64,000 nt of DNA, taken from the NCBI GenBank assembly GCA_016875095.1, contig VGSG01000011.1, positions 1 to 64,000 of the forward strand, given 5' to 3'. This DNA is from Deltaproteobacteria bacterium (GTDB taxonomy: Bacteria > Desulfobacterota > Desulfomonilia > Desulfomonilales > Desulfomonilaceae). The notes under the pieces are model-generated. The model saw only the letters and a list, made by a program, of their open reading frames with translations. It was not told the DNA's origin and did no database searches. Position numbers and translations under genes: made by a program. Position 1 is the stretch's first letter. Each line of letters begins with the position of its first letter. This document shows positions 1 to 64,000 of the stretch, one piece after another.

Positions 1-1292
1 ATCTTCTCGCGAACCTTTTCCGTGCGGTCAGCCGGCAACTCCACCCTCTCAAGTTCGCTCAAATCCTTCGCGATCTTCTTGCCTGCCCTGCGCCCGAACA
101 CCACCAAATCCACCAGTGAGTTGCAACCCAGGCGATTTGCCCCGTGAACGGAGATGCATGCGCATTCCCCAGCAGCGTACAGCCCTGGGACCGTTTCTCC
201 GTCTGCACGCAGGACCTGGCCGTCCACGTTGGTGGGGATGCCGCCCATCATATAGTGGCAGGTAGGAGCAACCGGCACCGGGTCAGTGGCCGTATCCAGC
301 CCCAGATAGATCCTTACGAAGGAAGATATGTCGGAAAGCCTTTCCGCGATTCTTTCCTTTCCGAGATGGGTAAGATCGAGGTGAACAAAGTCTTTCCCGT
401 CTATGCCCCTGCCCTGCCCGATTTCCGTCAATATGGCCCTGCTGACCATGTCCCGGGGAGCCAAATCCTTGATGGTGGGGGCGTACTTCTCCATGAAGCG
501 TTCACCAGGGCCGTTCCGGAGCACCCCGCCCTCTCCTCTGGCCGCTTCACTGATGAGCACCCCCAGTCCATGTATGCCGGTGGGATGGAACTGCACAAAC
601 TCCATGTCCTCCAGAGGGATTCCGGCCTCGTACGCCAGAAAGACACCGTCCCCGGTATTGGCGTGGCAGTTGGAGGTCACTTTGTAGACCTTCCCAAAGC
701 CGCCGGTTGCAAGGAGAACCGCAGGCGCCTCAATCGCAAGCAAGGCGCCGGTGGCCAGTTCGTAAACGACCACGCCTGCGGTTCGACCATGCGCGAGCAC
801 CAGATCGAGAAGGTAGAACTCGGAATAGACGGTAACGCCCCTGCGGATCGCCTCACCATGCAACGTGTCCAGGATCACGCGACCTGTTCGATCGGCCGCA
901 TAGCACGCGCGTTTCACGGAGGCTGCGCCGAAATTCTTGGTGTGGCCGCCAAAAGCCCGTTGGGCTATTTTGCCTTCAGCGGTTCTGTTGAATGGGACGC
1001 CCATGTGTTCCAGTTCGTAGATGGCCCGCACAGCGTCTCCGGCAAGGACCTCCGCCGCGTCCTGGTCGGTGAGATAATCTCCTCCTTTCACCGTGTCGTA
1101 CATATGCCATTCCCACGAATCAGGCTCTTCATTGCCCAGAGCAGCGCCGATACCACCCTGAGCGGCGCCTGAATGGGATCTCGTGGGATAGACTTTGGTG
1201 ATGAGCGCCACGTCGGCCTTTCCTGCCACTTCCAGAGCGGCGCGCAGCCCCGCAAGTCCTGAACCGACCACAATCACGTCATGTCGCGCCAT
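1..1292 (-). CDS. sdhA: Succinate dehydrogenase / fumarate reductase flavoprotein subunit (3' end outside window)
   Basis: The reverse strand from an ATG at 1292 stays open to the window edge, giving about 430 residues that lack the C-terminal part. The N-terminus has the FAD-binding Rossmann glycines (VVGSGLAGLRAAL) followed by KVYPTRSHSGAAQGGIGAAL, the histidine-linked FAD region of SdhA/FrdA. Further on are HPTGIHG, SEAARGEGG and the SVHGANRLGCNSL segment typical of the family. It would oxidise succinate or reduce fumarate as the membrane complex II flavoprotein; direction cannot be told from this subunit. It lies 25 bases after gltA on the same strand, so co-transcription with citrate synthase is likely. 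The iron-sulfur and membrane subunits are not in the window. Confidence 0.95.
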   Translation of the reverse strand, partial: MARHDVIVVGSGLAGLRAALEVAGKADVALITKVYPTRSHSGAAQGGIGAALGNEEPDSWEWHMYDTVKGGDYLTDQDAAEVLAGDAVRAIYELEHMGVPFNRTAEGKIAQRAFGGHTKNFGAASVKRACYAADRTGRVILDTLHGEAIRRGVTVYSEFYLLDLVLAHGRTAGVVVYELATGALLAIEAPAVLLATGGFGKVYKVTSNCHANTGDGVFLAYEAGIPLEDMEFVQFHPTGIHGLGVLISEAARGEGGVLRNGPGERFMEKYAPTIKDLAPRDMVSRAILTEIGQGRGIDGKDFVHLDLTHLGKERIAERLSDISSFVRIYLGLDTATDPVPVAPTCHYMMGGIPTNVDGQVLRADGETVPGLYAAGECACISVHGANRLGCNSLVDLVVFGRRAGKKIAKDLSELERVELPADRTEKVREK

Positions 1293-1317
1293 TACTTCCC
1301 CGGGCTTCGTTCGGCGG

Positions 1318-2502
1318 CTAGATATCTCGCGCCTCTGGGTCCTGATACTCACACCCCATGAGACCACAGTAATTGCCCACATACTCGGCCTGCGGCCGGT
1401 ACAATGCGGGTTTCTCTTGAGCTTCCGCGAACTTCTCTTCAATAATGTGACTGCACCATCCTGCGATTCTGGAGATCGCAAAAATGGGCGTAAACAAATC
1501 CCGAGGAATCCCCATCATGTGATAGACGGGCGCGCTGTAGAAATCCACATTCGGTCTGATCTGAGTCTTGCCGCGTCGGTCGAATTCCTCCACCGCGACC
1601 TTCTCCAGGAGCTTAGACATGCGGTCCCACTTTTCCATGCCCTTGGTCTTGCCTAGCCGGGTGGCCATGTCCTTGAGAAAGAGCGCTCTGGGGTCCATGG
1701 TGTGATAGACCGCGTGCCCCATACCCATGATGCGATCTCCGCGCTCAATGCGGTCCCGAACCCAGCCCGCGATGTCCTCCATTCCGTCCAGTTCCAGCAT
1801 CATCTCCATGACCCGCATGTTTGCGCCTCCATGAAGGCTGCCCGACAGAGCGCCTATACCCGCGGCGACCGCGGCGTACATGTGGGCTCGGGTAGAGCAA
1901 ACCTCGCGACAGGCAAAGGTCGATGCGTTGAACGTATGGTCCGCGTGGAGAATGAGACAGACATCCAGGTCGTGAGCAGTCTGCTCATCGGGTTTTTCGC
2001 CCGTCAATTGCCAGAGAAAATTCGCGGCGTGCGAGAGCGAGTCGTCCGACGGCAACGGCTCTTTGCCCTGCCGTATTCGATGCCAGGCCGCAGTGACCAC
2101 GGGAAGGCGCGCAATGAGGCGTATGGCCTTACGCACGTTCGCTTCTCTCGTCTCCACCGTGAGATCCGGGTCCGCCGGCGCCAGAAGCGGCGCCGCGGCC
2201 TGCAGCACGTCCATGGGCTCGGCTGTGGCAGGCAATTGCTTCAGGCAGCCGTGTAGGTACTCCGGAGCTTCTCTGGCCTGACTCACCTGCTGGGAGAACT
2301 CCTCCAGTTGGGTTGGGGTGGGAAGCGCTCCGTTGAGGAGAAGGAACGCGGTTTCCAGGAATGTGGACCGCTGGGCCAGTTCCTCGATCCTATACCCCCG
2401 ATAGATCAGCACGCCTTTGTCGCCGTCGATGAAGCTGATCTTGGTGTCCGCCACCGTCACGCCTCTGAGACCGATATTCTTGACGCTGACTGTCTCTTGC
2501 AT
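1318..2502 (-). CDS. gltA: Citrate synthase
   Basis: About 394 residues. It condenses oxaloacetate and acetyl-CoA to citrate in the cytoplasm. The family signatures are all present: ADHTFNASTF and GSLHGGAN around the first active-site histidine, MGMGHAVY with the second, and NVDFYSAPV with the catalytic aspartate. The length fits the short bacterial dimeric type rather than the 430-residue enterobacterial hexamer. The start at 2502 is preferred over an in-frame ATG 24 bases upstream because AGGAGAAGAAAGG lies just before it. It sits between rubrerythrin upstream and sdhA downstream on the same strand, so a TCA-cycle grouping with sdhA is plausible. Confidence 0.96.
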   Translation of the reverse strand: MQETVSVKNIGLRGVTVADTKISFIDGDKGVLIYRGYRIEELAQRSTFLETAFLLLNGALPTPTQLEEFSQQVSQAREAPEYLHGCLKQLPATAEPMDVLQAAAPLLAPADPDLTVETREANVRKAIRLIARLPVVTAAWHRIRQGKEPLPSDDSLSHAANFLWQLTGEKPDEQTAHDLDVCLILHADHTFNASTFACREVCSTRAHMYAAVAAGIGALSGSLHGGANMRVMEMMLELDGMEDIAGWVRDRIERGDRIMGMGHAVYHTMDPRALFLKDMATRLGKTKGMEKWDRMSKLLEKVAVEEFDRRGKTQIRPNVDFYSAPVYHMMGIPRDLFTPIFAISRIAGWCSHIIEEKFAEAQEKPALYRPQAEYVGNYCGLMGCEYQDPEARDI

Positions 2503-2781
2503 GACCTTTCTTCTCCTGCTTGGCAAAATGAAAGGACCTGTGGCGCGCAGGCGTTCATTCGAGGCTGCGCAGCAGCTTTCGCGCCATTCCGGCGGAAAGC
2601 CTGCCCCGGGCTTGAACGGGGGCCGGCATCCGGTCTAGAGTTCCGCGCGGAGTGGACCTCGGCGCCTGCCTCGGACTCCGATCCGGGGTTCGCCGGGGCG
2701 CCGCGGTTCCTCTCCGATCAACGAATTGAATTCACGTGGGTTGATCCGCCAAATGAACGGTTACGCCTACGGCGCATACTG
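2503..2781. other. GC-rich intergenic stretch, no gene seen
   Basis: This 279-base gap between rubrerythrin and gltA has no supported ORF on either strand. It contains fragments resembling the dispersed palindromic repeats found elsewhere in the window, for example GCCATTCCGGCGGAAAG near 2581 and GGGGTTCGCCGGGG near 2684. It probably also holds the gltA promoter, but no convincing -35/-10 pair stands out. Confidence 0.5.
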
Positions 2782-3285
2782 TCAATCAACTTTGCTGAAG
2801 AGCTCTTTCTTCGCGCTGCACACAGGGCATTTGTCCGGTGGGGCTCCCGCGATGGTGTACCCGCATCTTTCGCAGATATACCAGTCATTCACAGCAATAT
2901 CTTTTCCGCCTTCGACGGACTTGATGGCCTCCTGATAAAGCCCACCATGCACCTTCTCCACTTCATTGGCCCAGTGAAAGGACTGGAGCGCTTTGCCCTG
3001 GTTCTCCTCTTTGGCCTTGGCAACAAAATCCGGGTACATGTTCGTGAACTCGTAATGCTCGCCGCCGAATGCCTCCTTGAGGTTTTCCAGAGTGGCCTTA
3101 ATTCCTCCCAGCACACCGAGATGGTTATGCGCATGGACCGTTTCCGCGGCCGCGGCGGCCCGAAAGAGGCGCGCTACTCCCGGAAAACCATCCGCATCCG
3201 CCTTCTTGGCAAAAGCGAGGTATTTGCGATTCGCTTGAGATTCCCCCGCAAACGCGGCCTTCAAATTCTTTTCACTTTCGCTCAT
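2782..3285 (-). CDS. Rubrerythrin
   Basis: A 167-residue protein with the classic two-domain layout. The N-terminal ferritin-like four-helix diiron domain carries GESQANRKY and the EVEKVH glutamates (about residues 1-135). The C-terminal rubredoxin-like domain has CERCGY and CPVC cysteine pairs that bind one iron (about 136-167). Rubrerythrins reduce hydrogen peroxide in the cytoplasm of anaerobes, which fits an anaerobic host. A strong AGGAGGAG site precedes the ATG. The gene lies between gcdA and gltA on the same strand with gaps of 70 and 279 bases, so it may be read alone or through from gcdA. Confidence 0.96.
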   Translation of the reverse strand: MSESEKNLKAAFAGESQANRKYLAFAKKADADGFPGVARLFRAAAAAETVHAHNHLGVLGGIKATLENLKEAFGGEHYEFTNMYPDFVAKAKEENQGKALQSFHWANEVEKVHGGLYQEAIKSVEGGKDIAVNDWYICERCGYTIAGAPPDKCPVCSAKKELFSKVD

Positions 3286-3355
3286 GACTCCTCCTTTTCG
3301 ACACTAAGCAATTCTCGAGCCGACCGGATCAGGATATCCGATCGCCTCGACCCCA

Positions 3356-5089
3356 TCAACCCTTGATAATCCGCGGCAGCATCATTTGATGGTGCGGACA
3401 AATCGAATTGGGATTCTGATACACACATCCCGCGAAAGCGGCCATGTACTTTCGCATATCCCGGAACGATACAACTTCGTCAACAAAACCCCTCTTGGCG
3501 CAATAGATGGGTCGCGAGTTATCGTAATACTGTTGCGCCAGATCATTCATCTTGTCGATGACCGGCTGCAGCGGACGTCCCCCGTCCTTCTCCTTAACCA
3601 GCCTTCGAGCGAAGGAGGCTGCGGCTGCCGTCTCACCGTGCATCACGTAGATTTCCGTGGTCGGCGTGCCCAGGGTGAAGACGCAGTGATTGTTCGCGGT
3701 CGGCCCACCCATGATGTAATGGGCCGCCGCAGTGCCTTTGCGCAGGACAACGAGCATCATAGGCACGTCGGTCTGCTCGATGGAATAAATCAATGACTGA
3801 CCGAGTCCCAGCAGTTCAGCCTTTTCCGCGATGTCTCCCACATCGATGCCGGAGGTGTCCTGGAACCAGACAATGGGAATCCGATCGCGACCGCACAGGG
3901 TAACGAATTCATTCATCTTGACCAGGCCCTGTCGGTACAGCTTTCCGCCGATTCCCGGATACGGCGCGTATTCCGGGTAACCCGGAGGAAGGAATCCCTG
4001 CTTGTTTCCGATGATCCCCACCAGGAGCCCGTCTATCTTGACCAATCCCGTGTACGCTTCGGGACCGTACTCCGGTTTGAATTCCATGTGCTCGCTGCCG
4101 TCGGTCAGTCGGGCAAGCACCTCTTCAAAGCTGTACACCATCTTTTGATTGAACGGGATCAACACATCCAGGTCCTCCGGGCCGAAGCGCGGCTCAACCG
4201 GCTGGGCGACGCGGAAGAATCGCGGATCGTACGCAGGGATCATGTCCACATATTCTTTGATAGCTTCGAGAACATCTTCTTCGGTCTCATACACAGCTCG
4301 GAAGAAACCTGTGTGGTCGTAATGTATCTGAACACTGCCAGGCGGCACCTCCTTGAAGTGCCGGGTCGCTTCGATGAGCAGTTCCGCTCCCTCGGCGTCA
4401 AAGTGACCTTTCGGACTCATCCCGCTTACGATGCCGCCACCGCCAACCGCGATGTTGCAGTCTTTGTGGGCAAGGAGAATCGTGGGGCTGATCCCGTGAT
4501 AACCTCCGCCGGCGGGGTTGGTCCCGTAAATGCCCGCGACGACCGGAATACCCAGCTTTTCAAGCTCTGAATGCCGGAAAAACGTGGTTCCGCCCCCTCT
4601 GCGGTCCGGATAGACCTCTTGCTGCTGGGTAAGCTTGACTCCGGAGCAGTTCACGAGCCACACCAGCGGTATCCGTAGGCGCTTGGCTATATCGGTTGCT
4701 CGAAGCACGTTTTCCGATTGACCGGGCACCCAGGCGCCGGCAAGGACCTTGTTGTCAAAACCGATTACGACAGCCCACTTGCCTCGGATCTTGGCAAGCC
4801 CGTCGATGACTCCCGTGGTCCCTTCCTCATTGTTCGCGGGATTGAAAATCGTATGAAGCGGGCGCCAAGTTCCGGGATCGATCAGCTTCTCCAATCTTTG
4901 GAATAGTGTTAGCTGGCCACGTTCGTTGATCTTTTTGGCCGCCAGGCCCGCGTTCTTGACTTTCTCGATTTCAGCGGCAAGGAGGGTCTCCACCTCTTTT
5001 ATTAGAGCCACATTCTCCGCCGCTTGGTTGATCTTTGATTCCCTAAGAGCCTTGCCGATGGGGGTCATTTCCTCGAAATACGGTCTCAT
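3356..5089 (-). CDS. gcdA: Glutaconyl-CoA decarboxylase, alpha (carboxyltransferase) subunit
   Basis: 577 residues. The whole length resembles the Acidaminococcus GcdA carboxyltransferase. Matching blocks are MRPYFEEMTPIGK at the start, TWRPLHTIFNP, LAGAWVPGQSENVLRA, VYPDRRGGGTTFFRHSELE, GIYGTNPAGGGYHGISPT, and the C-terminal NPNSICPHHQMMLPR. It transfers the glutaconyl-CoA carboxylate to a biotin carrier; in known systems a membrane beta subunit then pumps sodium. The start at 5089 has GGAGGGAGG directly upstream; an earlier in-frame ATG is less likely. No gcdB, gcdC, gcdD or biotin-carrier gene is next to it here. Assignment to glutaconyl-CoA rather than another acyl-CoA is from overall similarity. 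Confidence 0.9.
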   Translation of the reverse strand: MRPYFEEMTPIGKALRESKINQAAENVALIKEVETLLAAEIEKVKNAGLAAKKINERGQLTLFQRLEKLIDPGTWRPLHTIFNPANNEEGTTGVIDGLAKIRGKWAVVIGFDNKVLAGAWVPGQSENVLRATDIAKRLRIPLVWLVNCSGVKLTQQQEVYPDRRGGGTTFFRHSELEKLGIPVVAGIYGTNPAGGGYHGISPTILLAHKDCNIAVGGGGIVSGMSPKGHFDAEGAELLIEATRHFKEVPPGSVQIHYDHTGFFRAVYETEEDVLEAIKEYVDMIPAYDPRFFRVAQPVEPRFGPEDLDVLIPFNQKMVYSFEEVLARLTDGSEHMEFKPEYGPEAYTGLVKIDGLLVGIIGNKQGFLPPGYPEYAPYPGIGGKLYRQGLVKMNEFVTLCGRDRIPIVWFQDTSGIDVGDIAEKAELLGLGQSLIYSIEQTDVPMMLVVLRKGTAAAHYIMGGPTANNHCVFTLGTPTTEIYVMHGETAAAASFARRLVKEKDGGRPLQPVIDKMNDLAQQYYDNSRPIYCAKRGFVDEVVSFRDMRKYMAAFAGCVYQNPNSICPHHQMMLPRIIKG

Positions 5090-5199
5090 CCCGAATCCTC
5101 CCTCCAGTCTCACCATGTCATGTGGAGATAGCAAAGTCTGAGATTAGCAACTTCCGAACCGCTTTTCAAGCGTTACACCACAGAAAAAAGGACTCGGCC

Positions 5200-5290
5200 C
5201 GTCATTGCGACCGCAGCGATGCGATCTCACGGCGCACCAAATCCAGCGCCGGAGAATGTCCTGCGGGCTCGCTTCGCTCCTCGCAATGAT
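5200..5290. repeat. Dispersed palindromic repeat bounded by GTCATTGCGA / TCGCAATGAT
   Basis: A 91-base intergenic element whose ends, GTCATTGCGA at 5201-5210 and TCGCAATGAT at 5281-5290, form a terminal inverted repeat with one mismatch. A related sequence begins at 37097. This resembles the small non-coding repeats often seen between genes in environmental Proteobacteria. It carries no ORF. Confidence 0.6.
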
Positions 5291-5346
5291 ACTGACCTGG
5301 GTGTCGGCTAACTCAACCGTATGAAAACCTGTTGCAAGATTCTACG

Positions 5347-6144
5347 TTAGTATCGGCGGCTGCCATCCTCGTCCGGTTGGATGGAGTGTTCGGAAAGCTC
5401 ATCAGCGGAAAACTCGGTCTTGCCGGATGGTATGCTCCTCAGTGGTGGAAAGAGCCCTTTGAATCTATGCGACCGCGCCTCCATCTCATCAGGCGCGTGA
5501 AGAGACCAATACGGAGTGCAGTCTTCTTCCTCGATGAGCACCGTGAGCAGAAGCGCGGGATATCTGTACCGAGGGTTGTTCCCAAGAAAAGTAAGCATCT
5601 CCTTGCCTCGGAGAAACGCCCCGCGGCGTCTGCTGATTTCACCGAGAAGGTACATCACCATACCGGGGTCACCCTTGGTCAGTCCTCTCCGGAGCGCGTC
5701 GTCGAGGTAACGGTCCGCGGCCTCGAGCAGTTCGTCTTCCGTGTCGAGGCAACGCAGCTCGCGCGCCACCCAGGAGCCTTTGATGCACAGCCCGCCCAAG
5801 TCGCGGGGATTGAGACCCCGAGCCTGAAACACGGCGATGAGAGACACCCAACCTCGCGCGGGGAGTTCCTCTTCAGAATGGGGCTTGAATGTGTTTATAT
5901 ACTCTTTGGTGCGGACTAGGGTCCGTACCTGCCCCGGCATGCGACTCCCGAAGTCTTGAGACATACCGGTGAACAGGCAATTTGGACACGTGGCGATTTC
6001 CGAGGAAAGTCCGGTGTCTCGGGGGAGGAAGCGAAAATCGAGACCATAGCCGAAAACCGGACCGTTTTCCGTGGTCGTTTTTATTTCATGCGAGAAGCGC
6101 TGGGAGCAGATGGGACAGGCAAGAAGCAACGACGAATTCCTCAC
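5347..6144 (-). CDS. DUF2225 family protein
   Basis: 265 residues. It starts at a GTG preceded by AGGAGGGTTGC. Two CPxC-type knuckles, CPIC near residue 10 and CPNC near residue 53, suggest a bound metal at the N-terminus, followed by a helical TPR-like region (about 100-220). This arrangement is that of the DUF2225 family found in Firmicutes and Desulfobacterota; its biochemical role is unknown. The gene is monocistronic here and divergent from the helicase gene at 6310, with a 165-base shared upstream region. Confidence 0.75.
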   Translation of the reverse strand: MRNSSLLLACPICSQRFSHEIKTTTENGPVFGYGLDFRFLPRDTGLSSEIATCPNCLFTGMSQDFGSRMPGQVRTLVRTKEYINTFKPHSEEELPARGWVSLIAVFQARGLNPRDLGGLCIKGSWVARELRCLDTEDELLEAADRYLDDALRRGLTKGDPGMVMYLLGEISRRRGAFLRGKEMLTFLGNNPRYRYPALLLTVLIEEEDCTPYWSLHAPDEMEARSHRFKGLFPPLRSIPSGKTEFSADELSEHSIQPDEDGSRRY

Positions 6145-6309
6145 GCAACCCTCCTGGAAACTGTTACACTTCCTGGCGACCTTGGCCGGGAGACCAGGAC
6201 TTCGCTACCATATCACAAATGACCGCTTTTTTCCAGGATTTTCTTGATGATGTGCTTTTCGTCTTTTGAGAAACAGACCAAAATGATTGGCTTTCGTGCT
6301 GATTGAGTT

Positions 6310-8244
6310 ATGGAGAGAAAATCCGCGGTGACTTCTCATATCGACTACGAGCGAGACCTCAACCCCGCGCAGTTGGAAGCGGTCACGACGCCGGGCGGAC
6401 CTGTGCTCGTCATCGCGGGAGCCGGATCAGGAAAGACCCGCACCATCGTGTACCGCGTCGCGTGGCTTGTCGAGCAAGGGGTCGATCCCGCGTCCATACT
6501 GTTGCTCACCTTCACCCGCAAGGCCGCGGAAGAAATGCTCAGTCGCGCGTCTCGCCTGCTTGACACAAGGGTTGCCAAAGTCTCCGGCGGGACTTTTCAC
6601 TCCACCGGGAATCTGATCCTGAGACGCTACTCGACTCGACTGGGATTCGATCAGGCCTTTTCCATCATGGATCAGGGCGATTCCATAGAGGCCATCGACC
6701 ACATCAGGCATACCATTACTCCACCCATCCCTGACCTGAAGGATTTCCCCAGGGCAAGGACCCTCGCGGACATCTTCAGCCACGCGTCAGGCGCCGGAGG
6801 CGGTCTGGAGCGCTCGGTGGAGCTTCGGAGCCCCCATTTCATCCAGAACGTGGCTGACATGGAGCGCGTCCGTGGAGAGTACGAAAGATATAAAAAAGCT
6901 AACAACCTGATGGATTATGATGACCTGCTCTCGTGGACGATCCGCCTTTTGGAAGATCATGACCGAGTCCGGGCAGACATCTCGAATCGCTGGCGGCACC
7001 TGCTGGTGGATGAGTACCAGGATACCAACAAACTCCAGGCGCACCTCCTCAGGCTACTTGCGTCGGAGCACGACAATGTGATGGTCGTGGGGGACGACTC
7101 GCAGAGTATTTACTCGTTCAGGGGCGCGGATTTCCGCAATATCATGGAGTTCCCGAATCTCTTCCCCGGAACCCGAATCATCAAGCTCGAGGAGAACTAC
7201 AGAAGCACCGCGCCCATCCTGGCGCTCACCAACCGCATTATCTCCGGCGCCTCCGAGGGGTATGAGAAGAGACTCTTCACAAAGACGGAAGGCGGGTCAT
7301 TGCCCATTGCGGCGCGTCCCTCCAGCGAGCGCGACCAGAGCCGGTTCGTGATTCAATGTCTCTCCGAACTGGGAGACGCGGGCATCCCGCTCAATGAGGT
7401 CGCGGTGCTCTTCCGAGCCGGATTCCACTCTTTTGACCTGGAAGGCGAATTGACCCGCAACCGGATCGACTATGTGAAATACGGGGGGTTCAAGTTTCTG
7501 GAGAGCCTTCACATCAAGGACGTGCTCGCTCACCTCAAGGTGACAATCAACCCCCGCGATCGCCTCGGTTGGGCGCGAATCTTGAAGATACTGCCGGGTG
7601 TGGGCATCAAGACCGGCATGTCGCTGGCAAACACCATAGCGGAACAGGGCCTGCCCGCCCGGGCATCCGAACTGGTTCCAAGCTCCCGCAAGTACTCGGG
7701 AGCGCTGGACGAGCTTCTCGAACTGATTCACGATCTGAGGAACGGCGCCGATACGATCTCCGAGAAGGTGGATCGGGTGAATCGGCGCTATTTCCCCTTC
7801 CTGAAACAGAATTATGACAATTACCCAAAGAGAATGCGGGATCTGGAGCAGCTCGCGGATCTCACGGTCCCGTACAAAAGCCTGAATCGCTTCCTCAATG
7901 ATATGGCCCTGGAACCTCCCGACGAAGAGGCATCAGGCTCCGGACCGGGTTCGAACACGGTTGTTCTTTCCACGATACACTCAGCCAAGGGCCTTGAATG
8001 GCATACCGTGATCATCATTTGGGCGGCTGAAGGCAAGATACCTTCTCCCATGGCGTCCACCTCTCCCCACGAGATCGAAGAAGAGAGGCGGCTGATTTAC
8101 GTGGCCGCCACCAGGGCCAAACGCAATCTGGTTGTGTGCGCCCCTCGCACTCAACTGGATCGGGTAAGGGGAGTTATACCCGCGCGGCTCTCCCGATTTT
8201 TTGAAGAGATCCCTGACGAGTACTTCCGGGCAGTCTCTTTGTGA
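6310..8244 (+). CDS. UvrD/Rep/PcrA-family ATP-dependent DNA helicase (superfamily 1)
   Basis: 644 residues with the full motif set of 3'-5' SF1A helicases. Motif I is GAGSGKT (about 37-43), Ia LLTFTRKAAEEM, II DEYQDTN (about 233-239), III GDDSQSIYSFRGA, IV EENYRS, V STIHSAKGLEW (about 552) and VI VAATRAKRNL. These proteins unwind DNA in repair or replication restart. It is shorter than E. coli UvrD (720) and lacks a long C-terminal tail, so a Rep/PcrA-like assignment is as good as UvrD. The ATG has no strong ribosome-binding site; other starts nearby are possible. The tRNA-Ser gene follows 67 bases downstream. Confidence 0.93.
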   Translation: MERKSAVTSHIDYERDLNPAQLEAVTTPGGPVLVIAGAGSGKTRTIVYRVAWLVEQGVDPASILLLTFTRKAAEEMLSRASRLLDTRVAKVSGGTFHSTGNLILRRYSTRLGFDQAFSIMDQGDSIEAIDHIRHTITPPIPDLKDFPRARTLADIFSHASGAGGGLERSVELRSPHFIQNVADMERVRGEYERYKKANNLMDYDDLLSWTIRLLEDHDRVRADISNRWRHLLVDEYQDTNKLQAHLLRLLASEHDNVMVVGDDSQSIYSFRGADFRNIMEFPNLFPGTRIIKLEENYRSTAPILALTNRIISGASEGYEKRLFTKTEGGSLPIAARPSSERDQSRFVIQCLSELGDAGIPLNEVAVLFRAGFHSFDLEGELTRNRIDYVKYGGFKFLESLHIKDVLAHLKVTINPRDRLGWARILKILPGVGIKTGMSLANTIAEQGLPARASELVPSSRKYSGALDELLELIHDLRNGADTISEKVDRVNRRYFPFLKQNYDNYPKRMRDLEQLADLTVPYKSLNRFLNDMALEPPDEEASGSGPGSNTVVLSTIHSAKGLEWHTVIIIWAAEGKIPSPMASTSPHEIEEERRLIYVAATRAKRNLVVCAPRTQLDRVRGVIPARLSRFFEEIPDEYFRAVSL

Positions 8245-8262
8245 TCGAAAAGGCCAAAAGCC

Positions 8263-8289
8263 TTGACAGAACGGGGAAATACCCATAAT
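8263..8289 (+). promoter_or_regulatory. Sigma-70-like promoter for tRNA-Ser(GCU)
   Basis: A perfect -35 TTGACA lies at 8263-8268. A -10 candidate CATAAT is at 8284-8289 (spacer 15), or TAATCT two bases further (spacer 17). The tRNA begins about 22 bases after the -10. Confidence 0.65.
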
Positions 8290-8311
8290 CTTTAGTTGTC
8301 GGCTTTCGTGC

Positions 8312-8404
8312 GGAGAGATGACCGAGAGGCCGAAGGTGCTCGCCTGCTAAGCGAGTGTAGGGTGTTGAGCTCTACCGAGGGTTCGAATCCCTCTCTCTCC
8401 GCCA
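8312..8404 (+). tRNA. tRNA-Ser (anticodon GCU)
   Basis: The acceptor stem GGAGAGA at 8312 pairs with TCTCTCC ending at 8400, followed by discriminator G and an encoded CCA at 8402-8404. The anticodon loop is CTGCTAA between the arms CTCGC and GCGAG, giving anticodon GCU. A long variable arm, typical of a class II tRNA, and the T-loop GGTTCGAATCC are visible. It reads AGC/AGU serine codons. Confidence 0.97.
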
Positions 8405-8447
8405 CTCCTCATATTAACCTCCTTGTGGTAGCTGGTAATTCCGGCGC

Positions 8448-8526
8448 GCGGCGGGCTGGGGATCTCCTTCACTTCGGACGACCCAAGGCCGCCGGACTTT
8501 CGTTAGGGAGATCCCCAGCCCGCCGC
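8448..8526 (+). repeat. Structured palindromic repeat, copy A
   Basis: A perfect 20-base inverted repeat: 8448-8467 pairs with 8507-8526. The outer stem is GC-rich and encloses a 39-base loop with a weaker inner CGG/CCG pairing. The central 69 bases (8453-8521) align without gaps to the reverse complement of 38787-38855 at about 78 percent identity, including a compensatory change in the outer stem. No coding potential. It lies 43 bases downstream of tRNA-Ser(GCU). Confidence 0.75.
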
Positions 8527-8755
8527 AGTAACCATCTCACTCACTTGAAAGCGCATTCTTAAGAAGTCGCTCGGCGCGAGGCGTCGGGGGTGGGGTTTGC
8601 GTATGGGGATGTTTGGAGGGGAGATGAGTCTCCCTTCCAATTTATTGAGCAACGACGCGCTCTTGGGGCTCATCTCCGAGGCGAAGCCCCGGAGCGCCGG
8701 CCGAAGCCGAGCGCTTTCATGATTCGCTGTAGCTATCTGACTATGGCAGTTGGTA
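8527..8755. other. Gene-free stretch with a second inverted repeat
   Basis: No supported ORF. It contains an imperfect structure with GGAGATGAG at 8620-8628 and CTCATCTCC at 8669-8677, enclosing 40 bases and followed inside by TCTCCCTTC, which recalls the conserved block of the 69-base repeat. A 17-base exact match, TGAAAGCGCATTCTTAA at 8546-8562, recurs at 35292-35308. Confidence 0.5.
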
Positions 8756-9868
8756 TCAGACCTGATCGGCCTTACTCTTAATGAACGCGATGCTTGAGAC
8801 GGGAATGGTGTAGAGATCCTCGCCCGACTGGACGCCCACCAAGCCGTCCGAACTCCAGACGAGAATGCCCATGATGGTCTTGGACGATCCGAGAAGGCAG
8901 ATTTCCACTTCAGTGCGGGTGGAAGTGAGCCGGTCCAGAACGCTGCTGGTGGCGACGTAAGGAGAGCCTGTGATACTTGTGACGGTTTTCGCCATGGCTA
9001 CTTCCGGTTCCAATTCCTCATTGGGGGATAGTTCCGCCGCGATCCGCGGCGGAGAACTCACCGATGTCATGGACAGATCGTCGATGAGCTCGTCAATGAT
9101 TGTTTCATCCACGATCAGCGAATCGGTGATCGCAGCCCCTTGTGACGCGGGCGTGGACTGGTGGCCGCTCTTCTCGGCCATACGAGCAACCGGGCCCCGT
9201 TCGGGAGAGAGCGCGGCCGCTTGCTGCTTCAACGGAGGCGCCACGATCCTCTGCGCCAGGTTTTCAAAATCGCGCAGAGTGTACCTGAAATTGGTATTGA
9301 TAAACTTTACCTCGCATGGTAGCGGCTGATCACCGACTTTCGCGTTCATTGTTTCCGGCAATCGGAGCACTGTGTCGAGGCTGGTGTCAGTGTCGCAATT
9401 GAGATGCTGATTCATGCGCTTGATGACGGCCTCTATTTTCTCAGGATCGTCCACCTCGGTAACCTGCTTCAACAGCCAGTAAAGGTGAGCGCCTCTTCCT
9501 GACTCCACAATGATCGACGGCGCGCGGGGGAAGCTGCGGATCGCGCGGGCAGCCTGCTGTGGCCCTTCGAAGAAGACATGCTTGTCCTCGTGACCTTGCC
9601 GGCCGATATCCAAGTCCGCCCAGAGCGCCACAACGTAGCGGATGTGCTCTTTTTCCGCCTTCATTCGTTCGCGAGGGCAGATCCCGAAGTAGACATCCCG
9701 TTCTTCCGCATAATGTTCCTTCGACAGAATGTCTATATTGGGGAAGTACCGCGTACTCAACTTCGGGTCCCCACGCTTGAGGCTCTTTACAAGAATGAAG
9801 CCTCGATGCTCCTTGTAATAGTCCAGAAAGAGCGCTTCGAGGAAGTCCTTGCGTGTGAACCGCGCCAT
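8756..9868 (-). CDS. RepB-type primase-like protein with a possible C-terminal Sm/Hfq-like domain
   Basis: About 370 residues. Residues 1-210 carry the archaeo-eukaryotic-type primase core: LWADLD (about 84-89) with two metal-binding aspartates, SGRGAHLYWLL (about 124-134) and VLRLPETMNAK (about 168-178), the pattern of the RepB/bifunctional primase-polymerase family. A low-complexity acidic linker follows (about 215-310). The last 50 residues (VEICLLGSSKTIMGILVWSS, then YTIPVSSIAFIKS) look like a five-strand Sm fold, with YTIPVSSI placed where Hfq has YKHAISTI. Such primases are usually on plasmids or phages, yet no replicon or integrase gene is adjacent. ATG at 9868 is preferred over the GTG one codon earlier. 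A very good promoter precedes it. The primase domain is fairly secure; the Sm domain is an inference. Confidence 0.75.
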   Translation of the reverse strand: MARFTRKDFLEALFLDYYKEHRGFILVKSLKRGDPKLSTRYFPNIDILSKEHYAEERDVYFGICPRERMKAEKEHIRYVVALWADLDIGRQGHEDKHVFFEGPQQAARAIRSFPRAPSIIVESGRGAHLYWLLKQVTEVDDPEKIEAVIKRMNQHLNCDTDTSLDTVLRLPETMNAKVGDQPLPCEVKFINTNFRYTLRDFENLAQRIVAPPLKQQAAALSPERGPVARMAEKSGHQSTPASQGAAITDSLIVDETIIDELIDDLSMTSVSSPPRIAAELSPNEELEPEVAMAKTVTSITGSPYVATSSVLDRLTSTRTEVEICLLGSSKTIMGILVWSSDGLVGVQSGEDLYTIPVSSIAFIKSKADQV

Positions 9869-9919
9869 CACAAAAACGGACCTTTACCGGGGATTTAATT
9901 GCAGAGACTGGCAGTTGTC

Positions 9920-9948
9920 ACTATAGCTGTAAGTATCGGAAATGTCAA
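9920..9948 (-). promoter_or_regulatory. Near-consensus sigma-70 promoter for the primase-like gene
   Basis: Read on the minus strand, the -35 is TTGACA (9943-9948), the spacer is 17 bases and the -10 is TATAGT (9920-9925). The predicted start leaves a leader of about 45 bases before the ATG at 9868. It is the closest match to consensus seen in the window. Confidence 0.8.
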
Positions 9949-10064
9949 GGAAGGGGTGAAATCCGCGCTCTTTGTTTCTAAGGGAAAAGGGCTCCCGGCC
10001 GACCAGGTTTGAACGATGACCTAGGCATTCCGCGAACCGTGATCAGGTCGGTCTTGTCAAGACT

Positions 10065-10090
10065 CCCCGCGCCCATCCGGGCGCGCGGGG
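10065..10090. terminator. GC-rich hairpin, possible terminator after the TPR gene
   Basis: CCCCGCGCCC (10065-10074) can pair with GGGCGCGCGGGG (10079-10090) apart from a two-base bulge, with a four-base loop. It lies about 70 bases beyond the stop of the TPR gene. There is no T-tract, so intrinsic termination is uncertain. Confidence 0.25.
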
Positions 10091-10159
10091 CCGGCGATTT
10101 CACCCCGCCCCCGCATAAGAGAACGCCCGCGGGCTCTCGTGTTAGAGCGCTTGACTTGG

Positions 10160-11548
10160 TCATCGCTTCTTGGCGTCCGACGGACGATGTTCCGCGGATT
10201 GTTCCTGTGGGCCTGCCTTTCGAGTGGCCCGCTTGAGGTTTTCTTTGATAACCTGGTTGTCCGGGTCCAGTTTTATCGCTCTTGAGAGCAGCTCTGCCTG
10301 CTGTTTGTCATCCCCTTTTTTCCCCGCCATTACCGCCTGATCGTTGTAGGCCATGGCCAAATCAGCCGCAATCTCCTTGCTGGAGGGGAGCAATTTGTAA
10401 GCCTTGCGGAGCAATTCGATCTCCGAGTCGTGCTTGCCCTGCTCGCCCAACTTCAGGGCCTCGTTATGCAGTAGAGCGGCAAGGTTCCTCTGGGCTCCTT
10501 TATTCTCCGGGTCGATTTTGAGGGCTTTTTCCAAGAGACGTTGGGCCTTGCTCGTGTCTCCTTTGTCTGATTCGGCAAGGGCCGACGCAAGGAGCAGATT
10601 GGAGAGGTTTACTTCGGTGGTGCGGTTCTTCGGGTCGAGCTTCAATGCGGATTCGAGCCTTGCGATCCGATCGGCGACGTGGAGATCCGTCTCCTTGGAG
10701 ATAGCGAGGTTGTTGTAGGCTGCCGCTAGATTCTTCGTTATTCCCGGGTCTTTCGGGTCGATCTTGCGAGCTTCCTCCAGCAGAGAAATCTGCGCATTCA
10801 TGTTCCCGTCTTTTCCTTTGGAGATCGCAAGATCGGAAAGGGCTCTGCCCAGATTCTTCGTGATTGTCTCATCTCTTGGAGACAGAGCCAGGGCTTTCCT
10901 GAGAAGCTCGACCTCTTCCTCCACGGCCGCTTGCTTACCCCTGGCCGCTGCCAAGTTGAAGTACGCTGTCGAGAGGTTCTTGCGGATCTTGGGATTTGCC
11001 TGATCGAGGGATGCCGCTTCCTCCAATCGGGCAAGCTCTTCATCGTGTTTGCCCCGTTTCCCTTCGCTCACGGCCAGGTTGTTGAGGAGCGCGGCCAGCG
11101 CTTTCTTTCCTTCTACCTTTGTCGGCTCCAGGGCTACCGCGTGCTTCAAGTAAGTAATTTTTTCGGCGCTGGTCAACTGGTTCGGGGGAAGAGCAAGGCT
11201 GTTGAATACGGCCTGTACGAAGTTCGATTTGACATCCGCGTCGTCCGGGACTAATTCCACGGCTCGTGCAAGCTGTTTCAGCGCTCCGGCAACCTCTCCT
11301 CTGCGCCGCATGTCTAAACCAAGGTTGTTGTGCGCTATCGCCAAAACACCTCGGTATTTCGAATTGTCCGGGGCTAGTTTGACGGCCCTTTCCAAGGGAT
11401 CCAGGGCAGCTTGGGTCTGATTGCGAGAGAGCAAGTGGCTTCCCTGAAAAAAGAGGTCTTCCGCTTTGTCGGGATTATCGGGGCTCTCGGCCGAAACCGG
11501 CGAGACGGCCAGCAGCATGACGAACGCAGTCAGTGCGAAGGCTCGCAT
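10160..11548 (-). CDS. Exported tetratricopeptide-repeat protein
   Basis: 462 residues from an ATG at 11548 with GGAG six bases upstream. A signal peptide (MRAFALTAFVMLLAVSPVSA) is followed by about ten TPR-like units of 36-44 residues, each with NNLA/KNL cores and a KLDPxN turn. Examples are AVKLAPDN, ARKIDPKDP, ALKLDPKN and AIKLDPDN. Such proteins are protein-binding scaffolds in the periplasm or on the outer membrane; no enzymatic domain is seen. It has no close same-strand partner: the primase gene lies 290 bases downstream. An in-frame start 23 codons earlier is less likely because it would bury the signal peptide. Function is unknown. Confidence 0.85.
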   Translation of the reverse strand: MRAFALTAFVMLLAVSPVSAESPDNPDKAEDLFFQGSHLLSRNQTQAALDPLERAVKLAPDNSKYRGVLAIAHNNLGLDMRRRGEVAGALKQLARAVELVPDDADVKSNFVQAVFNSLALPPNQLTSAEKITYLKHAVALEPTKVEGKKALAALLNNLAVSEGKRGKHDEELARLEEAASLDQANPKIRKNLSTAYFNLAAARGKQAAVEEEVELLRKALALSPRDETITKNLGRALSDLAISKGKDGNMNAQISLLEEARKIDPKDPGITKNLAAAYNNLAISKETDLHVADRIARLESALKLDPKNRTTEVNLSNLLLASALAESDKGDTSKAQRLLEKALKIDPENKGAQRNLAALLHNEALKLGEQGKHDSEIELLRKAYKLLPSSKEIAADLAMAYNDQAVMAGKKGDDKQQAELLSRAIKLDPDNQVIKENLKRATRKAGPQEQSAEHRPSDAKKR

Positions 11549-11900
11549 TGCCGCTCCAAGATCGACCCGGAAAAGAATCATGGCGCATCGCTCCCTATCG
11601 CGACTCCCCGGACTCATCTCTCTACCTTAGCCGGCATGGCGCAGAGTCCGTTGTCTCCACGCGCGACGCACTGTTATCACGGCCGCCGGGTACGGTCAAC
11701 GGTCCGGCGCACGGCTTGGTGAATGAAGGCTCGTTTCCGGCAATCGGCTTCCGGGTGCGATGGGTTGAGTCCGACACGACCTCATGTCAGCCGAAACGTT
11801 CTTGGAACCCCGAACGTCACTGGGAGCCCACATCTCTTGACAAAGACACCGGATGTCGCTAAAGGACGAAGTTTGAAGCTGAGCGCACAGGAGGTGGCGC
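11549..11900. promoter_or_regulatory. Divergent intergenic region with a candidate promoter for the ABC operon
   Basis: A 352-base gap between the TPR gene (minus) and the ABC operon (plus), with no supported gene. On the plus strand TTGACA at 11837-11842 is followed after 17 bases by TAAAGG at 11860-11865, a good -35 with a weak -10. The ribosome-binding site AGGAGGTGGCGC sits just before the ATG at 11901. Confidence 0.5.
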
Positions 11901-12887
11901 ATGATTGAAGTGCAGGGCCTGACCAAGAACTACGGTCGGCTTGCCGCCATAAAGGACGTAAATTTCCGCGTGGAATCAGGGGAGATCGTCGGGTTCCTGG
12001 GCCCCAACGGCGCCGGAAAGACCACGACCATGCGGATTCTTACCTGCTTTTCGCCGCCCACCTCCGGCACGGCTCTTGTCCTGGGTATGGATGTGCGAAA
12101 GGATTCGCTGGAAATACGTCGCAAGGTGGGGTACCTGCCCGAGAACGCGCCGCTCTACGGATGGATGCGCGTGAAAGGGTACTTGGAGTTCGTCGCGAGA
12201 GCCAAGGCGGTCCCGTCCAATCAGGTTTCTCCTGAAATAGAGAGGGTCGCGCAGGCCGTGGGAATATCCCACGTCATGGGGCAGGTGATTCGGAGCTTGT
12301 CCAAAGGATACCGACAGCGGGTCGCGTTAGCCCAGGCGCTGATCGCAGATCCACCGCTCCTCGTCCTTGACGAACCCACCATCGGTCTCGATCCCAAGCA
12401 AATTAGGGAAATACGTCAAATGATAAAGGGATTCGCTCGAAACCGCACCGTCATCCTTTCCACTCACATCCTGCCCGAAGTGAGCCAGGTTTGCGACCGG
12501 GTCATTATCATCAATAAGGGGTCAATTGTCGCCGAGGATTCTCCATCTACCTTGACCCAGCGCCATGGAAAATCCCCCCGCGTGGAAGTGCTGGTAAGGG
12601 CGCCCGCACAAGAGCTCATGTCGTTTCTGTCAAACCTGGAGGGGGTGACGTCAGTCCATCCTCCGTCCAGGTTGCCCCAGCATGACGGAATTGTCGGAGC
12701 CGCCATCGAATCCAAGCGCGGCGCGGACCTCCGCGCGCTCGTCGCCAGATCGGTCGTAGAGAAGGGTTGGGATCTTCTGGAACTCAAAACGCTCGATGTC
12801 AGTCTTGAGGATGTCTTCATCGATCTCGTCACGGAAGAAAACGACGACCGCGCTGCGCAAGAGGCGCGGGGGGAGACGGTCATATGA
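11901..12887 (+). CDS. ABC transporter ATP-binding protein, GldA-like
   Basis: 328 residues. Walker A is GPNGAGKT (about 33-40), the signature is LSKGYRQRV (about 134-142), Walker B is LLVLDEPTIGLD (about 152-163) and the H-loop is STH. A C-terminal extension of about 100 residues follows, as in GldA and other ABC-2 drug or lipid exporters. A textbook AGGAGG site precedes it, and it overlaps the next gene by ATGA. With the following three genes it forms an operon resembling the gldA-gldF-gldG sets described for Bacteroidetes gliding, which are also widespread in non-gliding bacteria. The transported substrate is unknown. Confidence 0.92.
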   Translation: MIEVQGLTKNYGRLAAIKDVNFRVESGEIVGFLGPNGAGKTTTMRILTCFSPPTSGTALVLGMDVRKDSLEIRRKVGYLPENAPLYGWMRVKGYLEFVARAKAVPSNQVSPEIERVAQAVGISHVMGQVIRSLSKGYRQRVALAQALIADPPLLVLDEPTIGLDPKQIREIRQMIKGFARNRTVILSTHILPEVSQVCDRVIIINKGSIVAEDSPSTLTQRHGKSPRVEVLVRAPAQELMSFLSNLEGVTSVHPPSRLPQHDGIVGAAIESKRGADLRALVARSVVEKGWDLLELKTLDVSLEDVFIDLVTEENDDRAAQEARGETVI

Positions 12888-13654
12888 GAGGGTTCTACGC
12901 GATATTTCACAAGGAATTGGCAAACTTTTTTGTTTCTCCGATCGCGTATGCGGTCATAGGTTGTTTTCTGCTGGTGTCCGGCTTTTTCTTCTGGGCGAAC
13001 GTATCATTCTTAAGCCTGCTTAGCCTTCAGGCCTCCGCGTCTCCCATGTTCGCCGAGCGCATAAACATGACCGACGTTGTAGTGCGACCGTTTGCGCAAA
13101 ACATGGGCATCGTCCTACTGTTTGTGCTGCCTCTCTTGACCATGCGGCTCTTCTCGGAAGAGAAGCGATCCGGGTGCATCGAACTTCTGCTCACCTACCC
13201 CATCTCGGACGTGGCCGTGATGCTCGGCAAGTTTGTTGCGAGCCTTCTGGTAGTGGTGATCATGCTTGCCGGCACCGTACCCTCGTTTCTTCTGTTGCTC
13301 GGACTGGGGAGCCTTGATTGGGGGCCGGTCATCGGAGGCTATCTTTCGCTGCTCCTGATGGGGGGCGCATTCATCTCGCTAGGGCTCTTCATTTCGTCAC
13401 TGACCGAGAACCAGATCATTTCCGCGGCCATATCCTTTGTGTTGGCCCTGCTCTTTTGGATTTTGAGTTGGAGTTCCTCGTTCACGGGAGCGCAACTCGG
13501 CTACATCATCAGTCAACTCTCAATCTTGGAACATATGGATTCTCTGAACAAAGGCGTGCTCGCGCTGAGCGACGTATCGTTCTTCGTGCTCTTTACAGCC
13601 TTTTTCCTCTTTCTTACGATGCGCTCGCTGGAAACTCACCGGTGGAGGGGATAG
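12884..13654 (+). CDS. ABC-2 type membrane permease, GldF-like
   Basis: 256 residues with six predicted membrane segments (about 20-42, 70-90, 112-140, 148-172, 180-200 and 228-248). EEKRSGCIELLLTYPIS after the second segment is the typical ABC-2 coupling region. It overlaps the ATPase gene by four bases and ends three bases before the GldG-like gene, so the three products very likely form one inner-membrane complex. No substrate can be inferred. Confidence 0.9.
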   Translation: MRGFYAIFHKELANFFVSPIAYAVIGCFLLVSGFFFWANVSFLSLLSLQASASPMFAERINMTDVVVRPFAQNMGIVLLFVLPLLTMRLFSEEKRSGCIELLLTYPISDVAVMLGKFVASLLVVVIMLAGTVPSFLLLLGLGSLDWGPVIGGYLSLLLMGGAFISLGLFISSLTENQIISAAISFVLALLFWILSWSSSFTGAQLGYIISQLSILEHMDSLNKGVLALSDVSFFVLFTAFFLFLTMRSLETHRWRG

Positions 13655-13657
13655 CGG

Positions 13658-15157
13658 ATGGAGATCAGGGAATCTCAAAGAAGACTCCTCTTAGGCGGCG
13701 GAAGCTTCGTCGGCATTCTTATCTTTCTGGCCATCGTGGTGGCCATTCAGTACATAGCGCTCCAGCATCCGCTTCGGTGGGATCTCACTCAGACAGGCAA
13801 ATTTACGTTAGCGCCGCAGAGCAGCCAGGTCCTTGCGACCTTCAAGGAAAAGAAGATTCCTATAGAGGTTCTCGCCTTTTTTGAAACAAAGGACTTTGGG
13901 CCCCGAAGTCGCTCGCGCGACCTCTTGGACCAGTATCGCGACGTGTATTCCGGTTTTTCTTACGAGCTGCTTGATCCTGATAGGGAGCTGGCCATAGCGA
14001 AGAAACACGGGGTCGAGGCATACCCGACCCTGGTGATTAGGGCCGGTGACAGAGAGGAAAGGATTACCACGTCAGACGAGGAGACCCTCACCAATGCGCT
14101 GGTGAAGCTTCTCCGCACTGACGTGAAATCGGTCTATTTCCTCAAAGGCCACGGGGAACTGTCCCCCAAGGAGACAGGATCCGACGGCTTCAGCATTGCC
14201 AAAGAGCAGATAGAAAAGCAAAACTACAAGACCGACGAAATCGTCCTCCTGCAAGCTCCTTCCGTGCCGAAGGACGCAAGCATTCTCGTCATAGCGGGCC
14301 CCGAAATGGACCCACTCGATACCGAACTGGAAGCGATCCGCGCTTTCCTTAAGCGCGGGGGAAAACTGTTAGTGGCCCTCCGCCCGTTCAAGACGCCGAA
14401 GCTTGCCGCATTCCTCAAGGAATACGGATTCGAGACTGGGGAGGACATCGTGGTGGACCGGATGAGCCGAGCCCTGGGCGGTGATTACCTGATGCCGGTC
14501 GTCACGACGTACGTGGAATTCCCTATTACGAAAAACTTCAAATTTGCGTCATTCTTTCCGGAAGCGCGCTCGGTGGCCGTCACAAAGAAGCCCATTCCGC
14601 ACGTTGAACTCACGGACTTGGCGCTCACCAGCCCTCTCTCGTGGACCATTAATGAAGAGCAGCTCAAGAGCGGAGACGCCAACTTTGATCCCAACAAAGG
14701 ACAGAAGGGCCCCATATCGGTAATGGCTGTCTCGACCTACACGAACGTGGAGGGCTTGAACGACGCGGCAACGCAAACCAAGAAAGAAAGCCCTGCAGAA
14801 CAAGGATCCGAGTCCACTCCAAAAGACCAAGGCGGCTCCGAAACGAAAAGCGACGGCGCCAAAGCCAAGGTTCCGTCAAAAGCGCGCATTGTCGTCTTCG
14901 GGAGCGCCCAGTTCGCCGGCAATAAGTTCTTCAAGCTCCAGGGGAATGGTGACCTGTTCATGAATACGGTCTCCTGGCTCGCGGAAGAAGAGAGCCTTAT
15001 TGCAATCCGCCCGAAGTCGGAGCGAGCGCAGCCGATCGTGCTTACCGCCGGACAGTCCTGGGCTTTCTTGCTGATTCCGGTAGTTCTGACGCCTCTTGCC
15101 TGGTTCGTGGTGGGCGGGATCGTATACTTCTCCCGGAAACGCATCGTAGCCGCATGA
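13658..15157 (+). CDS. GldG-like ABC-associated extracytoplasmic protein
   Basis: 499 residues. One N-terminal membrane helix (about 20-43), then a large periplasmic part with RWDLTQTGKFTLAPQSSQVL, the hallmark start of the GldG/ABC-type uncharacterised transport family. A Lys/Glu/Ser/Gly-rich linker lies at about 365-410, and a final membrane helix at about 465-488 ends in a short basic tail. GldG partners GldA and GldF in known operons. The gene begins three bases after the permease stop and has a GGAGGGGA site. Likely role is an accessory part of the exporter; mechanism unknown. Confidence 0.88.
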   Translation: MEIRESQRRLLLGGGSFVGILIFLAIVVAIQYIALQHPLRWDLTQTGKFTLAPQSSQVLATFKEKKIPIEVLAFFETKDFGPRSRSRDLLDQYRDVYSGFSYELLDPDRELAIAKKHGVEAYPTLVIRAGDREERITTSDEETLTNALVKLLRTDVKSVYFLKGHGELSPKETGSDGFSIAKEQIEKQNYKTDEIVLLQAPSVPKDASILVIAGPEMDPLDTELEAIRAFLKRGGKLLVALRPFKTPKLAAFLKEYGFETGEDIVVDRMSRALGGDYLMPVVTTYVEFPITKNFKFASFFPEARSVAVTKKPIPHVELTDLALTSPLSWTINEEQLKSGDANFDPNKGQKGPISVMAVSTYTNVEGLNDAATQTKKESPAEQGSESTPKDQGGSETKSDGAKAKVPSKARIVVFGSAQFAGNKFFKLQGNGDLFMNTVSWLAEEESLIAIRPKSERAQPIVLTAGQSWAFLLIPVVLTPLAWFVVGGIVYFSRKRIVAA

Positions 15158-15226
15158 CCCCGGCTCGCAATTGCGTATCGGATTCGGAGTCGATAAGCGG
15201 AATGCCCTGGAACGGAGGCCCGATAT

Positions 15227-16735
15227 ATGAAATCAGGCAAGGTTCTGGTTTACTTGGCTATACTTGTGGCTCTCGGCCTCTACGTCTACTTGGTGGAGAT
15301 CAGGCACAAGGGCCAACAAAAAGCGCGTGAAGAAAAGGCCGCACAGCTCCTGGATCTGAAAAAGGAGGACATCACTTCCGTAACGCTGAAATCCAAAGAC
15401 CGCGGCCTTGTGGAAGCGACCAAGATTGGAGACGACTGGGTCCTTATTGCTCCCCTCAAGACAAAGGCCGACAAACACTCTATCGATACCCTCATCCATT
15501 CCATTGTAACGGGTAAGAGAGAGAAGCTCCTAAAAGAGAAGGTTTCAGACTGGGCGGAATACGGACTCGCAGATCCCAAGTTCGCGATCGAAATCGGCGC
15601 CAAAGATCAGAAGAGCAGCGTGAGCTTCGGAGAACTCAACCCTGCCAAGACAGCTCATTACGTTCGGATAGGTGACAAACCGGAACTCCATCTCGTCGCG
15701 GACACCCTGAAGAACAGCGTGGACAAGACTTCTTTCGATCTGCGTGACAAGACCGTGGTAGCTCTCACGGTAACGGACGTGGATCAAATCGCCTACAAGC
15801 GCGAGGGCCGTGAGATTCAATTGAAACGGGAGGGCCCCGACAAGTGGACCCTTGTGAAGCCCGAAAAGATGCGGGTGAAGAGTTCACTGGTCAACAGCGA
15901 TTTGAGGAGCCTGACCAACCTCGCCGCGCAGGAGATTATCGACCAACCACAAAAGGAAGGAGATCCATACGGTCTGGATAACCCCGAGACATCCATACTC
16001 CTTTCCGGTGAGAAACGCCAATTAGAGCTCCTCGTAGGAAAGCCGGTCGAGAAGAAAGACAAGTCCCAAACGCTCACACCGGACCGGTATGCCCGCGTCA
16101 AGGGCAACGACACCGTCTATGTGATCACGGGCTTGCCCATCAAAAATCTGCATATGGATCCTGAGAAGCTCAGAGATCGCTCCCTGCTGACATTCGACCC
16201 GGCCAACGTGGAAAGGCTGGAAGTCAGTATCGAGGACAAGAAGTGGCTCGCGTCCCGCGGCAAAGATAACAAATGGGAGCTGGAAGAACCGCAGAAAAAG
16301 AAGAGCATGGAAACCTGGGTGGTGAACCGGGTCCTTTGGGATTTGAAAGACCTGGAATGGAAGTCGAAGAAAGAAAAAGCGGGTAAAGGTCTGGCCGCGT
16401 ACCAGCTCGAATCGCCTGCGCTCGTCGCGAAGGTGTGGCTCAAGGGTGAGAAAGAGCCTCTGACCTTGAATGTGGGCTGGGAGAAGAAGGCCGCTACAGG
16501 GCCTTCACAAGAACCCTCGACTGACAAAGACTCGGAACCCGGGAAGATAAAGGCGGAGAAGCCGATACTTTCAGATGGGGACTCTCCGCCGGGCTCTCAG
16601 AAGGCCTCTCGGCTCCCGGCTGAGGCGCATGTCGTTGCCCAGCCCTATCACGAGGAAGGCTACGTGTACGTGGTGGATGGGAACCCCGTCGAACGGTTGA
16701 TCAATGACCTTGAAGAGCTGACCGACAAGAAGTGA
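15227..16735 (+). CDS. DUF4340 family membrane-anchored protein
   Basis: 502 residues with a single N-terminal membrane anchor (about 4-20) and a long, charged extracytoplasmic portion. It contains repeated domains with EYGL and PYGLDNPE segments, the kind seen in DUF4340 proteins. A Lys/Glu/Pro-rich insert occurs at about 420-465. GGAGG lies eight bases before the ATG. DUF4340 genes usually follow gldG-like genes, and this gene starts 69 bases after one, so it is probably the fourth member of the same operon. Molecular function is unknown. Confidence 0.85.
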   Translation: MKSGKVLVYLAILVALGLYVYLVEIRHKGQQKAREEKAAQLLDLKKEDITSVTLKSKDRGLVEATKIGDDWVLIAPLKTKADKHSIDTLIHSIVTGKREKLLKEKVSDWAEYGLADPKFAIEIGAKDQKSSVSFGELNPAKTAHYVRIGDKPELHLVADTLKNSVDKTSFDLRDKTVVALTVTDVDQIAYKREGREIQLKREGPDKWTLVKPEKMRVKSSLVNSDLRSLTNLAAQEIIDQPQKEGDPYGLDNPETSILLSGEKRQLELLVGKPVEKKDKSQTLTPDRYARVKGNDTVYVITGLPIKNLHMDPEKLRDRSLLTFDPANVERLEVSIEDKKWLASRGKDNKWELEEPQKKKSMETWVVNRVLWDLKDLEWKSKKEKAGKGLAAYQLESPALVAKVWLKGEKEPLTLNVGWEKKAATGPSQEPSTDKDSEPGKIKAEKPILSDGDSPPGSQKASRLPAEAHVVAQPYHEEGYVYVVDGNPVERLINDLEELTDKK

Positions 16736-16818
16736 ACCGGCCTTCGAACTGATTTTAGAAATCGGTTTTCTTGATACCAGTCGGCAGGCGTTTTGTCCGA
16801 TTCGAGGCAACGCGATTC

Positions 16819-16926
16819 CGTCATTCCTACGAAGGCCGGAATGCACTCTTTTCAGCGCCTCGTTCCGCGTCGGATTGGGCCCCGGCGCAAGTCCCGGACC
16901 GCGGTACGGGGTTCGCCGGGGTGACG
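16819..16926. repeat. Dispersed palindromic repeat, CGTCATTCC...GGGGTGACG type
   Basis: A 108-base intergenic element that starts CGTCATTCCTACGAAGG and ends GGTTCGCCGGGGTGACG. The ends are imperfect inverted repeats and each arm can fold separately. It is similar in plan to the element at 63322-63392. It lies between the DUF4340 gene and nifS, which converge on it. Confidence 0.6.
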
Positions 16927-16961
16927 ACGCGGCGTAAGTCGAATCTCGTTAACTCCAATAC

Positions 16962-18149
16962 TCACTGCACGGTGCACACTGCGGACAAGTATTCTCTGCC
17001 GAAGGGAGACATCTCTCGGAGCCCTCTGATGATCGGCGGCACCTCTTCGAGCACATAGCTGATTTCGTCTTCGGTGGTATACCGGGAGAGAGAGAACCGG
17101 ATTGAGCCGTGCACTGAGTTGAAAGGGACACCCATGGCCCTGAGCACATGCGAGGGCTCCAATGACCCGGAGGTGCACGCGGACCCGGACGACGCGCAAA
17201 TCCCTTTCACATCCATGCGCATAAGGATGGCCTCTCCTTCCACGTACTCGAATCCGATGCTGAGCGTGTTGGGGAGCCTGGCTTCAGGATGCCCGTTCAG
17301 GTGAGCCAGGGGCACTGTAGCCATCAAACCCTGCTCCAGTCGATCGCGCAGACGCCGCATGGTCGCGACGTGGTCGGCAAACCCCTCCGAGCAGAGCCGA
17401 GCGGCTTCGCCCAAACCCACGATCCCGGGGACGTTCTCCGTCCCTCCGCGGCGATCCGACTCCTGATGACCACCCACGACGAACGGGGAAAATCGGGTCC
17501 CGCGGCGCACGTACAGCGCTCCGATGCCCTTGGGCCCGTGCAGCTTGTGTCCGGACAGGGAAAGGAAATCGATCTGAGACGCCTCTAGGTTCATAGGGAC
17601 CTTTCCCACAGCCTGGACAGCGTCGGTGTGCATGATCGCGCCGTGCTCGTGGGCAATCTCCGAGATCTCCTCCACCGGGAAGATCACTCCCGTTTCGTTG
17701 TTCGCCCACATAACCGAGACGATCGCGGTATTATCCGTAATTCTGCTGCGGACCTCGTCCATGTCGAGCTTGCCTTGCCTGTCCACGGAGAGCCACCGCA
17801 CCACGTATCCTCTATCGCGGGCAAGGCGTTTGCACAGGTTGAGGACCGCGGGATGCTCGACCCGTGTGGTCACGATTTCTCGGCGATCGGGCGCGGTGGC
17901 CAGCGCGCTCAGGATCGCCGTGGAATCCGCTTCAGTGCCCCCGGAAGTGAAAACGATCTCCTTCGCGGAAGCCCCAAGCGACTGTGCGAGGTTCTCTCTT
18001 GCACGGGCCACGTCTCTGGCGACCGTGCCGCCGAAGCTGTGCATGCTTGAGGGGTTGCCGTAGCGTTCGCAGAAGAACGGCCTCATGGCCTCCAAGACGC
18101 GAGGATCTACTGCGGTCGTGGCATTGTTGTCCAGGTATGTGACGGTCAT
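16962..18149 (-). CDS. nifS: Cysteine desulfurase NifS
   Basis: 395 residues. It takes sulfur from cysteine with pyridoxal phosphate and passes it to the NifU scaffold. The start [16 protein letters not shown] is the family signature. [14 protein letters not shown] contains the PLP lysine, TRVEHPA a conserved histidine, and [17 protein letters not shown] the mobile-loop cysteine that carries the persulfide. It overlaps nifU by four bases, so the pair is translationally coupled. No nitrogenase genes are nearby, so a general iron-sulfur role is more likely than a nitrogen-fixation-specific one. Confidence 0.96.
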
Positions 18150-18997
18150 CCTGAAACCTCCTCGACGTGAAGGTCAGGATGAACAAGCTCCTTGAGTTTT
18201 GCGCCGACAGCGTCGCTCAGCGTGACGCCCGCGGACGGACACGACACACATGCCCCGCGCAGGGCCACCAGCACCCGATTCCCGTCCACGTCGATCAGGT
18301 CCACGTCGCCGCCATCCTGCTGGAGCATGGGGCGGATCTCTTTCTCGATCACTTCTTGGATCTTCGCGATCTTCTGGATGTTGGTCATGGGCCGGGCAGC
18401 GGCGGCGGGGGCCTTCTTTTCCTTTCTCAGCTCTCCCCGCACCTGGGCTATGATTTCCTTGATCTTCTCGTGGCACTGGCCGCAACCACCGCCGGCCTTA
18501 GTATAGTTGGTCACTTGTTCGACCGAAGTGAGGTTGTTCTCCCTGGCCACGCTCCGAATCTGTTCGTCAGTCACGCCGAAACATTCGCAGACCAGCTCGC
18601 CTTCCAACTGTTCCTCTGGGGCCGGCTCACCTCGGTAACACGCGACCGCCGCGCGGAACGCGTCGCGTCCCATAACGGAGCAGTGCATCTTCTCGCTCGG
18701 TAAGCCACCCAGATAGTCGGCGATGTCTTGATTGGTTATTTTGAGGGCCTCGTCCACCGTCTTGCCCTTAACCATTTCGGTGAGGGCGCTGCTGGATGCG
18801 ATCGCGCTCCCACATCCGAAGGTCTGGAATCGCGCGTCAATTATGCGGTCGGTCTGCGGGTCGATTTTCAAAAAGAGCTTCAACGCGTCGCCGCACGCGA
18901 GGGAGCCTACCTCTCCCACCGCGTTGGCATCCTCCAGTTGGCCCACATTCCTCGGACTAAAAAAATGCTCTTTCACTTTTTCCGTGTATTCCCACAT
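18146..18997 (-). CDS. nifU: NifU iron-sulfur cluster scaffold protein, three-domain form
   Basis: 283 residues. The N-terminal IscU-like domain (about 1-125) retains the three scaffold cysteines in [17 protein letters not shown] and MHCSVMG. The middle BFD-like [2Fe-2S] domain has CECFG and GGGCGQC (about 138-176). The C-terminal Nfu domain (about 205-283) has the CVSC pair. This full-length form is found in nitrogen fixers and epsilon/deltaproteobacteria. GGGAGAG precedes the ATG by six bases. It is the first gene of nifU-nifS. Confidence 0.96.
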
Positions 18998-19158
18998 GAT
19001 TAACTCTCCCGCCTTGAAGAGATCCGATCCTCAGGAAAATATCAGAGGCAGTGCGCCTCTTCAAGCGCTTTGTAAAACATCCCTTATATATAGACGCACG
19101 CAATCGGCCAAGGGTTCTGGGAGGGACCGAGGCGTGACTCATGGGGTGGCGCGATGGG

Positions 19159-19187
19159 TTGAAGGCCGCGCGCCTCTGTGCTAGCAT
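19159..19187 (+). promoter_or_regulatory. Candidate promoter for the MMPL-LolA operon
   Basis: -35 TTGAAG (19159-19164), 17-base spacer, -10 TAGCAT (19182-19187). The leader to the ATG at 19228 would be about 34 bases. The same -10 hexamer TAGCAT occurs in the tRNA-Ser(UGA) promoter. Confidence 0.5.
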
Positions 19188-19227
19188 CTTTGTTTTGTAG
19201 AGCGTTCGGATCCGACAAGGCCTCGAT

Positions 19228-21804
19228 ATGAAATTGCTGCTTTGGACGCTACACGGCATAAGTCGCGTCGCCAGCGCGTTCCCAATTGCTACCCTGACGG
19301 TCTTCGTGCTGTTGGCCTCGACCGGATTCTACGCCATGCGTTTCATAGACATCACCACGGATCTACTATCCGGAGTGGACGACAAAGAGGCTGTCATCAG
19401 ACTGACCCGTGAGAATACGGATCTCTTCGGAGAGCAGGACTCCGTCATAGTCGTGCTCGAGTTTCCCGGGCCTCCCGGCGAAATAAGGAAGCCTTTCATC
19501 GCAGCCCTCGGAGATGCATTGGCGAAGTTCCCCGGAGTGCGTCGAGTTGTGTACCGATTTCTTGACCCGGAGGATGAAGGACAAATAGCCGAACTGTTCA
19601 CCCACTTTCTCCGAGGGATGAACGAACGTGAGCGCCAGGCGATTCAGGGGATATTCACTCCTCAAGGGATGACGGACGCTCTGCGACGGAATCGGAACCG
19701 GCTGTTCCTGGTGCAGAATCCTTACTTGGAACGGCGGATTCTTGAAGATCCTTTGGAGCTTGGCCAATTCGTGGCCAGCTCGTTCACCAGGCGAGTGGGA
19801 AACATAAGCATTGGGGATATTTACCTATTCATAGCCAGCCCGGACAGTTCCTTATTCCTTATTCAGATCACTCCCGACTTTCATAGCGCGGATGTCGCCA
19901 AGTCCAGAGCGTTTGTCGACCGGCTTCATGAGACGCTCCCTCGTGAAATCGAACGCGTGTCGGCCTCGATCGACGGGGACTCCACCAAGCTAAAGGGGCT
20001 CAAGTGGAGCCTAACCGGCAAGACCGTATTTCAGCATGAGACGGACGTGGTCTTTGATCACGAGACCCTGGCGATTGTTATCGTGGCCTTTCTCCTCGTG
20101 GGGGGTGTCCTGATCTGTGTGTATCGCAGTCTCACCAGGGTCGGCATATTGATCATCCCTATGGTTATCGCGGACGGGTTGACTTATGGGCTGGTGTACA
20201 TAAGCTATTCCCATATCAATCCGGTCGTGATGGGATCGTCCGCCATCATTTTTGGCTTGGGGACGGACTATGTCGTACACTTGTGGGGGAAATTCGGCGA
20301 GGAGTATGACAAGGGCCTGTCGGTTCCCGAAGCCGTCACCAATGTGTGCCAATACGCCGGACCGGCGGTTACAATGGGCGCCCTTACGAACGTTATCGCG
20401 TTTGCTTGTCTTTGTTTTTCCAACCAGCCGGCCATGCGCCAATTTGGATATGTGTGCTCGTTGGGGCTGGCCTTGACTCTCCTTGCCTCACTCTTCCTCT
20501 TTCCGGCGCTGGCCACTCTTCTTGGACGAGCGAAGAGAGATTACTTCCCGAGGTCCAATGTTCGATTCGCCTATTTATCGCAACTTTTCCTTAAGAAGCC
20601 CGGGATCGTAGTGATCATGTGCCCGCTCATCATAGCGATCAGCATAGTATTCAGCCTGCGTCTCTCTTACGAAAAAGACTTGTACAAGGTTTTCTTGGCC
20701 AAGCAAGTGCCCTCGATGGAGGTGGTCCAGAAGATCTCGCAGAAATTTCAATCGAATTTTGCGCAACCAACCTTCCTCTCGTTCGACGTGGACGATCCCG
20801 AGACCGGCATCCTCGTGCAGCGCCAGATCGACAGCATCCTGGAGAGGCTCATGGAGTCAGAGGGTGGGATCTCCACCTTTGACTCGATCTCATACCTCAC
20901 TGCTCCTCGGCCTGTTCAGGAGGCCAATGTCAAGGCCGTTTCCGGCATTGTGGAGAACTGGTCTCAGCTCCAACCGGTTTTTTCGGCTCGACTTGCCATG
21001 CTTGATTTGTCCCCGCAGGCGAACCAGGTTATGATGGAGTCATTCGACAAAACCTTGCGCATCCTCAAAGGGCTCGATGTCATGCCCCTGGCCAAGTCCG
21101 AGACCGGTCCCGGGCGCATGGAGCGCGCCTGGTATCAGGCAAAGGTCGGTGACAAGCACCGATTCCTAACCAAGGTTCGCTATGCCCACTCCGTCGATAA
21201 CCCTGACCGGCTCATGGCAGCCGACCGGAGAATGTTGAAGGCATTGGAGGAAGTTCCGGTTCCTGTGCGTCTTTCCGGCACGAGACAGGTGATGGAGGCG
21301 ATTCTCGGAAGCCTTGTGGGCGAGCTGTTTCGACTGGGTGTTCTCGGCGCCATCGCGGTCTTGGGCTCCTTTCTGTTGATTTACAGGAACCCTTTAGCCA
21401 CGGCTTTGAGCGTGATTCCCATGGCGGGGTCTTTTTGCATTACTCTCGGGGCCCTGGGCGCGTTCGGAATCGGAATACCCTTTTCCATTATAGCAGTCGC
21501 TCCGCTCATCTTCGGCCTGTGCATCGACAGCGCCATGCATGTGGTGATGCGAACCTTCGATGCCAAAGGTGTCTCCGTGGAGCAGATCATGAGGAGCCTC
21601 ACCCCTCCGATCGTGACCAGCACGGTGACTAACGCCTTGGGATTCCTTGCTCTTACCATATCGCAGCAGTATTCGATGCAATTTCTGGGATGGGCTCTGT
21701 TCATCGGCTTGGCCGCCAACTTGTTTTTCACGATCATAACGCTGCCTGCGTTTATGCTATTACTTGAGTCGCGGAGAAAAACGCTCGCGGCCGTAGGAAC
21801 TTGA
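19228..21804 (+). CDS. RND-superfamily (MMPL-type) exporter
   Basis: 858 residues with the duplicated RND plan: one N-terminal helix (about 18-40), a periplasmic loop, five helices (about 285-420), another lone helix (about 447-470), a second loop and five helices (about 700-850). FGLGTDYVVHL and FGLCIDSAMHV are the paired RND motif-D regions with the proton-relay aspartates. Related proteins (HpnN-like and other MMPL exporters) move lipids or hydrophobic compounds to the periplasm or outer membrane. AAGG is seven bases before the ATG. The next gene is a LolA-like lipoprotein that starts three bases after the stop, so the two likely work together. Confidence 0.9.
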   Translation: MKLLLWTLHGISRVASAFPIATLTVFVLLASTGFYAMRFIDITTDLLSGVDDKEAVIRLTRENTDLFGEQDSVIVVLEFPGPPGEIRKPFIAALGDALAKFPGVRRVVYRFLDPEDEGQIAELFTHFLRGMNERERQAIQGIFTPQGMTDALRRNRNRLFLVQNPYLERRILEDPLELGQFVASSFTRRVGNISIGDIYLFIASPDSSLFLIQITPDFHSADVAKSRAFVDRLHETLPREIERVSASIDGDSTKLKGLKWSLTGKTVFQHETDVVFDHETLAIVIVAFLLVGGVLICVYRSLTRVGILIIPMVIADGLTYGLVYISYSHINPVVMGSSAIIFGLGTDYVVHLWGKFGEEYDKGLSVPEAVTNVCQYAGPAVTMGALTNVIAFACLCFSNQPAMRQFGYVCSLGLALTLLASLFLFPALATLLGRAKRDYFPRSNVRFAYLSQLFLKKPGIVVIMCPLIIAISIVFSLRLSYEKDLYKVFLAKQVPSMEVVQKISQKFQSNFAQPTFLSFDVDDPETGILVQRQIDSILERLMESEGGISTFDSISYLTAPRPVQEANVKAVSGIVENWSQLQPVFSARLAMLDLSPQANQVMMESFDKTLRILKGLDVMPLAKSETGPGRMERAWYQAKVGDKHRFLTKVRYAHSVDNPDRLMAADRRMLKALEEVPVPVRLSGTRQVMEAILGSLVGELFRLGVLGAIAVLGSFLLIYRNPLATALSVIPMAGSFCITLGALGAFGIGIPFSIIAVAPLIFGLCIDSAMHVVMRTFDAKGVSVEQIMRSLTPPIVTSTVTNALGFLALTISQQYSMQFLGWALFIGLAANLFFTIITLPAFMLLLESRRKTLAAVGT

Positions 21805-21806
21805 AA

Positions 21807-22643
21807 ATGACCCACAAATCGGCGTCCATAGCGCGCACATTCCTTCTGATCTGGGCTACGCTCACGATGGCCGCGTGCGCCGGGCGCGGACCCGTCCAGA
21901 ATGTGGATAGAGAAAAGCTGATCGAGGGTATGGAGAAGAGAGCCTACCTCGTGAACCGTTTCAGGGCCGACTTCACCCAGACTCGACGGAAACCGGTCTT
22001 TACCGGAGACCTCGTCGTCCAGGGCCGGCTGGTCTTCGAAAAACCCAACAGCTTTAGATTGACCATAATCGGCGACGTCAATTTGGAAATCGTCTCGGAT
22101 GGGAAAACCGTCCAGGTGGTTCATGACCTCCGTGACCAGGAAGTACATCAGATGCAGGGCAACAACGGGTCGTCGCTCCTGGCTGATCCTCTGATACTCC
22201 TATTGGATCATGTGGGGAACGGAGGCATGAGGGGATACTCGATTGTTCAAAAGGAAACCGAAGGGGAATCCGCGGTCATCGAGGTGAAGCCCGAGAATTC
22301 CGCCGCGCTGGAATTGATCCGGACCGCCCTCTTGTTCTTTTCAAAGCAGGGTGACCTCGAGAAGGTGAAAATCATGTTTAGGGACGGAGGCGTAGACGAA
22401 ACCGTGTTCACCTCATGGGCCGCGCTCCCATCGGATGACCCTGATATCGTGCTTCTGCGCCGCCGATTGGAAGAACTCTCCGGCGCGACCGATCCCTCAA
22501 CTCGGGAGAGTCGTCGGGACTGCGCGGGCTGTCTCAAGCATGACTATTTCTTTCCATCGCCCATTCACGAAGCCAATGGCGCACAGCAAGAGGCTGCCAG
22601 CGCACTACACCAGGGCGCGCCCCGATCCAGAAAGAGCAACTAA
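21807..22643 (+). CDS. LolA-like outer-membrane lipoprotein-sorting family lipoprotein
   Basis: 278 residues from an ATG at 21807; a TTG two codons earlier is too close to the AGGA site. The signal peptide ends in TMAAC, a lipobox with the modified cysteine at about 24. The body has the LolA/LolB-type beta fold start, LVNRFRADFTQTRRKP followed by LVVQGRLVFEKPNSFRL and DGKTVQVV. LolA-family proteins bind acyl chains; coupling to an MMPL exporter suggests a lipid handover role. The last about 50 residues after EELSGATDP are low in predicted structure and may be poorly conserved. Confidence 0.82.
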   Translation: MTHKSASIARTFLLIWATLTMAACAGRGPVQNVDREKLIEGMEKRAYLVNRFRADFTQTRRKPVFTGDLVVQGRLVFEKPNSFRLTIIGDVNLEIVSDGKTVQVVHDLRDQEVHQMQGNNGSSLLADPLILLLDHVGNGGMRGYSIVQKETEGESAVIEVKPENSAALELIRTALLFFSKQGDLEKVKIMFRDGGVDETVFTSWAALPSDDPDIVLLRRRLEELSGATDPSTRESRRDCAGCLKHDYFFPSPIHEANGAQQEAASALHQGAPRSRKSN

Positions 22644-22694
22644 CACCGGTTCGCCTTCATGGTTCGTTATAACTTGTCGGCTATGGGACGCGGC

Positions 22695-22916
22695 TCAGGG
22701 TTTGCGCTCAGGAAGGTACAACACGTCCGGGTCGAGCTGGACCGCGTTCCAGGAAGGAGCAAGAAAAAGCGCCTGGTCCCAACCCGAAGATGCCGGTCTC
22801 GCCCAAACACCTTGGCGGGGCGCGGGATGCGCCATGTCAGGAAACGGCTCTCCCTTACGGAAGAATCGAGCTTCCCATCTGGTTCCCTTTACGTTGTAGT
22901 AACGATTGGTTAGCAT
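22695..22916 (-). CDS. Small hypothetical protein, 73 residues
   Basis: I do not recognise it. The ORF starts 11 bases after the stop of the small membrane protein upstream, with GAGG about ten bases before the ATG. It is rich in aromatic residues (NRYYNVKG, WEARFF, SSGWDQALF) and has no signal peptide or membrane segment. The packed arrangement with 22928-23197 and 23211-23564 is the main support; a spurious ORF is possible. Confidence 0.35.
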   Translation of the reverse strand: MLTNRYYNVKGTRWEARFFRKGEPFPDMAHPAPRQGVWARPASSGWDQALFLAPSWNAVQLDPDVLYLPERKP

Positions 22917-22927
22917 TTACCGATCCC

Positions 22928-23197
22928 TCAGGTATGTCCAGCCATCGCACTGGGAAGCGTTTTCCCACGTCGAGCGCCCACGATCGCGGACCGTTCAATG
23001 AGGCCCAATGGGGAGCTGGGGCTACGCCAAGGGCTCTTCAGGTGTTTTCCCCGGAACGCGGCGTAGACAATCAGCGGAGACATAAGAGCGAGCGATATCA
23101 GCCCCAAGACCGCCGCTGCGATAGCCACAGGAATCATGGCCGTCAAGAAGCCGATGGTTCTGATCTGCGCCGCCGGGAAAGAGTTCCTGCTCGCCAA
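22928..23197 (-). CDS. Small single-pass membrane protein, 89 residues
   Basis: Not recognised. A TTG start at 23197 is chosen because a full AGGAGG sits eight bases upstream, and it gives a 13-base gap from the preceding gene instead of a 61-base overlap. One hydrophobic segment (about 15-43, AMIPVAIAAAVLGLISLALM) is followed by a basic tail. The strong ribosome-binding site and tandem placement suggest a real gene; an upstream in-frame start at 23272 is less likely. Confidence 0.5.
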   Translation of the reverse strand: MASRNSFPAAQIRTIGFLTAMIPVAIAAAVLGLISLALMSPLIVYAAFRGKHLKSPWRSPSSPLGLIERSAIVGARRGKTLPSAMAGHT

Positions 23198-23210
23198 TGC
23201 CGCTACCTCC

Positions 23211-23564
23211 TCACCGATGCCGAGCCACCACGTCGAAGCGGTGGCCGCCTCTCGTCTTGATGACTCCCACAATACGGCCCTCAGGGGTCAATTTCCCGTT
23301 GAAAAAATGCCCCTGATGATGGCTCGCGACGATCTGGCCATTGCTCACGCTTCCGGTGAAATGGTACTGATCCTTCTTGCCGAACGGATCGTACACGTAC
23401 GCCACACCGCTGATTTTCGACCCCTGTTGATTCACGTTGGCTTCAATCTTGTGCCCCATGATCCAGGCCACCCACTTGCCCGCCATGTTGGAAGACGCGC
23501 CGGCCAGGGAGCACAAGGCAAGAACCGCCACCAAAGCGACAAGAAGCCGAATCGTTCGGATCAT
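23211..23564 (-). CDS. Small exported protein of unknown function, 117 residues
   Basis: A clear signal peptide (MIRTIRLLVALVAVLALCSLAGA) precedes a beta-rich body of about 95 residues with GKWVAWIMGH, YVYDPFGKKDQYHF and GHFFNGKLTPEGRIVGVI. The alternating pattern looks like a small beta-barrel or sandwich. It resembles the many exported proteins that compare untreated and treated surface (MAGKW... start) but I cannot name a family. It is the first of three small ORFs in a row. Confidence 0.7.
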   Translation of the reverse strand: MIRTIRLLVALVAVLALCSLAGASSNMAGKWVAWIMGHKIEANVNQQGSKISGVAYVYDPFGKKDQYHFTGSVSNGQIVASHHQGHFFNGKLTPEGRIVGVIKTRGGHRFDVVARHR

Positions 23565-23694
23565 GTGAGCCTCCAGTCCAGGGAATCGACAAAGACGGGT
23601 CTTTCCGGATTATCGCTTATAGAGACACGAGACCGGCCGTTTGGTTTCATTCTCAACAGCCATGCCTAGAGCACTTACACGCTCCGACCAACGA

Positions 23695-24084
23695 TCAGGG
23701 CGCGTCAAGGCGAATCGTTCCGGTGAAATAACGGACCGCCTGCCGGGCTCGGCGCCGAGCGTCTTGCCGAGTCCCCGCGACCAAGACCCCAAGAACGGCC
23801 TGCTTGCCCCTGGCCACGATAAAGGACGACTCCAACCCCTTGATCTCGCCGTTCAATTCCAGACTGACCGAGCAATGATCCATGAGCGCCACGCAATCCC
23901 TGTCATCCTCGCTCACAGCAGCCGCGGCGCACTCAATGAGCCCGAGAACCAGGCGCCGGTCCGGACGCGGAACCCCTGGGGGCGCGAAAATCGAAGGAAT
24001 GCCTACTTCAGGCACGACGACAATCAGCTCAAGTTCTTCGGTAAAGATCGCAAGTGGCGTCGGCGGATCGATCCGCAATCTCAT
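23695..24084 (-). CDS. Hypothetical protein coupled to rlmB
   Basis: 129 residues, family not recognised. The ATG overlaps the rlmB stop as ATGA, the usual sign of translational coupling. The N-terminal half is hydrophobic and Val/Pro-rich (ELELIVVVPEVGIPSIF, LVLGLIECAAAAV); the C-terminal half contains SLELNGEIKGLESSFIVARGK and a basic RRRARQAV stretch. No signal peptide, no metal motif. Coupling suggests it is a real protein, perhaps of general housekeeping use. Confidence 0.6.
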   Translation of the reverse strand: MRLRIDPPTPLAIFTEELELIVVVPEVGIPSIFAPPGVPRPDRRLVLGLIECAAAAVSEDDRDCVALMDHCSVSLELNGEIKGLESSFIVARGKQAVLGVLVAGTRQDARRRARQAVRYFTGTIRLDAP

Positions 24085-24923
24085 CCCTTCTTCACCTGCT
24101 CGTCTCGCCGCATAAGGGATTGAGCCGCGCGCTCGCCTGAAGTCCCGGCAGGAAGCACGCTCCCGCGGCTCTCGGTGATTCGCCTTCGCTGAGCTTCAGC
24201 CAGGATGACCGTGGCCGCCTGAGAGACACTGAGGGAGGCAATTCTGCCCCGTAAAGGAATTCGAAAGGTTCCATCGCACCTTTCTCTTACCAAACGCCGC
24301 AGCCCTCTTCCTTCAGACCCGAGAACCACCGCAACCTTTTCGGAGAAATCCACGGAATAGCAACTCTCACCACTGCGCGCGTCAGCGGCGTACACCCAGA
24401 ACGCCTCTTCCTTGAGACGCTCAATCGCCCGCACGAGATTGGTTACCCTGGCCACCGGGAGAATCGCTGACGCCCCGGCCGCAGCCTTCTCCACAGCCGG
24501 CGTCACATGGACGGATCGATCCTTGACCAATACCACGCCGGCTGCTCCCAAACATTCCCCCACCCGAAGAATCGCCCCAAGGTTAGCGGGATCCTGTATC
24601 TGGTCAAGGAGGAGCACAATCGAGGAATCGCGAACCGCTCGCTCAAGGATTTCGGTCAGCTCAGCGTAAGGGAAAGGCCCCACCTTGGCGGCCACGCCTT
24701 GATGATGCGGGGCGCCCACCAGATCGCTCAACGCCCCTGCGTTCACGCGGACAACAGGCGCTTCAATCCGCCCAAGTTCATCGGCCAAGTGAGAACCGAC
24801 CCGTATCTCTCTCGCGAGATAGATCTTCTCAATTGCCCGTCTGCCGGCCTTGATGGTTTCCACTACGGGATGGACCCCATACAGCGCCGGTCTGTCGGGA
24901 GCCGTTCCTGTTTTTCTCTTCAA
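24081..24923 (-). CDS. rlmB: 23S rRNA (guanosine-2'-O)-methyltransferase, RlmB/TrmH family
   Basis: 280 residues. An N-terminal substrate-binding domain opens with LYGVHPVVETIK (about 14-25). The C-terminal SpoU/TrmH knot domain carries LLLDQIQDPANLGAILR (motif 1), VVLGSEGRGLRRL (motif 2) and IPLRGRIASLSVSQAATVIL (motif 3). It methylates a ribose in 23S rRNA, by analogy with RlmB at G2251. The C-terminus has about 30 extra charged residues after the knot. It follows rpoZ by five bases and overlaps the next ORF. Confidence 0.92.
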   Translation of the reverse strand: MKRKTGTAPDRPALYGVHPVVETIKAGRRAIEKIYLAREIRVGSHLADELGRIEAPVVRVNAGALSDLVGAPHHQGVAAKVGPFPYAELTEILERAVRDSSIVLLLDQIQDPANLGAILRVGECLGAAGVVLVKDRSVHVTPAVEKAAAGASAILPVARVTNLVRAIERLKEEAFWVYAADARSGESCYSVDFSEKVAVVLGSEGRGLRRLVRERCDGTFRIPLRGRIASLSVSQAATVILAEAQRRRITESRGSVLPAGTSGERAAQSLMRRDEQVKKG

Positions 24924-24928
24924 TCCCT

Positions 24929-25165
24929 CTACTTGTCCGCGGCGGCCTTATCCGGTGAGCTTTCGAAGTCCCCCCGAGGCTCTCGGGCCCCCACCTTTCC
25001 CGCGGCTATCTCGCGGAGAGCCATAACCACCTCCCGGTTATCCCGGAAAGAAATGGCCAGGGGAGCGCCTCGTTTGAGCTCTTTGGTCCTCTTGGAAGCG
25101 AGGACGACAAGGGCAAAGCGGTTTTCAACTCTCTCTAAACAATCTTCGACGGTTACACGGGCCAT
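24929..25165 (-). CDS. rpoZ: DNA-directed RNA polymerase omega subunit
   Basis: 78 residues. [30 protein letters not shown] and the later [16 protein letters not shown] are the omega signatures. Omega helps assemble RNA polymerase and in many bacteria forms part of a ppGpp site. It lies between yicC (10 bases upstream) and rlmB (5 bases downstream). In most genomes gmk separates yicC from rpoZ; here no gmk is present. Confidence 0.95.
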
Positions 25166-25175
25166 GTCCTACTCT

Positions 25176-26054
25176 CTACTCCAGATTCTGCGTTTGCTCT
25201 CGAATCTTTTCCACCTCTGCCTTCATAATCACGACATGAGAGGCAATATCAGTGGAGGCGGATTTGGATCCCAAGGTATTCAGCTCCCGGTGGAGTTCCT
25301 GAAGGAGGAACTCCAGCTTCCGGCCCAGCGGAGACCCCTCGCTGCCGAATGCGAGAAACTGATCCACATGACTTTGGAGGCGTGTCAGCTCTTCAGTCAC
25401 GTCGGCGCGTTCCGCGATGAGCGCCACCTCTTGCATAAGGCGATCCTCGTTGAGTTCCATGCCTCCGGTCAGCTCCTGAATCCGCCGTTCAAGTCGCGCG
25501 CGGGCTTGGGCGGGAACTTGATCCACCAAGGGCGCTACTCGTTCCGCAAGCTCTTTGATCGCGGACAATCTTGAGCGGATATCGTTCCACATTGCCTCGC
25601 CTTCGGTCTTCCTCATATCATTCAGGCCGTCCAGCGCTTCCCGAAGGCTCCTCTCGGCCAACTCCAGTTCTTTCTCGATTTGATCCTCCCGTTCCTGGGG
25701 TGAGACGATCTCTTTGAGGGTGAGCATCTCCGCGACGGTCAAGTCTCCGGCCAATCCAAGGGCGCTCTTGAGTTCCTGCAAACAGCGGTGATAACGTTCG
25801 GCCAGGTCATAATCGACGGTCACATCCATGACCGCGCCCGACGTTCCGTATCGCTGCACAGACACGTCTACCTTGCCACGAGATATATATTCAGCAACGA
25901 TCTTGCGCAGGTGGGGCTCGAAGCCGGTATAAATCCTGGGCAAGCGGATGCTCACGTCCAGAAAGCGGTGGTTGAGCGCGCGGACCTCAGAGATTACCTC
26001 AACGTTGAAATTGCCCTCGCGCCCGCGGCCGAAGCCGGTCATACTCTTTATCAC
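25176..26054 (-). CDS. YicC family endoribonuclease-like protein
   Basis: 292 residues from a GTG at 26054 that overlaps the DUF4416 stop as GTGA, giving the canonical start VIKSMTGFGRG. An ATG 33 bases earlier also has a ribosome-binding site (GGGAGAG) but would overlap the upstream gene by 37 bases. Later blocks are EVRALNHRFLDVSIRLP and the C-terminal GRKLEFLLQELHRELNTLGSKS, the strongest YicC signature. E. coli YicC is reported to be an endoribonuclease. Operon order DUF4416-yicC-rpoZ-rlmB. Confidence 0.93.
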   Translation of the reverse strand: MIKSMTGFGRGREGNFNVEVISEVRALNHRFLDVSIRLPRIYTGFEPHLRKIVAEYISRGKVDVSVQRYGTSGAVMDVTVDYDLAERYHRCLQELKSALGLAGDLTVAEMLTLKEIVSPQEREDQIEKELELAERSLREALDGLNDMRKTEGEAMWNDIRSRLSAIKELAERVAPLVDQVPAQARARLERRIQELTGGMELNEDRLMQEVALIAERADVTEELTRLQSHVDQFLAFGSEGSPLGRKLEFLLQELHRELNTLGSKSASTDIASHVVIMKAEVEKIREQTQNLE

Positions 26055-26593
26055 TCGATTCTTCCGCACAATTTCATCAGCAGGCATTTATAACTCTCCC
26101 GCAGCCTGTTGAGCACGCCGATCATCCGACCATCCGCGTAGTCCGGGTACGTCCATGGTAGCGGACGGAACGTCTTCTTTTCATAAATCAGCGTTAGATC
26201 CGCAAAGATCCCCTGTCCTACATAAATCCGATGCGCTCGATTCTTCCCAGTGGCCAGAACGAAATTTTCCAGGGTCAACAGGCCGGGGTCCAGATTGAAG
26301 ACCCTCTTCCCGCCCTGGGTATATGCCTGTTCTATCTCATTCGTCAAGCGCTTCATATCGGCGATTCGGCCTCTGTCGACAAGATCGCTAAAAACCCAAA
26401 GCCACCTCTCTATGCCGGGGCCCATTTCCGAATCGTAATATGAGGTAAACGTGAACGCGAGAGGGCCCACTTCTTCTTCCAGCGGGCCGAACTCCCGGGT
26501 GAGTCGGCTCAGAGCAGGCCCCGTCGCCTCTCTCCGAGCGCTCAGGACACTGATTACAAGTCGGGCCGGTTCAGGGACCTGAGGAATGCTCAT
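26051..26593 (-). CDS. DUF4416 family protein
   Basis: 180 residues. The core AFTFTSYYDSEMGPGIERWLWVF, the block FNLDPGLLTLENFVLATGKNRAHRIYV and the end TFRPLPWTYPDYAD are characteristic of DUF4416, a family common in Desulfobacterota and other anaerobes. Function unknown. It is the first gene of the operon with yicC, overlapping it by four bases. Confidence 0.85.
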   Translation of the reverse strand: MSIPQVPEPARLVISVLSARREATGPALSRLTREFGPLEEEVGPLAFTFTSYYDSEMGPGIERWLWVFSDLVDRGRIADMKRLTNEIEQAYTQGGKRVFNLDPGLLTLENFVLATGKNRAHRIYVGQGIFADLTLIYEKKTFRPLPWTYPDYADGRMIGVLNRLRESYKCLLMKLCGRIE

Positions 26594-26744
26594 TACCTGC
26601 GTGCCCCGGTTTCGGGCTCGATCAGCTCATACATGGACCTGCGGCCTGCCGGCCAATAGATCCTTCCGGCTCTTCACGAGAAAGGATGCCTAGATGTCTT
26701 CTCCGACACCCGCCCGGGAAATCCGGGGCGTCCTTCAAACACAC

Positions 26745-27206
26745 CTAGGACTCAGATTCTTCTTGGGCCGGAGCGACTCCCACGAGCATAGCTTCGGGAA
26801 CGAGACGCGGCTCGGTTCGAAAGACCTTGAGTGGCTCTGCCCCGCGTCTCCGTACTACTTTCAGGGGCTTTGGCGCCTCGCGAACGGCCGGCACGTCTTC
26901 TTCGGCCACAACTTTCTTCACGGGTTCGCGCTTTCTTGCCGCAATTGGAGGCACGGGCTTAGGCATTGTCGCGGGCGCCGGGGGCTCAGGCGCGGGCGCC
27001 TTGGGCTCCACCTTCGGAAGCTCAGGGACAGGCGCCTTCTTTCCCGCGGGACGCCTCGCTTTTCGTGGGGCCTCGGGAGGCGCGAGAGGTTCTTCGGGCG
27101 AAATCCCGAGCGCCGGAAGCTCTGTAGAGAACTGGAGTTCAACGCGCCCGAGGCTGGGAATTTGGCGCCTCGTCATGACAGTTATCAGACCGTTCAAAGT
27201 GTTCAT
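26745..27206 (-). CDS. Pro/Ala/Lys-rich low-complexity protein
   Basis: 153 residues, no recognised family. The start at 27206 has GAGGAA nine bases upstream. A short ordered N-terminus (MNTLNGLITVMTRRQIPSLG) is followed by a proline-, alanine-, lysine- and glutamate-rich tract (about 35-120) such as KVEPKAPAPEPPAPA, then a basic segment (KPLKVVRRRG). The composition suggests a disordered linker protein. ORFs exist on the opposite strand over the same bases, so the strand is not certain. Confidence 0.4.
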   Translation of the reverse strand: MNTLNGLITVMTRRQIPSLGRVELQFSTELPALGISPEEPLAPPEAPRKARRPAGKKAPVPELPKVEPKAPAPEPPAPATMPKPVPPIAARKREPVKKVVAEEDVPAVREAPKPLKVVRRRGAEPLKVFRTEPRLVPEAMLVGVAPAQEESES

Positions 27207-27460
27207 GTCAGAGTTCCTCACCGCGACTTCGTCTCCGAGCGTTCTTCCCGCATTATCAGCCTACACTTCTCTGCGCGCCGCGCGGACACCGTAAGGCCAA
27301 GGAGAGCGCCGATAAGCCGGCACGCGTCCGTTCGATGACATCGCTTCATGGGCAAGAATGGATTGGAGCCTCTCTCCGGTTTATTGCGAACTGCAACGCA
27401 TCTGTTCGGTATGGGTTTCAGATACGGGCGGCGGCTGCCCGCAGCGGGAAGCTCTCCCCG

Positions 27461-27835
27461 TTACATGCCGCGCTGCTTTTCCTCGTTCTCTTCGTTTGTC
27501 TTGCATTCAATGCAGTGCGAGGTTACAGGCCGCGCCTTAAGCCTCTTCACGTCAATAAGCTCTCCGCAGACCTCGCAGACCCCGAACGTGCCTTCATCCA
27601 TTTTGTCCAGCGTCTTGCGAATCTTATTGATGAGCTTTCTCTCCCTGTCCCGGATTCTTAGCTCGAAGTTCCTGTCCGACTCCATCGACGCCCGGTCAGT
27701 TGGGTCCGGAAAGACGGCTTTCCCTTCGGCGCCGGTCATTTCATCCACCGTCCTGCCTGCGCCTTTCAAGAGGTCTTCCAACTGTTTCTCAAGCAGTCCC
27801 CGGAAATAATCCAGGTCGTCTCGCGTGATAGTCAT
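27461..27835 (-). CDS. dksA: DksA/TraR family zinc-finger transcription factor
   Basis: 124 residues from the ATG at 27835, which has GGAGG six bases upstream; earlier in-frame starts are less likely. An N-terminal coiled coil carries DPTDRAS at its tip, matching the DxxDxA motif that reaches the RNA polymerase secondary channel. The C-terminal finger has all four cysteines (CEVC and CIEC). DksA modulates transcription with ppGpp. No adjacent partner gene. Confidence 0.93.
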   Translation of the reverse strand: MTITRDDLDYFRGLLEKQLEDLLKGAGRTVDEMTGAEGKAVFPDPTDRASMESDRNFELRIRDRERKLINKIRKTLDKMDEGTFGVCEVCGELIDVKRLKARPVTSHCIECKTNEENEEKQRGM

Positions 27836-27978
27836 ACCGTGCCTCCGTATCGTACGAGTCCCCATGATCGGGACCCCGAGTGTCAGGATCACTCTCGGGA
27901 ACACATATTTTTAGAAGCGCTCTATCTCGTCCCGGGCGCGGTCCGGAGGCCGCGGACCGGCACATGAGCTGAAACCCT

Positions 27979-28980
27979 TCATGGGCTGAAGCGAATCTCA
28001 CCCTTCCCCAGCAGGTCGTGAAGATGAATGATGCCCGCCAGCTTCCCATTCTGCTCAACGACCACCAGCGCCGTGATCAGCTTTCTCTCCATGATTTCTA
28101 ATGCTTCGGCTGCCGTCCGATCTGGGCTTATACCCAGCGGATCGCGCGTCATGAGGTCACGGGCCGCCGCCTGCGAGATCGACCCCCGGTCGAGCAGCGC
28201 TCGTCTTAGGTCGCCGTCAGTAATGATTCCCAGCACCCGGTCGTTCTCGGTTACCAGAGCAAACCCCAGATTCGGCCCATCTATCGCGGAGAGGATCTCC
28301 CGGAGCCGCGCTTCTTCCCTCACTTCGGGGACCGCGTCCCTATCGAGCATCATATCCCTTACCTTAAGGCTGAGGCGATCTCCCAGGCTACCCGCGGGGT
28401 GATGGGCGAGGAATTCCTCCTTTTTGAAGCCTCTCCTCAACATCAGAGCAACTGCCAGAGCATCTCCCAGGGAGAGGGCCGCAGTCGTGCTCGCGGTGGG
28501 CGCCAGGTTGAACGGGCAAGCTTCCCGGGGCACCCTCACGTCCAACACCAAGTCGGCCATCCTGGCAAGCGTCGATGAAACACCGCCGGTCATCGCGATA
28601 ATCCTGGCGCCTCGCTTCTTCACCGTCGCGGCGAGAGACGTGATCTCTATGGTCTCACCGCTGTTGGATATTGCCAGGAGCGCATCGTCCCGTCCTACTA
28701 TCCCCAGATCTCCGTGGAGCCCCTCGACGGGGTGTACAAATATGGCTGGAGAACCTGTGCTGGTGAAAGTGGCCGCGATCTTTCGCCCGATGATCCCGGA
28801 CTTCCCCACGCCGGTGATGATCACGCGGCCCCGGAGCTTATAGAGGAGGTCCACACACTGATCCAGGTTCTCGTCAAGCCGGTCCATCAGCGACCGGATT
28901 CCGTCGATCTCGATCTCGAGCACTTTACGGGCTATATCAACCGCTCGTTTGCACGAGTCATAAATTGCGGGTAATTGCAT
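27979..28980 (-). CDS. kdsD: D-arabinose-5-phosphate isomerase (KdsD/KpsF family)
   Basis: 333 residues. The SIS domain (about 35-175) has [20 protein letters not shown] and [10 protein letters not shown], and HHPAGSLG follows it. Two CBS domains fill the C-terminal third. The enzyme converts ribulose-5-phosphate to arabinose-5-phosphate, the first step of Kdo synthesis for lipopolysaccharide. The ATG at 28980 lies inside the glmM 3' end (23-base overlap). The downstream genes kdsC, kdsA and lpt are not adjacent. Confidence 0.93.
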
Positions 28981-30310
28981 CGGACACCATCTCAACCACT
29001 GTTCTTACTTCCTCTTCGTCCCGGCCTTCGGCCATAACACGGCAGAGCAGTTGCGTCCCGGAAAAGCGAACGAGGAGCCGTCCACTATCCTTCAGTCGCC
29101 GTTCGCCTTCTCGTATGACCTTGGCTACCGCTGGAATCTGGTCGAGATCCCTTCGTTCCTTCACCTCCACATTCTTGAGTATCTGCGGATATTTTGTCAC
29201 GCGCGCGGCCAACTCGGAAAGCGGTCGTCCCGTCTCAATCATCACCTTCAATACCTGGAGCGCCGAGAGAATACCATCGCCCGATGTCACGTGATCGAGG
29301 AATATCAAGTGCCCGGACTGTTCGCCCCCAAAATTGAGGTCCTCGGAGCGCATGCGCTCGACCACATACCGATCCCCCACCGGCGTTCGTATGAGCTTGC
29401 CGCCCATCTCTTTCATGGCCAGGTCAAGCCCGATATTGCTCATCACGGTGGCGACAAGAGTATTTTTCCGCAGTTGCCCCTTCTCAATCATGTCCCACGC
29501 GATGAGGCCCATAATCTGGTCTCCATCCACCGCGTTTCCGTGCTCGTCCGTGAAGATCACTCGATCCGCGTCACCGTCCAAGGCTACTCCGATCCCGGCC
29601 CCAGTCTGCCTGACACGGTTGGAAATAACCTCCGGATATAGAGAACCACAGCCCGCGTTGATATTCTGGCCGTTGGGATGAACCCCGATGGCGTCTACCC
29701 GAGCCCCCAACTCCTCGAAAACCAGTGGCGCGGCTTTGTACGCGGCTCCGTTCGCGCAATCGAGCGCCATGTGGATACCGTCAAGGCTCAAGCGCCGGGG
29801 AAAAGTGTTTTTCACAAAGACCACATAACGCCCCAGCGCATCATCGATTCTGGAGGCCTTCCCCAGCCTGTCCGCGGTGGGACGAATCTCGTTGATGCTG
29901 TCCGAGAAGACCATGCGCTCGATCTCGTCTTCGAGCGCATCCGAGAGCTTGAATCCGTCTCGTCCGAAAAACTTGATCCCATTGTCCTGAAAAGGATTGT
30001 GAGAGGCAGAGATCACCGCGCCCGCGTCGCACCGCATGTTTACCGTAAGGAAAGCGATCCCGGGCGTGGGCATAGGTCCCAACAGCAGCACATTCCCGCC
30101 CATGGAGCAGATCCCCGCGGAAAGCGCGTTCTCCAGCATGTAGCAGGAGAGTCGGGTGTCCTTACCGACCAGTATCTTCTGCGAGCCCCCGTCGTGCGGC
30201 GCGGCAACGTGCGCTATCGCCCGTCCCAGCTTTAGAGCCATTTCCGCGGTCATCGGCTCTCGGTTGGCGATTCCTCGGACACCGTCAGTGCCGAATAGTC
30301 TATCTGCCAT
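28958..30310 (-). CDS. glmM: Phosphoglucosamine mutase
   Basis: 450 residues. It turns glucosamine-6-phosphate into glucosamine-1-phosphate for UDP-GlcNAc. FGTDGVRG opens the protein, [12 protein letters not shown] (about 100-111) contains the phosphorylated serine (about 103), DGDADR binds the metal, and GGEQSGH plus RFSGTQ near the end bind the sugar phosphate. GGAG precedes the ATG by four bases. Ordered glmS-glmM-kdsD on one strand with a 43-base gap to glmS. Confidence 0.96.
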
Positions 30311-30353
30311 AATTCTCCACGAACATCCTCAAGAACTCACGAGCCGCGGCAGG

Positions 30354-32189
30354 TCATTCCACAGTCACACTTTTGGCCAAGTTGCGCGGCTGGTCCACGT
30401 CCGTTCCCTTGAAATCGGCTATGTGATAGGCCAGGAGCTGCAAAGGAAGCGTCAAGACGATCGCTGTCAGATACTCGTTGCTCGACGGAACAGTCACTAC
30501 GTCTTGAGTCATGGTTTGCACAACCGGATCGCCCACTCCCGCGGAAAATACCAGCAGGATTCCTCCCCTGCTCCGCACCTCTTCCATATTACCGAGCATC
30601 TTTTCGTACACTCGATCTCTACTGAGGATCGCGACCACAGGCATCTCCTCGCTAATCAGGGCGATGGGGCCGTGCTTCATCTCTCCCCCCGCGTAGGCCT
30701 CCGCATGGATGTACGAGATCTCCTTCAGCTTGAGCGCCCCTTCGTATGCGATCGCGGTATTGATCCCTCGTCCCAGGTATAGAAAGCTGGTGTGCGCCTC
30801 GTAACGCCGCGCCATCTTCGCCAGTTGCGTCGAGGTCTCTAATGCCTGCTCCATCATTCCGGGTAGCCTCACCAGGTCTGCCAGCAGATCTCGCATCCGC
30901 TGCTCATCCAGAAGCCCCCTGCGCTTCCCCAGGTAGAGCGCGAGAAGGTAAAGAACCGCGATCTGAGTCGTAAAAGCCTTGGTGGACGCGACACCAATTT
31001 CCGGGCCCGCGTGGGTGTATATGACCCCGTGACTCGCCAGCCGGGAAAGGCTCGAGCCGATTACATTGCAAATCGCGACAACCTTTCCGCCTCGAACAGC
31101 TCCCTCCTTGGTCGCGGCTATGGTGTCCGCTGTCTCACCGGACTGGCTGATGCTCACGATGAGAGTTCCTTCCTCAACAATGGGGTCTCGATAGCGGAAT
31201 TCGCTGGCCAGATCAACTTCCACGGGTATGCGGGTCAAGGACTCGATGATGCGGCGGCCCACCAGGCCCGCGTGAAAGCTCGTCCCACAGGCGATGATCA
31301 CAATGCGCCTGAGTTTCATGACTTCTTCATCGGAGATGGTCAGTCCGTCCAGGTACACTTCGCCTTTCTCTTCGGATATCCTCCCGCGGAACGTATCCGT
31401 AACGGCCCGGGGTTGCTCGAAGATCTCTTTGAGCATGAAATGCTTGTACCCGCCCTTCTCAGCCATCACCGGATTCATGTCCACCGTGTGGACTTCCTTG
31501 GTTACCGCCATACCATCGAAATTGTAGAAATCCGCGCCGGTTGACCTAATCGCCACAATCTCGCGATCGTCCATGAATACCATGCGCTGAGTATGGTTGA
31601 GTATCGCGGGCGCATCAGAAGCCAGGAACGTTCCGTTCTCACCGAATCCGACGATGAGGGGACACTCGTTTCGCATGCCGTAAAGAATCCCGGGCCGGTC
31701 CTCGATGAGCACTCCGACCGCAAAAGAACCCTTAAGCTCGTTGCACGTTCTCCTGATAGCCTCCAGCGGCTCAAGCCCGTCTTCGAGGAGTTTATTCACG
31801 AGTTGCGCGATGACCTCTGTATCGGTCTCGGATGCGAAAACCTTTCCCGCGGCGGTTAGGGCGCCCTTAATCTCCAGGTAATTCTCGATGATACCATTGT
31901 GCACTACGACAGCTCTCCCCGCGCGGTGCGGGTGGGCATTGGTCTCGGAAGGTCTGCCATGAGTGGCCCAGCGCGTGTGGCCTATTCCAACGGTCCCGGA
32001 TAGCGCGCACGCTCCGAGCAGGGCTTCGAGTGAGGCTATCTTACCTTTGGCCCTGACGATCTCGAATTGCCCGTCCTCATTTACCGCGATGCCCGCAGAA
32101 TCGTACCCTCGGTATTCGAGGCGCTTGAGGCCGTCAATTAAGATCGAACATGCCGGGAGAGCGCCGACGTAACCAACGATACCGCACAT
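30354..32189 (-). CDS. glmS: Glutamine-fructose-6-phosphate aminotransferase (isomerizing)
   Basis: 611 residues. It makes glucosamine-6-phosphate from fructose-6-phosphate and glutamine. MCGIVGYVG gives the N-terminal nucleophilic cysteine, with HTRWATHG and an NTN glutaminase fold to about 240. The C-terminal half has two SIS domains (VSISQSGETADT, KLKEISYIHAEAYAGGEMKHG). It ends with DQPRNLAKSVTVE, the usual catalytic tail. A promoter lies 33-60 bases upstream. No glmS ribozyme fits in that short leader. Confidence 0.97.
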   Translation of the reverse strand: MCGIVGYVGALPACSILIDGLKRLEYRGYDSAGIAVNEDGQFEIVRAKGKIASLEALLGACALSGTVGIGHTRWATHGRPSETNAHPHRAGRAVVVHNGIIENYLEIKGALTAAGKVFASETDTEVIAQLVNKLLEDGLEPLEAIRRTCNELKGSFAVGVLIEDRPGILYGMRNECPLIVGFGENGTFLASDAPAILNHTQRMVFMDDREIVAIRSTGADFYNFDGMAVTKEVHTVDMNPVMAEKGGYKHFMLKEIFEQPRAVTDTFRGRISEEKGEVYLDGLTISDEEVMKLRRIVIIACGTSFHAGLVGRRIIESLTRIPVEVDLASEFRYRDPIVEEGTLIVSISQSGETADTIAATKEGAVRGGKVVAICNVIGSSLSRLASHGVIYTHAGPEIGVASTKAFTTQIAVLYLLALYLGKRRGLLDEQRMRDLLADLVRLPGMMEQALETSTQLAKMARRYEAHTSFLYLGRGINTAIAYEGALKLKEISYIHAEAYAGGEMKHGPIALISEEMPVVAILSRDRVYEKMLGNMEEVRSRGGILLVFSAGVGDPVVQTMTQDVVTVPSSNEYLTAIVLTLPLQLLAYHIADFKGTDVDQPRNLAKSVTVE

Positions 32190-32222
32190 GAGCCTTGCTC
32201 CGGGCTACTTAATAAATTTGTT

Positions 32223-32251
32223 AGTTTAGCACATCGCTTAGCCGGTCACAA
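32223..32251 (-). promoter_or_regulatory. Promoter for glmS-glmM-kdsD
   Basis: On the minus strand TTGTGA (32246-32251) and TAAACT (32223-32228) are separated by 17 bases. The start would fall near 32216, about 27 bases before the glmS ATG. Confidence 0.6.
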
Positions 32252-32314
32252 CTTTTACCAGCGCGTGTCAAAGGGATCTGCCCTCCACGGAGATTCCGCG
32301 CCGCACAATTGGAG

Positions 32315-32343
32315 TTGACGCGGTTTCCGTCGGATCGTATTTT
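32315..32343 (+). promoter_or_regulatory. Promoter for the PHP-domain gene
   Basis: -35 TTGACG (32315-32320), 17-base spacer, -10 TATTTT (32338-32343). The start would lie about 20 bases before the ATG at 32371, which favours that start over the GTG at 32356. Confidence 0.6.
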
Positions 32344-32370
32344 CTACCTGCCCTTGTGAGGCCGCTGATC

Positions 32371-33243
32371 ATGATTGACCTGCACGTTCATACCACAAGC
32401 TCCGATGGAACCCTCACCGCGGATGAGGTTGTGGCTTTGGCCGGGGCCATTGGATTGCGGGCAATCGCGGTGACTGACCACGACACAGTGGCCGGCGTAT
32501 GTGAAGCAAAGCAAGCGGGTGAGCGGATCGGTTTGGAGGTGGTCTCCGGAGTGGAGATCAGCGCCCAATCCGACCGAGGCATACTGCACGTTCTCGGCTA
32601 TTTCGTGCAACCGGATCACCCTGAACTGATCGAAACGCTGGACTCCCTTCGACAGGGGCGTGAGGAACGGACCCCAAAGATCCTCACAAAGCTTCGTGGG
32701 CTCAGGGTCGCCGTATCCTTGGAAGAGGTGAACGAGGAAGCGGCAGGCGGTGTGCCGGGGCGACCTCACATCGCCCGCGTGCTTAAACGCAAGAACTACG
32801 TGGGAACTCTCCAAGAAGCCTTTGACCGGTACCTCAAGAGAGGGGCCGCGGCGTATGTGCAAAAGAGAAAGCTCCAGCCTGATGAGGCTCTGCGAATCAT
32901 CAGAGCGGCTGGAGGAATCCCGGTGATGGCTCACCCGTACTCTCTGCTGGGCAGGGGAGCGAGCGCCTTGGAAGCGTTGATAAAGCGGCTCATTCCCTTG
33001 GGTTTGCTTGGTATCGAGGCGTATTACCCAAAGCACACGCCCGAGCAGACTGAGCTTTTTCTGGAACTCGCTCGAAAACACGGTCTGCTGATCAGCGGAG
33101 GGACCGACTTCCACGGCGCCAACAAGCCGGACATCGAGTTGGGAGTAATCCCGGGGCATTCTCCTTTGCCCTATTCATTGCTGGAAAGGCTCAAGGAGGC
33201 TCGGGAGCAAGAGAAAGAAATCCTCGAGCTATTCGCTAACTAA
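32371..33243 (+). CDS. PHP-domain phosphoesterase (YciV/RNase AM-like)
   Basis: 290 residues. The metal-binding PHP motifs are all visible: DLHVHTTSSDGTL at the start, VTDHDT, GVEIS, AHPY and GGTDFHG with following residues. The family includes 3',5'-nucleoside bisphosphate phosphatases and the 5'-3' exoribonuclease RNase AM; the layout with an inserted domain at about 110-170 matches this group. GAGG is nine bases before the ATG at 32371. It precedes a phosphatase-superfamily gene, with a gap of 129 bases. Confidence 0.9.
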   Translation: MIDLHVHTTSSDGTLTADEVVALAGAIGLRAIAVTDHDTVAGVCEAKQAGERIGLEVVSGVEISAQSDRGILHVLGYFVQPDHPELIETLDSLRQGREERTPKILTKLRGLRVAVSLEEVNEEAAGGVPGRPHIARVLKRKNYVGTLQEAFDRYLKRGAAAYVQKRKLQPDEALRIIRAAGGIPVMAHPYSLLGRGASALEALIKRLIPLGLLGIEAYYPKHTPEQTELFLELARKHGLLISGGTDFHGANKPDIELGVIPGHSPLPYSLLERLKEAREQEKEILELFAN

Positions 33244-33372
33244 TCGGCAAAAGGGAGCCCGCGGTGACGCGGGGCGCCATTGATTTCTTGGGTTACGGCC
33301 GCTGAACTAATCCGCGCTCCCCTACGAATGCTCGACGCAGCTTCCGGCTCTCTTCACAGGACGACTTTGCTC

Positions 33373-34686
33373 ATGACTTTCAAGGGAAAGGTGGCTGTGT
33401 TCGGCTTGGACGGGGCGCCGCACGGCCTCTTGGCGGAATACTTCGCGGCCGGCGTCATGCCGCAATTGGGAGAGATGGCTCGCACAGGATCTTTTCAGCG
33501 CATGGAGACGGACCTTCCGCCGGTCTCTTCAGTAGCCTGGACCTCGTTCATGACCGGTGAGAATCCCGGGCGGCACGGTATTTTCGGATTCACCGACGTG
33601 GACGAGAATGGGGCTCTTAGATTTCCGTCTTTCGACGATATCCGCCGTCCCGCGGTGTGGCGCAAGGCGCCGCACATCAAATCCCTCATAATCAACCTGC
33701 CTTTCACGTACCCCGCCCGGCCGCTTCATGGTGTGTTGATTTCGGGTTTTGTGGCTCCGCTGTTCGAGCGGGCAGTATACCCGGAATCGCTCATCCCGTG
33801 GTTGAAGTCCTTGGACTATCGCACCGACGTGGACTGCGTCCGCGGGCGCGCCGACAGACGTGGGCTAATCGTGGAACTCTTCGAGCATATGAACACCCTC
33901 GAGAAGGTGACCCTCTCTCTCGTTAAGTCTCAGCCCTGGGACCTCTGCATCGTGGTCATCACGGGAACGGATCGGCTGCATCACTTCTTCTTCGATGCGG
34001 CGAACGACCTGGAACACCCGTTTCACGGGGACTTCGCGGATTACTATCGAAGGGTGGACGGTTTTTTCGGTCGGTTTCGGGAATCGGTGTCCGCGACCGC
34101 GCGACTGATCGCGCTCTCCGACCATGGATTTACGAGGCTCAAGACTCAAGTCTATGTCAATTATCTCCTCCATTCAATGGGTTATCTGACGTCGGGACCC
34201 AGGGCCGCAAAAGAGCCCCGTGATTTGCATCCTCGAACGAAGGCATTCGCTCTTGATCCGGGCCGAATCTACATCAACAGCCGAGACCGGTTCAAAGCGG
34301 GGGTGATCCTCCCCAATGAAAGGAAATCGCTTCGCGCCAAGCTCAAGGAGGAGTTTGCGCAAGTACGGCTCAAGGACATCGGGCTGACATCGTCCGACCT
34401 AGAAGACTCACCTGAAGATCGGCTCTTCGACAGAGTCTTCGCAACAGAAGAAGTCTATCACGGTGAGAGCGTGCGCTTCGCGCCCGATCTGGTCTTGGTT
34501 CCGAGAAGAGGGTATGATCTGAAAGCCGCCCTGGACGCGGATACGCCCAGCGGGAAGGACATTTTCACCGGAACACACACCCATGACGACGCGTTCCTCA
34601 TTTCAGACGATCTCTCTTTGCCCGAGCGATTGCCTCGTCCGAGCATTCGTGACGTTGCTGAGGTCATCGAGCGGAACTTGATGTAA
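33373..34686 (+). CDS. Alkaline-phosphatase-superfamily phosphodiesterase/nucleotide pyrophosphatase-like protein
   Basis: 437 residues. The start VAVFGLDGAPHGLL holds the first metal aspartate; PPVSSVAWTSFMTGENPGRHGIFGF contains the candidate nucleophile in the Thr/Ser-rich segment; TGTDRLHHFFFDA and SDHGF bind the second metal, and GTHTHDDAF the last histidine. This is the type I phosphodiesterase pattern widespread in archaea and deep-branching bacteria. Substrate unknown. No signal peptide is seen. The ATG at 33373 is preferred to a TTG 93 bases earlier since the family starts there. Confidence 0.85.
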   Translation: MTFKGKVAVFGLDGAPHGLLAEYFAAGVMPQLGEMARTGSFQRMETDLPPVSSVAWTSFMTGENPGRHGIFGFTDVDENGALRFPSFDDIRRPAVWRKAPHIKSLIINLPFTYPARPLHGVLISGFVAPLFERAVYPESLIPWLKSLDYRTDVDCVRGRADRRGLIVELFEHMNTLEKVTLSLVKSQPWDLCIVVITGTDRLHHFFFDAANDLEHPFHGDFADYYRRVDGFFGRFRESVSATARLIALSDHGFTRLKTQVYVNYLLHSMGYLTSGPRAAKEPRDLHPRTKAFALDPGRIYINSRDRFKAGVILPNERKSLRAKLKEEFAQVRLKDIGLTSSDLEDSPEDRLFDRVFATEEVYHGESVRFAPDLVLVPRRGYDLKAALDADTPSGKDIFTGTHTHDDAFLISDDLSLPERLPRPSIRDVAEVIERNLM

Positions 34687-34739
34687 GATCCTCGGCTGAA
34701 GGAATAGCCTTCGTAGGAGGACCCGCAGAAAAGGCACCG

Positions 34740-35231
34740 ATGCTTAACGTTGTGCTCGTCAATCCGGAAATACCCCCCAATACGGGCAATATCGGCAGGC
34801 TCTGCTGCGCGGTGGGCGCGACCCTGCACCTGATCAAGCCCCTGGGTTTCAGCTTATCCGACAGGGCCTTGAAAAGGGCCGGCCTGGACTATTGGGACAA
34901 ATTGGACTTAGTGGTGTGGGATGATCTGGAAACCTATCTGAGGCAGGTCGAAGAGCAAAGGCTTGTCCTTACCAGCAGTAGGCAAGGGCGACTTTACTGT
35001 CGCGTGCGATACTCGGACGGAGATCACTTGCTTTTCGGCCCTGAGACTTCCGGGCTCCCGCCCGATCTCTTCGTTCGTTTTCCCCGGCGCGTGGCCCGTA
35101 TCCCAATCGATCACAGCAAGGTGCGCAGTCTCAATCTCTCAACTTCCGCCGGTATCGTAGTCTTCGAAGCGCTGAGGCAGGCCCGCCTTTTCCCTCGCGA
35201 GCAAGGCGCGCCTCGCTCCGCCCGGACTTAG
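34740..35231 (+). CDS. trmL: tRNA (cytidine/uridine-34-2'-O)-methyltransferase TrmL
   Basis: 163 residues, a minimal SPOUT protein. It has VLVNPEIPPNTGNIGRLC at the start, HLIKPLGFSLSDRALKRAGLDYW, FGPETSGLP, and VRSLNLSTSAGIVVFEALRQ at the end, which together distinguish TrmL from other SpoU enzymes. It methylates the wobble ribose of certain tRNA-Leu in E. coli. AAGG precedes the ATG. It follows the phosphodiesterase gene by 53 bases. Confidence 0.94.
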   Translation: MLNVVLVNPEIPPNTGNIGRLCCAVGATLHLIKPLGFSLSDRALKRAGLDYWDKLDLVVWDDLETYLRQVEEQRLVLTSSRQGRLYCRVRYSDGDHLLFGPETSGLPPDLFVRFPRRVARIPIDHSKVRSLNLSTSAGIVVFEALRQARLFPREQGAPRSART

Positions 35232-35357
35232 AAAGCCAATTCCTCTTCAGACTCTCCGCGTCCCGAAAGAGGGGGGAAAACATTCGGCGCATGAAAGCGC
35301 ATTCTTAATACCGGCTCGCTTTCAAACGGTGAGAATGTCGTCGGACCGGCGCCCAGG

Positions 35358-35744
35358 TCAGCGGGGCCCGCGACCCTTTGGATTGCGGCTATCGCCGCTG
35401 AGAATTCCACGCACCGTGCGCACCAACTCTTTCAGATCTCCGGATTTCACGACATACGCGTCGATTGAGCTGTTTTGGGGCGCGTTTTCCGGATAGGGGT
35501 AGGCGGAACTGATAACCACGGGGATTCTTAGATTAAGCAACCGGAATTCCTGGAGGAATCCGCGCCCCCCCATCCCCGGCATCTTGAGGTCGAGAATGAT
35601 GAGATCGGGGGCTACATGCCGCAATAGCCTGAGAGCCTCTTCTCCGCTGGAGGCCTGAACTATCTCGTACCCGTAATCCTCAAAGACCTCCTTGTACAGG
35701 ATACGAACAACGTTCTCATCCTCCACATGAAGGATCAGAGGCAT
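35358..35744 (-). CDS. Single-domain response regulator
   Basis: 128 residues consisting only of a receiver domain. The acidic pocket is VEDEN, the phospho-acceptor aspartate is at about 52 in LILDLKMPGMGG, the switch serine is in VVISSAYPYP, and the lysine is in VVKSGD (about 104). There is no output domain, so it would act by binding another protein, as CheY or Spo0F do. No kinase is adjacent; the nearest is the REC-PAS-kinase at 40163-41695. Confidence 0.9.
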   Translation of the reverse strand: MPLILHVEDENVVRILYKEVFEDYGYEIVQASSGEEALRLLRHVAPDLIILDLKMPGMGGRGFLQEFRLLNLRIPVVISSAYPYPENAPQNSSIDAYVVKSGDLKELVRTVRGILSGDSRNPKGRGPR

Positions 35745-35921
35745 ACTCTCCTCCCGGAGCTAGTCTAGATCCTGAGACGACGTGACGCAAGAAGTATATT
35801 CGGCATGACGAAGAAGAGTTCGGATGACTTCGCTGACAAGGGGTCGGCTCAGAGTCCCCGGGAAGCTTGGCCCTCCTTGGCGAAACCGCGACCGGCCGGT
35901 TCGGTTCGAAAAGGGGGGCGT

Positions 35922-36431
35922 TCATTTCGCCTTCCTTGTTTCCTCACATTCGGGCTTGACCGTGTTCTTCTTGGAGGGATCCACCAGCAGTTTGTCCTTC
36001 ATGAAGCTGCGACCGATCAGCATCTTGGTCCGGAAGCGACTACGGTCGACCAGGTTGACTTCAATTTCTTTGTACACATTTCCGAGGCATACTCCCAGCA
36101 TAACCGCCGGCCTTTTCTGGGGCCGATCATCGGGCCTCTTAATTCTGGCCACCCTGGCAAGTTCCCGTTCCAGCGTGATTCGATCGCCCTCAGCGTTCAC
36201 CACATCGAACCGCACCCAGCGCTCACCGCCGCGCTTGAACCGAGATATGTTCTCCGCGTGCAGCGAGGAGTGGTCAGCGCCGGTGTCGAGCTTGGCTTCG
36301 AGCGACATGCCACCCGGAGTGATCTTGACCTCCTCGACTAATCCAACGACAATCCGGTTGTCCGCTGTGGCTGAAGCGGCTCCGACGGCCAAGAGAGCCA
36401 ACCCGAACACCACGGACCGGGTGATCTTCAT
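35922..36431 (-). CDS. Exported retropepsin-like protein (Zn_protease/RimK-associated family), copy 1
   Basis: 169 residues. A signal peptide (MKITRSVVFGLALLAVGAASATA) is followed by AKLDTGADHSSLHA at about 47-60, the aspartic-protease DTG hallmark. CLGNVYKEIEVNLVDRSRF and LIGRSFM follow, the second strand pair of the fold. This is the ATP-dependent-zinc-protease family whose members behave as retropepsin-like domains; activity has seldom been shown. It lies 58 bases downstream of a paralogue with the same plan, so the pair arose by tandem duplication and are probably co-transcribed. Confidence 0.8.
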   Translation of the reverse strand: MKITRSVVFGLALLAVGAASATADNRIVVGLVEEVKITPGGMSLEAKLDTGADHSSLHAENISRFKRGGERWVRFDVVNAEGDRITLERELARVARIKRPDDRPQKRPAVMLGVCLGNVYKEIEVNLVDRSRFRTKMLIGRSFMKDKLLVDPSKKNTVKPECEETRKAK

Positions 36432-36489
36432 GCGTTCCTATTCCTTATGTCAGGCGCCGAGGACCGCAACAAACGGACCAATGTCCGAA

Positions 36490-36996
36490 TTATCGGTCTT
36501 GGACGCCCTTCCGATGAGGCTGAACCTTATGGCGGTTATCCGGGTCCACGATGACGAAATCCAGCATAAAGCTGCGTCCTATGAGAAGCGGATACTTCAA
36601 CCCGGTTCGAGCGGCGAGATTCACGATTGTCTCTCTGCATTCCCGCCCAAGGCAGATCTCCAAGAGCACCAGTGGGCGTTCTTCGTCCTCCCTGCCCTGG
36701 CTCGTAACCGTCTCTATGCCGACTTGTTCCCGCTCCAATGTGACCGTGTTGCCACTACCGTCATCCACGACAAACTTCAGCGTCTTTCTTCCATTTCGGT
36801 TGGTCTCACCGACAACACGGGCGTCAAGAGAGGTGTTTCCCGCGCCCGTGTCGAGCTTTGCGTCCAGCGTGAAATCTCCCGGTCGCACGAGGGCCTTTTC
36901 GACCCACCCAACGACCTGTTTCTGAGCCGACGCTCCGCTTACGAACGCGACAAGAACGGCCATAATCAAAAGCGCTAAGCAACGGGGCGCAGCCAA
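36490..36996 (-). CDS. Exported retropepsin-like protein (Zn_protease/RimK-associated family), copy 2
   Basis: 168 residues from a TTG with AAGGAA upstream. It has a signal peptide (CLALLIMAVLVAFVSGASA), then AKLDTGAGNTSLDAR (about 47-61), EREQVGIETV, CLGRECRETIVNLA and LLIGRSFMLDF, block by block parallel to the downstream copy, though the two are clearly diverged. No membrane anchor beyond the signal peptide. First gene of the two-gene set. Confidence 0.8.
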   Translation of the reverse strand: MAAPRCLALLIMAVLVAFVSGASAQKQVVGWVEKALVRPGDFTLDAKLDTGAGNTSLDARVVGETNRNGRKTLKFVVDDGSGNTVTLEREQVGIETVTSQGREDEERPLVLLEICLGRECRETIVNLAARTGLKYPLLIGRSFMLDFVIVDPDNRHKVQPHRKGVQDR

Positions 36997-37391
36997 TTCG
37001 TTTTCCTTCCGAACGCGAGAGCCTTGAACCTACCTATTCCCGACGCAACCCGATTTGTCAAGGCGAAGGAAGCATTCCCTACCGCGGGGAAGGACTGTCA
37101 TTGCGAGGATTCCTCACATGCTCGAGGCTGACGAAGCAATCGCCGCGATAAGACATTACTTCGTTTCGCCTCCAGCGGGAATCGTGACGACCACTTGCGG
37201 CGAGGTCTCGTTTCGTGTGGCCAATCGACACAGACCGGCGTTTGTGGGAATTGATTTTCACGGGAAGAGCTGATATAGGCCGAGCGCTGATTGTGGGTGA
37301 CCCGTTTGTCATTGTGCGCAATTTCCCCGAAGAGCAAAGAAATCAGTTGCTAAACGCATCAGAGAACGACGAGCCGAACCCTCTTCGCGCC
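36997..37391. repeat. Gene-free region with a GTCATTGCGAGG-type dispersed repeat
   Basis: No gene is supported in these 395 bases. From 37097 to about 37147 the sequence runs GTCATTGCGAGG ... GAAGCAATCGCC, the same family as 5200-5290. A further GTCATTGTGCGCAAT fragment is at 37308. Several in-frame ORFs through here look like repeat artefacts. Confidence 0.5.
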
Positions 37392-38333
37392 ATGTCAGGA
37401 TCTACTCGAAAGACTACCAGGCTGATCGCCCCTCCCCCTCTTGAGCCCGGGGAAAGGGTGGGCGTTATCGCTGCGTCCGGCCCTGTGGACCCCAAGCTGC
37501 TTCGCAAGGGAACAGAATTCCTGTCCAGCCTGGGATTCAAGGTGATAACCGGTCCCTGCATTCATGAACGCATGGGTTACCTTGCGGGGAGCGATGAACA
37601 GCGAGTGTCCGACCTGAACGGCATGATTCGAGACCCTGGGATCCGCGCTCTCTTTTTCGCACGCGGAGGATACGGCGCCATGCGGCTCTTGGATTCGGTT
37701 GATTCCGACAGCCTTTGCAAAGATCCGAAGCTCGTCGCGGGCATGAGCGACGTGACCGCGCTTCAGCTAAGCCTCTTCACTCGCCGGCGATTCGTCACGC
37801 TTTCTGCGCCCATGCCGGCCGGGCAGATCGGAAGCGGCCCGGATGAACTGACTCGGCAGTCCTTCGCGGAGGCGCTCATGAGGCCCCTACCCGGCCGAGA
37901 TCTGCTTTCCCAGGTCCATGACAGGGTGACCGTGCTGAGACACGGCCAGGGAGCGGGTTATCTCGTAGGCGGATGCCTCTCCATCATCTGCGCGCTCATG
38001 GGAACGCCTCATTGCCCTTCTTTTCACAACTGCATCCTCTTCTTGGAAGATGTGAACGAGCCGCTCTACCGTGTCGATCGAATGCTTACCCAATTGAAGC
38101 TGGCCGGGATTCTGGAGAGAATCAGCGGTCTCATTCTGGGCTACTTCCTTGGCCCCCGGCGGTCCGACCTACGAAGAGAGGTCGAGAAGCGAGCAATGGA
38201 ACTCGCGAAAGACGCTCAGTTCCCCATAATTTCAGGCTTTCCCCACGGGCACGCGCTGCCCAACCTCACCATCCCACATGGAATGCCCTGCCATATTGAG
38301 ACAGAACCGCTGAGGCTCACGATAACGACCTAA
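37392..38333 (+). CDS. ldcA: LD-carboxypeptidase (S66 family, LdcA)
   Basis: 313 residues from the ATG at 37392; a longer frame to 37215 runs through repeat sequence. LEPGERVGVIAASGP starts the fold, RGGYGAMRLLD and GMSDVTAL flank the nucleophilic serine (the S of GMSD), FLEDVNEPLYRVDRML carries the glutamate, and SGFPHGH the histidine of the Ser-Glu-His triad. The enzyme removes the terminal D-Ala from tetrapeptides for murein recycling in the cytoplasm. Confidence 0.92.
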   Translation: MSGSTRKTTRLIAPPPLEPGERVGVIAASGPVDPKLLRKGTEFLSSLGFKVITGPCIHERMGYLAGSDEQRVSDLNGMIRDPGIRALFFARGGYGAMRLLDSVDSDSLCKDPKLVAGMSDVTALQLSLFTRRRFVTLSAPMPAGQIGSGPDELTRQSFAEALMRPLPGRDLLSQVHDRVTVLRHGQGAGYLVGGCLSIICALMGTPHCPSFHNCILFLEDVNEPLYRVDRMLTQLKLAGILERISGLILGYFLGPRRSDLRREVEKRAMELAKDAQFPIISGFPHGHALPNLTIPHGMPCHIETEPLRLTITT

Positions 38334-38413
38334 TCTCCGAGAACGACCGGATCACCAGCAGTGGAAACTCCGTTCCGAGGCCGTCGAGGCGCCGGCGGGT
38401 CAATCGGCGATCC

Positions 38414-38443
38414 TTGACACTGTCTCCGGCGCTGGGATAGCAT
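38414..38443 (+). promoter_or_regulatory. Promoter for tRNA-Ser(UGA)
   Basis: -35 TTGACA (38414-38419), 18-base spacer, -10 TAGCAT (38438-38443); the tRNA begins nine bases after the -10. Confidence 0.6.
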
Positions 38444-38451
38444 TCCCAGGT

Positions 38452-38537
38452 GGAGGGATGGCCGAGCGGTTTAAGGCGGCGGTCTTGAAAACCGTTGACC
38501 GAAAGGTCCGGGGGTTCGAATCCCTCTCCCTCCGCCA
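38452..38537 (+). tRNA. tRNA-Ser (anticodon UGA)
   Basis: Acceptor GGAGGGA at 38452 pairs with TCCCTCC at 38527-38533, then discriminator G and encoded CCA. The anticodon loop CTTGAAA between GGCGGT and ACCGTT gives anticodon UGA (serine UCN). A long variable arm and the GGTTCGAATCC T-loop are present. Confidence 0.97.
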
Positions 38538-38596
38538 TCGGCGTCCTAAGACGCTTTCAAACCCTACGAGCTTCTTGAAGAGTGGCCGGGGAGGCC

Positions 38597-38650
38597 CTTC
38601 AAATCCCCCCAGCCCCCTTTAGTAAAAGGGGATACAGGGGGTTTCACCCC
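38597..38650. repeat. AAATCCCCCC-type dispersed inverted repeat
   Basis: CCCTTTAG TAAAAGGGG and the flanking AAATCCCCCCAG ... CAGGGGGTTT form an imperfect inverted repeat near 38597-38641, of the kind commonly scattered through Desulfobacterota genomes. No ORF. Confidence 0.5.
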
Positions 38651-38786
38651 GGACCCCTCCCCAAGAATTCCTAGGCACTTGCAAGCGCTTCCGGCGCTTG
38701 CACGGCCGTCGAGTTCTCAGACGCTGACAGCTTATTTCAAGGTCATGAACCTACAATAAAAAGTGGAAAAGGGTGCGGCGCGGTTC

Positions 38787-38855
38787 GGGTTGGGGCTCTC
38801 GTGAACGAACGTCCGACGGCTCTGCGTCGTCGGCAGTGAAGGAGACTCCCAACCC
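38787..38855 (-). repeat. Structured palindromic repeat, copy B
   Basis: GGGTTGGG (38787-38794) pairs with CCCAACCC (38848-38855), and an inner stem CCGACG (38813-38818) pairs with CGTCGG (38828-38833). Read on the minus strand the 69 bases align ungapped with 8453-8521 at about 78 percent identity; the block TCTCCTTCAC and the segment GGAC-TTCGTT are shared. It lies between tRNA-Ser(UGA) and pgsA. Confidence 0.75.
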
Positions 38856-38867
38856 TCAACTCCAACC

Positions 38868-39437
38868 TTACTCAATGCCTTCCGTGATTTGATATTCCCT
38901 GTAGAAGCGTATGAAGTAGTCGAGTCCTGACCACAGGGTGAGCGCCAGAGCCACGTAGATCAGCACCATGCCGATCAGGTGGAAATCGATACTGACCATA
39001 CCGATCTTGTATTGGTAGTGAGCGATCAGCGGCACAATAGCGGCAAACTGAAAGACCGTCTTGAGCTTGCCCAATGGGCTCGGTTTCAGGGTTGTCTCCC
39101 ATCCCCTGGTTATTGCCCGGAGCGCACTCACCGCCACTTCTCTCGTAATGATCAGCATCACGATCCAGGCCGGTACGCGGCCAAGGGAAATCAGCATGAT
39201 CAGGGCCGACGTAACGAGCACCTTGTCCGCTATGGGATCCAAAAACCGCCCGAAAGAGCTTTCGTACCGAAACCGTCTCGCCAGCAGCCCGTCAAAGAAA
39301 TCGGTGAGCGATGCCACGAGAAAGATGCACGCCGCGATCGCGGAGGTGTAACGACCCGGGAAAAACAACAAAATGACAATGGGGGGGACGAGCATCATCC
39401 TCCCCAGTGTGAGAAAATTCGGAAGATGTCTTTTCAT
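38868..39437 (-). CDS. pgsA: CDP-diacylglycerol-glycerol-3-phosphate 3-phosphatidyltransferase
   Basis: 189 residues with about five membrane helices. The CDP-alcohol phosphotransferase motif D-x2-D-G-x2-A-R-x8-G-x3-D-x3-D is complete: DFFDGLLARRFRYESSFG followed by RFLDPIADK. PNFLTLGRM at the start and REVAVSALR are further PgsA marks. It makes phosphatidylglycerol-phosphate in the inner membrane. It begins 18 bases after the lytic transglycosylase gene on the same strand, so they may share a transcript. Confidence 0.95.
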   Translation of the reverse strand: MKRHLPNFLTLGRMMLVPPIVILLFFPGRYTSAIAACIFLVASLTDFFDGLLARRFRYESSFGRFLDPIADKVLVTSALIMLISLGRVPAWIVMLIITREVAVSALRAITRGWETTLKPSPLGKLKTVFQFAAIVPLIAHYQYKIGMVSIDFHLIGMVLIYVALALTLWSGLDYFIRFYREYQITEGIE

Positions 39438-39455
39438 GAGGTTCTCGCGATTATC

Positions 39456-40070
39456 CTACCCATCCGCCACCAACACTTTACCGCCCTTCTTGTACTCGTG
39501 GTAGTGGTGGAGAACTCTCTTAACATAGTTGATGGTCTCCCGGTACGGCGGGATCCCGGCGTATTTCTTCACCGCTCCCGGTCCCGCGTTGTACGCGGCG
39601 AGAGCGAGGCTGAGGTCTCCGTACGCGGCCATCAGCCCCTTGATATATTTCACACCGCCAATGATGTTTTCCCGGGGATCGAGCGGTGATTCTACCTTGA
39701 GCTTTTTCGCGGTGGCGGGCATAAGTTGCATGAGCCCTTTCGCCCCCTTGCGAGAGACCGCGTCCGGCTTATGATTCGATTCAACCGCGATAATCGCCTT
39801 TACCAAGGCCGGATCTATGTCAAACTCCCGTGCAATCTCCCCGATGATCTGATCTATCGGCTTTGCTTTGCCTCTCTCAGCAAACTTGATTACCGGCATG
39901 AAGCCGTCTTCTCGGGCGTAGAAGATCCATCCCGGACCCGAGGGTCGATTGGTAAACTCCTTATGCCCAGCCTTATCAGTCCTAACGTAGATGTCTGCGC
40001 ACGCTTCTCCCAATAGCCCTGCAATCCAAACGGCCGCGCACAGGGCCGCAATCGCCAAACGAGATTTCAT
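39456..40070 (-). CDS. Lytic transglycosylase (SLT family)
   Basis: 204 residues. Signal peptide to about residue 25 (ending in GEACA), then a short DUF4124-like N-terminal segment (IYVRTDKAGHKEFTNRP), and an SLT domain: ALVKAIIAVESNHKPDAVSRKGAKGLMQLMPATA has the catalytic glutamate (about 97), and ALAAYNAGPGAVKKY follows. It cleaves murein glycan strands in the periplasm. It precedes pgsA by 18 bases. Confidence 0.92.
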   Translation of the reverse strand: MKSRLAIAALCAAVWIAGLLGEACADIYVRTDKAGHKEFTNRPSGPGWIFYAREDGFMPVIKFAERGKAKPIDQIIGEIAREFDIDPALVKAIIAVESNHKPDAVSRKGAKGLMQLMPATAKKLKVESPLDPRENIIGGVKYIKGLMAAYGDLSLALAAYNAGPGAVKKYAGIPPYRETINYVKRVLHHYHEYKKGGKVLVADG

Positions 40071-40162
40071 TTCGGTCTCCGCTCGCGTCTTCAGATTTGC
40101 GACAAACCCGAATCATCGGGCAGTGAGAGCTTTCGCCCTTCACGACGCTGCGCCGAGACGAT

Positions 40163-41695
40163 TCACCGAACCGATCCTCCCCTCGATGCTCGCTCAACTC
40201 CGGGAACACTCCCGAGAAGTCGCTCCTGGGGCAGCAGGACTTCAAAGGTGGACCCTTTCCGGGGTTCCGAGGTCACTGAAATGCTCCCTCGATGCTCTTC
40301 CACAAGCAAGTAAACCTTGCTCAAGCCCATGCCCGCTCCTGAGGTCTTGCTGGTATAAAAAGGCGTAAAGATATCGGACATGGCATCCTCGGGGATGCCT
40401 ACGCCGGTATCGGTAACCGATACTGAGACCGTAGAGTTGCGATCTTTCACTCTGACGTTGAGTTTCCCGCCGTTGGGCATGGCCTCGTACGCGTTCAAAA
40501 GGAGATTGAAGAAGACTTCTTCCAGAGCCTGGGAATCACCACTGATGGCGGGAAGCTCTTTGTCGGCTTCGAGTCGGAACGAAACCTTCCGACCTGCGTC
40601 CGCCCTTATCAGTTGGAGCACCCGTTCGTGGGCCCTCGTGATAAGCGGCGCCACGGCGATCTTGCGGAACTGGAACGAATAGAACTTGGAAAAGCGGACG
40701 TAGTCTTCTATCTGGCGCACCATGGATTCCAGGCGGGCCACATCGTCGAGGATAATACGCGTGTAATTCTCAGCCCGGGAGTCGCCCTCAGTGATCTTCC
40801 TCAGTCTGGAGGCAAAGCCGCCCAGGGACGTTAGGCAGTTCCGCACCTCGTGCGCGACCCCTTCGACCACCTTGCCAAGCGAAGCAAGCTTCTCGGATTG
40901 CCTTAGTTTGTCTTCCACTTGGTTCAGGCGCGTAAGGTCAGCCACGACCAACACAATGCCCCGGGGCCGCTCCCTGTCCTGTATCACCGACGCGGACAGA
41001 TATCCCGGAAATACGGTCCGATCTTTCTTCCGGAAATGGAATTCCCCCTCGATATTACCCGCTTCAAGTGTGGCCTTCACCACATCCCGATGCTGACGAG
41101 TGCGCGCCTCGCCGTGTATGAGGAGATGCACGTCCTGGCCGCGCAGTTCCTCTTCCGAATAGCCCCACATGGCGGACGCCGCGCGGTTGACCAACTCTAT
41201 CCGACCTCGGGAATCCGTGGTGATCAATCCTTCCTTTATGATCCTGGTGAGATGGGCAAGGTATTGCTCGGTGCGGCGGACCTCTTTTCTCAGGCGAACG
41301 TTCTCCCGTTCCGAGGCGCGGCGTTTCAAGAGCCCCAAGGCCAGATCCACCACTTTGCCCGTGTCAAAGGGCTTGGCCAGATACTCATCCGCTCCCAGCT
41401 TGAGCACTTTCACAGCAGTCTCTTCGCTTCCCGAGGCCGTCATCATCACCACAATCGTATCGGGCAACTTCTCCTTGATAAACCTGAGCACCTCGACGCC
41501 ATTCAAATCAGGGATGTTGACGTCAATGAGCGCAATGTCCGGTTTCTCTTTGAGCGCAAGAGCCTTCCCCTCGACGCCACTGAGGGCTTGGTACGCCTCG
41601 AAACCGCTTCCCTCGAAAATATCCCTCAACATATCGTTCAATATGGGGGAATCGTCTACGATCAATATTCTGTCGCTTGGCGGATCCACGCTCAT
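40163..41695 (-). CDS. Hybrid histidine kinase: receiver-PAS-HisKA-HATPase
   Basis: 510 residues. A receiver domain comes first (about 8-125), with VDDSP, phospho-aspartate D58 in LIDVNIPDLNG, switch MTAS and K108 in LAKPF. A PAS domain follows (about 150-258; GLITTDSRGRIELVN). The kinase core has H282 in GVAHEVRNCLTSLGG, the N box NAYEAMPNGG and the G boxes DTGVGIPED and GAGMGLS. No membrane segment, so it is cytoplasmic. A receiver at the N-terminus suggests it is fed by another kinase. It starts 77 bases after folK on the same strand; whether it belongs to the biosynthetic operon is unclear. Confidence 0.93.
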   Translation of the reverse strand: MSVDPPSDRILIVDDSPILNDMLRDIFEGSGFEAYQALSGVEGKALALKEKPDIALIDVNIPDLNGVEVLRFIKEKLPDTIVVMMTASGSEETAVKVLKLGADEYLAKPFDTGKVVDLALGLLKRRASERENVRLRKEVRRTEQYLAHLTRIIKEGLITTDSRGRIELVNRAASAMWGYSEEELRGQDVHLLIHGEARTRQHRDVVKATLEAGNIEGEFHFRKKDRTVFPGYLSASVIQDRERPRGIVLVVADLTRLNQVEDKLRQSEKLASLGKVVEGVAHEVRNCLTSLGGFASRLRKITEGDSRAENYTRIILDDVARLESMVRQIEDYVRFSKFYSFQFRKIAVAPLITRAHERVLQLIRADAGRKVSFRLEADKELPAISGDSQALEEVFFNLLLNAYEAMPNGGKLNVRVKDRNSTVSVSVTDTGVGIPEDAMSDIFTPFYTSKTSGAGMGLSKVYLLVEEHRGSISVTSEPRKGSTFEVLLPQERLLGSVPGVERASRGGSVR

Positions 41696-41771
41696 TATCT
41701 CGTTCTCAATCGGCGCGACATCGGGCTCTGCCCGCGTCGCGTGCGTCGATTTTCATATCTTGGGCATTACG

Positions 41772-42359
41772 TCAATCATTCCAGGATGCCTGCTGAGGGG
41801 CCATTTTACCTGAGCCAAGATCGGAGTCGGCTTCTTGGCGGGCGCCGAACTCGACCGGATCTTGCGCCGGCCGCACCTTCCCCAGGTCTTCGCACGGGAG
41901 CTCTCGAAGTAGGTCTTCTATCGTCCGGTTAAGAGCAGGATGCGTCACCGAGGCTGCGATGTCCGCCAACGGGGCCAATACGAACGCGCGGAAACGCATC
42001 CTGGGATGCGGTATTTCCATCTCTCCGTCTCTGATGATCTCCGAATCATATAACAGGAGATCAAGGTCTATGGTCCGAGACATGTCGCTTCGATGCCGCG
42101 GCGACTTCCCCAGCGCAAGTTCGATCCGTCTCATACGAGCCAATAGATCCACCGCTGAGAGCTCGGTTTCCACCGCGATGGCTGCGTTGAGGAACATAGG
42201 ACCTGCGTCCGACAAGTCCACGGGCTCCGTCTCAAACAGCCTGGAATGCGCTGTCACAACCGTGCCCGGGATTCTGCCGAGCGCGCGGACCGCTTCCTTG
42301 AACTGAAGCTCCCGATTTCCCAGGTTGGAACCGAAACCTATGTATGCGGCGGGGCTCAT
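41772..42359 (-). CDS. folK: 2-amino-4-hydroxy-6-hydroxymethyldihydropteridine diphosphokinase
   Basis: 195 residues. It catalyses the pyrophosphoryl transfer before dihydropteroate synthase in folate synthesis. IGFGSNLGNRELQFKEAV, the segment SDMSRTIDLDLLLYD with metal aspartates, and IPHPRMRFRAFVLAPLADIA are diagnostic. About 35 extra residues follow the core. It overlaps the FAH gene by ATGA and is the last clearly linked gene of the arg-lys array. Confidence 0.95.
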   Translation of the reverse strand: MSPAAYIGFGSNLGNRELQFKEAVRALGRIPGTVVTAHSRLFETEPVDLSDAGPMFLNAAIAVETELSAVDLLARMRRIELALGKSPRHRSDMSRTIDLDLLLYDSEIIRDGEMEIPHPRMRFRAFVLAPLADIAASVTHPALNRTIEDLLRELPCEDLGKVRPAQDPVEFGARQEADSDLGSGKMAPQQASWND

Positions 42360-43102
42360 TCGTCGGAATTTCTCACCACGTTTATCAGAGACCCGATTCC
42401 CTCGATACGAACTTCGACCTGATCCCCGGGGGCGAGCCTCCCAATACCCGAAGGAGTGCCTGTGGCGATCACGTCTCCCGGAAACAAAGTCATCACATCC
42501 GAGACAAACGCAACCAATTGAAAGGGATTAAAGATAAGGTTCGACGTGCGTGACCTCTGCTTCGGCTCTCCGTTGAGGAGAAGCTCTATGGCCAGATCCG
42601 AAGGATCAACTTCCGTCTCAATCCAAGGCCCGATGGGGCAGAAAGTATCGAAGCTCTTGGCGCGCGTCCACTGCCCGTCCTTCTGTTGCAAGTCTCGAGC
42701 CGTCACGTCGTTGAGGCACGTGTACCCGGATATGTATTCGGCCGCTCGATCTTTGGGCACATTCCTGGCCGTCCGTCCGATGACCACCGCAAGTTCGGCC
42801 TCGTAATCAACCCGGGCGCTCATGCGCGGGAGGAGGATTGGATCGAGGGGACCGATTACGCTGGTGGACGGTTTGATGAAGAGAATCGGCTCTTCAGGTA
42901 GCGGGAGGCCAACCTCTTCAGCGTGATCGCGATAGTTCAGACCGATGGCCACCACTTTGGTGGGCTGCACGGGGGCCAGGAGCCGGCCTGCTTCGAGAGC
43001 ATACTCTTGAGCGCCGGAAGACTCAGCCAGGGGAATCACCAAGTTCCCGTCCAGCTTACCCTGCACCACACTCCCGTTCACTTGAAATCTGACGGCTTTC
43101 AT
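42356..43102 (-). CDS. Fumarylacetoacetate hydrolase (FAH) family protein
   Basis: 248 residues from an ATG two bases after the dapB stop. KVVAIGLNYRDHAEEVGLPLPEEPILFIKPSTSVIG starts the catalytic fold; DYEAELAVVIG has the metal carboxylates, and GYTCLNDVTARDLQ and GDVIATGTPSGIG complete it. Family members hydrolyse or decarboxylate acyl-pyruvates and tautomerise oxaloacetate. The substrate here is not known. Coupled tightly to dapB and folK, which is notable for an enzyme with no obvious lysine-pathway step. Confidence 0.9.
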   Translation of the reverse strand: MKAVRFQVNGSVVQGKLDGNLVIPLAESSGAQEYALEAGRLLAPVQPTKVVAIGLNYRDHAEEVGLPLPEEPILFIKPSTSVIGPLDPILLPRMSARVDYEAELAVVIGRTARNVPKDRAAEYISGYTCLNDVTARDLQQKDGQWTRAKSFDTFCPIGPWIETEVDPSDLAIELLLNGEPKQRSRTSNLIFNPFQLVAFVSDVMTLFPGDVIATGTPSGIGRLAPGDQVEVRIEGIGSLINVVRNSDE

Positions 43103-43104
43103 AA

Positions 43105-43908
43105 CTACCCCTTCAAACCCAATACATCCTGCATGTCGTACAACCCATTCGGCTGGGAAACCAGCCACAGCGCGGCTTGAACCGCGCCCCTGGCAAATGC
43201 GTCTCTGCTGTGGGCCCGGTGGATGAGCTCCAGTCGTTCGCCCGTTGTAACGAACATGACCGTGTGCTCGCCTACGATATCGCCCCCTCGCACCGCCATA
43301 ACACCAATCTCCTTTGGCGTCCGTTCGCCGACCAGTCCCTTCCTCCCATGCACTCCGACGGATGCGTAGTCACGTCCGAGCGATTCACTTATCAATTCCG
43401 CGAGTTTCACCGCGGTGCCGCTGGGCGCATCTTTCTTCATTCTATGATGCGCCTCGATGATTTCCACGTCGTACCCGGAACCGAGCGCGGCCGCCACGCG
43501 CTGGGCGACATTGAACAAGAGGTTCACCCCCAGGCTCATATTGGGGGCAACGAGGCATCTGGTCCTCGGGCCCGCTTGGGCTATCTCTTCTCGTTGCTTT
43601 TCGGTGAAGCCCGTTGTTCCCACAACAATAGCCTTCCCCGCGTCAGCCGCGGCTTTGATGTGTTCCAGGGATGGCTCCGGGGCGGAGAACTCTATCAAGA
43701 CATCGCATCCGGCCAGAACAGGCTTCAGCTTGTCGGTTATCAGGACGCCCAGTTTCCCTATCCCTGCCACTTCACCCGCGTCCTTGCCGATTCCCTGGAA
43801 ACCCGGCGCCTCCAAAGCGCCCACGATATTCAAGGATGGATGTTCGCCGGCCAGGGCGACGACCCTCCTTCCCATACGACCTGCAGCGCCACTGACTGCG
43901 ACCTTCAT
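43105..43908 (-). CDS. dapB: 4-hydroxy-tetrahydrodipicolinate reductase
   Basis: 267 residues from the ATG at 43908, which has GGAG six bases upstream; a longer frame overlaps dapA and is rejected. The NAD(P)-binding start is VAVSGAAGRMGRRV, VVGTTGF lies mid-protein, and EIIEAHHRMKKDAPSGTA carries the catalytic histidine and lysine. Second step of the diaminopimelate/lysine branch. Fourteen bases follow dapA. Confidence 0.96.
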   Translation of the reverse strand: MKVAVSGAAGRMGRRVVALAGEHPSLNIVGALEAPGFQGIGKDAGEVAGIGKLGVLITDKLKPVLAGCDVLIEFSAPEPSLEHIKAAADAGKAIVVGTTGFTEKQREEIAQAGPRTRCLVAPNMSLGVNLLFNVAQRVAAALGSGYDVEIIEAHHRMKKDAPSGTAVKLAELISESLGRDYASVGVHGRKGLVGERTPKEIGVMAVRGGDIVGEHTVMFVTTGERLELIHRAHSRDAFARGAVQAALWLVSQPNGLYDMQDVLGLKG

Positions 43909-43922
43909 ATCAGGCTCCAATC

Positions 43923-44795
43923 CTAGATGAGTCCGTACTGTTCCAGCACCGTCCGGAGCTTCTTCAGGTTTGCCTCGGACGGCGCGCACAGAGGCAGCCG
44001 AATTTCGGGTCGTATCTTCCCCATGAGGCCGAGAGCGGCCTTCACAGGTATCGGGTTGGTCTCGACGAACATCGCCTGGCACAACTCGTAAAGCTGGAAG
44101 TGCAGCGCTCGGGCCTGCTCGATCTCTCCCTTCAGCATGTGTCCGGCTAGTTGAGACATCTTGTCGGGAACAATGTTCGTGACGACCGATATAACCCCTT
44201 TGCCTCCCAAGGCCATCAGCGGAAATGTCATCTGGTCATCTCCGGAGAGCACGTCGAAATCCGGACCGCAGAGCCGGATCACTTCGCTCATCTGGAGAAT
44301 GGATCCGGAGGCCTCTTTCACTCCAACTATGTTGGGAATCTTGGAAAGACGGAGCATGGTCTGGTTTTCCACATTGATCGCGGTGCGGCTTTGGATGTTG
44401 TAAACCACGATCGGGATAGCCACCGCTTCCGCGATTGTCTTGAAGTGCTGGTACAGCCCTTCCTGGGTGGGCTTGTTGTAATACGGGGAAACCATGAGCG
44501 CGCCGTCCGCGCCTACCGCCTTCGCGTGCTTCGTGAGCGCAAGCGCCTCCTGAGTGCTGTTGGAGCCGGTTCCCGCCAGCACTTTCACCTGTCCGGCCAC
44601 TTCTTTGGCGGTTATCTCCACCACCAATTTGTGTTCCTCGTGACTCAGGGTAGGCGATTCTCCGGTTGTTCCGCACGGAACGAGTCCGCTCAGCCCGCCG
44701 TCGACGCCGAAGCGGATGAGCGAACGCAGCGCCGCTTGATCCACTTCACCGTCTTTGAACGGGGTCACAATTGCAGTGAACGCTCCTTGAAACAT
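43923..44795 (-). CDS. dapA: 4-hydroxy-tetrahydrodipicolinate synthase
   Basis: 290 residues. It condenses pyruvate and aspartate semialdehyde. LVPCGTTGESPTLSHEEH has the Thr-Thr pair, VVYNIQSRTAINV the conserved tyrosine, and IVGVKEASG the Schiff-base lysine. Twenty bases follow lysA, and dapB is next, so lysA-dapA-dapB are co-transcribed. Confidence 0.97.
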   Translation of the reverse strand: MFQGAFTAIVTPFKDGEVDQAALRSLIRFGVDGGLSGLVPCGTTGESPTLSHEEHKLVVEITAKEVAGQVKVLAGTGSNSTQEALALTKHAKAVGADGALMVSPYYNKPTQEGLYQHFKTIAEAVAIPIVVYNIQSRTAINVENQTMLRLSKIPNIVGVKEASGSILQMSEVIRLCGPDFDVLSGDDQMTFPLMALGGKGVISVVTNIVPDKMSQLAGHMLKGEIEQARALHFQLYELCQAMFVETNPIPVKAALGLMGKIRPEIRLPLCAPSEANLKKLRTVLEQYGLI

Positions 44796-44815
44796 TCCTT
44801 CCTCCTTTGGCCGGA

Positions 44816-46084
44816 TTACGGCGTCTTATCCGGGATCCGCTCTCCGCGAATCAAATCCTCATACGTCTCCCTCTCCCGAACCACGAAGTACTCGTCACCG
44901 ACCACCAACACTTCAGCGGCCCGCGGCCGTGAATTGTAATTGGAAGACATGGAAAAACCGTACGCGCCGGCGCTCATCAATGCGAGCAGGTCACCCGATC
45001 GCATTTCGTCCAACTCTCTGTCTTGGGCCAGGAAGTCACCCGATTCGCATATAGGGCCGACCACGTCGGCAATTACTTTGCGCGGCTCGCCTCCGCGGCC
45101 GTCTTGAAGCACTCTCCAGATACCGTGATAAGCCTTGTATAAGACGGGACGCATCAAGTCATTCATCGCCGCGTCAACGATGACAAAGTGCTTTAGAGTG
45201 CCCCGTTTTTGGTACAAGACTCTTGTAACCAGGATGCCCGCGTTCCCCACCAACACCCGCCCGGGCTCCAGGATGAGGGTCACGCCCATGTCCCGCACCC
45301 GCTCGATAACCGCCTGCCCGTAATCAGCCGGAGATGGAGGTTCTTCCTGGTCATAGGGGATGCCGAGTCCGCCGCCGATGTCCAGATACCGGATGTTGAT
45401 CCCTTCAGATCGAAGCGCGCCGATGAGTTCCCCCAGACGGTCCACAGCTTCCATAAATGGCGAGAGGTCCGTCAGTTGGCTCCCGATGTGGCAGTCTACA
45501 CCGACGGGTTCCAGGCTCTCCATCGAGCCTGCTCGGCGGTATAGATCCAACGACCGCTCCACTTCAATCCCGAACTTGTTCCTTTTCAAACCGGTTGAGA
45601 TGTACGGATGGGTCCGAGGGTCCACGTCGGGATTGACTCGCACTGCTATTCTGGCCTTCTTACCAAGGGTTCCGGCGCGCTGTGCCAGGAGTTCAACCTC
45701 TTCTTCCGACTCGACATTGAACAAGAGGATGTCGGCCTCAAGGGCCTCGTCCATCTCGGCGGCTTTCTTGCCCACTCCCGAATAAACGATTCTCGAGGGG
45801 GGCACGCCGGCCTTGAGGGCCCTGTAGAGTTCGCCCCCGGACACGATATCCACACCTCCGCCCAAGCCGCAGAACACATGCAAGATCGCCAGGTTGGAAC
45901 ATGCCTTCATTGAGTAGCAGATCAAATGATTCAGATCGGCAAAGGGCTCCTCGAACTTCCTGAAGTGCCTCACCAGGGTCTCTCGGCTGTACACATAGAC
46001 CGGTGTGCCCACGTCCTCGCATATCCTGCCCACGGGCACGTTCTCGCAATAGAGCTCTTCATCGACATAGTGGAAATGATGCAT
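44816..46084 (-). CDS. lysA: Diaminopimelate decarboxylase
   Basis: 422 residues. A PLP barrel enzyme making L-lysine from meso-diaminopimelate. YSMKACSNLAIL contains the PLP lysine, HIGSQLTD and GGGLGIPY bind phosphate, and GPICESGDFLAQDREL carries the substrate-binding cysteine at the dimer interface. It lies eleven bases after the FN3 lipoprotein gene in the arg-lys array. Confidence 0.97.
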   Translation of the reverse strand: MHHFHYVDEELYCENVPVGRICEDVGTPVYVYSRETLVRHFRKFEEPFADLNHLICYSMKACSNLAILHVFCGLGGGVDIVSGGELYRALKAGVPPSRIVYSGVGKKAAEMDEALEADILLFNVESEEEVELLAQRAGTLGKKARIAVRVNPDVDPRTHPYISTGLKRNKFGIEVERSLDLYRRAGSMESLEPVGVDCHIGSQLTDLSPFMEAVDRLGELIGALRSEGINIRYLDIGGGLGIPYDQEEPPSPADYGQAVIERVRDMGVTLILEPGRVLVGNAGILVTRVLYQKRGTLKHFVIVDAAMNDLMRPVLYKAYHGIWRVLQDGRGGEPRKVIADVVGPICESGDFLAQDRELDEMRSGDLLALMSAGAYGFSMSSNYNSRPRAAEVLVVGDEYFVVRERETYEDLIRGERIPDKTP

Positions 46085-46095
46085 GTCGTTCCCGA

Positions 46096-47139
46096 TCAGG
46101 GAGAGTGCTTCACCGCTTCTGACGCCGATCGCCTCGTTTCCTCGTCCGGACGACCTTCCGGAAACGCGCTCACCGCGTATCGATACTCGCGACCTTTTTT
46201 CACATTCCCATCCGTGAATGAGAGCTGTGATAGAGGTCTAGGATTGATTCGGTCAAAGGTCTTGCCCGCTTCGGACCGATAGACATTGTATCGGGTCTCC
46301 GCCCTTGGGATACGCACCGGCTCCCACCAAACCCGGACGCCATCCCGGCGGGACTCGACGTTCACGTTCTCCGGGGAATCCCACTGCACCTTCGGAAAGA
46401 CCGCGCGCGCCACCTGGGAAGGGGCTGATTCAAGAGACACCCCGCCGCTCATCTTCAGCGACCGAACAACATAATAATAGGTCCTGTCTTTTTCAACCTG
46501 TTTGTCCACAAACGAGTTCTCCGCCCAACGGGTGCGGCCCACGGACCTCATGCTTTTCAAGTCGGGCGAGTCGCCCCGATAGATCCTGTATGCGCGTATG
46601 CCCGCAGGAGCGTCAGGAGGGTCCCAGTTCAGAATGATGCCTGTTTTATCAAATTCCGATCTGACTCCTCTCGGGACCGGCGGCGCCTCCACCACGGCCA
46701 CGGTCACCGTGGCGCTCTTTGCCCCTTCTTTGCGCCGGTTGTTGTATGCGGAAACCGCGTAGTAGTACACATTGCCCGGGCTGGTCCTGTCATCTGTATA
46801 GATCACCTCGCTACCGACAATTTCCGCGTTTGTAGGCGTTTGATAGTCCACGCTCGCGTGCAGGTTCTCCGGCTTGTCGCAATCGGGACACGCTTCCCCG
46901 ACTCTGTGGCTGCTGCGAAAGACCTTGAACCCTGCCAGGTCTTTCAGCAAAGAGCCGTCTGCATTGGACCGCGGGATATCCCATTTCAAGATCACTTGAT
47001 CCGGATACGCCTGGGCCTGCGCCAGTCCCACCCCTCCCGGCACGGCAGCGGTTGCGGGCCTGGGATGAGTTTTGTACCCACACCCCGCGAGAAGGCAAGA
47101 GGCAGCAAGAATGACCATACCCGCGCTTGCTCTCCTCAC
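46096..47139 (-). CDS. Lipoprotein with LptM-like N-terminus and three fibronectin type III domains
   Basis: 347 residues from a GTG at 47139 preceded by GGAGAGCAGG; a longer frame lacks a good start. The signal peptide ends in the lipobox LLAGC, and the mature N-terminus is CGYKTHPRPA, reminiscent of the short CGxKGPLxxP of LptM (YifL) lipoproteins. Three FN3-like repeats follow (about 40-155, 155-250 and 255-347), each ending in YYYAVS or YRYAVS. LptM-type genes often sit between argH and lysA in Proteobacteria, and this gene does too (16 bases after argH, 11 before lysA). LptM helps assemble the LPS translocon; that role here is inference. Confidence 0.78.
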   Translation of the reverse strand: MRRASAGMVILAASCLLAGCGYKTHPRPATAAVPGGVGLAQAQAYPDQVILKWDIPRSNADGSLLKDLAGFKVFRSSHRVGEACPDCDKPENLHASVDYQTPTNAEIVGSEVIYTDDRTSPGNVYYYAVSAYNNRRKEGAKSATVTVAVVEAPPVPRGVRSEFDKTGIILNWDPPDAPAGIRAYRIYRGDSPDLKSMRSVGRTRWAENSFVDKQVEKDRTYYYVVRSLKMSGGVSLESAPSQVARAVFPKVQWDSPENVNVESRRDGVRVWWEPVRIPRAETRYNVYRSEAGKTFDRINPRPLSQLSFTDGNVKKGREYRYAVSAFPEGRPDEETRRSASEAVKHSP

Positions 47140-47155
47140 GACCTGCTCTCCCGCG

Positions 47156-48571
47156 TTAACGCCCGGATCGGGACCTGGCTGACTTCTCCCCTGACTTCTT
47201 GAGAAATCCTCGGGCGTCACGAATCTGTTCCTTCACTCGCGCCCTGGCCGTTCCTCCTATATGCTTCCTTGCCTCCACCATTTCTTCCGGCGCGGAAAGG
47301 CTTACGCCTTTCATCCGACCGTAACCGGAGCGCTCACTCCGCCCGCGCATAATCGCGCCGACGGCCGCATGAGCCTCTCGGAACGGCTTTCCTTGCCGGA
47401 CATACGAGTCCGCGAGATCCGTGGCGGCAAGCGTGGGATCGGACGCGGCTTCAAGCATTTTCTCCCCATGAAACCGCGCGCCCGAGATCAGCCCTGCCAT
47501 AATGCGAATGGACATAGAGACCGTGTCCAGACAATCAAAGACCGGTTCTTTGTCTTCCTGCAAGTCCTTGTTATATGTCAGCGGCAGAGCCTTGAGCACG
47601 GTCAGGAGCGCCATAAGGTCGCCATAGACCCGCCCTGTCTTTGCGCGAATGAGCTCGCACGCGTCAGGATTCTTTTTCTGCGGCATGATACTCGACCCGG
47701 AGCAAAAGTCGTCCGGGAGGGAGCAGAAGCCGAATTCCTGGGAAGCCCAGAGGATGAGCTCTTCGGCAAGCCGCGAGAGGTGCATCATCATCATGGCGCA
47801 GTCGAATGCGAACTCTACAGCAAAGTCCCTGTCCGAGACCGCGTCCATTGAATTAGCCGCAACGGAGCTGAAGCCCAACTCTCGCGCCACCCATTCTCGA
47901 TCCACCGGAAAGGTCGTGCCGGCCAGCGCGGCAGAACCGAGCGGCATTCGATCAATTCGCGACACCGAATCGGAAAGGCGCTGCCAGTCTCGACGAAACA
48001 TCTCGAAATAGGCCATGAGGTGGTGAGCCAAACGCACCGGCTGGCCTCGCTGGAGATGGGTGTAGCCCGGCATCACCAGCTCCATGTTCTGTTCCGCGGT
48101 ATCCACCAGAGCCGCCATTAGCTCCCTCAGATACTGCTGGAGCCGCTCAACTTCGTCAAGGAGATACATCCTGAGGTCGAGCGCGATCTGATCGTTTCTG
48201 CTCCTCGCGGTGTGGAGTTTCCCGGCTACTTCCCCTATTTCTTGCCTCAGGGCTTCCTCGATGTTGACATGAACATCCTCCAACTCTTCCCTAAATCGGA
48301 TCTCCCCGCGTCTGATGCGCTCCAAGACCGATCGAAGCCCCGTCTCGAGCTTGCGGGCATCATCTCGCGAAATGATCTCCTGCCGCGCCAGCATCCTGGC
48401 ATGCGCGATGCTGCCCCTGATGTCATGCTCGAAGAGCCTGTGGTCCACCGCGATCGAGGCATTAAACCGCGCAAAGAGCGGATCCATCTCGCTGCGGAAT
48501 CGGCCTTTGCGCACACCCACAGGCTTTCCGGTCTTGGTCGCGGAAGGTTTTTTCTTTTGGTTACGAGTCAC
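47156..48571 (-). CDS. argH: Argininosuccinate lyase
   Basis: 471 residues. Last step of arginine synthesis. GRFRSEMDPLFARFNASI starts the core, RSRNDQIALDLRMYL and TPGYTHLQRGQPV-like MPGYTHLQRGQPVR follow, and GSSIMPQKKNPDACELIR is the fumarase-superfamily signature with the catalytic serine. The GTG at 48571 has GGAGG eight bases upstream and leaves a 20-base gap from argG; another start at 48604 would overlap it. The lysine-rich N-terminal tail of about 20 residues is unusual. Confidence 0.96.
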   Translation of the reverse strand: MTRNQKKKPSATKTGKPVGVRKGRFRSEMDPLFARFNASIAVDHRLFEHDIRGSIAHARMLARQEIISRDDARKLETGLRSVLERIRRGEIRFREELEDVHVNIEEALRQEIGEVAGKLHTARSRNDQIALDLRMYLLDEVERLQQYLRELMAALVDTAEQNMELVMPGYTHLQRGQPVRLAHHLMAYFEMFRRDWQRLSDSVSRIDRMPLGSAALAGTTFPVDREWVARELGFSSVAANSMDAVSDRDFAVEFAFDCAMMMMHLSRLAEELILWASQEFGFCSLPDDFCSGSSIMPQKKNPDACELIRAKTGRVYGDLMALLTVLKALPLTYNKDLQEDKEPVFDCLDTVSMSIRIMAGLISGARFHGEKMLEAASDPTLAATDLADSYVRQGKPFREAHAAVGAIMRGRSERSGYGRMKGVSLSAPEEMVEARKHIGGTARARVKEQIRDARGFLKKSGEKSARSRSGR

Positions 48572-48591
48572 GCCGGGGGCCTCCGAGAAGC

Positions 48592-49803
48592 TTAGACCTT
48601 GCACCTCATCATGGAACGAATTCTCAGACGCAAGGCGTTGAGGCGGATAAAACCACCCGCGTCCGCCTGCGAATACACCTTGTCCTCCTCGAACGTGGCG
48701 AAGCGCTCGTCGTAGAGTGATTCGTCGGATCGGCGGCCCGTCACGGTCACATTCCCTTTGTATAGCCGCAGCCGCACCTCACCGGAAACCGAGCACGCGG
48801 CCTCGTCAATGGCTCTCTGAAGCATCTGCCGCTCCGGAGAAAACCAATAACCATTGTAGACCAAAGCGGCGTATCGGGGGATCCATTCATCCTTCAAATG
48901 TTGGACCTCCCGGTCGAGCGTGATCGACTCCATAGCCCTCCTGGCCACATGGAGCGCCGTTCCCCCGGGGGTCTCATAGACCCCGCGACTCTTCATGCCC
49001 ACATACCGGTTTTCCACCACGTCCGCGCGACCCACGCCGTTCCTGCCCGCGATCACGTTGAGTCGATTGAGCAGTTCCGCGGGAGACAACGGATTCCCGT
49101 CAATCGCCACGGGATCGCCCAGCCGGAAGCCTATGGTGATCTCTTCCGGCAGGTCGGGCGCCTTCCTGGGATCCACCGTTAGGATGAACATGTCCTCCGG
49201 CGGCTCTGCCCACGGGTCTTCCAGTATGCCGCCCTCAAAACTCAGGTGGAGTAAGTTACGATCCATGCTGTAGGGCTTTTCCGCGGTTGAGGTCACCGCA
49301 ATCCCTTTTTCTTGGCAATAGGAAAGCAGGTCTGAGCGGGAACGCATTTCCCAGATGCGCCACGGGGCTATGACGGTTATGTTTGGATCCATCGCGAGGT
49401 ACGAAAGCTCAAACCGCACCTGGTCATTGCCCTTTCCGGTCGCGCCGTGAGCTACCGCATCCGCGCCCACTTTTTGCGCCAGGTCCATCTGCGCCTTGGC
49501 GATACAGGGCCGAGCTATGGACGTGCCGAGCAAGTAAGCCCCCTCATAGATCGCGTTCGCCCGAAACATGGGAAAGACGTAGTCTCTCACGAACTCTTCC
49601 TTTAGATCGACGATATGGACAGACTCCGCGCCGGTGGCCTTTGCCTTGTCTTCCAGAGGGGCGAGTTCCTCACCTTGTCCCAAGTCCGCGGCGAAAGCTG
49701 CCACCGGGCACTGATACCGCTCAATAAGCCAGCGCAATATGACCGAGGTGTCCAGTCCTCCTGAATAGGCCAGGACTATCCTTTTCAGCTTCTGTTCCGC
49801 CAC
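48592..49803 (-). CDS. argG: Argininosuccinate synthase
   Basis: 403 residues from a GTG with GGAG upstream. [18 protein letters not shown] is the ATP pyrophosphatase loop, [14 protein letters not shown] binds citrulline and aspartate, and [21 protein letters not shown] is also diagnostic. Joins citrulline and aspartate with ATP. 28 bases follow argF. Confidence 0.97.
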
Positions 49804-49831
49804 TCCGTTTCTCCACTCATCGCGTATTTCA

Positions 49832-50749
49832 CTATGGCCGATCTACCGGACCATGAGACATAAGCATTTCGAGGATCGCCTTCTGCACGTGAAGGCGATT
49901 CTCAGCCTGATCCCAGATCAGAGAATGCCTCGATTCCATTACCTCATCCGTGATCTCCTCCCCACGATGCGCCGGGAGGCAGTGCAGCACGAATACGCGC
50001 TCAGGCGCATGAGCAAGGAGGTCACCATCCACACGATAATGCGCGAAAGCCTTGGCCCGGACCGCGGCCTCGTCCTCCTGACCCATGGAGGCCCAAACAT
50101 CCGTGGAGATCACGTCCGCGCCTCGGACCACTTCCTTGGGGTTTCTGGAGAGGGTGATCCGATCGCTGTTGAAATCCACGGCCGGCTCATAGCCCTCCGG
50201 ACAGGCCAGCGCCAAACTGAAACCCAGCGCGCGGGCAGCCTCGATCCAGGAATTCGCCATGTTGTTGCCATCGCCGATCCATGCGGCTCTGATTGCGGTG
50301 ACGTCCAGACCCGCCTCCTGGAGGGTGAACAAATCAGCCAGCACCTGACACGGATGATGGAGATCCGTGAGGCCGTTGATCACTGGTATGGAAGACCATT
50401 CCGCGAGCTCTTCCACAATATGGTGGCCAAAGGTGCGCACCACCAGGGCATCCAGATATCGTGAGAGGACCCGGGCCGTGTCCCGGATCGGCTCACCACG
50501 ACCCATCTGGATATCACGTCGGCTCAGGAAGATCGTATCCCCGCCCATCTGCCGAACAGCCACCTCGAATGACACTCGAGTGCGGGTTGAGGGCTTCTCG
50601 AAAAGAAGGCCCACAAAGCGTCCTTGTAGGGGAAGGGCCGGCCCTTTACCAGGCATCCCTTTCTTGATCTCCGCGGACCGCTTCAGCAGCGCCAGGATCT
50701 CCTCACGGGAACAGTCCGCCACGGCCAGGAAATCCTTCTTGCTAAGCAT
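49832..50749 (-). CDS. argF: Ornithine carbamoyltransferase
   Basis: 305 residues. [16 protein letters not shown] binds carbamoyl phosphate, [13 protein letters not shown] and DGNNMANSW bind ornithine, and [19 protein letters not shown] is the catalytic cysteine loop. Overlaps the argD 3' end by eight bases, and GGGAGG precedes its ATG. Makes citrulline in the cytoplasm. Confidence 0.97.
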
Positions 50750-51950
50750 CGGGAACCTCCCGTATCCCGGCCAGGACGGCGTCCAACGCCCCTATCATCT
50801 CGTTGATTTCCGCTTCAGTCACGATGAGCGGAGGCATAAACCTGAGCACCGTCTCCGCAGTGCAGTTCACCAACACACCCCGTTCCCGCATAGCAGCGAC
50901 CATGTCCGCGCACGGAACGGCCAGTTCGATTGCCTGCATGAGCCCCATGCCTCTCACTTCTTTAATGAGAGGATAACGCGAGGCCAGTTGCGCCAACTTT
51001 GCGCCCAGAAATGCGCCCTTGTCCGAGACGTTCTTCAGGAATCCATCCGACAGCGCCTCTTCCACCACCACGATGGCGGCGGACGCGGCCAAGGGATTGC
51101 CGCCGAAGGTTGACGCATGGCTTCCGGGAACAAACGCCTGGGCAACCCTGTCTGTTGCGAGCAGTGCGCCTATGGGAACTCCGCCGGCCAATCCCTTTGC
51201 AAGGGTCACCACATCCGGAACGAAATCGAAGCGCTCGTGCGCAAGAAACGTCCCGGTTCGACCCGTGCCGGTCTGGACCTCGTCGAGCATGAGTAGACAC
51301 CCCCGAGCGTCGCACAACTCTCGAACGTTGCTTAAGTAGTCCTGCGGAGGAATGCGCACCCCACCCTCTCCTTGGATCGGTTCCACGAGAACCGCACAAA
51401 CATCAGCGGTGAGCGCTTTCTCGAGGGCGACCAGATCGCCGAATGCAACATGCCGAAATCCTTGAACTTCAGGCTCGAAGCCCTGGCGGTATTTCATCTG
51501 ACCGGTTGCCGCCAGTGTGGCAAGAGTCCGGCCGTGAAAGGAATTCTCCATGGCCACGATCCAGTAACGATCATGCTCTCCACGGTCATGAAAGAACTTT
51601 CGCGCGAGCTTGACCGCTCCCTCATTGGCCTCCGCGCCGGAGTTGCAGAAAAAGACCTTGTCGGCAAACGTGTGCTCAACCAGAAGCCGCGCCAATCGGA
51701 TCTGAGGCTCGATATGAAATAGATTCGACACGTGTATGAGCTTCTTCGCCTGATCCGCCAAGGCCGCGGCCAGACGAGGATGACCGTGGCCCAAAGAGCA
51801 TGCGGCTATGCCGGCGACGAAATCGAGATACTCGCGACCTTCGCTGTCCTTTACCCGGCAGCCGCGCCCCTCAATGAGCATGATGGGGGTTCGCCCGTAC
51901 GTATTGAATACGTATTTGGCGTTCTCCTCGATGAACTGTCCCAATGCCAT
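50742..51950 (-). CDS. argD: Acetylornithine aminotransferase
   Basis: 402 residues, class III aminotransferase. FCNSGAEANEGAVKLAR and SFHGRTLATLAATGQMKYRQGF bind PLP, LMLDEVQTGTGRTGTF holds the aspartate, and TLAKGLAGGVPIGAL the PLP lysine. Also likely to serve as N-succinyl-diaminopimelate aminotransferase in the lysine branch. 88 bases follow argB. Confidence 0.95.
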   Translation of the reverse strand: MALGQFIEENAKYVFNTYGRTPIMLIEGRGCRVKDSEGREYLDFVAGIAACSLGHGHPRLAAALADQAKKLIHVSNLFHIEPQIRLARLLVEHTFADKVFFCNSGAEANEGAVKLARKFFHDRGEHDRYWIVAMENSFHGRTLATLAATGQMKYRQGFEPEVQGFRHVAFGDLVALEKALTADVCAVLVEPIQGEGGVRIPPQDYLSNVRELCDARGCLLMLDEVQTGTGRTGTFLAHERFDFVPDVVTLAKGLAGGVPIGALLATDRVAQAFVPGSHASTFGGNPLAASAAIVVVEEALSDGFLKNVSDKGAFLGAKLAQLASRYPLIKEVRGMGLMQAIELAVPCADMVAAMRERGVLVNCTAETVLRFMPPLIVTEAEINEMIGALDAVLAGIREVPDA

Positions 51951-52038
51951 ACACCACCTCGTCTTACGGCGCGCGCCCGTCTCGTTGATAAACCGGAGCC
52001 GATGCGCCGCGCAGACCCTTTGAATACGACCGGATAGC

Positions 52039-52944
52039 TCACAGGCCCGGGGCGCGCTCTCGCAGGATCTCCGTGCCGATGCCCTGATCGGTGAGTAACT
52101 CCAAAAGGATCGCGTGGGGCACCCTTCCGTCGATCACGTGCGCCTTAGGCACACCGCCACGAAGAGCGACCAGGCAGCACTTGAGCTTAGGTATCATCCC
52201 TCCGGAAGCGGTTCCTTTGGCGATCAACTCTTCCGCCTTCTGCTCCGAAAGGGTCGATATGAGTCCCCCATCCTGATCCAAGACACCCGTGACGTCGGTA
52301 AGAACAATGAATCTCTCCGCGTTCAGAGCCGCTGACAGCGCGCCCGCGGCAGTGTCCGCGTTGATGTTGTAGGGCTTCTCGCCCGGCCCTGCGCCCACCG
52401 GCGCGATGACCGGGATAAAACCGCGTTCCTCAAGAGAATCGATCAATTCCGGGTTGATAGTCTCCACTTCTCCGACCAGGCCCAGATCTTCGTCCGTATC
52501 CGCGAGCCGCGCGGGACGGGCTTTCCTCGCCCTTATCAGGCAACCGTCCCGTCCGGACAAACCTACAGCTCTCGCGCCGTAGTAGTTAATCAGGGAGACC
52601 ACGTCCTTGTTCACTTTAGCCACCAGCACCATCTCCACCACGTCCATGGTCTCCTCATCCGTCACTCGGAGACCTTTCACAAAACGGCTCTCCTTGCCTA
52701 TCCGTTTCAGCAAAGCGCCTATCTGAGGCCCACCACCATGAACGATAACCGGTTTGATCCCTATGAAGCTGAGGAGGGCCATGTCTTCCGCAAATGCGCT
52801 CTTAAGCGCGAGATCAGTCATCGCGCTCCCGCCGTACTTGATGACGATGCGCTTGCCTCGAAAAATTTGGATGTACGGGAGCGCTTCCACGAGGATCGTT
52901 GCTCGTTTCTCAGCGGTAATCTTGGTGGTATGAGCCCGGGCCAT
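52039..52944 (-). CDS. argB: Acetylglutamate kinase
   Basis: 301 residues. [12 protein letters not shown] at the start is the phosphate loop, [14 protein letters not shown] binds acetylglutamate, and [31 protein letters not shown] binds ATP. The N-terminal extension with about 20 residues before the core (a helix in arginine-sensitive, hexameric enzymes) suggests feedback inhibition by arginine. First gene of the array. Confidence 0.96.
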
Positions 52945-52981
52945 GTCGCGTTATCTCACTTTAGGTTATGACTTCAACTGC

Positions 52982-53015
52982 TTGATAAGTTAGGCGATTT
53001 ATTTTGATAAGTCAA
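52982..53015 (-). promoter_or_regulatory. Promoter of the arg-lys array with overlapping direct repeats
   Basis: On the minus strand -35 TTGACT (53010-53015) and -10 TAACTT (52987-52992) are 17 bases apart. The nine bases TTGATAAGT on the plus strand occur at 52982-52990 and 53004-53012, 22 bases apart (about two helical turns), covering both hexamers. This looks like an operator; the -10 is weak. Confidence 0.5.
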
Positions 53016-53088
53016 GCCGAATCCTTTCACCCCTTAGAGAGCCCAAAATTTCATATTAGCACGCAACCCATATACGCTCATATGGTTT

Positions 53089-53922
53089 TCAGTCGCCGGA
53101 CTTCACCGCGGTCACGATCATTTGATGGCCGTAGCAAGTGAATCGGATCGTCTCGTCAATGATCTTTCGCAACGGTCGCAATGGCGACCATGAGGAAGGC
53201 AATTCTCGTTCCGGATGGTAGAGCTTCTTGCGCAAGTTGAACGAGCGCGTTCGAACGCGCACGAGATGGAATCCGCTATGACGCAAGAGAGCCGTAATCG
53301 TGCTCGGTTCAAAGAGGTGGATGTGATCCGAGCCATTGAGATAAACCCATTCCGGGCCATTGACCCAGCGGGACAAGGACGCGAAATTTGTTGTCGATAT
53401 GTGGACAAGCCCACCCGGCCGCAGAGCGGTGTAAACTCGGCCTAAGGCGGCTCTGGGTGACTGAAGATGTTCGATCACATCCCACATGCGCACAGCGTCC
53501 ATACTCCCCGGCGGCGCCGCGAAGTCTTCCGCTGCTTCGACCACAAGATGGATCGATCTTCTCTTTCTCAAGTAGTGTAGGGCGCAGGAGTTGATCTCCA
53601 AGCCCCACGTTTCCCAGCCCTTTTGAGCGGCTTCTTCCAGGAACCAACCGCGACCCGCGCCGACCTCCAGCAGCCGATTCTGCTTTCGGAACGGCTCGTA
53701 AAGTTTCAGTTCGCGCCGTAATCGTCTCCGTTGCGCCGGCGTCAGTTCATCGTCTCCCATAGCGCCGGTCCCTGATTGCCGTTGGATTTCCCGATGCGCG
53801 GCCAACCGCGGGCTTACGAAGACCATGCCGCAGTTCAGGCATCGCACGTGGCGGAAGCCTTCCTTGATGAAGAGCGCCTCGTGCGTGGGGCTTCGGCAGA
53901 GGTCACAGGGCACGGCGATCAT
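53089..53922 (-). CDS. Class I SAM-dependent methyltransferase with N-terminal zinc knuckle
   Basis: About 277 residues. VPCDLCRSP and VRCLNCGMVFVSPRL form a Cys4 knuckle at the start (about 6-40), a Methyltransf-type domain follows: LLEVGAGRGWFLEEAAQKGW binds SAM and MDAVRMWDVIEHLQSP is motif II-like. The layout matches methyltransferases acting on sugars or lipid intermediates in surface polysaccharide clusters. No such cluster is next to it. Its start is uncertain; in-frame starts exist up to 53982. Confidence 0.82.
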   Translation of the reverse strand: MIAVPCDLCRSPTHEALFIKEGFRHVRCLNCGMVFVSPRLAAHREIQRQSGTGAMGDDELTPAQRRRLRRELKLYEPFRKQNRLLEVGAGRGWFLEEAAQKGWETWGLEINSCALHYLRKRRSIHLVVEAAEDFAAPPGSMDAVRMWDVIEHLQSPRAALGRVYTALRPGGLVHISTTNFASLSRWVNGPEWVYLNGSDHIHLFEPSTITALLRHSGFHLVRVRTRSFNLRKKLYHPERELPSSWSPLRPLRKIIDETIRFTCYGHQMIVTAVKSGD

Positions 53923-53995
53923 GGTCTCAAGCTGACTGATCATCATTGGCGCATTGTAACATCGGTCTCGGTACCGCTCCACCGGTCATACGCGC

Positions 53996-54116
53996 GTCTT
54001 ATCGCTTTGATAATCCCTCTGTGTCCCCCTGTGGAAAAGAGAGGGCAAGCGAAACACCCCTTGAGAAAAGGGAAAAGGGGTCACATACCCTCCTGCGCGA
54101 AAGGAGGCACGCGATT
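53996..54116. repeat. Hairpin-rich intergenic repeat
   Basis: CCCTCTGTGTCCCCCTGTGG and later CCCCTTGAGAAAAGGG-AAAAGGGG and CCTCCTGCGCGAAAGGAGG make several nested hairpins. Similar in composition to 38597-38650. No ORF is credible; frames here are repeat artefacts. Confidence 0.45.
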
Positions 54117-54222
54117 CTCGCCCGGAAAACTGAAAGCGTGCGCTCGATCGGGCCGCGCCCTTGAAGCCGGAACGAAATTCTGATAGTGAACCGGAAATCA
54201 ATCAATAGACAGAGGCGTGTCA

Positions 54223-54846
54223 TTGGATCTTAAGGCCTTAGCGGACTTCTTATTCGAAGTGGGAATGCTCAAGCGGACTCCTCGCACCGGGTTCCAGTTC
54301 CTGGGCGCCGGCCATGAATCCGTGGCGGACCACAGTCTGCGTTGCGCAATAATCGGGTACGCCCTCGCGCGGATGGCGCCGGAAGCCGATCTCCAGAAAG
54401 TGGTCCTGATGTGCCTCTTTCACGATCTGGCGGAAGCGCGCACCGGCGATCATAACTACGTGAACAAGAAATACGTGACCTGCGACGAAACAGCCGCAAT
54501 CAAAGATATGACCGATAATCTCTTCTTTGGAGCGGAGATACGGGAACTTACGGACGAACTCCAGGAGCGCGCGAGCCTTGAGGCGGCATTGGCCCACGAC
54601 GCGGATCAACTGGAGTTGATACTTCAGCTCAAAGAGCTTGGAGACCTGGGAAACCCGTATAGTAAGGACTGGATATCAGCCGCGCTCAAGAGGCTGTGCA
54701 CTGCTCCGGCAAAGAAACTAGCTCACAGCGTGCTTTCCACCGAATTCTGTAATTGGTGGTTCAAGGAGAGGGAAGACGAGTGGTGGGTGAATGGCGGTCA
54801 GCAGGCGCAGTCCCGAGACCTGAAGTCCATAGGCAAGAAAAGGTGA
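54223..54846 (+). CDS. HD-domain 5'-deoxynucleotidase (YfbR-like)
   Basis: 207 residues from a TTG at 54223, chosen because AGAGG lies seven bases upstream; a GTG at 54217 is only one base from that site. The HD motifs are GHESVADHSLR (about 30-40), CLFHDLAEARTGDH (about 65-77) and AHDADQLELIL (about 132). These match the YfbR histidines and aspartates that bind the metal. It hydrolyses dNMPs to deoxynucleosides in E. coli. The stop overlaps the GTG of the next gene (GTGA), so the two are coupled. Confidence 0.88.
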   Translation: MDLKALADFLFEVGMLKRTPRTGFQFLGAGHESVADHSLRCAIIGYALARMAPEADLQKVVLMCLFHDLAEARTGDHNYVNKKYVTCDETAAIKDMTDNLFFGAEIRELTDELQERASLEAALAHDADQLELILQLKELGDLGNPYSKDWISAALKRLCTAPAKKLAHSVLSTEFCNWWFKEREDEWWVNGGQQAQSRDLKSIGKKR

Positions 54847-56762
54847 CCCTTCTGAGAGGCTATGTATTCACGCATTTTCTCGGGGCCGCGCTCATATCTC
54901 TCTCGGCCTTGTCCTTGGGGTTGGCCGATCAGGACGGCCCAGCCGTCCTCACCTCTCAGTCGGTCCCGCCCCTCGTCGTCGCGCAAGAGCGGCCGGATGC
55001 GTCAAGCCGCTATCAGTGGCTGTTCCGGAAGGAAAAGGAACAGCCCGTTCCGGAGGGTGAACGCCTTCCCTTGCTGGAGAAGCTGGACCAGGAGATCAAA
55101 CAGGCTCGCAGAAGTTATCTTTCAGGCGAAGTGGAGAACGCCATCCTCAAGTATAGGAGCCTCGTTGATCATCTGGAATCGGTCCTGAACGACATTCCGC
55201 CCGGCCACGCCATTATCCACGAATTCAGTGAGCGCTTGCAGATCTTCGACGAGCTCACGGCCAAAATTCTTGGCCCCCTCCACCTGGAACCCCCAAGAAG
55301 CATTGTGGGACAGGTTTTCCATCTTAATGAAAAGCGACGCTTCTGCCAGAGAAACCTCATACTGAAGAAGGCTGAGATCCAAGGTTACTTCGATGTGCCC
55401 GAGCGCCTGCATCAGGAGGAGATCCGCATCCTGGGCGATCTGATAACGGCCCGTCTGGAGCCCCCGGGGAGCCCGATGCGCAAGAAGGAGGATGAATTCA
55501 GGGCAGCCCTGGATGAGGTCCGCAACTCGCTGCAGAAGCGCGCCGCCCGGCACATGCTCATGCGCCGAGGTCTCTCGGCGTCCCTCGGAGAGGTCCAAAA
55601 GGATCTCCTCGGGCCGAATGAGATGCTCTTGGACTTCAATTTGCTTCGGGACCGCATGGCTGTGGGTTACATCACCCGAGAAGATGCCGTCTACTATCAG
55701 GTGGCGCTAAATCGAGCCGAAATAGCCCGGGGCGTTTTTCACCTTCAGGAGAAGCTGCAAGAGTCTTCACTGGGCAAGGGCTCTTCGTTCATGGGGCATG
55801 CCTGGAAAGAACCTTGTCGTCGCATGTTCCGCGCGATCTTCGGACAACTTCCTGCGCTTCCGCCCGAGAAGAACAGAGTGTTCGTCATTCCCGACGGTCC
55901 GCTCTGGTACCTCCCCTTTTCCATCCTTCTCGATCCCGAGGATCGGCCTCTGGGAAGGGACAGGCTGATATCACTGATCCCATCGGTAGACATGTTGCGC
56001 TTTGCTCGTATTGTCACCTCCTCGAGCAATCCGGACGGTCAATCCGCCTCCTTGTTGGCGCTGGAATCGATCCCTTGGATCTCGGAGGAAGATCTGCGCC
56101 AAGGATCGGCCCGCAAGTCTAAAGGGCAGAAGCGGGTAGAGAACCTGCCCGAGGGCGAACGGATCCAGCGGCTCATACTGGCCAGTCCGGTATACCCGAA
56201 GCCCTCGAACATTTTGATCATGATCCAGAAGCTCTTCAAGAAATTCGAGGTCTGGGTGGGTCCGACCGCGACCGCAGACAAGTTCATGGACCGTAAGGGC
56301 GCCCCGCCTGAAATCACTCTCCTGGCGGTTCCTGCGGCCGTGACGGACAAAGTGGGAGATGAAACGCAGCCCGTGCTTTTCTTTTCAGCGGACAACCGCG
56401 GACATCGGACAATATACGCACGGGATTTTTTTCAGACACCGCTTAAGTCGGAGCTTGTGGCGCTCCCCACCGCGTGGTGCGACCTGGGGGATCGGGAAGC
56501 TGTCTTGGCGGAAGGACCGATGCTTCTCCTCACCAGCCTCATGTACGCAGGGGCGCCGACAGCGCTGATCAATTACGCTCGCCCGGATTGGGGCGAGGAT
56601 GACCCATTCTTGATAGCGGTGCTCAAGGCCGCGGCAGAAGGAACGACCCCTCGCCGAGCGCTGGCGGATTACTCCAGACAAATGCCCGCGGGCTTGGACA
56701 CCTCGTTTGCCGGGAAGCCCCCTTCATGGGCCGGTTGGATCTTGATGGGCGACACCCGGTAG
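54843..56762 (+). CDS. Secreted CHAT-domain-like protein, apparently lacking the catalytic histidine
   Basis: 639 residues from a GTG that overlaps the preceding stop by four bases. A signal-peptide-like N-terminus (LLRGYVFTHFLGAALISLSALSLGLA) leads to a helical region with EKLDQEIKQARRSYLSGEVE and a long coil (about 75-260). The C-terminal part (about 320-639) has the CHAT landmarks VFVIPDGPLWYLPFSIL (about 347-361), TAWCDLG (C546; the family has SACETG) and LMYAGAPTALINYARPDW. Where CHAT proteases have HFATHG the sequence reads LLAVPAAV. The protein is therefore probably CHAT-like but inactive or changed. Function unknown. Confidence 0.65.
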   Translation: MTLLRGYVFTHFLGAALISLSALSLGLADQDGPAVLTSQSVPPLVVAQERPDASSRYQWLFRKEKEQPVPEGERLPLLEKLDQEIKQARRSYLSGEVENAILKYRSLVDHLESVLNDIPPGHAIIHEFSERLQIFDELTAKILGPLHLEPPRSIVGQVFHLNEKRRFCQRNLILKKAEIQGYFDVPERLHQEEIRILGDLITARLEPPGSPMRKKEDEFRAALDEVRNSLQKRAARHMLMRRGLSASLGEVQKDLLGPNEMLLDFNLLRDRMAVGYITREDAVYYQVALNRAEIARGVFHLQEKLQESSLGKGSSFMGHAWKEPCRRMFRAIFGQLPALPPEKNRVFVIPDGPLWYLPFSILLDPEDRPLGRDRLISLIPSVDMLRFARIVTSSSNPDGQSASLLALESIPWISEEDLRQGSARKSKGQKRVENLPEGERIQRLILASPVYPKPSNILIMIQKLFKKFEVWVGPTATADKFMDRKGAPPEITLLAVPAAVTDKVGDETQPVLFFSADNRGHRTIYARDFFQTPLKSELVALPTAWCDLGDREAVLAEGPMLLLTSLMYAGAPTALINYARPDWGEDDPFLIAVLKAAAEGTTPRRALADYSRQMPAGLDTSFAGKPPSWAGWILMGDTR

Positions 56763-56834
56763 CCGTGCCCGAGAAATCGAAAGCGGGAATCGCCCGGCAC
56801 GCGAAGAACCCAGGGGCGACTCCAAAGGAAGGGA

Positions 56835-57092
56835 TCAAGCTGCGGTGAGTCTTCGGGAGAGCCTGGCGATGGTGCGGGACGCGGTATTACGATGGTAAAT
56901 CCCTTTGCAGACACCCTTGTGCAAAAGGGAAACCGCCTGTCGCAGCTCCTCGGGCCCAATCGATTCCTTATTTTCCACCGAAGTCAGGTATTTCTTGACA
57001 ACCGTCCTGACCTTGGACTTGTAAGACTTGTTCCGGAGGCGCTTCTTCTTTGTTTGCCTCATACGTTTCAACGCTGAAGGATGATTGGCCAT
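56835..57092 (-). CDS. rpsT: 30S ribosomal protein S20
   Basis: 85 residues. MANHPSALKRMRQTKKKRLRNKSYKSKVRT and KGIYHRNTASRTIARLSRRL are the S20 signature; basic throughout. Divergent from murJ, with which rpsT is paired in many Proteobacteria. The ORF is full length. No leader structure was identified. Confidence 0.97.
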   Translation of the reverse strand: MANHPSALKRMRQTKKKRLRNKSYKSKVRTVVKKYLTSVENKESIGPEELRQAVSLLHKGVCKGIYHRNTASRTIARLSRRLTAA

Positions 57093-57133
57093 TCAATGCT
57101 CCTGTCCTTGTCGGAGTGGCGGATGATATCCAT

Positions 57134-57162
57134 TTGACAAAATCGCTTCATTCGTCTAGCAG
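57134..57162 (+). promoter_or_regulatory. Candidate promoter for murJ
   Basis: -35 TTGACA (57134-57139), 17-base spacer, weak -10 TAGCAG (57157-57162). On the opposite strand TATAAT lies at 57207-57212 and could serve rpsT. Confidence 0.45.
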
Positions 57163-57213
57163 TTGCCGGGCGCGCCGGACGCCACCCGGGCAAGACCGCG
57201 TAAAATATTATAT

Positions 57214-58851
57214 ATGACAGCAAACACGAGAAAGAGTCAAGACCTTTCCACCAACCACCGCTCCGAGCATGTCTCCGAAGTAAAGACCATGACCCGCGCG
57301 GCGGGGATAGTCGGCCTCTGGACCAGCCTCAGCCGCGTCCTGGGCTACGTCCGAGACATGGTCATTGCGCTCTTCATGGGAGCGAGCATCGGGGCTGACG
57401 CGTTCTTCGTGGCCTTTCGCATTCCCAATTTGCTCAGGCGGCTTTTCGCGGAAGGCGCGCTTTCCGCGGCTTTTATTCCCACCTATGTGGAAAGCCTGCA
57501 AAAAGAAGGCCCCTCCAAAGCCCGCGGCCTCGCTCAGACATGCTTCACCGTCGCGACCATTATTCTCGCAGCCGTCACAGCCCTGGGCATCGCATTAACC
57601 CCATGGATTGTTCGGATCACCGCGCCCGGGTTTGTGGAGGACACGGCAAAATTCCTTCTCACGGTCGATCTTACCCGCATCATGTTTCCATACATCTTCT
57701 TCATATCTCTTGTCGCTCTCGCGTCCGGAGTCCTCAATTCCATGGGGCATTTTGCCGCTCCGGCCGCCGCGCCGGCCCTGTTGAACCTCTGTATGATTTT
57801 CAGTGTCATCGTGTCCGGCGCGGTGGCCGGCCTGGCGCCCTACTACGCGCTGGCAATAGGAGTGACTGTTGGTGGAGTGGTTCAGTTGTGGCTTCAGCTC
57901 CCCTTCATAAAGAGGGTGGGCGTGCCTTTTCGGCTCGGCTTCGATTTCCGCAACCCCGCGCTCAGCCGAATCGGCAGACTGTTTGCTCCGGCCGCAATCA
58001 GCGGCGCGGTCTACCAGGTCAACGTTCTTGTGGGAACCATTCTGGCCTCTTTGCTCGTTTCCGGGAGTGTTTCCTGGCTGTACTATGCGGATCGGGTTGT
58101 GGAACTTCCCTTGGGGATCTTTGCCATCGCGGCCGGAACCGCTGTTCTTCCCTCAATGTCGAGGCAGGCCGGAAATGGTGATTTGGCTGGCTTGCAGAAA
58201 TCGATCTCCTATGCGCTCAGATTGATAGGATTTTTCACCATACCCGCCTCCGTGGGCCTGGTCATCCTAAGGGAGCCGATTGTTGCGTGTCTCTTTCAGC
58301 GCGGGCTCTTCACGGCTATGGACACAGAACGAACAGCGTTCGCTCTTTTGTGGTACACAGCGGGCTTGTGGGCTTTTTCAGCGCTCAAGGTGGTCAACCA
58401 GGCATTCTATTCACTGAAGGACACAACAACTCCTTTGTGGGTCTCTATGGGCGCGGTGGCGGTGAATCTTGTGGCAGGGCTTCTCCTCATGGGACCTATG
58501 GCTCACGGTGGACTCGCATTGGCCACCTCGTTGGCCGCGGCGTTCAACGTATCCGTTCTGTTCGTGATTCTTGTTAAGCGACTTGGAGGGTTTCCCGGTC
58601 GCGAGCTCGCAGTCGCCGTCTCGCGGTTTCTCCTGGCATCCGTACCTATGGCTGCGATGCTTGTGCACATGCGCGGCTTCGCGGATTGGAAGCTCGGCTT
58701 CACCCTGTGGTCCGGCATCCTTCTCGCCTCGCTGATCCTGGGGGGCTTACTCATCTTCTTGGCTGCCGCTTACGCTCTGAGGGCCCCGGAAGTGCGCTTT
58801 CTGCTCGGGCTGCTCAAAACCGCAGGACAGTCTGAAAAGAATCGGTGGTAG
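57214..58851 (+). CDS. murJ: Lipid II flippase MurJ
   Basis: 545 residues with about 14 membrane helices. It flips the lipid-linked peptidoglycan precursor. TRAAGIVGLWTSLSRVLGYVRDMVIALFMGA and FRIPNLLRRLFAEGALSAAFIPTY hold the family-specific Arg and Asp/Glu cavity residues (GADAFFVAFRIPN). The ATG at 57214 has no clear ribosome-binding site; a second in-frame ATG at 57289 could be used. The MurJ core starts there. Stands alone downstream of the rpsT divergence. Confidence 0.95.
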   Translation: MTANTRKSQDLSTNHRSEHVSEVKTMTRAAGIVGLWTSLSRVLGYVRDMVIALFMGASIGADAFFVAFRIPNLLRRLFAEGALSAAFIPTYVESLQKEGPSKARGLAQTCFTVATIILAAVTALGIALTPWIVRITAPGFVEDTAKFLLTVDLTRIMFPYIFFISLVALASGVLNSMGHFAAPAAAPALLNLCMIFSVIVSGAVAGLAPYYALAIGVTVGGVVQLWLQLPFIKRVGVPFRLGFDFRNPALSRIGRLFAPAAISGAVYQVNVLVGTILASLLVSGSVSWLYYADRVVELPLGIFAIAAGTAVLPSMSRQAGNGDLAGLQKSISYALRLIGFFTIPASVGLVILREPIVACLFQRGLFTAMDTERTAFALLWYTAGLWAFSALKVVNQAFYSLKDTTTPLWVSMGAVAVNLVAGLLLMGPMAHGGLALATSLAAAFNVSVLFVILVKRLGGFPGRELAVAVSRFLLASVPMAAMLVHMRGFADWKLGFTLWSGILLASLILGGLLIFLAAAYALRAPEVRFLLGLLKTAGQSEKNRW

Positions 58852-58975
58852 GACGGATTCTACAAAACCTCGCCCGACCAACCGGCAGGCTCGCGCGGGA
58901 CAGAGTCCGCGTGTCCCCGGGAATGACGAACGATGAGGCAGCCGTCGTTATGAACCCTACCGCAGGGAAACCGCT

Positions 58976-59806
58976 CTACCGCCCGGGCGGCATTACCCGG
59001 TTGAGGAATGAGACCATACGTTCGAAGGTTTCGAGGATGATCGGGCGCGCGAAACGTGGTTCGCCGGTGATGTCAAAGTATATGGTGAAAAGATGCTTCT
59101 GGCCCGGATAAATATACGCCTCAAAGTATTTGTGAGCGGCTGCGAGTTCTTGCGCAAGGCGTTTTGCGTGCTTCACATCGTACACGTCATCCGCTGTGCC
59201 GTGGAAAATGAGCACAGGCGGCAGCCTCATCACGTCATATGGCATGATCCAGGGTGAACCGCCGTAATTCCAGACCACCGCTCTCACGCGCGGATCTCGT
59301 GACGCGTAAGTGAGTGCGGCATTGGCCGGCTGTGAATACCCGGAGATCGCGATACGGTAAGGGTCCACTTTCGGATTGAACCAAAGATTGCCCACCGCGG
59401 CCCGGATCGCCTCGAGATACCATTCCATATCGAACGCGAGCCGCGCGGCTACCACACCTTGATTCACGCTGCCGACCAAGTATCCGAGGCCTCGCTCCCA
59501 CTCGAACGGCCCGGGAGTGAGCGACTCCGGATAGTTCGAGGGATCGATCAGCATCACCACGAAGCCTCTGTTCGCCAACTCCTGGCAGTGCACGTGGTGC
59601 TGCGCGATCTTCATGGCGCCCACGCCCACTCCGTGGATTACCGCGGGAAGACGGCTCTTAGTCTCGTAGTCGGGATAGAAATAGTACACCGGCATGGACC
59701 CGCCGCGGGGCAGCGGAATCCAAGTCCGAAAACCGCCTGCGTCGCTCCTCGCGCAGAAAAAGAAGATCAACAGAAGAGAAGTAATCCCTACAATGAACCT
59801 CAACAC
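58976..59806 (-). CDS. Exported alpha/beta hydrolase (dienelactone-hydrolase-like)
   Basis: 276 residues. Signal peptide (MLRFIVGITSLLLIFFFCARSDA), then an alpha/beta fold: RIAISGYSQPANAAL holds the nucleophilic serine (about 157), LIFHGTADDVYD the aspartate, and YPGQKHLF the histidine. LPAVIHGVGVGA forms the oxyanion loop. Substrate unknown; a periplasmic esterase or peptidase are possible. No same-strand partner; the PIG-L gene is 119 bases upstream on the same strand. Confidence 0.85.
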   Translation of the reverse strand: MLRFIVGITSLLLIFFFCARSDAGGFRTWIPLPRGGSMPVYYFYPDYETKSRLPAVIHGVGVGAMKIAQHHVHCQELANRGFVVMLIDPSNYPESLTPGPFEWERGLGYLVGSVNQGVVAARLAFDMEWYLEAIRAAVGNLWFNPKVDPYRIAISGYSQPANAALTYASRDPRVRAVVWNYGGSPWIMPYDVMRLPPVLIFHGTADDVYDVKHAKRLAQELAAAHKYFEAYIYPGQKHLFTIYFDITGEPRFARPIILETFERMVSFLNRVMPPGR

Positions 59807-59925
59807 AACCCTCGAGATCCAAACAACATGCTCAAAGCAAGAGCGAGTAGAATATCACCAACGCAGGGTTCTGTCAACGGAAGTCCGCATGGGAAGCGGG
59901 TCGGGAGGAAACAGGCCGATTCCGG

Positions 59926-60702
59926 TCAGCCTCCAACACCACGGGCCTCAAGAACCGCCTTCGCAAATTTCTTGAATCTGATCCTCATGAATGCGTTGAA
60001 CCACCTCTCGTAGCCTAGCGTTCCGGCGTGGGGCGGAAGAGTGTGGTCCCGGTCCGGAGGGCAGAGCCGATACGGCTCTCCTCTGGTCGCCATGCGTTCA
60101 TGGGACGAGGCCAATCTTGCAGGGACCATGTACAGCCACTGGGTGGAATACGCTCGCATAACCGCGTGCTTGCGCTCAATGGCATCATGGCTGAGCGGGT
60201 TGTAGAGCGTCTCGGGGGGGCTCGGCGGGAACGCGTTGATACGCCACTTCCAATGCCAAAGAGGGCCACTGGAGTTGTACAGAGGGTATTCGTAAATTCT
60301 CGGGTCCTGCGCTGAGCGGCGAACTCCCTCAAAGGCCAGGAAATTGACTGCATCGTGGTCGGGATGCCCCCCTTCAAAGGCGGTGGCGAAAATGTTCTCG
60401 GGCCTTAGCTCCGTGACAAGGGACGCGACGTAGTCCGCGGCCTGATCGAGACGGGGAAGGAGCCCCAGGTCCGGGAATCTTGCGAATCGAAGATAGGAGC
60501 CATCCAGTCCCAGCGCGGCCATTGCCGCGGCAAGCTCGGCTTCTCTGGTCTTCATACCTCCGAGGAAGCCCCCTGACGTGAGCCAAACGGCATGGATCTC
60601 CGATCCTCCTGTCATGAGATCTCGCATGGTTCCTGCGATGAATGCGTCGTCGTCGGGGTGGGCAAAGAGGAAGAGATATCGAGCGCCGGGTGTCAATGCC
60701 AT
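59926..60702 (-). CDS. PIG-L (LmbE) family N-deacetylase
   Basis: 258 residues. FLFAHPDDDAFIAGTM (about 12-27) and GGHPDHDAVNFLAFEG carry the zinc-binding His/Asp residues. The family removes acetyl groups from GlcNAc-containing compounds such as mycothiol or bacillithiol precursors and glycolipids. Substrate not determined. No thiol-biosynthesis gene is adjacent. No clear ribosome-binding site. Confidence 0.88.
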   Translation of the reverse strand: MALTPGARYLFLFAHPDDDAFIAGTMRDLMTGGSEIHAVWLTSGGFLGGMKTREAELAAAMAALGLDGSYLRFARFPDLGLLPRLDQAADYVASLVTELRPENIFATAFEGGHPDHDAVNFLAFEGVRRSAQDPRIYEYPLYNSSGPLWHWKWRINAFPPSPPETLYNPLSHDAIERKHAVMRAYSTQWLYMVPARLASSHERMATRGEPYRLCPPDRDHTLPPHAGTLGYERWFNAFMRIRFKKFAKAVLEARGVGG

Positions 60703-60780
60703 GTAATTCGCGGGAAGGGAGCGCCAAGAGAGCAGGCGATTCTCCTCACACTCGGAAGCCGGCCCAGATCACGACCTGCG

Positions 60781-61095
60781 TCAGTGGACCATGTGGTCTC
60801 GCCCGGATTCCGGGGACGCCTTCGGGTGCATATGAGCGTAAATGTCATGAAGAAACTGTTCCTTACAGGGTGGACACATCACAAAGACGTCGTCCTCATA
60901 TACTTCCCTGTTAGCCTGCTCTTCGTTGTAGTGGGAGAGTTCCGCCAGAACCTTGTCCAGAGCGCGCCGCGTGTCTTCTTCGTTCTGATCGGGGATAGTT
61001 CCGTCGTAGAGCGAGCGAACCTTCACATCCACCTGATACTTCAAGGATCCATCGGGAAGCGCTTGTCCGCATCGATGGCACCTGAGCGCGCTCAT
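60781..61095 (-). CDS. Small zinc-ribbon-like protein of unknown function
   Basis: 104 residues from the ATG at 61095; an upstream frame would give a hydrophobic extension and is less likely. CHRCGQ near residue 5 and MCPPCKEQF near 78 could form a split Cys4 zinc site. The rest is acidic and helical (EEDTRRALDKVLAELSHYNEEQANREVYEDD) with a His-rich end. I know no named family. Divergent from hemB across 74 bases. Confidence 0.7.
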   Translation of the reverse strand: MSALRCHRCGQALPDGSLKYQVDVKVRSLYDGTIPDQNEEDTRRALDKVLAELSHYNEEQANREVYEDDVFVMCPPCKEQFLHDIYAHMHPKASPESGRDHMVH

Positions 61096-61169
61096 GTCGT
61101 TGACAGAACCTCCTGGCAAGATTATAAGTACGAAAAGCTCATCGCGCCAGCAAAAACACCGGAGCACAT

Positions 61170-62168
61170 ATGCGGTTTCCCGAATATCGGCCGCGGAGGC
61201 TTAGGAAGAGTGAGGCCCTTCGAAGCATGGTCCGCGAAGTGCGGCTGGATGTCAACGATTTCATCCTACCTTTCTTTGTTCGGCCCGGCGGCAAGGTGAA
61301 AAAACCCATCCTGAGCATGCCGGGGCACTTTCAACTCTCTCCTGACGCCCTGCTCGCCGAGTTGGAAGAGCCCGTCGCTCGGGGCATACCCGCGATTCTT
61401 CTCTTCGGGATTCCTGACAAAAAGGATCCCGTCGGTTCCGAGGCGTACGCCAAGGACGGCATCATTCAGAAAACAGTGGCCAAAGTCAAGAAGGCCTATC
61501 CGGACCTGGTCGTGATAACGGACGTCTGTTTGTGTGAGTATACCGATCACGGGCATTGCGGCGTTATCCACGACGGTGATGTGGACAATGACGCTACTTT
61601 GGAGCTGCTCGCCCGAATGGCCGTGTCTCATGCGCGAGCCGGAGCTGACATCGTCGCGCCCAGCGATATGATGGACGGCCGCGTGGCCGCGATCCGGGAA
61701 GCCCTGGATGAGGCGGGATTAGATCACATTCCCATCATGTCGTATGCGGCCAAGTATGCGTCCGCTTTCTATGGGCCGTTTCGTGAGGCGGCCGAATCCC
61801 CGCCCCAGTTCGGAGACCGCCGATCGTATCAGATGGATCCAGCCAATTCCGACGAAGCGCTCAGAGAAGTGGGGCTGGACGTGGAAGAAGGCGCGGACAT
61901 AATCATGGTAAAGCCTGCGTTGCCTTATCTGGATATCATTTGGCGGGTGCGCAACGCCTTCGATCTCCCCTTGGCCGCGTACAACGTGAGCGGTGAGTTT
62001 GCCATGATCAAGGCGGCAGCCCAGAACCGATGGATCGAGGGCGACCGCTGCATGATGGAAGCACTGATCGCGATCCGAAGAGCCGGCGCGGATCTTATTA
62101 TTTCTTACCACGCTTTGGAGGCTGCGAGGATCCTCCAGGGCGACGCTCCGTCGCTGAGGAAGAAGTGA
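61170..62168 (+). CDS. hemB: Delta-aminolevulinic acid dehydratase (porphobilinogen synthase)
   Basis: 332 residues. It joins two aminolevulinates to porphobilinogen. [14 protein letters not shown] (about 118-131) is the zinc-binding three-cysteine form, and [15 protein letters not shown] and [12 protein letters not shown] hold the two active lysines. GGAG lies five bases before the ATG. The stop overlaps the start of the radical SAM gene (GTGA), so the pair is coupled. Confidence 0.97.
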
Positions 62169-63238
62169 ATCGGTTTCAATTGAGATTGGTCGCCTGGGAG
62201 ATGACCCGGGCGTGCAACTTGGCGTGCGTCCATTGTCGGGCCGGCGCGTGTTCTCAGCCCGGGCCGGAGCAATTGACCACTGATGAGGGACGCAGCCTGA
62301 TCGACGGCATCCGTGAGGTGGGCCAGCCCATCCTGATCATGACCGGCGGCGAACCGCTCCTCAGGCCGGATTTCTTCGAGTTGGCCCAGTACGCTCTGGA
62401 TGTGGGGCTAAGGGCAGTGGTAGCGACCAATGGGGTGCTGGTGACGCGGGAGATTGCGGCGCGAATCGCTGCGGTGGGCATCCCCCGCGTGAGTATCAGC
62501 CTTGACGGCCCCACCGCGGAAACCCATGACCGCTTCCGTATGGTGGAAGGCGCGTTTGACGCGTCTCTCAGAGGCATCCGAAACCTACGAGACGCGGGCG
62601 TTCCGGTACAGATCAATACCACCTTGACCCGCCGCAATCGCGACTACCTCGCGAATATCATGAAACTTGCCGAAGAGATCGGAGCTGTAGCGTTCCACGT
62701 CTTCCTGCTGGTTCCGACGGGAAGAGCTAGGGACATGGCCGGTGAGGAGATGGGCCCGGACGAGTACGAGGAGAGCCTCCTGGAGTTCTACCGATTGAGT
62801 CGAGCGACCCCCCTGGAGACCAAGGCGACCTGCGCTCCGCAGTACTACCGGATTCTCCGCCAAGAAGCGCGAAAAGAAGGAATCGAGGTCACGGAACAGA
62901 CGTTCGGCCTTGACGCACGCACCCGCGGCTGCCTTGGCGGGCTGTCGTTCGTCTTCGTTTCTCACCGGGGAGACCTCCAACCATGCGGATACTTTGACGT
63001 GCAGGCCGGGAGCGTCCGGGAACAATCGTTTGCGGATCTTTGGGGAAACGCCCCGCTGTTCAAGAATCTGCGCACCTTCAGCCTTCTGGAGGGCAAGTGT
63101 GGGAAATGCGATTACCTCCGGTTCTGCGGTGGATGCAGAGCGCGGGCGTACGAACATACCGGCAATTATATGGCTGAGGAGCCCTATTGCGCGTACCAGC
63201 CGCCGTCCGTGCTCAGGGCCCAGAGGCCGCAGGGCTGA
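62165..63238 (+). CDS. ahbD: Radical SAM heme-biosynthesis protein, AhbD-like
   Basis: 357 residues from a GTG overlapping the hemB stop, with GAGGA upstream. CNLACVHC (C17, C21, C24) binds the radical SAM cluster, [11 protein letters not shown] follows, and the C-terminal SPASM/twitch region has [22 protein letters not shown] (about 315-335). AhbD oxidatively decarboxylates Fe-coproporphyrin III to heme in the siroheme-dependent route of sulfate reducers and methanogens. The coupling to hemB supports a tetrapyrrole role. AhbC, a close relative, cannot be excluded without alignment. Confidence 0.85.
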
Positions 63239-63321
63239 ACATTCGGAGCGTATTCCGTTTGTTGGGCTGCGGCTTGACGCACATCTATAGTGCTTGTCAA
63301 GATTAGTGTCCGACTCAGCAG

Positions 63322-63392
63322 CGTCACCCCTGCGAAAGCAGGGGTCCAGGAGAAAAGAAAAAGACTGGATTCCCGCGTTCGCGAGAATGACG
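63322..63392. repeat. Dispersed palindromic repeat with GNRA-capped arm
   Basis: The 71-base element begins CGTCACCCC and ends AATGACG. The first arm CCCCTGCGAAAGCAGGGG is a perfect hairpin with a GAAA loop; the second arm TTCCCGCGTTCGCGAGAA is also hairpin-forming. Same plan as 16819-16926. Lies between ahbD and the last gene. Confidence 0.6.
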
Positions 63393-63474
63393 GGGCCTAC
63401 CCCTGACATATCCGACAAAACTCTTGAGAATGGCTATAACCAAACAGTACGGCATCTTGCGTGTGGAGGGACCA

Positions 63475-64000
63475 ATGGTTATCGAGCAGATAGAAATCGG
63501 AGGGTTCCAGATTTTCTGTTACATCATGGGCGACAAGCAGACCGGAGAAGGAATTGTGGTAGACCCCGGCGGTCCTGCCGAGCCCATACTAAGAAGAGCT
63601 TCCAGTGGCGGAATTACCAAGATCACCTATATCGTCAACACGCATTGCCATGTGGACCACACCGCGGGAAACAAAGAAATGCACGATGCGACCGCCGCGC
63701 CCATCGCTATCCATGAGGCGGATGCGCAAGGCCTGATGCGTCAAAACCCCGGGATGTTGACCATGTTCAACGCGATGGCTTCACCGCCGGCGACTGTGCT
63801 GCTCCACGACGGTGATGCGATCCGCTTCGGAAATGAATCCGTACAGGTGATCCACACGCCCGGGCATACCCCTGGAGGTATCTGTCTTTACTTCCCCGGG
63901 TATGTGTTAACCGGAGACACGCTCTTCGTAGGAGGGGTGGGCCGGACCGACCTCCCCGGAGGCTCGTACGAGGTCCTCAAGGCATCGATTCGCAACAAGC
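63475..64000 (+). CDS. Metallo-beta-lactamase-fold hydrolase (glyoxalase II-like), 3' end outside window
   Basis: The first about 175 residues are visible; the frame runs off the window. The ATG at 63475 has GGAGG six bases upstream; another in-frame ATG at 63430 is possible. NTHCHVDHTAG is the THxHxDH zinc motif and IHTPGHTPGG supplies the next histidine. GDTLFVGGVGRTDLPGG follows. This resembles glyoxalase II-type hydrolases with unknown thioester substrate. It is not joined to ahbD, as 236 bases and a repeat lie between. Confidence 0.88.
   Translation, partial: MVIEQIEIGGFQIFCYIMGDKQTGEGIVVDPGGPAEPILRRASSGGITKITYIVNTHCHVDHTAGNKEMHDATAAPIAIHEADAQGLMRQNPGMLTMFNAMASPPATVLLHDGDAIRFGNESVQVIHTPGHTPGGICLYFPGYVLTGDTLFVGGVGRTDLPGGSYEVLKASIRNK

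Follow-up and report, generated by a model that had tools for sequence, protein, structure and literature searches.

An AEP primase-like protein with a predicted Hfq-type C-terminal fold encoded at a conserved chromosomal locus of the Desulfomonilaceae

In a chromosomal gene of the Desulfomonilaceae, an AEP (primase-polymerase-like) domain is joined through a long acidic linker to a C-terminal domain for which an Hfq-type fold is predicted (Table 1). The gene is an intact open reading frame with an ATG at position 9868, read on the reverse strand of the window, i.e., the whole 64,000-nucleotide stretch of DNA analysed. We read the protein, with a probability of about one half, as a domesticated mobile-element AEP primase that is oligomerised by an Hfq-type ring and is not a chaperone of small RNAs, its likely role being priming for repair or restart on single-stranded DNA. 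This reading builds on AEP homology, the predicted Hfq fold, the conserved fusion, a fixed locus, the loss of RNA-contact residues from the tail and the loss of motif I from the paralogues. The fusion is a new combination of known domains, and among the matches listed in the open-licence literature there was no report of such a fusion, from Desulfomonile or elsewhere.

Table 1. Positions of the fusion gene, its parts, its neighbours and a paralogue (window coordinates unless a contig is given)
Feature	Position	Strand	Basis or remark
AEP-Hfq-fold fusion gene	8756..9868	-	370 aa plus stop; orthologues found
AEP (primase-polymerase-like) domain, residues 1-205	9254..9868	-	PHROG primase families; tblastn to phage/plasmid primases
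Motif I, D85-x-D87	9608..9616	-	D85 in 8/8 orthologues, 0/12 paralogues; D87 in all 20
Motif II, SGRGAHLYW, H128	9476..9502	-	H128 in 28/28 rows
Motif III acidic candidates (D161, D165) and motif IV R169-x5-N175	9344..9388	-	R169, N175 in 28/28 rows
Acidic low-confidence linker, residues 206-305	8954..9253	-	pLDDT under 50; net charge
Conserved acidic linker stretch, residues 249-267	9068..9124	-	kept in 7/8 orthologues, not L013
C-terminal domain with predicted Hfq fold, residues 306-370 (65 residues)	8759..8953	-	AlphaFold2, Foldseek, VIA-align, Pfam, column shuffles
Sigma-70-like promoter pattern, 11/12, ~50 bases upstream of ATG (weak)	9920..9948	-	pattern search
tRNA-Ser(GCT), syntenic landmark	8312..8404	+	
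UvrD-like helicase gene, syntenic neighbour	6310..8244	+	
TPR-like protein gene, syntenic upstream neighbour	10160..11617	-	
Paralogue L002	G000:C82:17890-18498		11 further loci in family genomes: L014, L019-L024, L026-L029

The initial annotation had called the protein RepB-type primase-like and had pointed to primase motifs in its N-terminal part. These motifs were located as DLD (residues 85-87), SGRGAHLYW (123-131) and LRLPETMN (168-175), and the likeness to primases is borne out by the PHROG profiles: four families are common to all eight orthologues, among them one named DNA primase and another DNA polymerase/primase, and the best match of the window protein has an E-value of 7e-11 over residues 44-203. 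Searches by tblastn retrieved a primase as the single phage record (29%, covering 48% of the query) and seven plasmid records, including plasmid primases. The RepB assignment was rejected, because RepB_primase (PF16793), for all its likeness in motifs, matched none of the eight fusion proteins at E<=10 (HMMER filters on); three of the five distant or mobile-element relatives scanned gave weak sub-threshold matches to this family. In Pfam, the window protein matched no family at E<=1 or E<=10, and the eight orthologues matched five families in total, none of them in more than one member (best E 0.021). NCBIfam searches with the full-length proteins yielded only E 0.095 and 0.17, searching the PDB with profiles of either the tail or the whole alignment gave chance matches only, and phmmer with the AEP part against the PDB gave a single chance match. 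No helicase, PriCT, Zn or HTH domain was matched in the fusion in the Pfam and PHROG scans. The full-length AlphaFold2 model (four sequences) has a mean pLDDT of 42.4, and its AEP part is too low in confidence to be usable as a model.

We aligned the AEP motifs of 28 proteins (eight orthologues, 12 paralogues and eight distant or mobile-element rows). L009, L011 and L012, the same genes as L004, L006 and L005, were excluded from alignments and counts, and the AEP counts also leave out a 105-aa fragment at a contig edge (L003) and the G001 locus L025. Six residues are identical throughout: D87, G124, G126, H128, R169 and N175. In the scheme given in the available text of PMC5862659, AEP motif I is hhhDhD/E, motif II sxH, motif III hD/E, and motif IV an Arg followed by an Asn at a distance of six residues. 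For AEP/PrimPol-PV1, motifs I, II (H128) and IV (R169 and N175, spacing 6) are present in all eight orthologues. For motif III, the eight distant or mobile-element rows have an Asp six residues before R169, and the orthologues have S, N or G in this column. Acidic residues occur at positions 161 and 165, each in 8/8 orthologues, and L164-D/E165 fits hD/E but sits two residues closer to R169. One AEP family lacks the motif III Asp, and nearby acidic residues with variable spacing might participate there, according to the sections available of PMC5862659. As a guess from the alignment, D161 or D165 may stand in for the motif III Asp, and the odds that the AEP domain is catalytically active appear evenly balanced. 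In two genomes of the same genus, identity is 96% for the AEP part, whose synonymous sites are saturated, 54% for the linker and 74% for the tail (dN 0.146, dS 1.59, ratio 0.09); dS is saturated in most genome comparisons. By this comparison the gene is under strong purifying selection.

Twelve paralogues possess the same AEP domain with a different tail, which is acidic, looks amphipathic and helical, and is not Hfq-like. D85, the first Asp of motif I, is present in 8/8 orthologues. At this position, six of the distant rows have D and two have E, and the paralogues have G in 11 cases and A in one, so that none of the 12 retains this Asp. In the phylogenetic tree, the paralogues fall on one side of a branch with 91/91 support and the fusion proteins on another with modest support (82/71); together they are set apart from the distant rows (98/99). 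Homologues without the Hfq-like tail, a case that the initial annotation had held against a real fusion, are represented only by these paralogues on their separate branch. At least one paralogue each occurs in the window's own genome and in G003, G005, G007, G008, G010 and G012; none was found in G009. A near-copy of the start of the C82 paralogue lies at a contig edge (L003, G000:C78:6-281) and is possibly a repeat or an assembly overlap.

The strand order of Hfq, which the initial annotation had recognized in the tail, reappeared in the fold prediction. AlphaFold2, run on residues 306-370 with three relatives (a model built on only four sequences), gave an Hfq/Sm-type fold with pLDDT 86.8 and pTM 0.67, in which a helix (2-11) is followed by five strands in Hfq order (15-20, 26-35, 38-43, 46-51 and 55-60); the full-length model, otherwise unreliable, shows the same tail fold. 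Foldseek against the PDB placed Hfq chains from many organisms at ranks 1 to 33 (best E 7.5e-4, TM ~0.85) and a designed SH3-like barrel at rank 34, and VIA-align on the Foldseek list reached Z-scores up to 11.6 (Caulobacter Hfq, rmsd 1.0 over 61 residues). By hhalign, the tail profile scored P 0.0013 and a probability of 18.6% against 30 Hfq sequences of the phylum (30 of the 44 places listed); none of 300 column shuffles was as good, and the reversed control was flat. Weak matches to Hfq_1 of Pfam (PF21979, best E 0.0053) and to Hfq_rel_Cyano of NCBIfam (NF047718, best E 0.006) were obtained with six of nine tails in each case; the window's own tail matched no Pfam or NCBIfam family, and Hfq PF17209 was not among the families for any of the nine tails at E<=10. 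A whole-genome Pfam search for Hfq_1 in nine genomes returned ordinary Hfq and noise, with the fusion not listed. The window's genome has a separate canonical Hfq on C1, above the family cut-off and the only match of the Hfq search in this genome, which is 20% identical to the tail. Kinship of the tail with Hfq has marginal but consistent support from sequence. That the tail adopts an Hfq/Sm fold is very likely from the models, and from this predicted fold we consider ring formation somewhat likely.

The Sm2 likeness proposed initially had two parts: the strand order stands, but the register, which paired YTIP with YKHA, does not, YKH being aligned three residues on, to P-V-S. In the alignment with four Hfq sequences, P-V-S are residues 356-358 (355-357 in another mapping), and Lys, Arg and His are absent from columns 354-358 of all nine tails, so the exact register is immaterial to the loss of these residues. 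RNA contacts of Hfq, as far as described in the text available of PMC5379935, are Gln8, Phe42, Lys56 and His57 on the proximal face, Asn13, Arg16, Arg17, Ser38 and Phe39 on the rim, and Tyr25 on the distal face. Across the nine tails, the proximal residues are replaced (Gln8 by T, S, R or a gap; Phe42 by G or N; Lys56 by P; His57 by L, V or I), as are those of the rim (Asn13 by E or D; Arg16 by S, T or F; Arg17 by S, A or T; Phe39 by N, S, C or T) and the distal Tyr25 (by S, L, C, F or A). Ser38 is the sole contact residue retained, as S in one tail, with W in its place otherwise. At residue 318, the counterpart of Hfq R19 in the alignment, 7/9 tails have R or K, and the net charge of the nine tails ranges from -5 to +1. 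The suggested link to small-RNA binding is not supported by this comparison: because the canonical contact residues are replaced in 9/9 tails, a small-RNA chaperone was rejected as the default function, and assembly of several copies into a ring is a more likely task for the tail than the handling of small RNAs. That it binds RNA to any functional effect is improbable. Four RNA-related terms were looked for in PMC8092324 and not found. Cyanobacterial Hfq retains the fold with key residues absent and has very low RNA affinity, according to the sections available of PMC10989914; the tails resemble it in the predicted helix and five strands and, in six of nine, in the weak Hfq_1 and NF047718 matches.

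The protein had matches in 13 of 119 genomes, its own included. Full-length fusions were found in the window's genome and in G003, G005, G007, G008, G009, G010 and G012, i.e., in seven of the 17 other genomes of the family, which represent six further genera (seven with that of the window), and the conservation across genera that the initial annotation had named as support is thereby confirmed. Nine of the 17, several of them incomplete, gave no match. G001 has linker and tail only, near a contig end (L071, G001:C122, 7308-7998), where ~240 bases upstream of the linker do not encode the AEP part; this is either a truncation or an assembly error. A pattern scan of a collection of 84,980 species genomes, which detects close relatives only, returned three loci, all labelled Desulfomonile (placed in Desulfomonilaceae by NCBI), and their proteins are identical to those of G012, G007 and G010. 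The tail profile matched three of 395 genomes of the phylum, all from this family. Nothing was found with the tail in viral contigs, and no match in phages and plasmids at E<=1; descent of the tail from a phage or plasmid was rejected on these grounds.

The upstream neighbour presumably encodes a TPR-like protein, and the helicase, judged from its sequence, we take to be UvrD-like. The promoter pattern is weak because one was found and shuffles gave 0.8 on average. In G003, G005, G007, G009, G010 and G012, the fusion has the TPR-like gene on one side and a spmA-like/spmB-like pair on the other, the four genes being on one strand (in G003, an extra ORF on the opposite strand separates the fusion from its TPR-like neighbour). 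The window and G008 lack the pair, and here the fusion is followed by the tRNA-Ser(GCT), ~350 bases away in the window, and then by the helicase. In a sister genus (G004, G014, G017), the TPR-like gene directly adjoins the spmA-like gene, with the tRNA and the helicase beyond and, in G017, one extra ORF between the tRNA and the spmB-like gene; since G011 has an opposite-strand ORF at the spmA-like position, three and not four sites are cleanly empty. The contigs of G002, G006 and G013 end too early to be counted either way. This shared syntenic locus in eight genomes agrees with the initial annotation, which saw no mobile genes adjoining and suggested a chromosomal gene. The trees built from the helicase and from the TPR-like protein each have one branch (100/100 in both) that separates carriers of the gene from genomes lacking it, and a single gain or a single loss would be enough to account for the distribution, the root of these trees not being fixed. 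Two further observations concern this region: between tRNA-Ser and the gene, where relatives carry the spmA/spmB-like pair, the window has a 25-base inverted repeat (8448-8526, 92%, 29 bases between the arms), and in G015 of the sister genus (L093), other genes follow the tRNA-Ser(GCT), unlike in relatives, possibly by insertion or rearrangement.

Several other readings have to be weighed against a ring-forming primase. The protein might be a non-catalytic nucleic-acid-binding regulator, in which the AEP fold is retained for binding and oligomerised by the tail; the non-acidic column at the usual motif III Asp, the retention of paralogues without motif I and the lack of a matched helicase, PriCT or Zn domain fit such a role. 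However, D85 together with D87 in 8/8 fusions versus D85 in 0/12 paralogues suggests that catalysis matters, and the AEP part is extremely conserved, so we regard the regulator as unlikely, if worth keeping in mind. A tail that still works as an RNA-binding Sm domain with altered contacts, coupling primer synthesis to RNA (e.g., with RNA or R-loops either used for priming or sensed), would suit the predicted fold and the basic residue 318, and archaeal plasmids have Hfq-like genes in one transcription unit with replication genes (PMC3543421, in the part available); it is nevertheless improbable given the replacement of eight contact positions (Q8, N13, R16, R17, Y25, F42, K56 and H57) and the net charge of the tails, -5 to +1.

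Chance of prediction would be required if the tail were another small beta-barrel, e.g., an SH3-like one. The marginal sequence signal, the designed barrel right behind the Hfq chains and the four sequences beneath the model could be taken that way, but all 33 top ranks are Hfq, the helix and five strands follow Hfq order, and the weak family matches of 6/9 tails are Hfq-related, which makes this very improbable. Least credible is a recent or decaying phage or plasmid insertion beside a tRNA, for which the phage and plasmid relatives of the AEP domain and the proximity of tRNA-Ser might speak: it was rejected because the same locus is occupied in eight genomes of seven genera and the same tRNA stands at the empty sites, and it is further opposed by the strong purifying selection and by a tail without viral or plasmid relative.

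If the protein is a domesticated, ring-forming primase, an AEP domain of mobile-element type would have lost the helicase part and become fixed as a chromosomal gene in the Desulfomonilaceae with an Hfq-fold C-terminus. The tail most likely builds an Hfq-like ring, probably a hexamer, that would hold several AEP domains on acidic tethers of ~100 residues. Single-stranded DNA and nucleotide are the probable ligands of the AEP domain, which probably synthesizes short primers or closes gaps where replication has stalled or the site is damaged; the paralogues, whose motif I is broken and whose tail is helical, would probably be partners or regulators without catalysis of their own. A more elaborate version seems improbable at present: a hexamer presenting six AEP domains, whose altered faces would hold RNA, an RNA-DNA hybrid or single-stranded DNA, so that the Sm ring might gate primer synthesis, with the motif-I-broken paralogues as partner subunits, a bacterial counterpart of catalytic/non-catalytic primase pairs.

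Phage and plasmid AEP primases (the PrimPol-PV1 supergroup and P4-family primase-helicases) share with the fusion the DxD of motif I, the xH of motif II, the R-x5-N of motif IV and the PHROG and tblastn matches; the fusion differs from them in its chromosomal location, its displaced motif III acid, its Hfq-fold tail and the absence of a matched helicase, PriCT or HTH domain. The terms 'Hfq' and 'Sm-like' are absent from the main text of PMC5862659 as far as it was available. From Hfq, the protein differs in the attached AEP domain, the replaced contacts and the absence of Lys and His in 354-358, where Hfq has YKH. The nearest case in the literature searched is that of the Zn-finger-Hfq-like proteins of Thermococcus plasmids, in which an Hfq-like domain is fused to another domain; their genes are directly downstream of a helicase gene, and the plasmids also carry a primase-polymerase, but there the Hfq-like protein is separate from it and belongs to archaeal plasmids, not chromosomes (PMC3543421, in the part available). 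If confirmed, this would be, to judge from our searches, the first case of an Hfq-type ring module attached to a primase-family protein, and one that several genera of a single bacterial family have kept at the same position in the chromosome. A primase of mobile-element type would here have been domesticated with its helicase left behind, and an Sm ring would be used as scaffold for a DNA enzyme instead of as an RNA chaperone; with broken-motif paralogues in the same genomes, a division of labour is directly testable.

The linker has a net charge of -7 to -18 in the eight orthologues. Amid its fast-changing sequence, a 19-residue acidic stretch is near-identical in seven of the eight and may be a docking peptide; a similar stretch is present in the paralogue L014.
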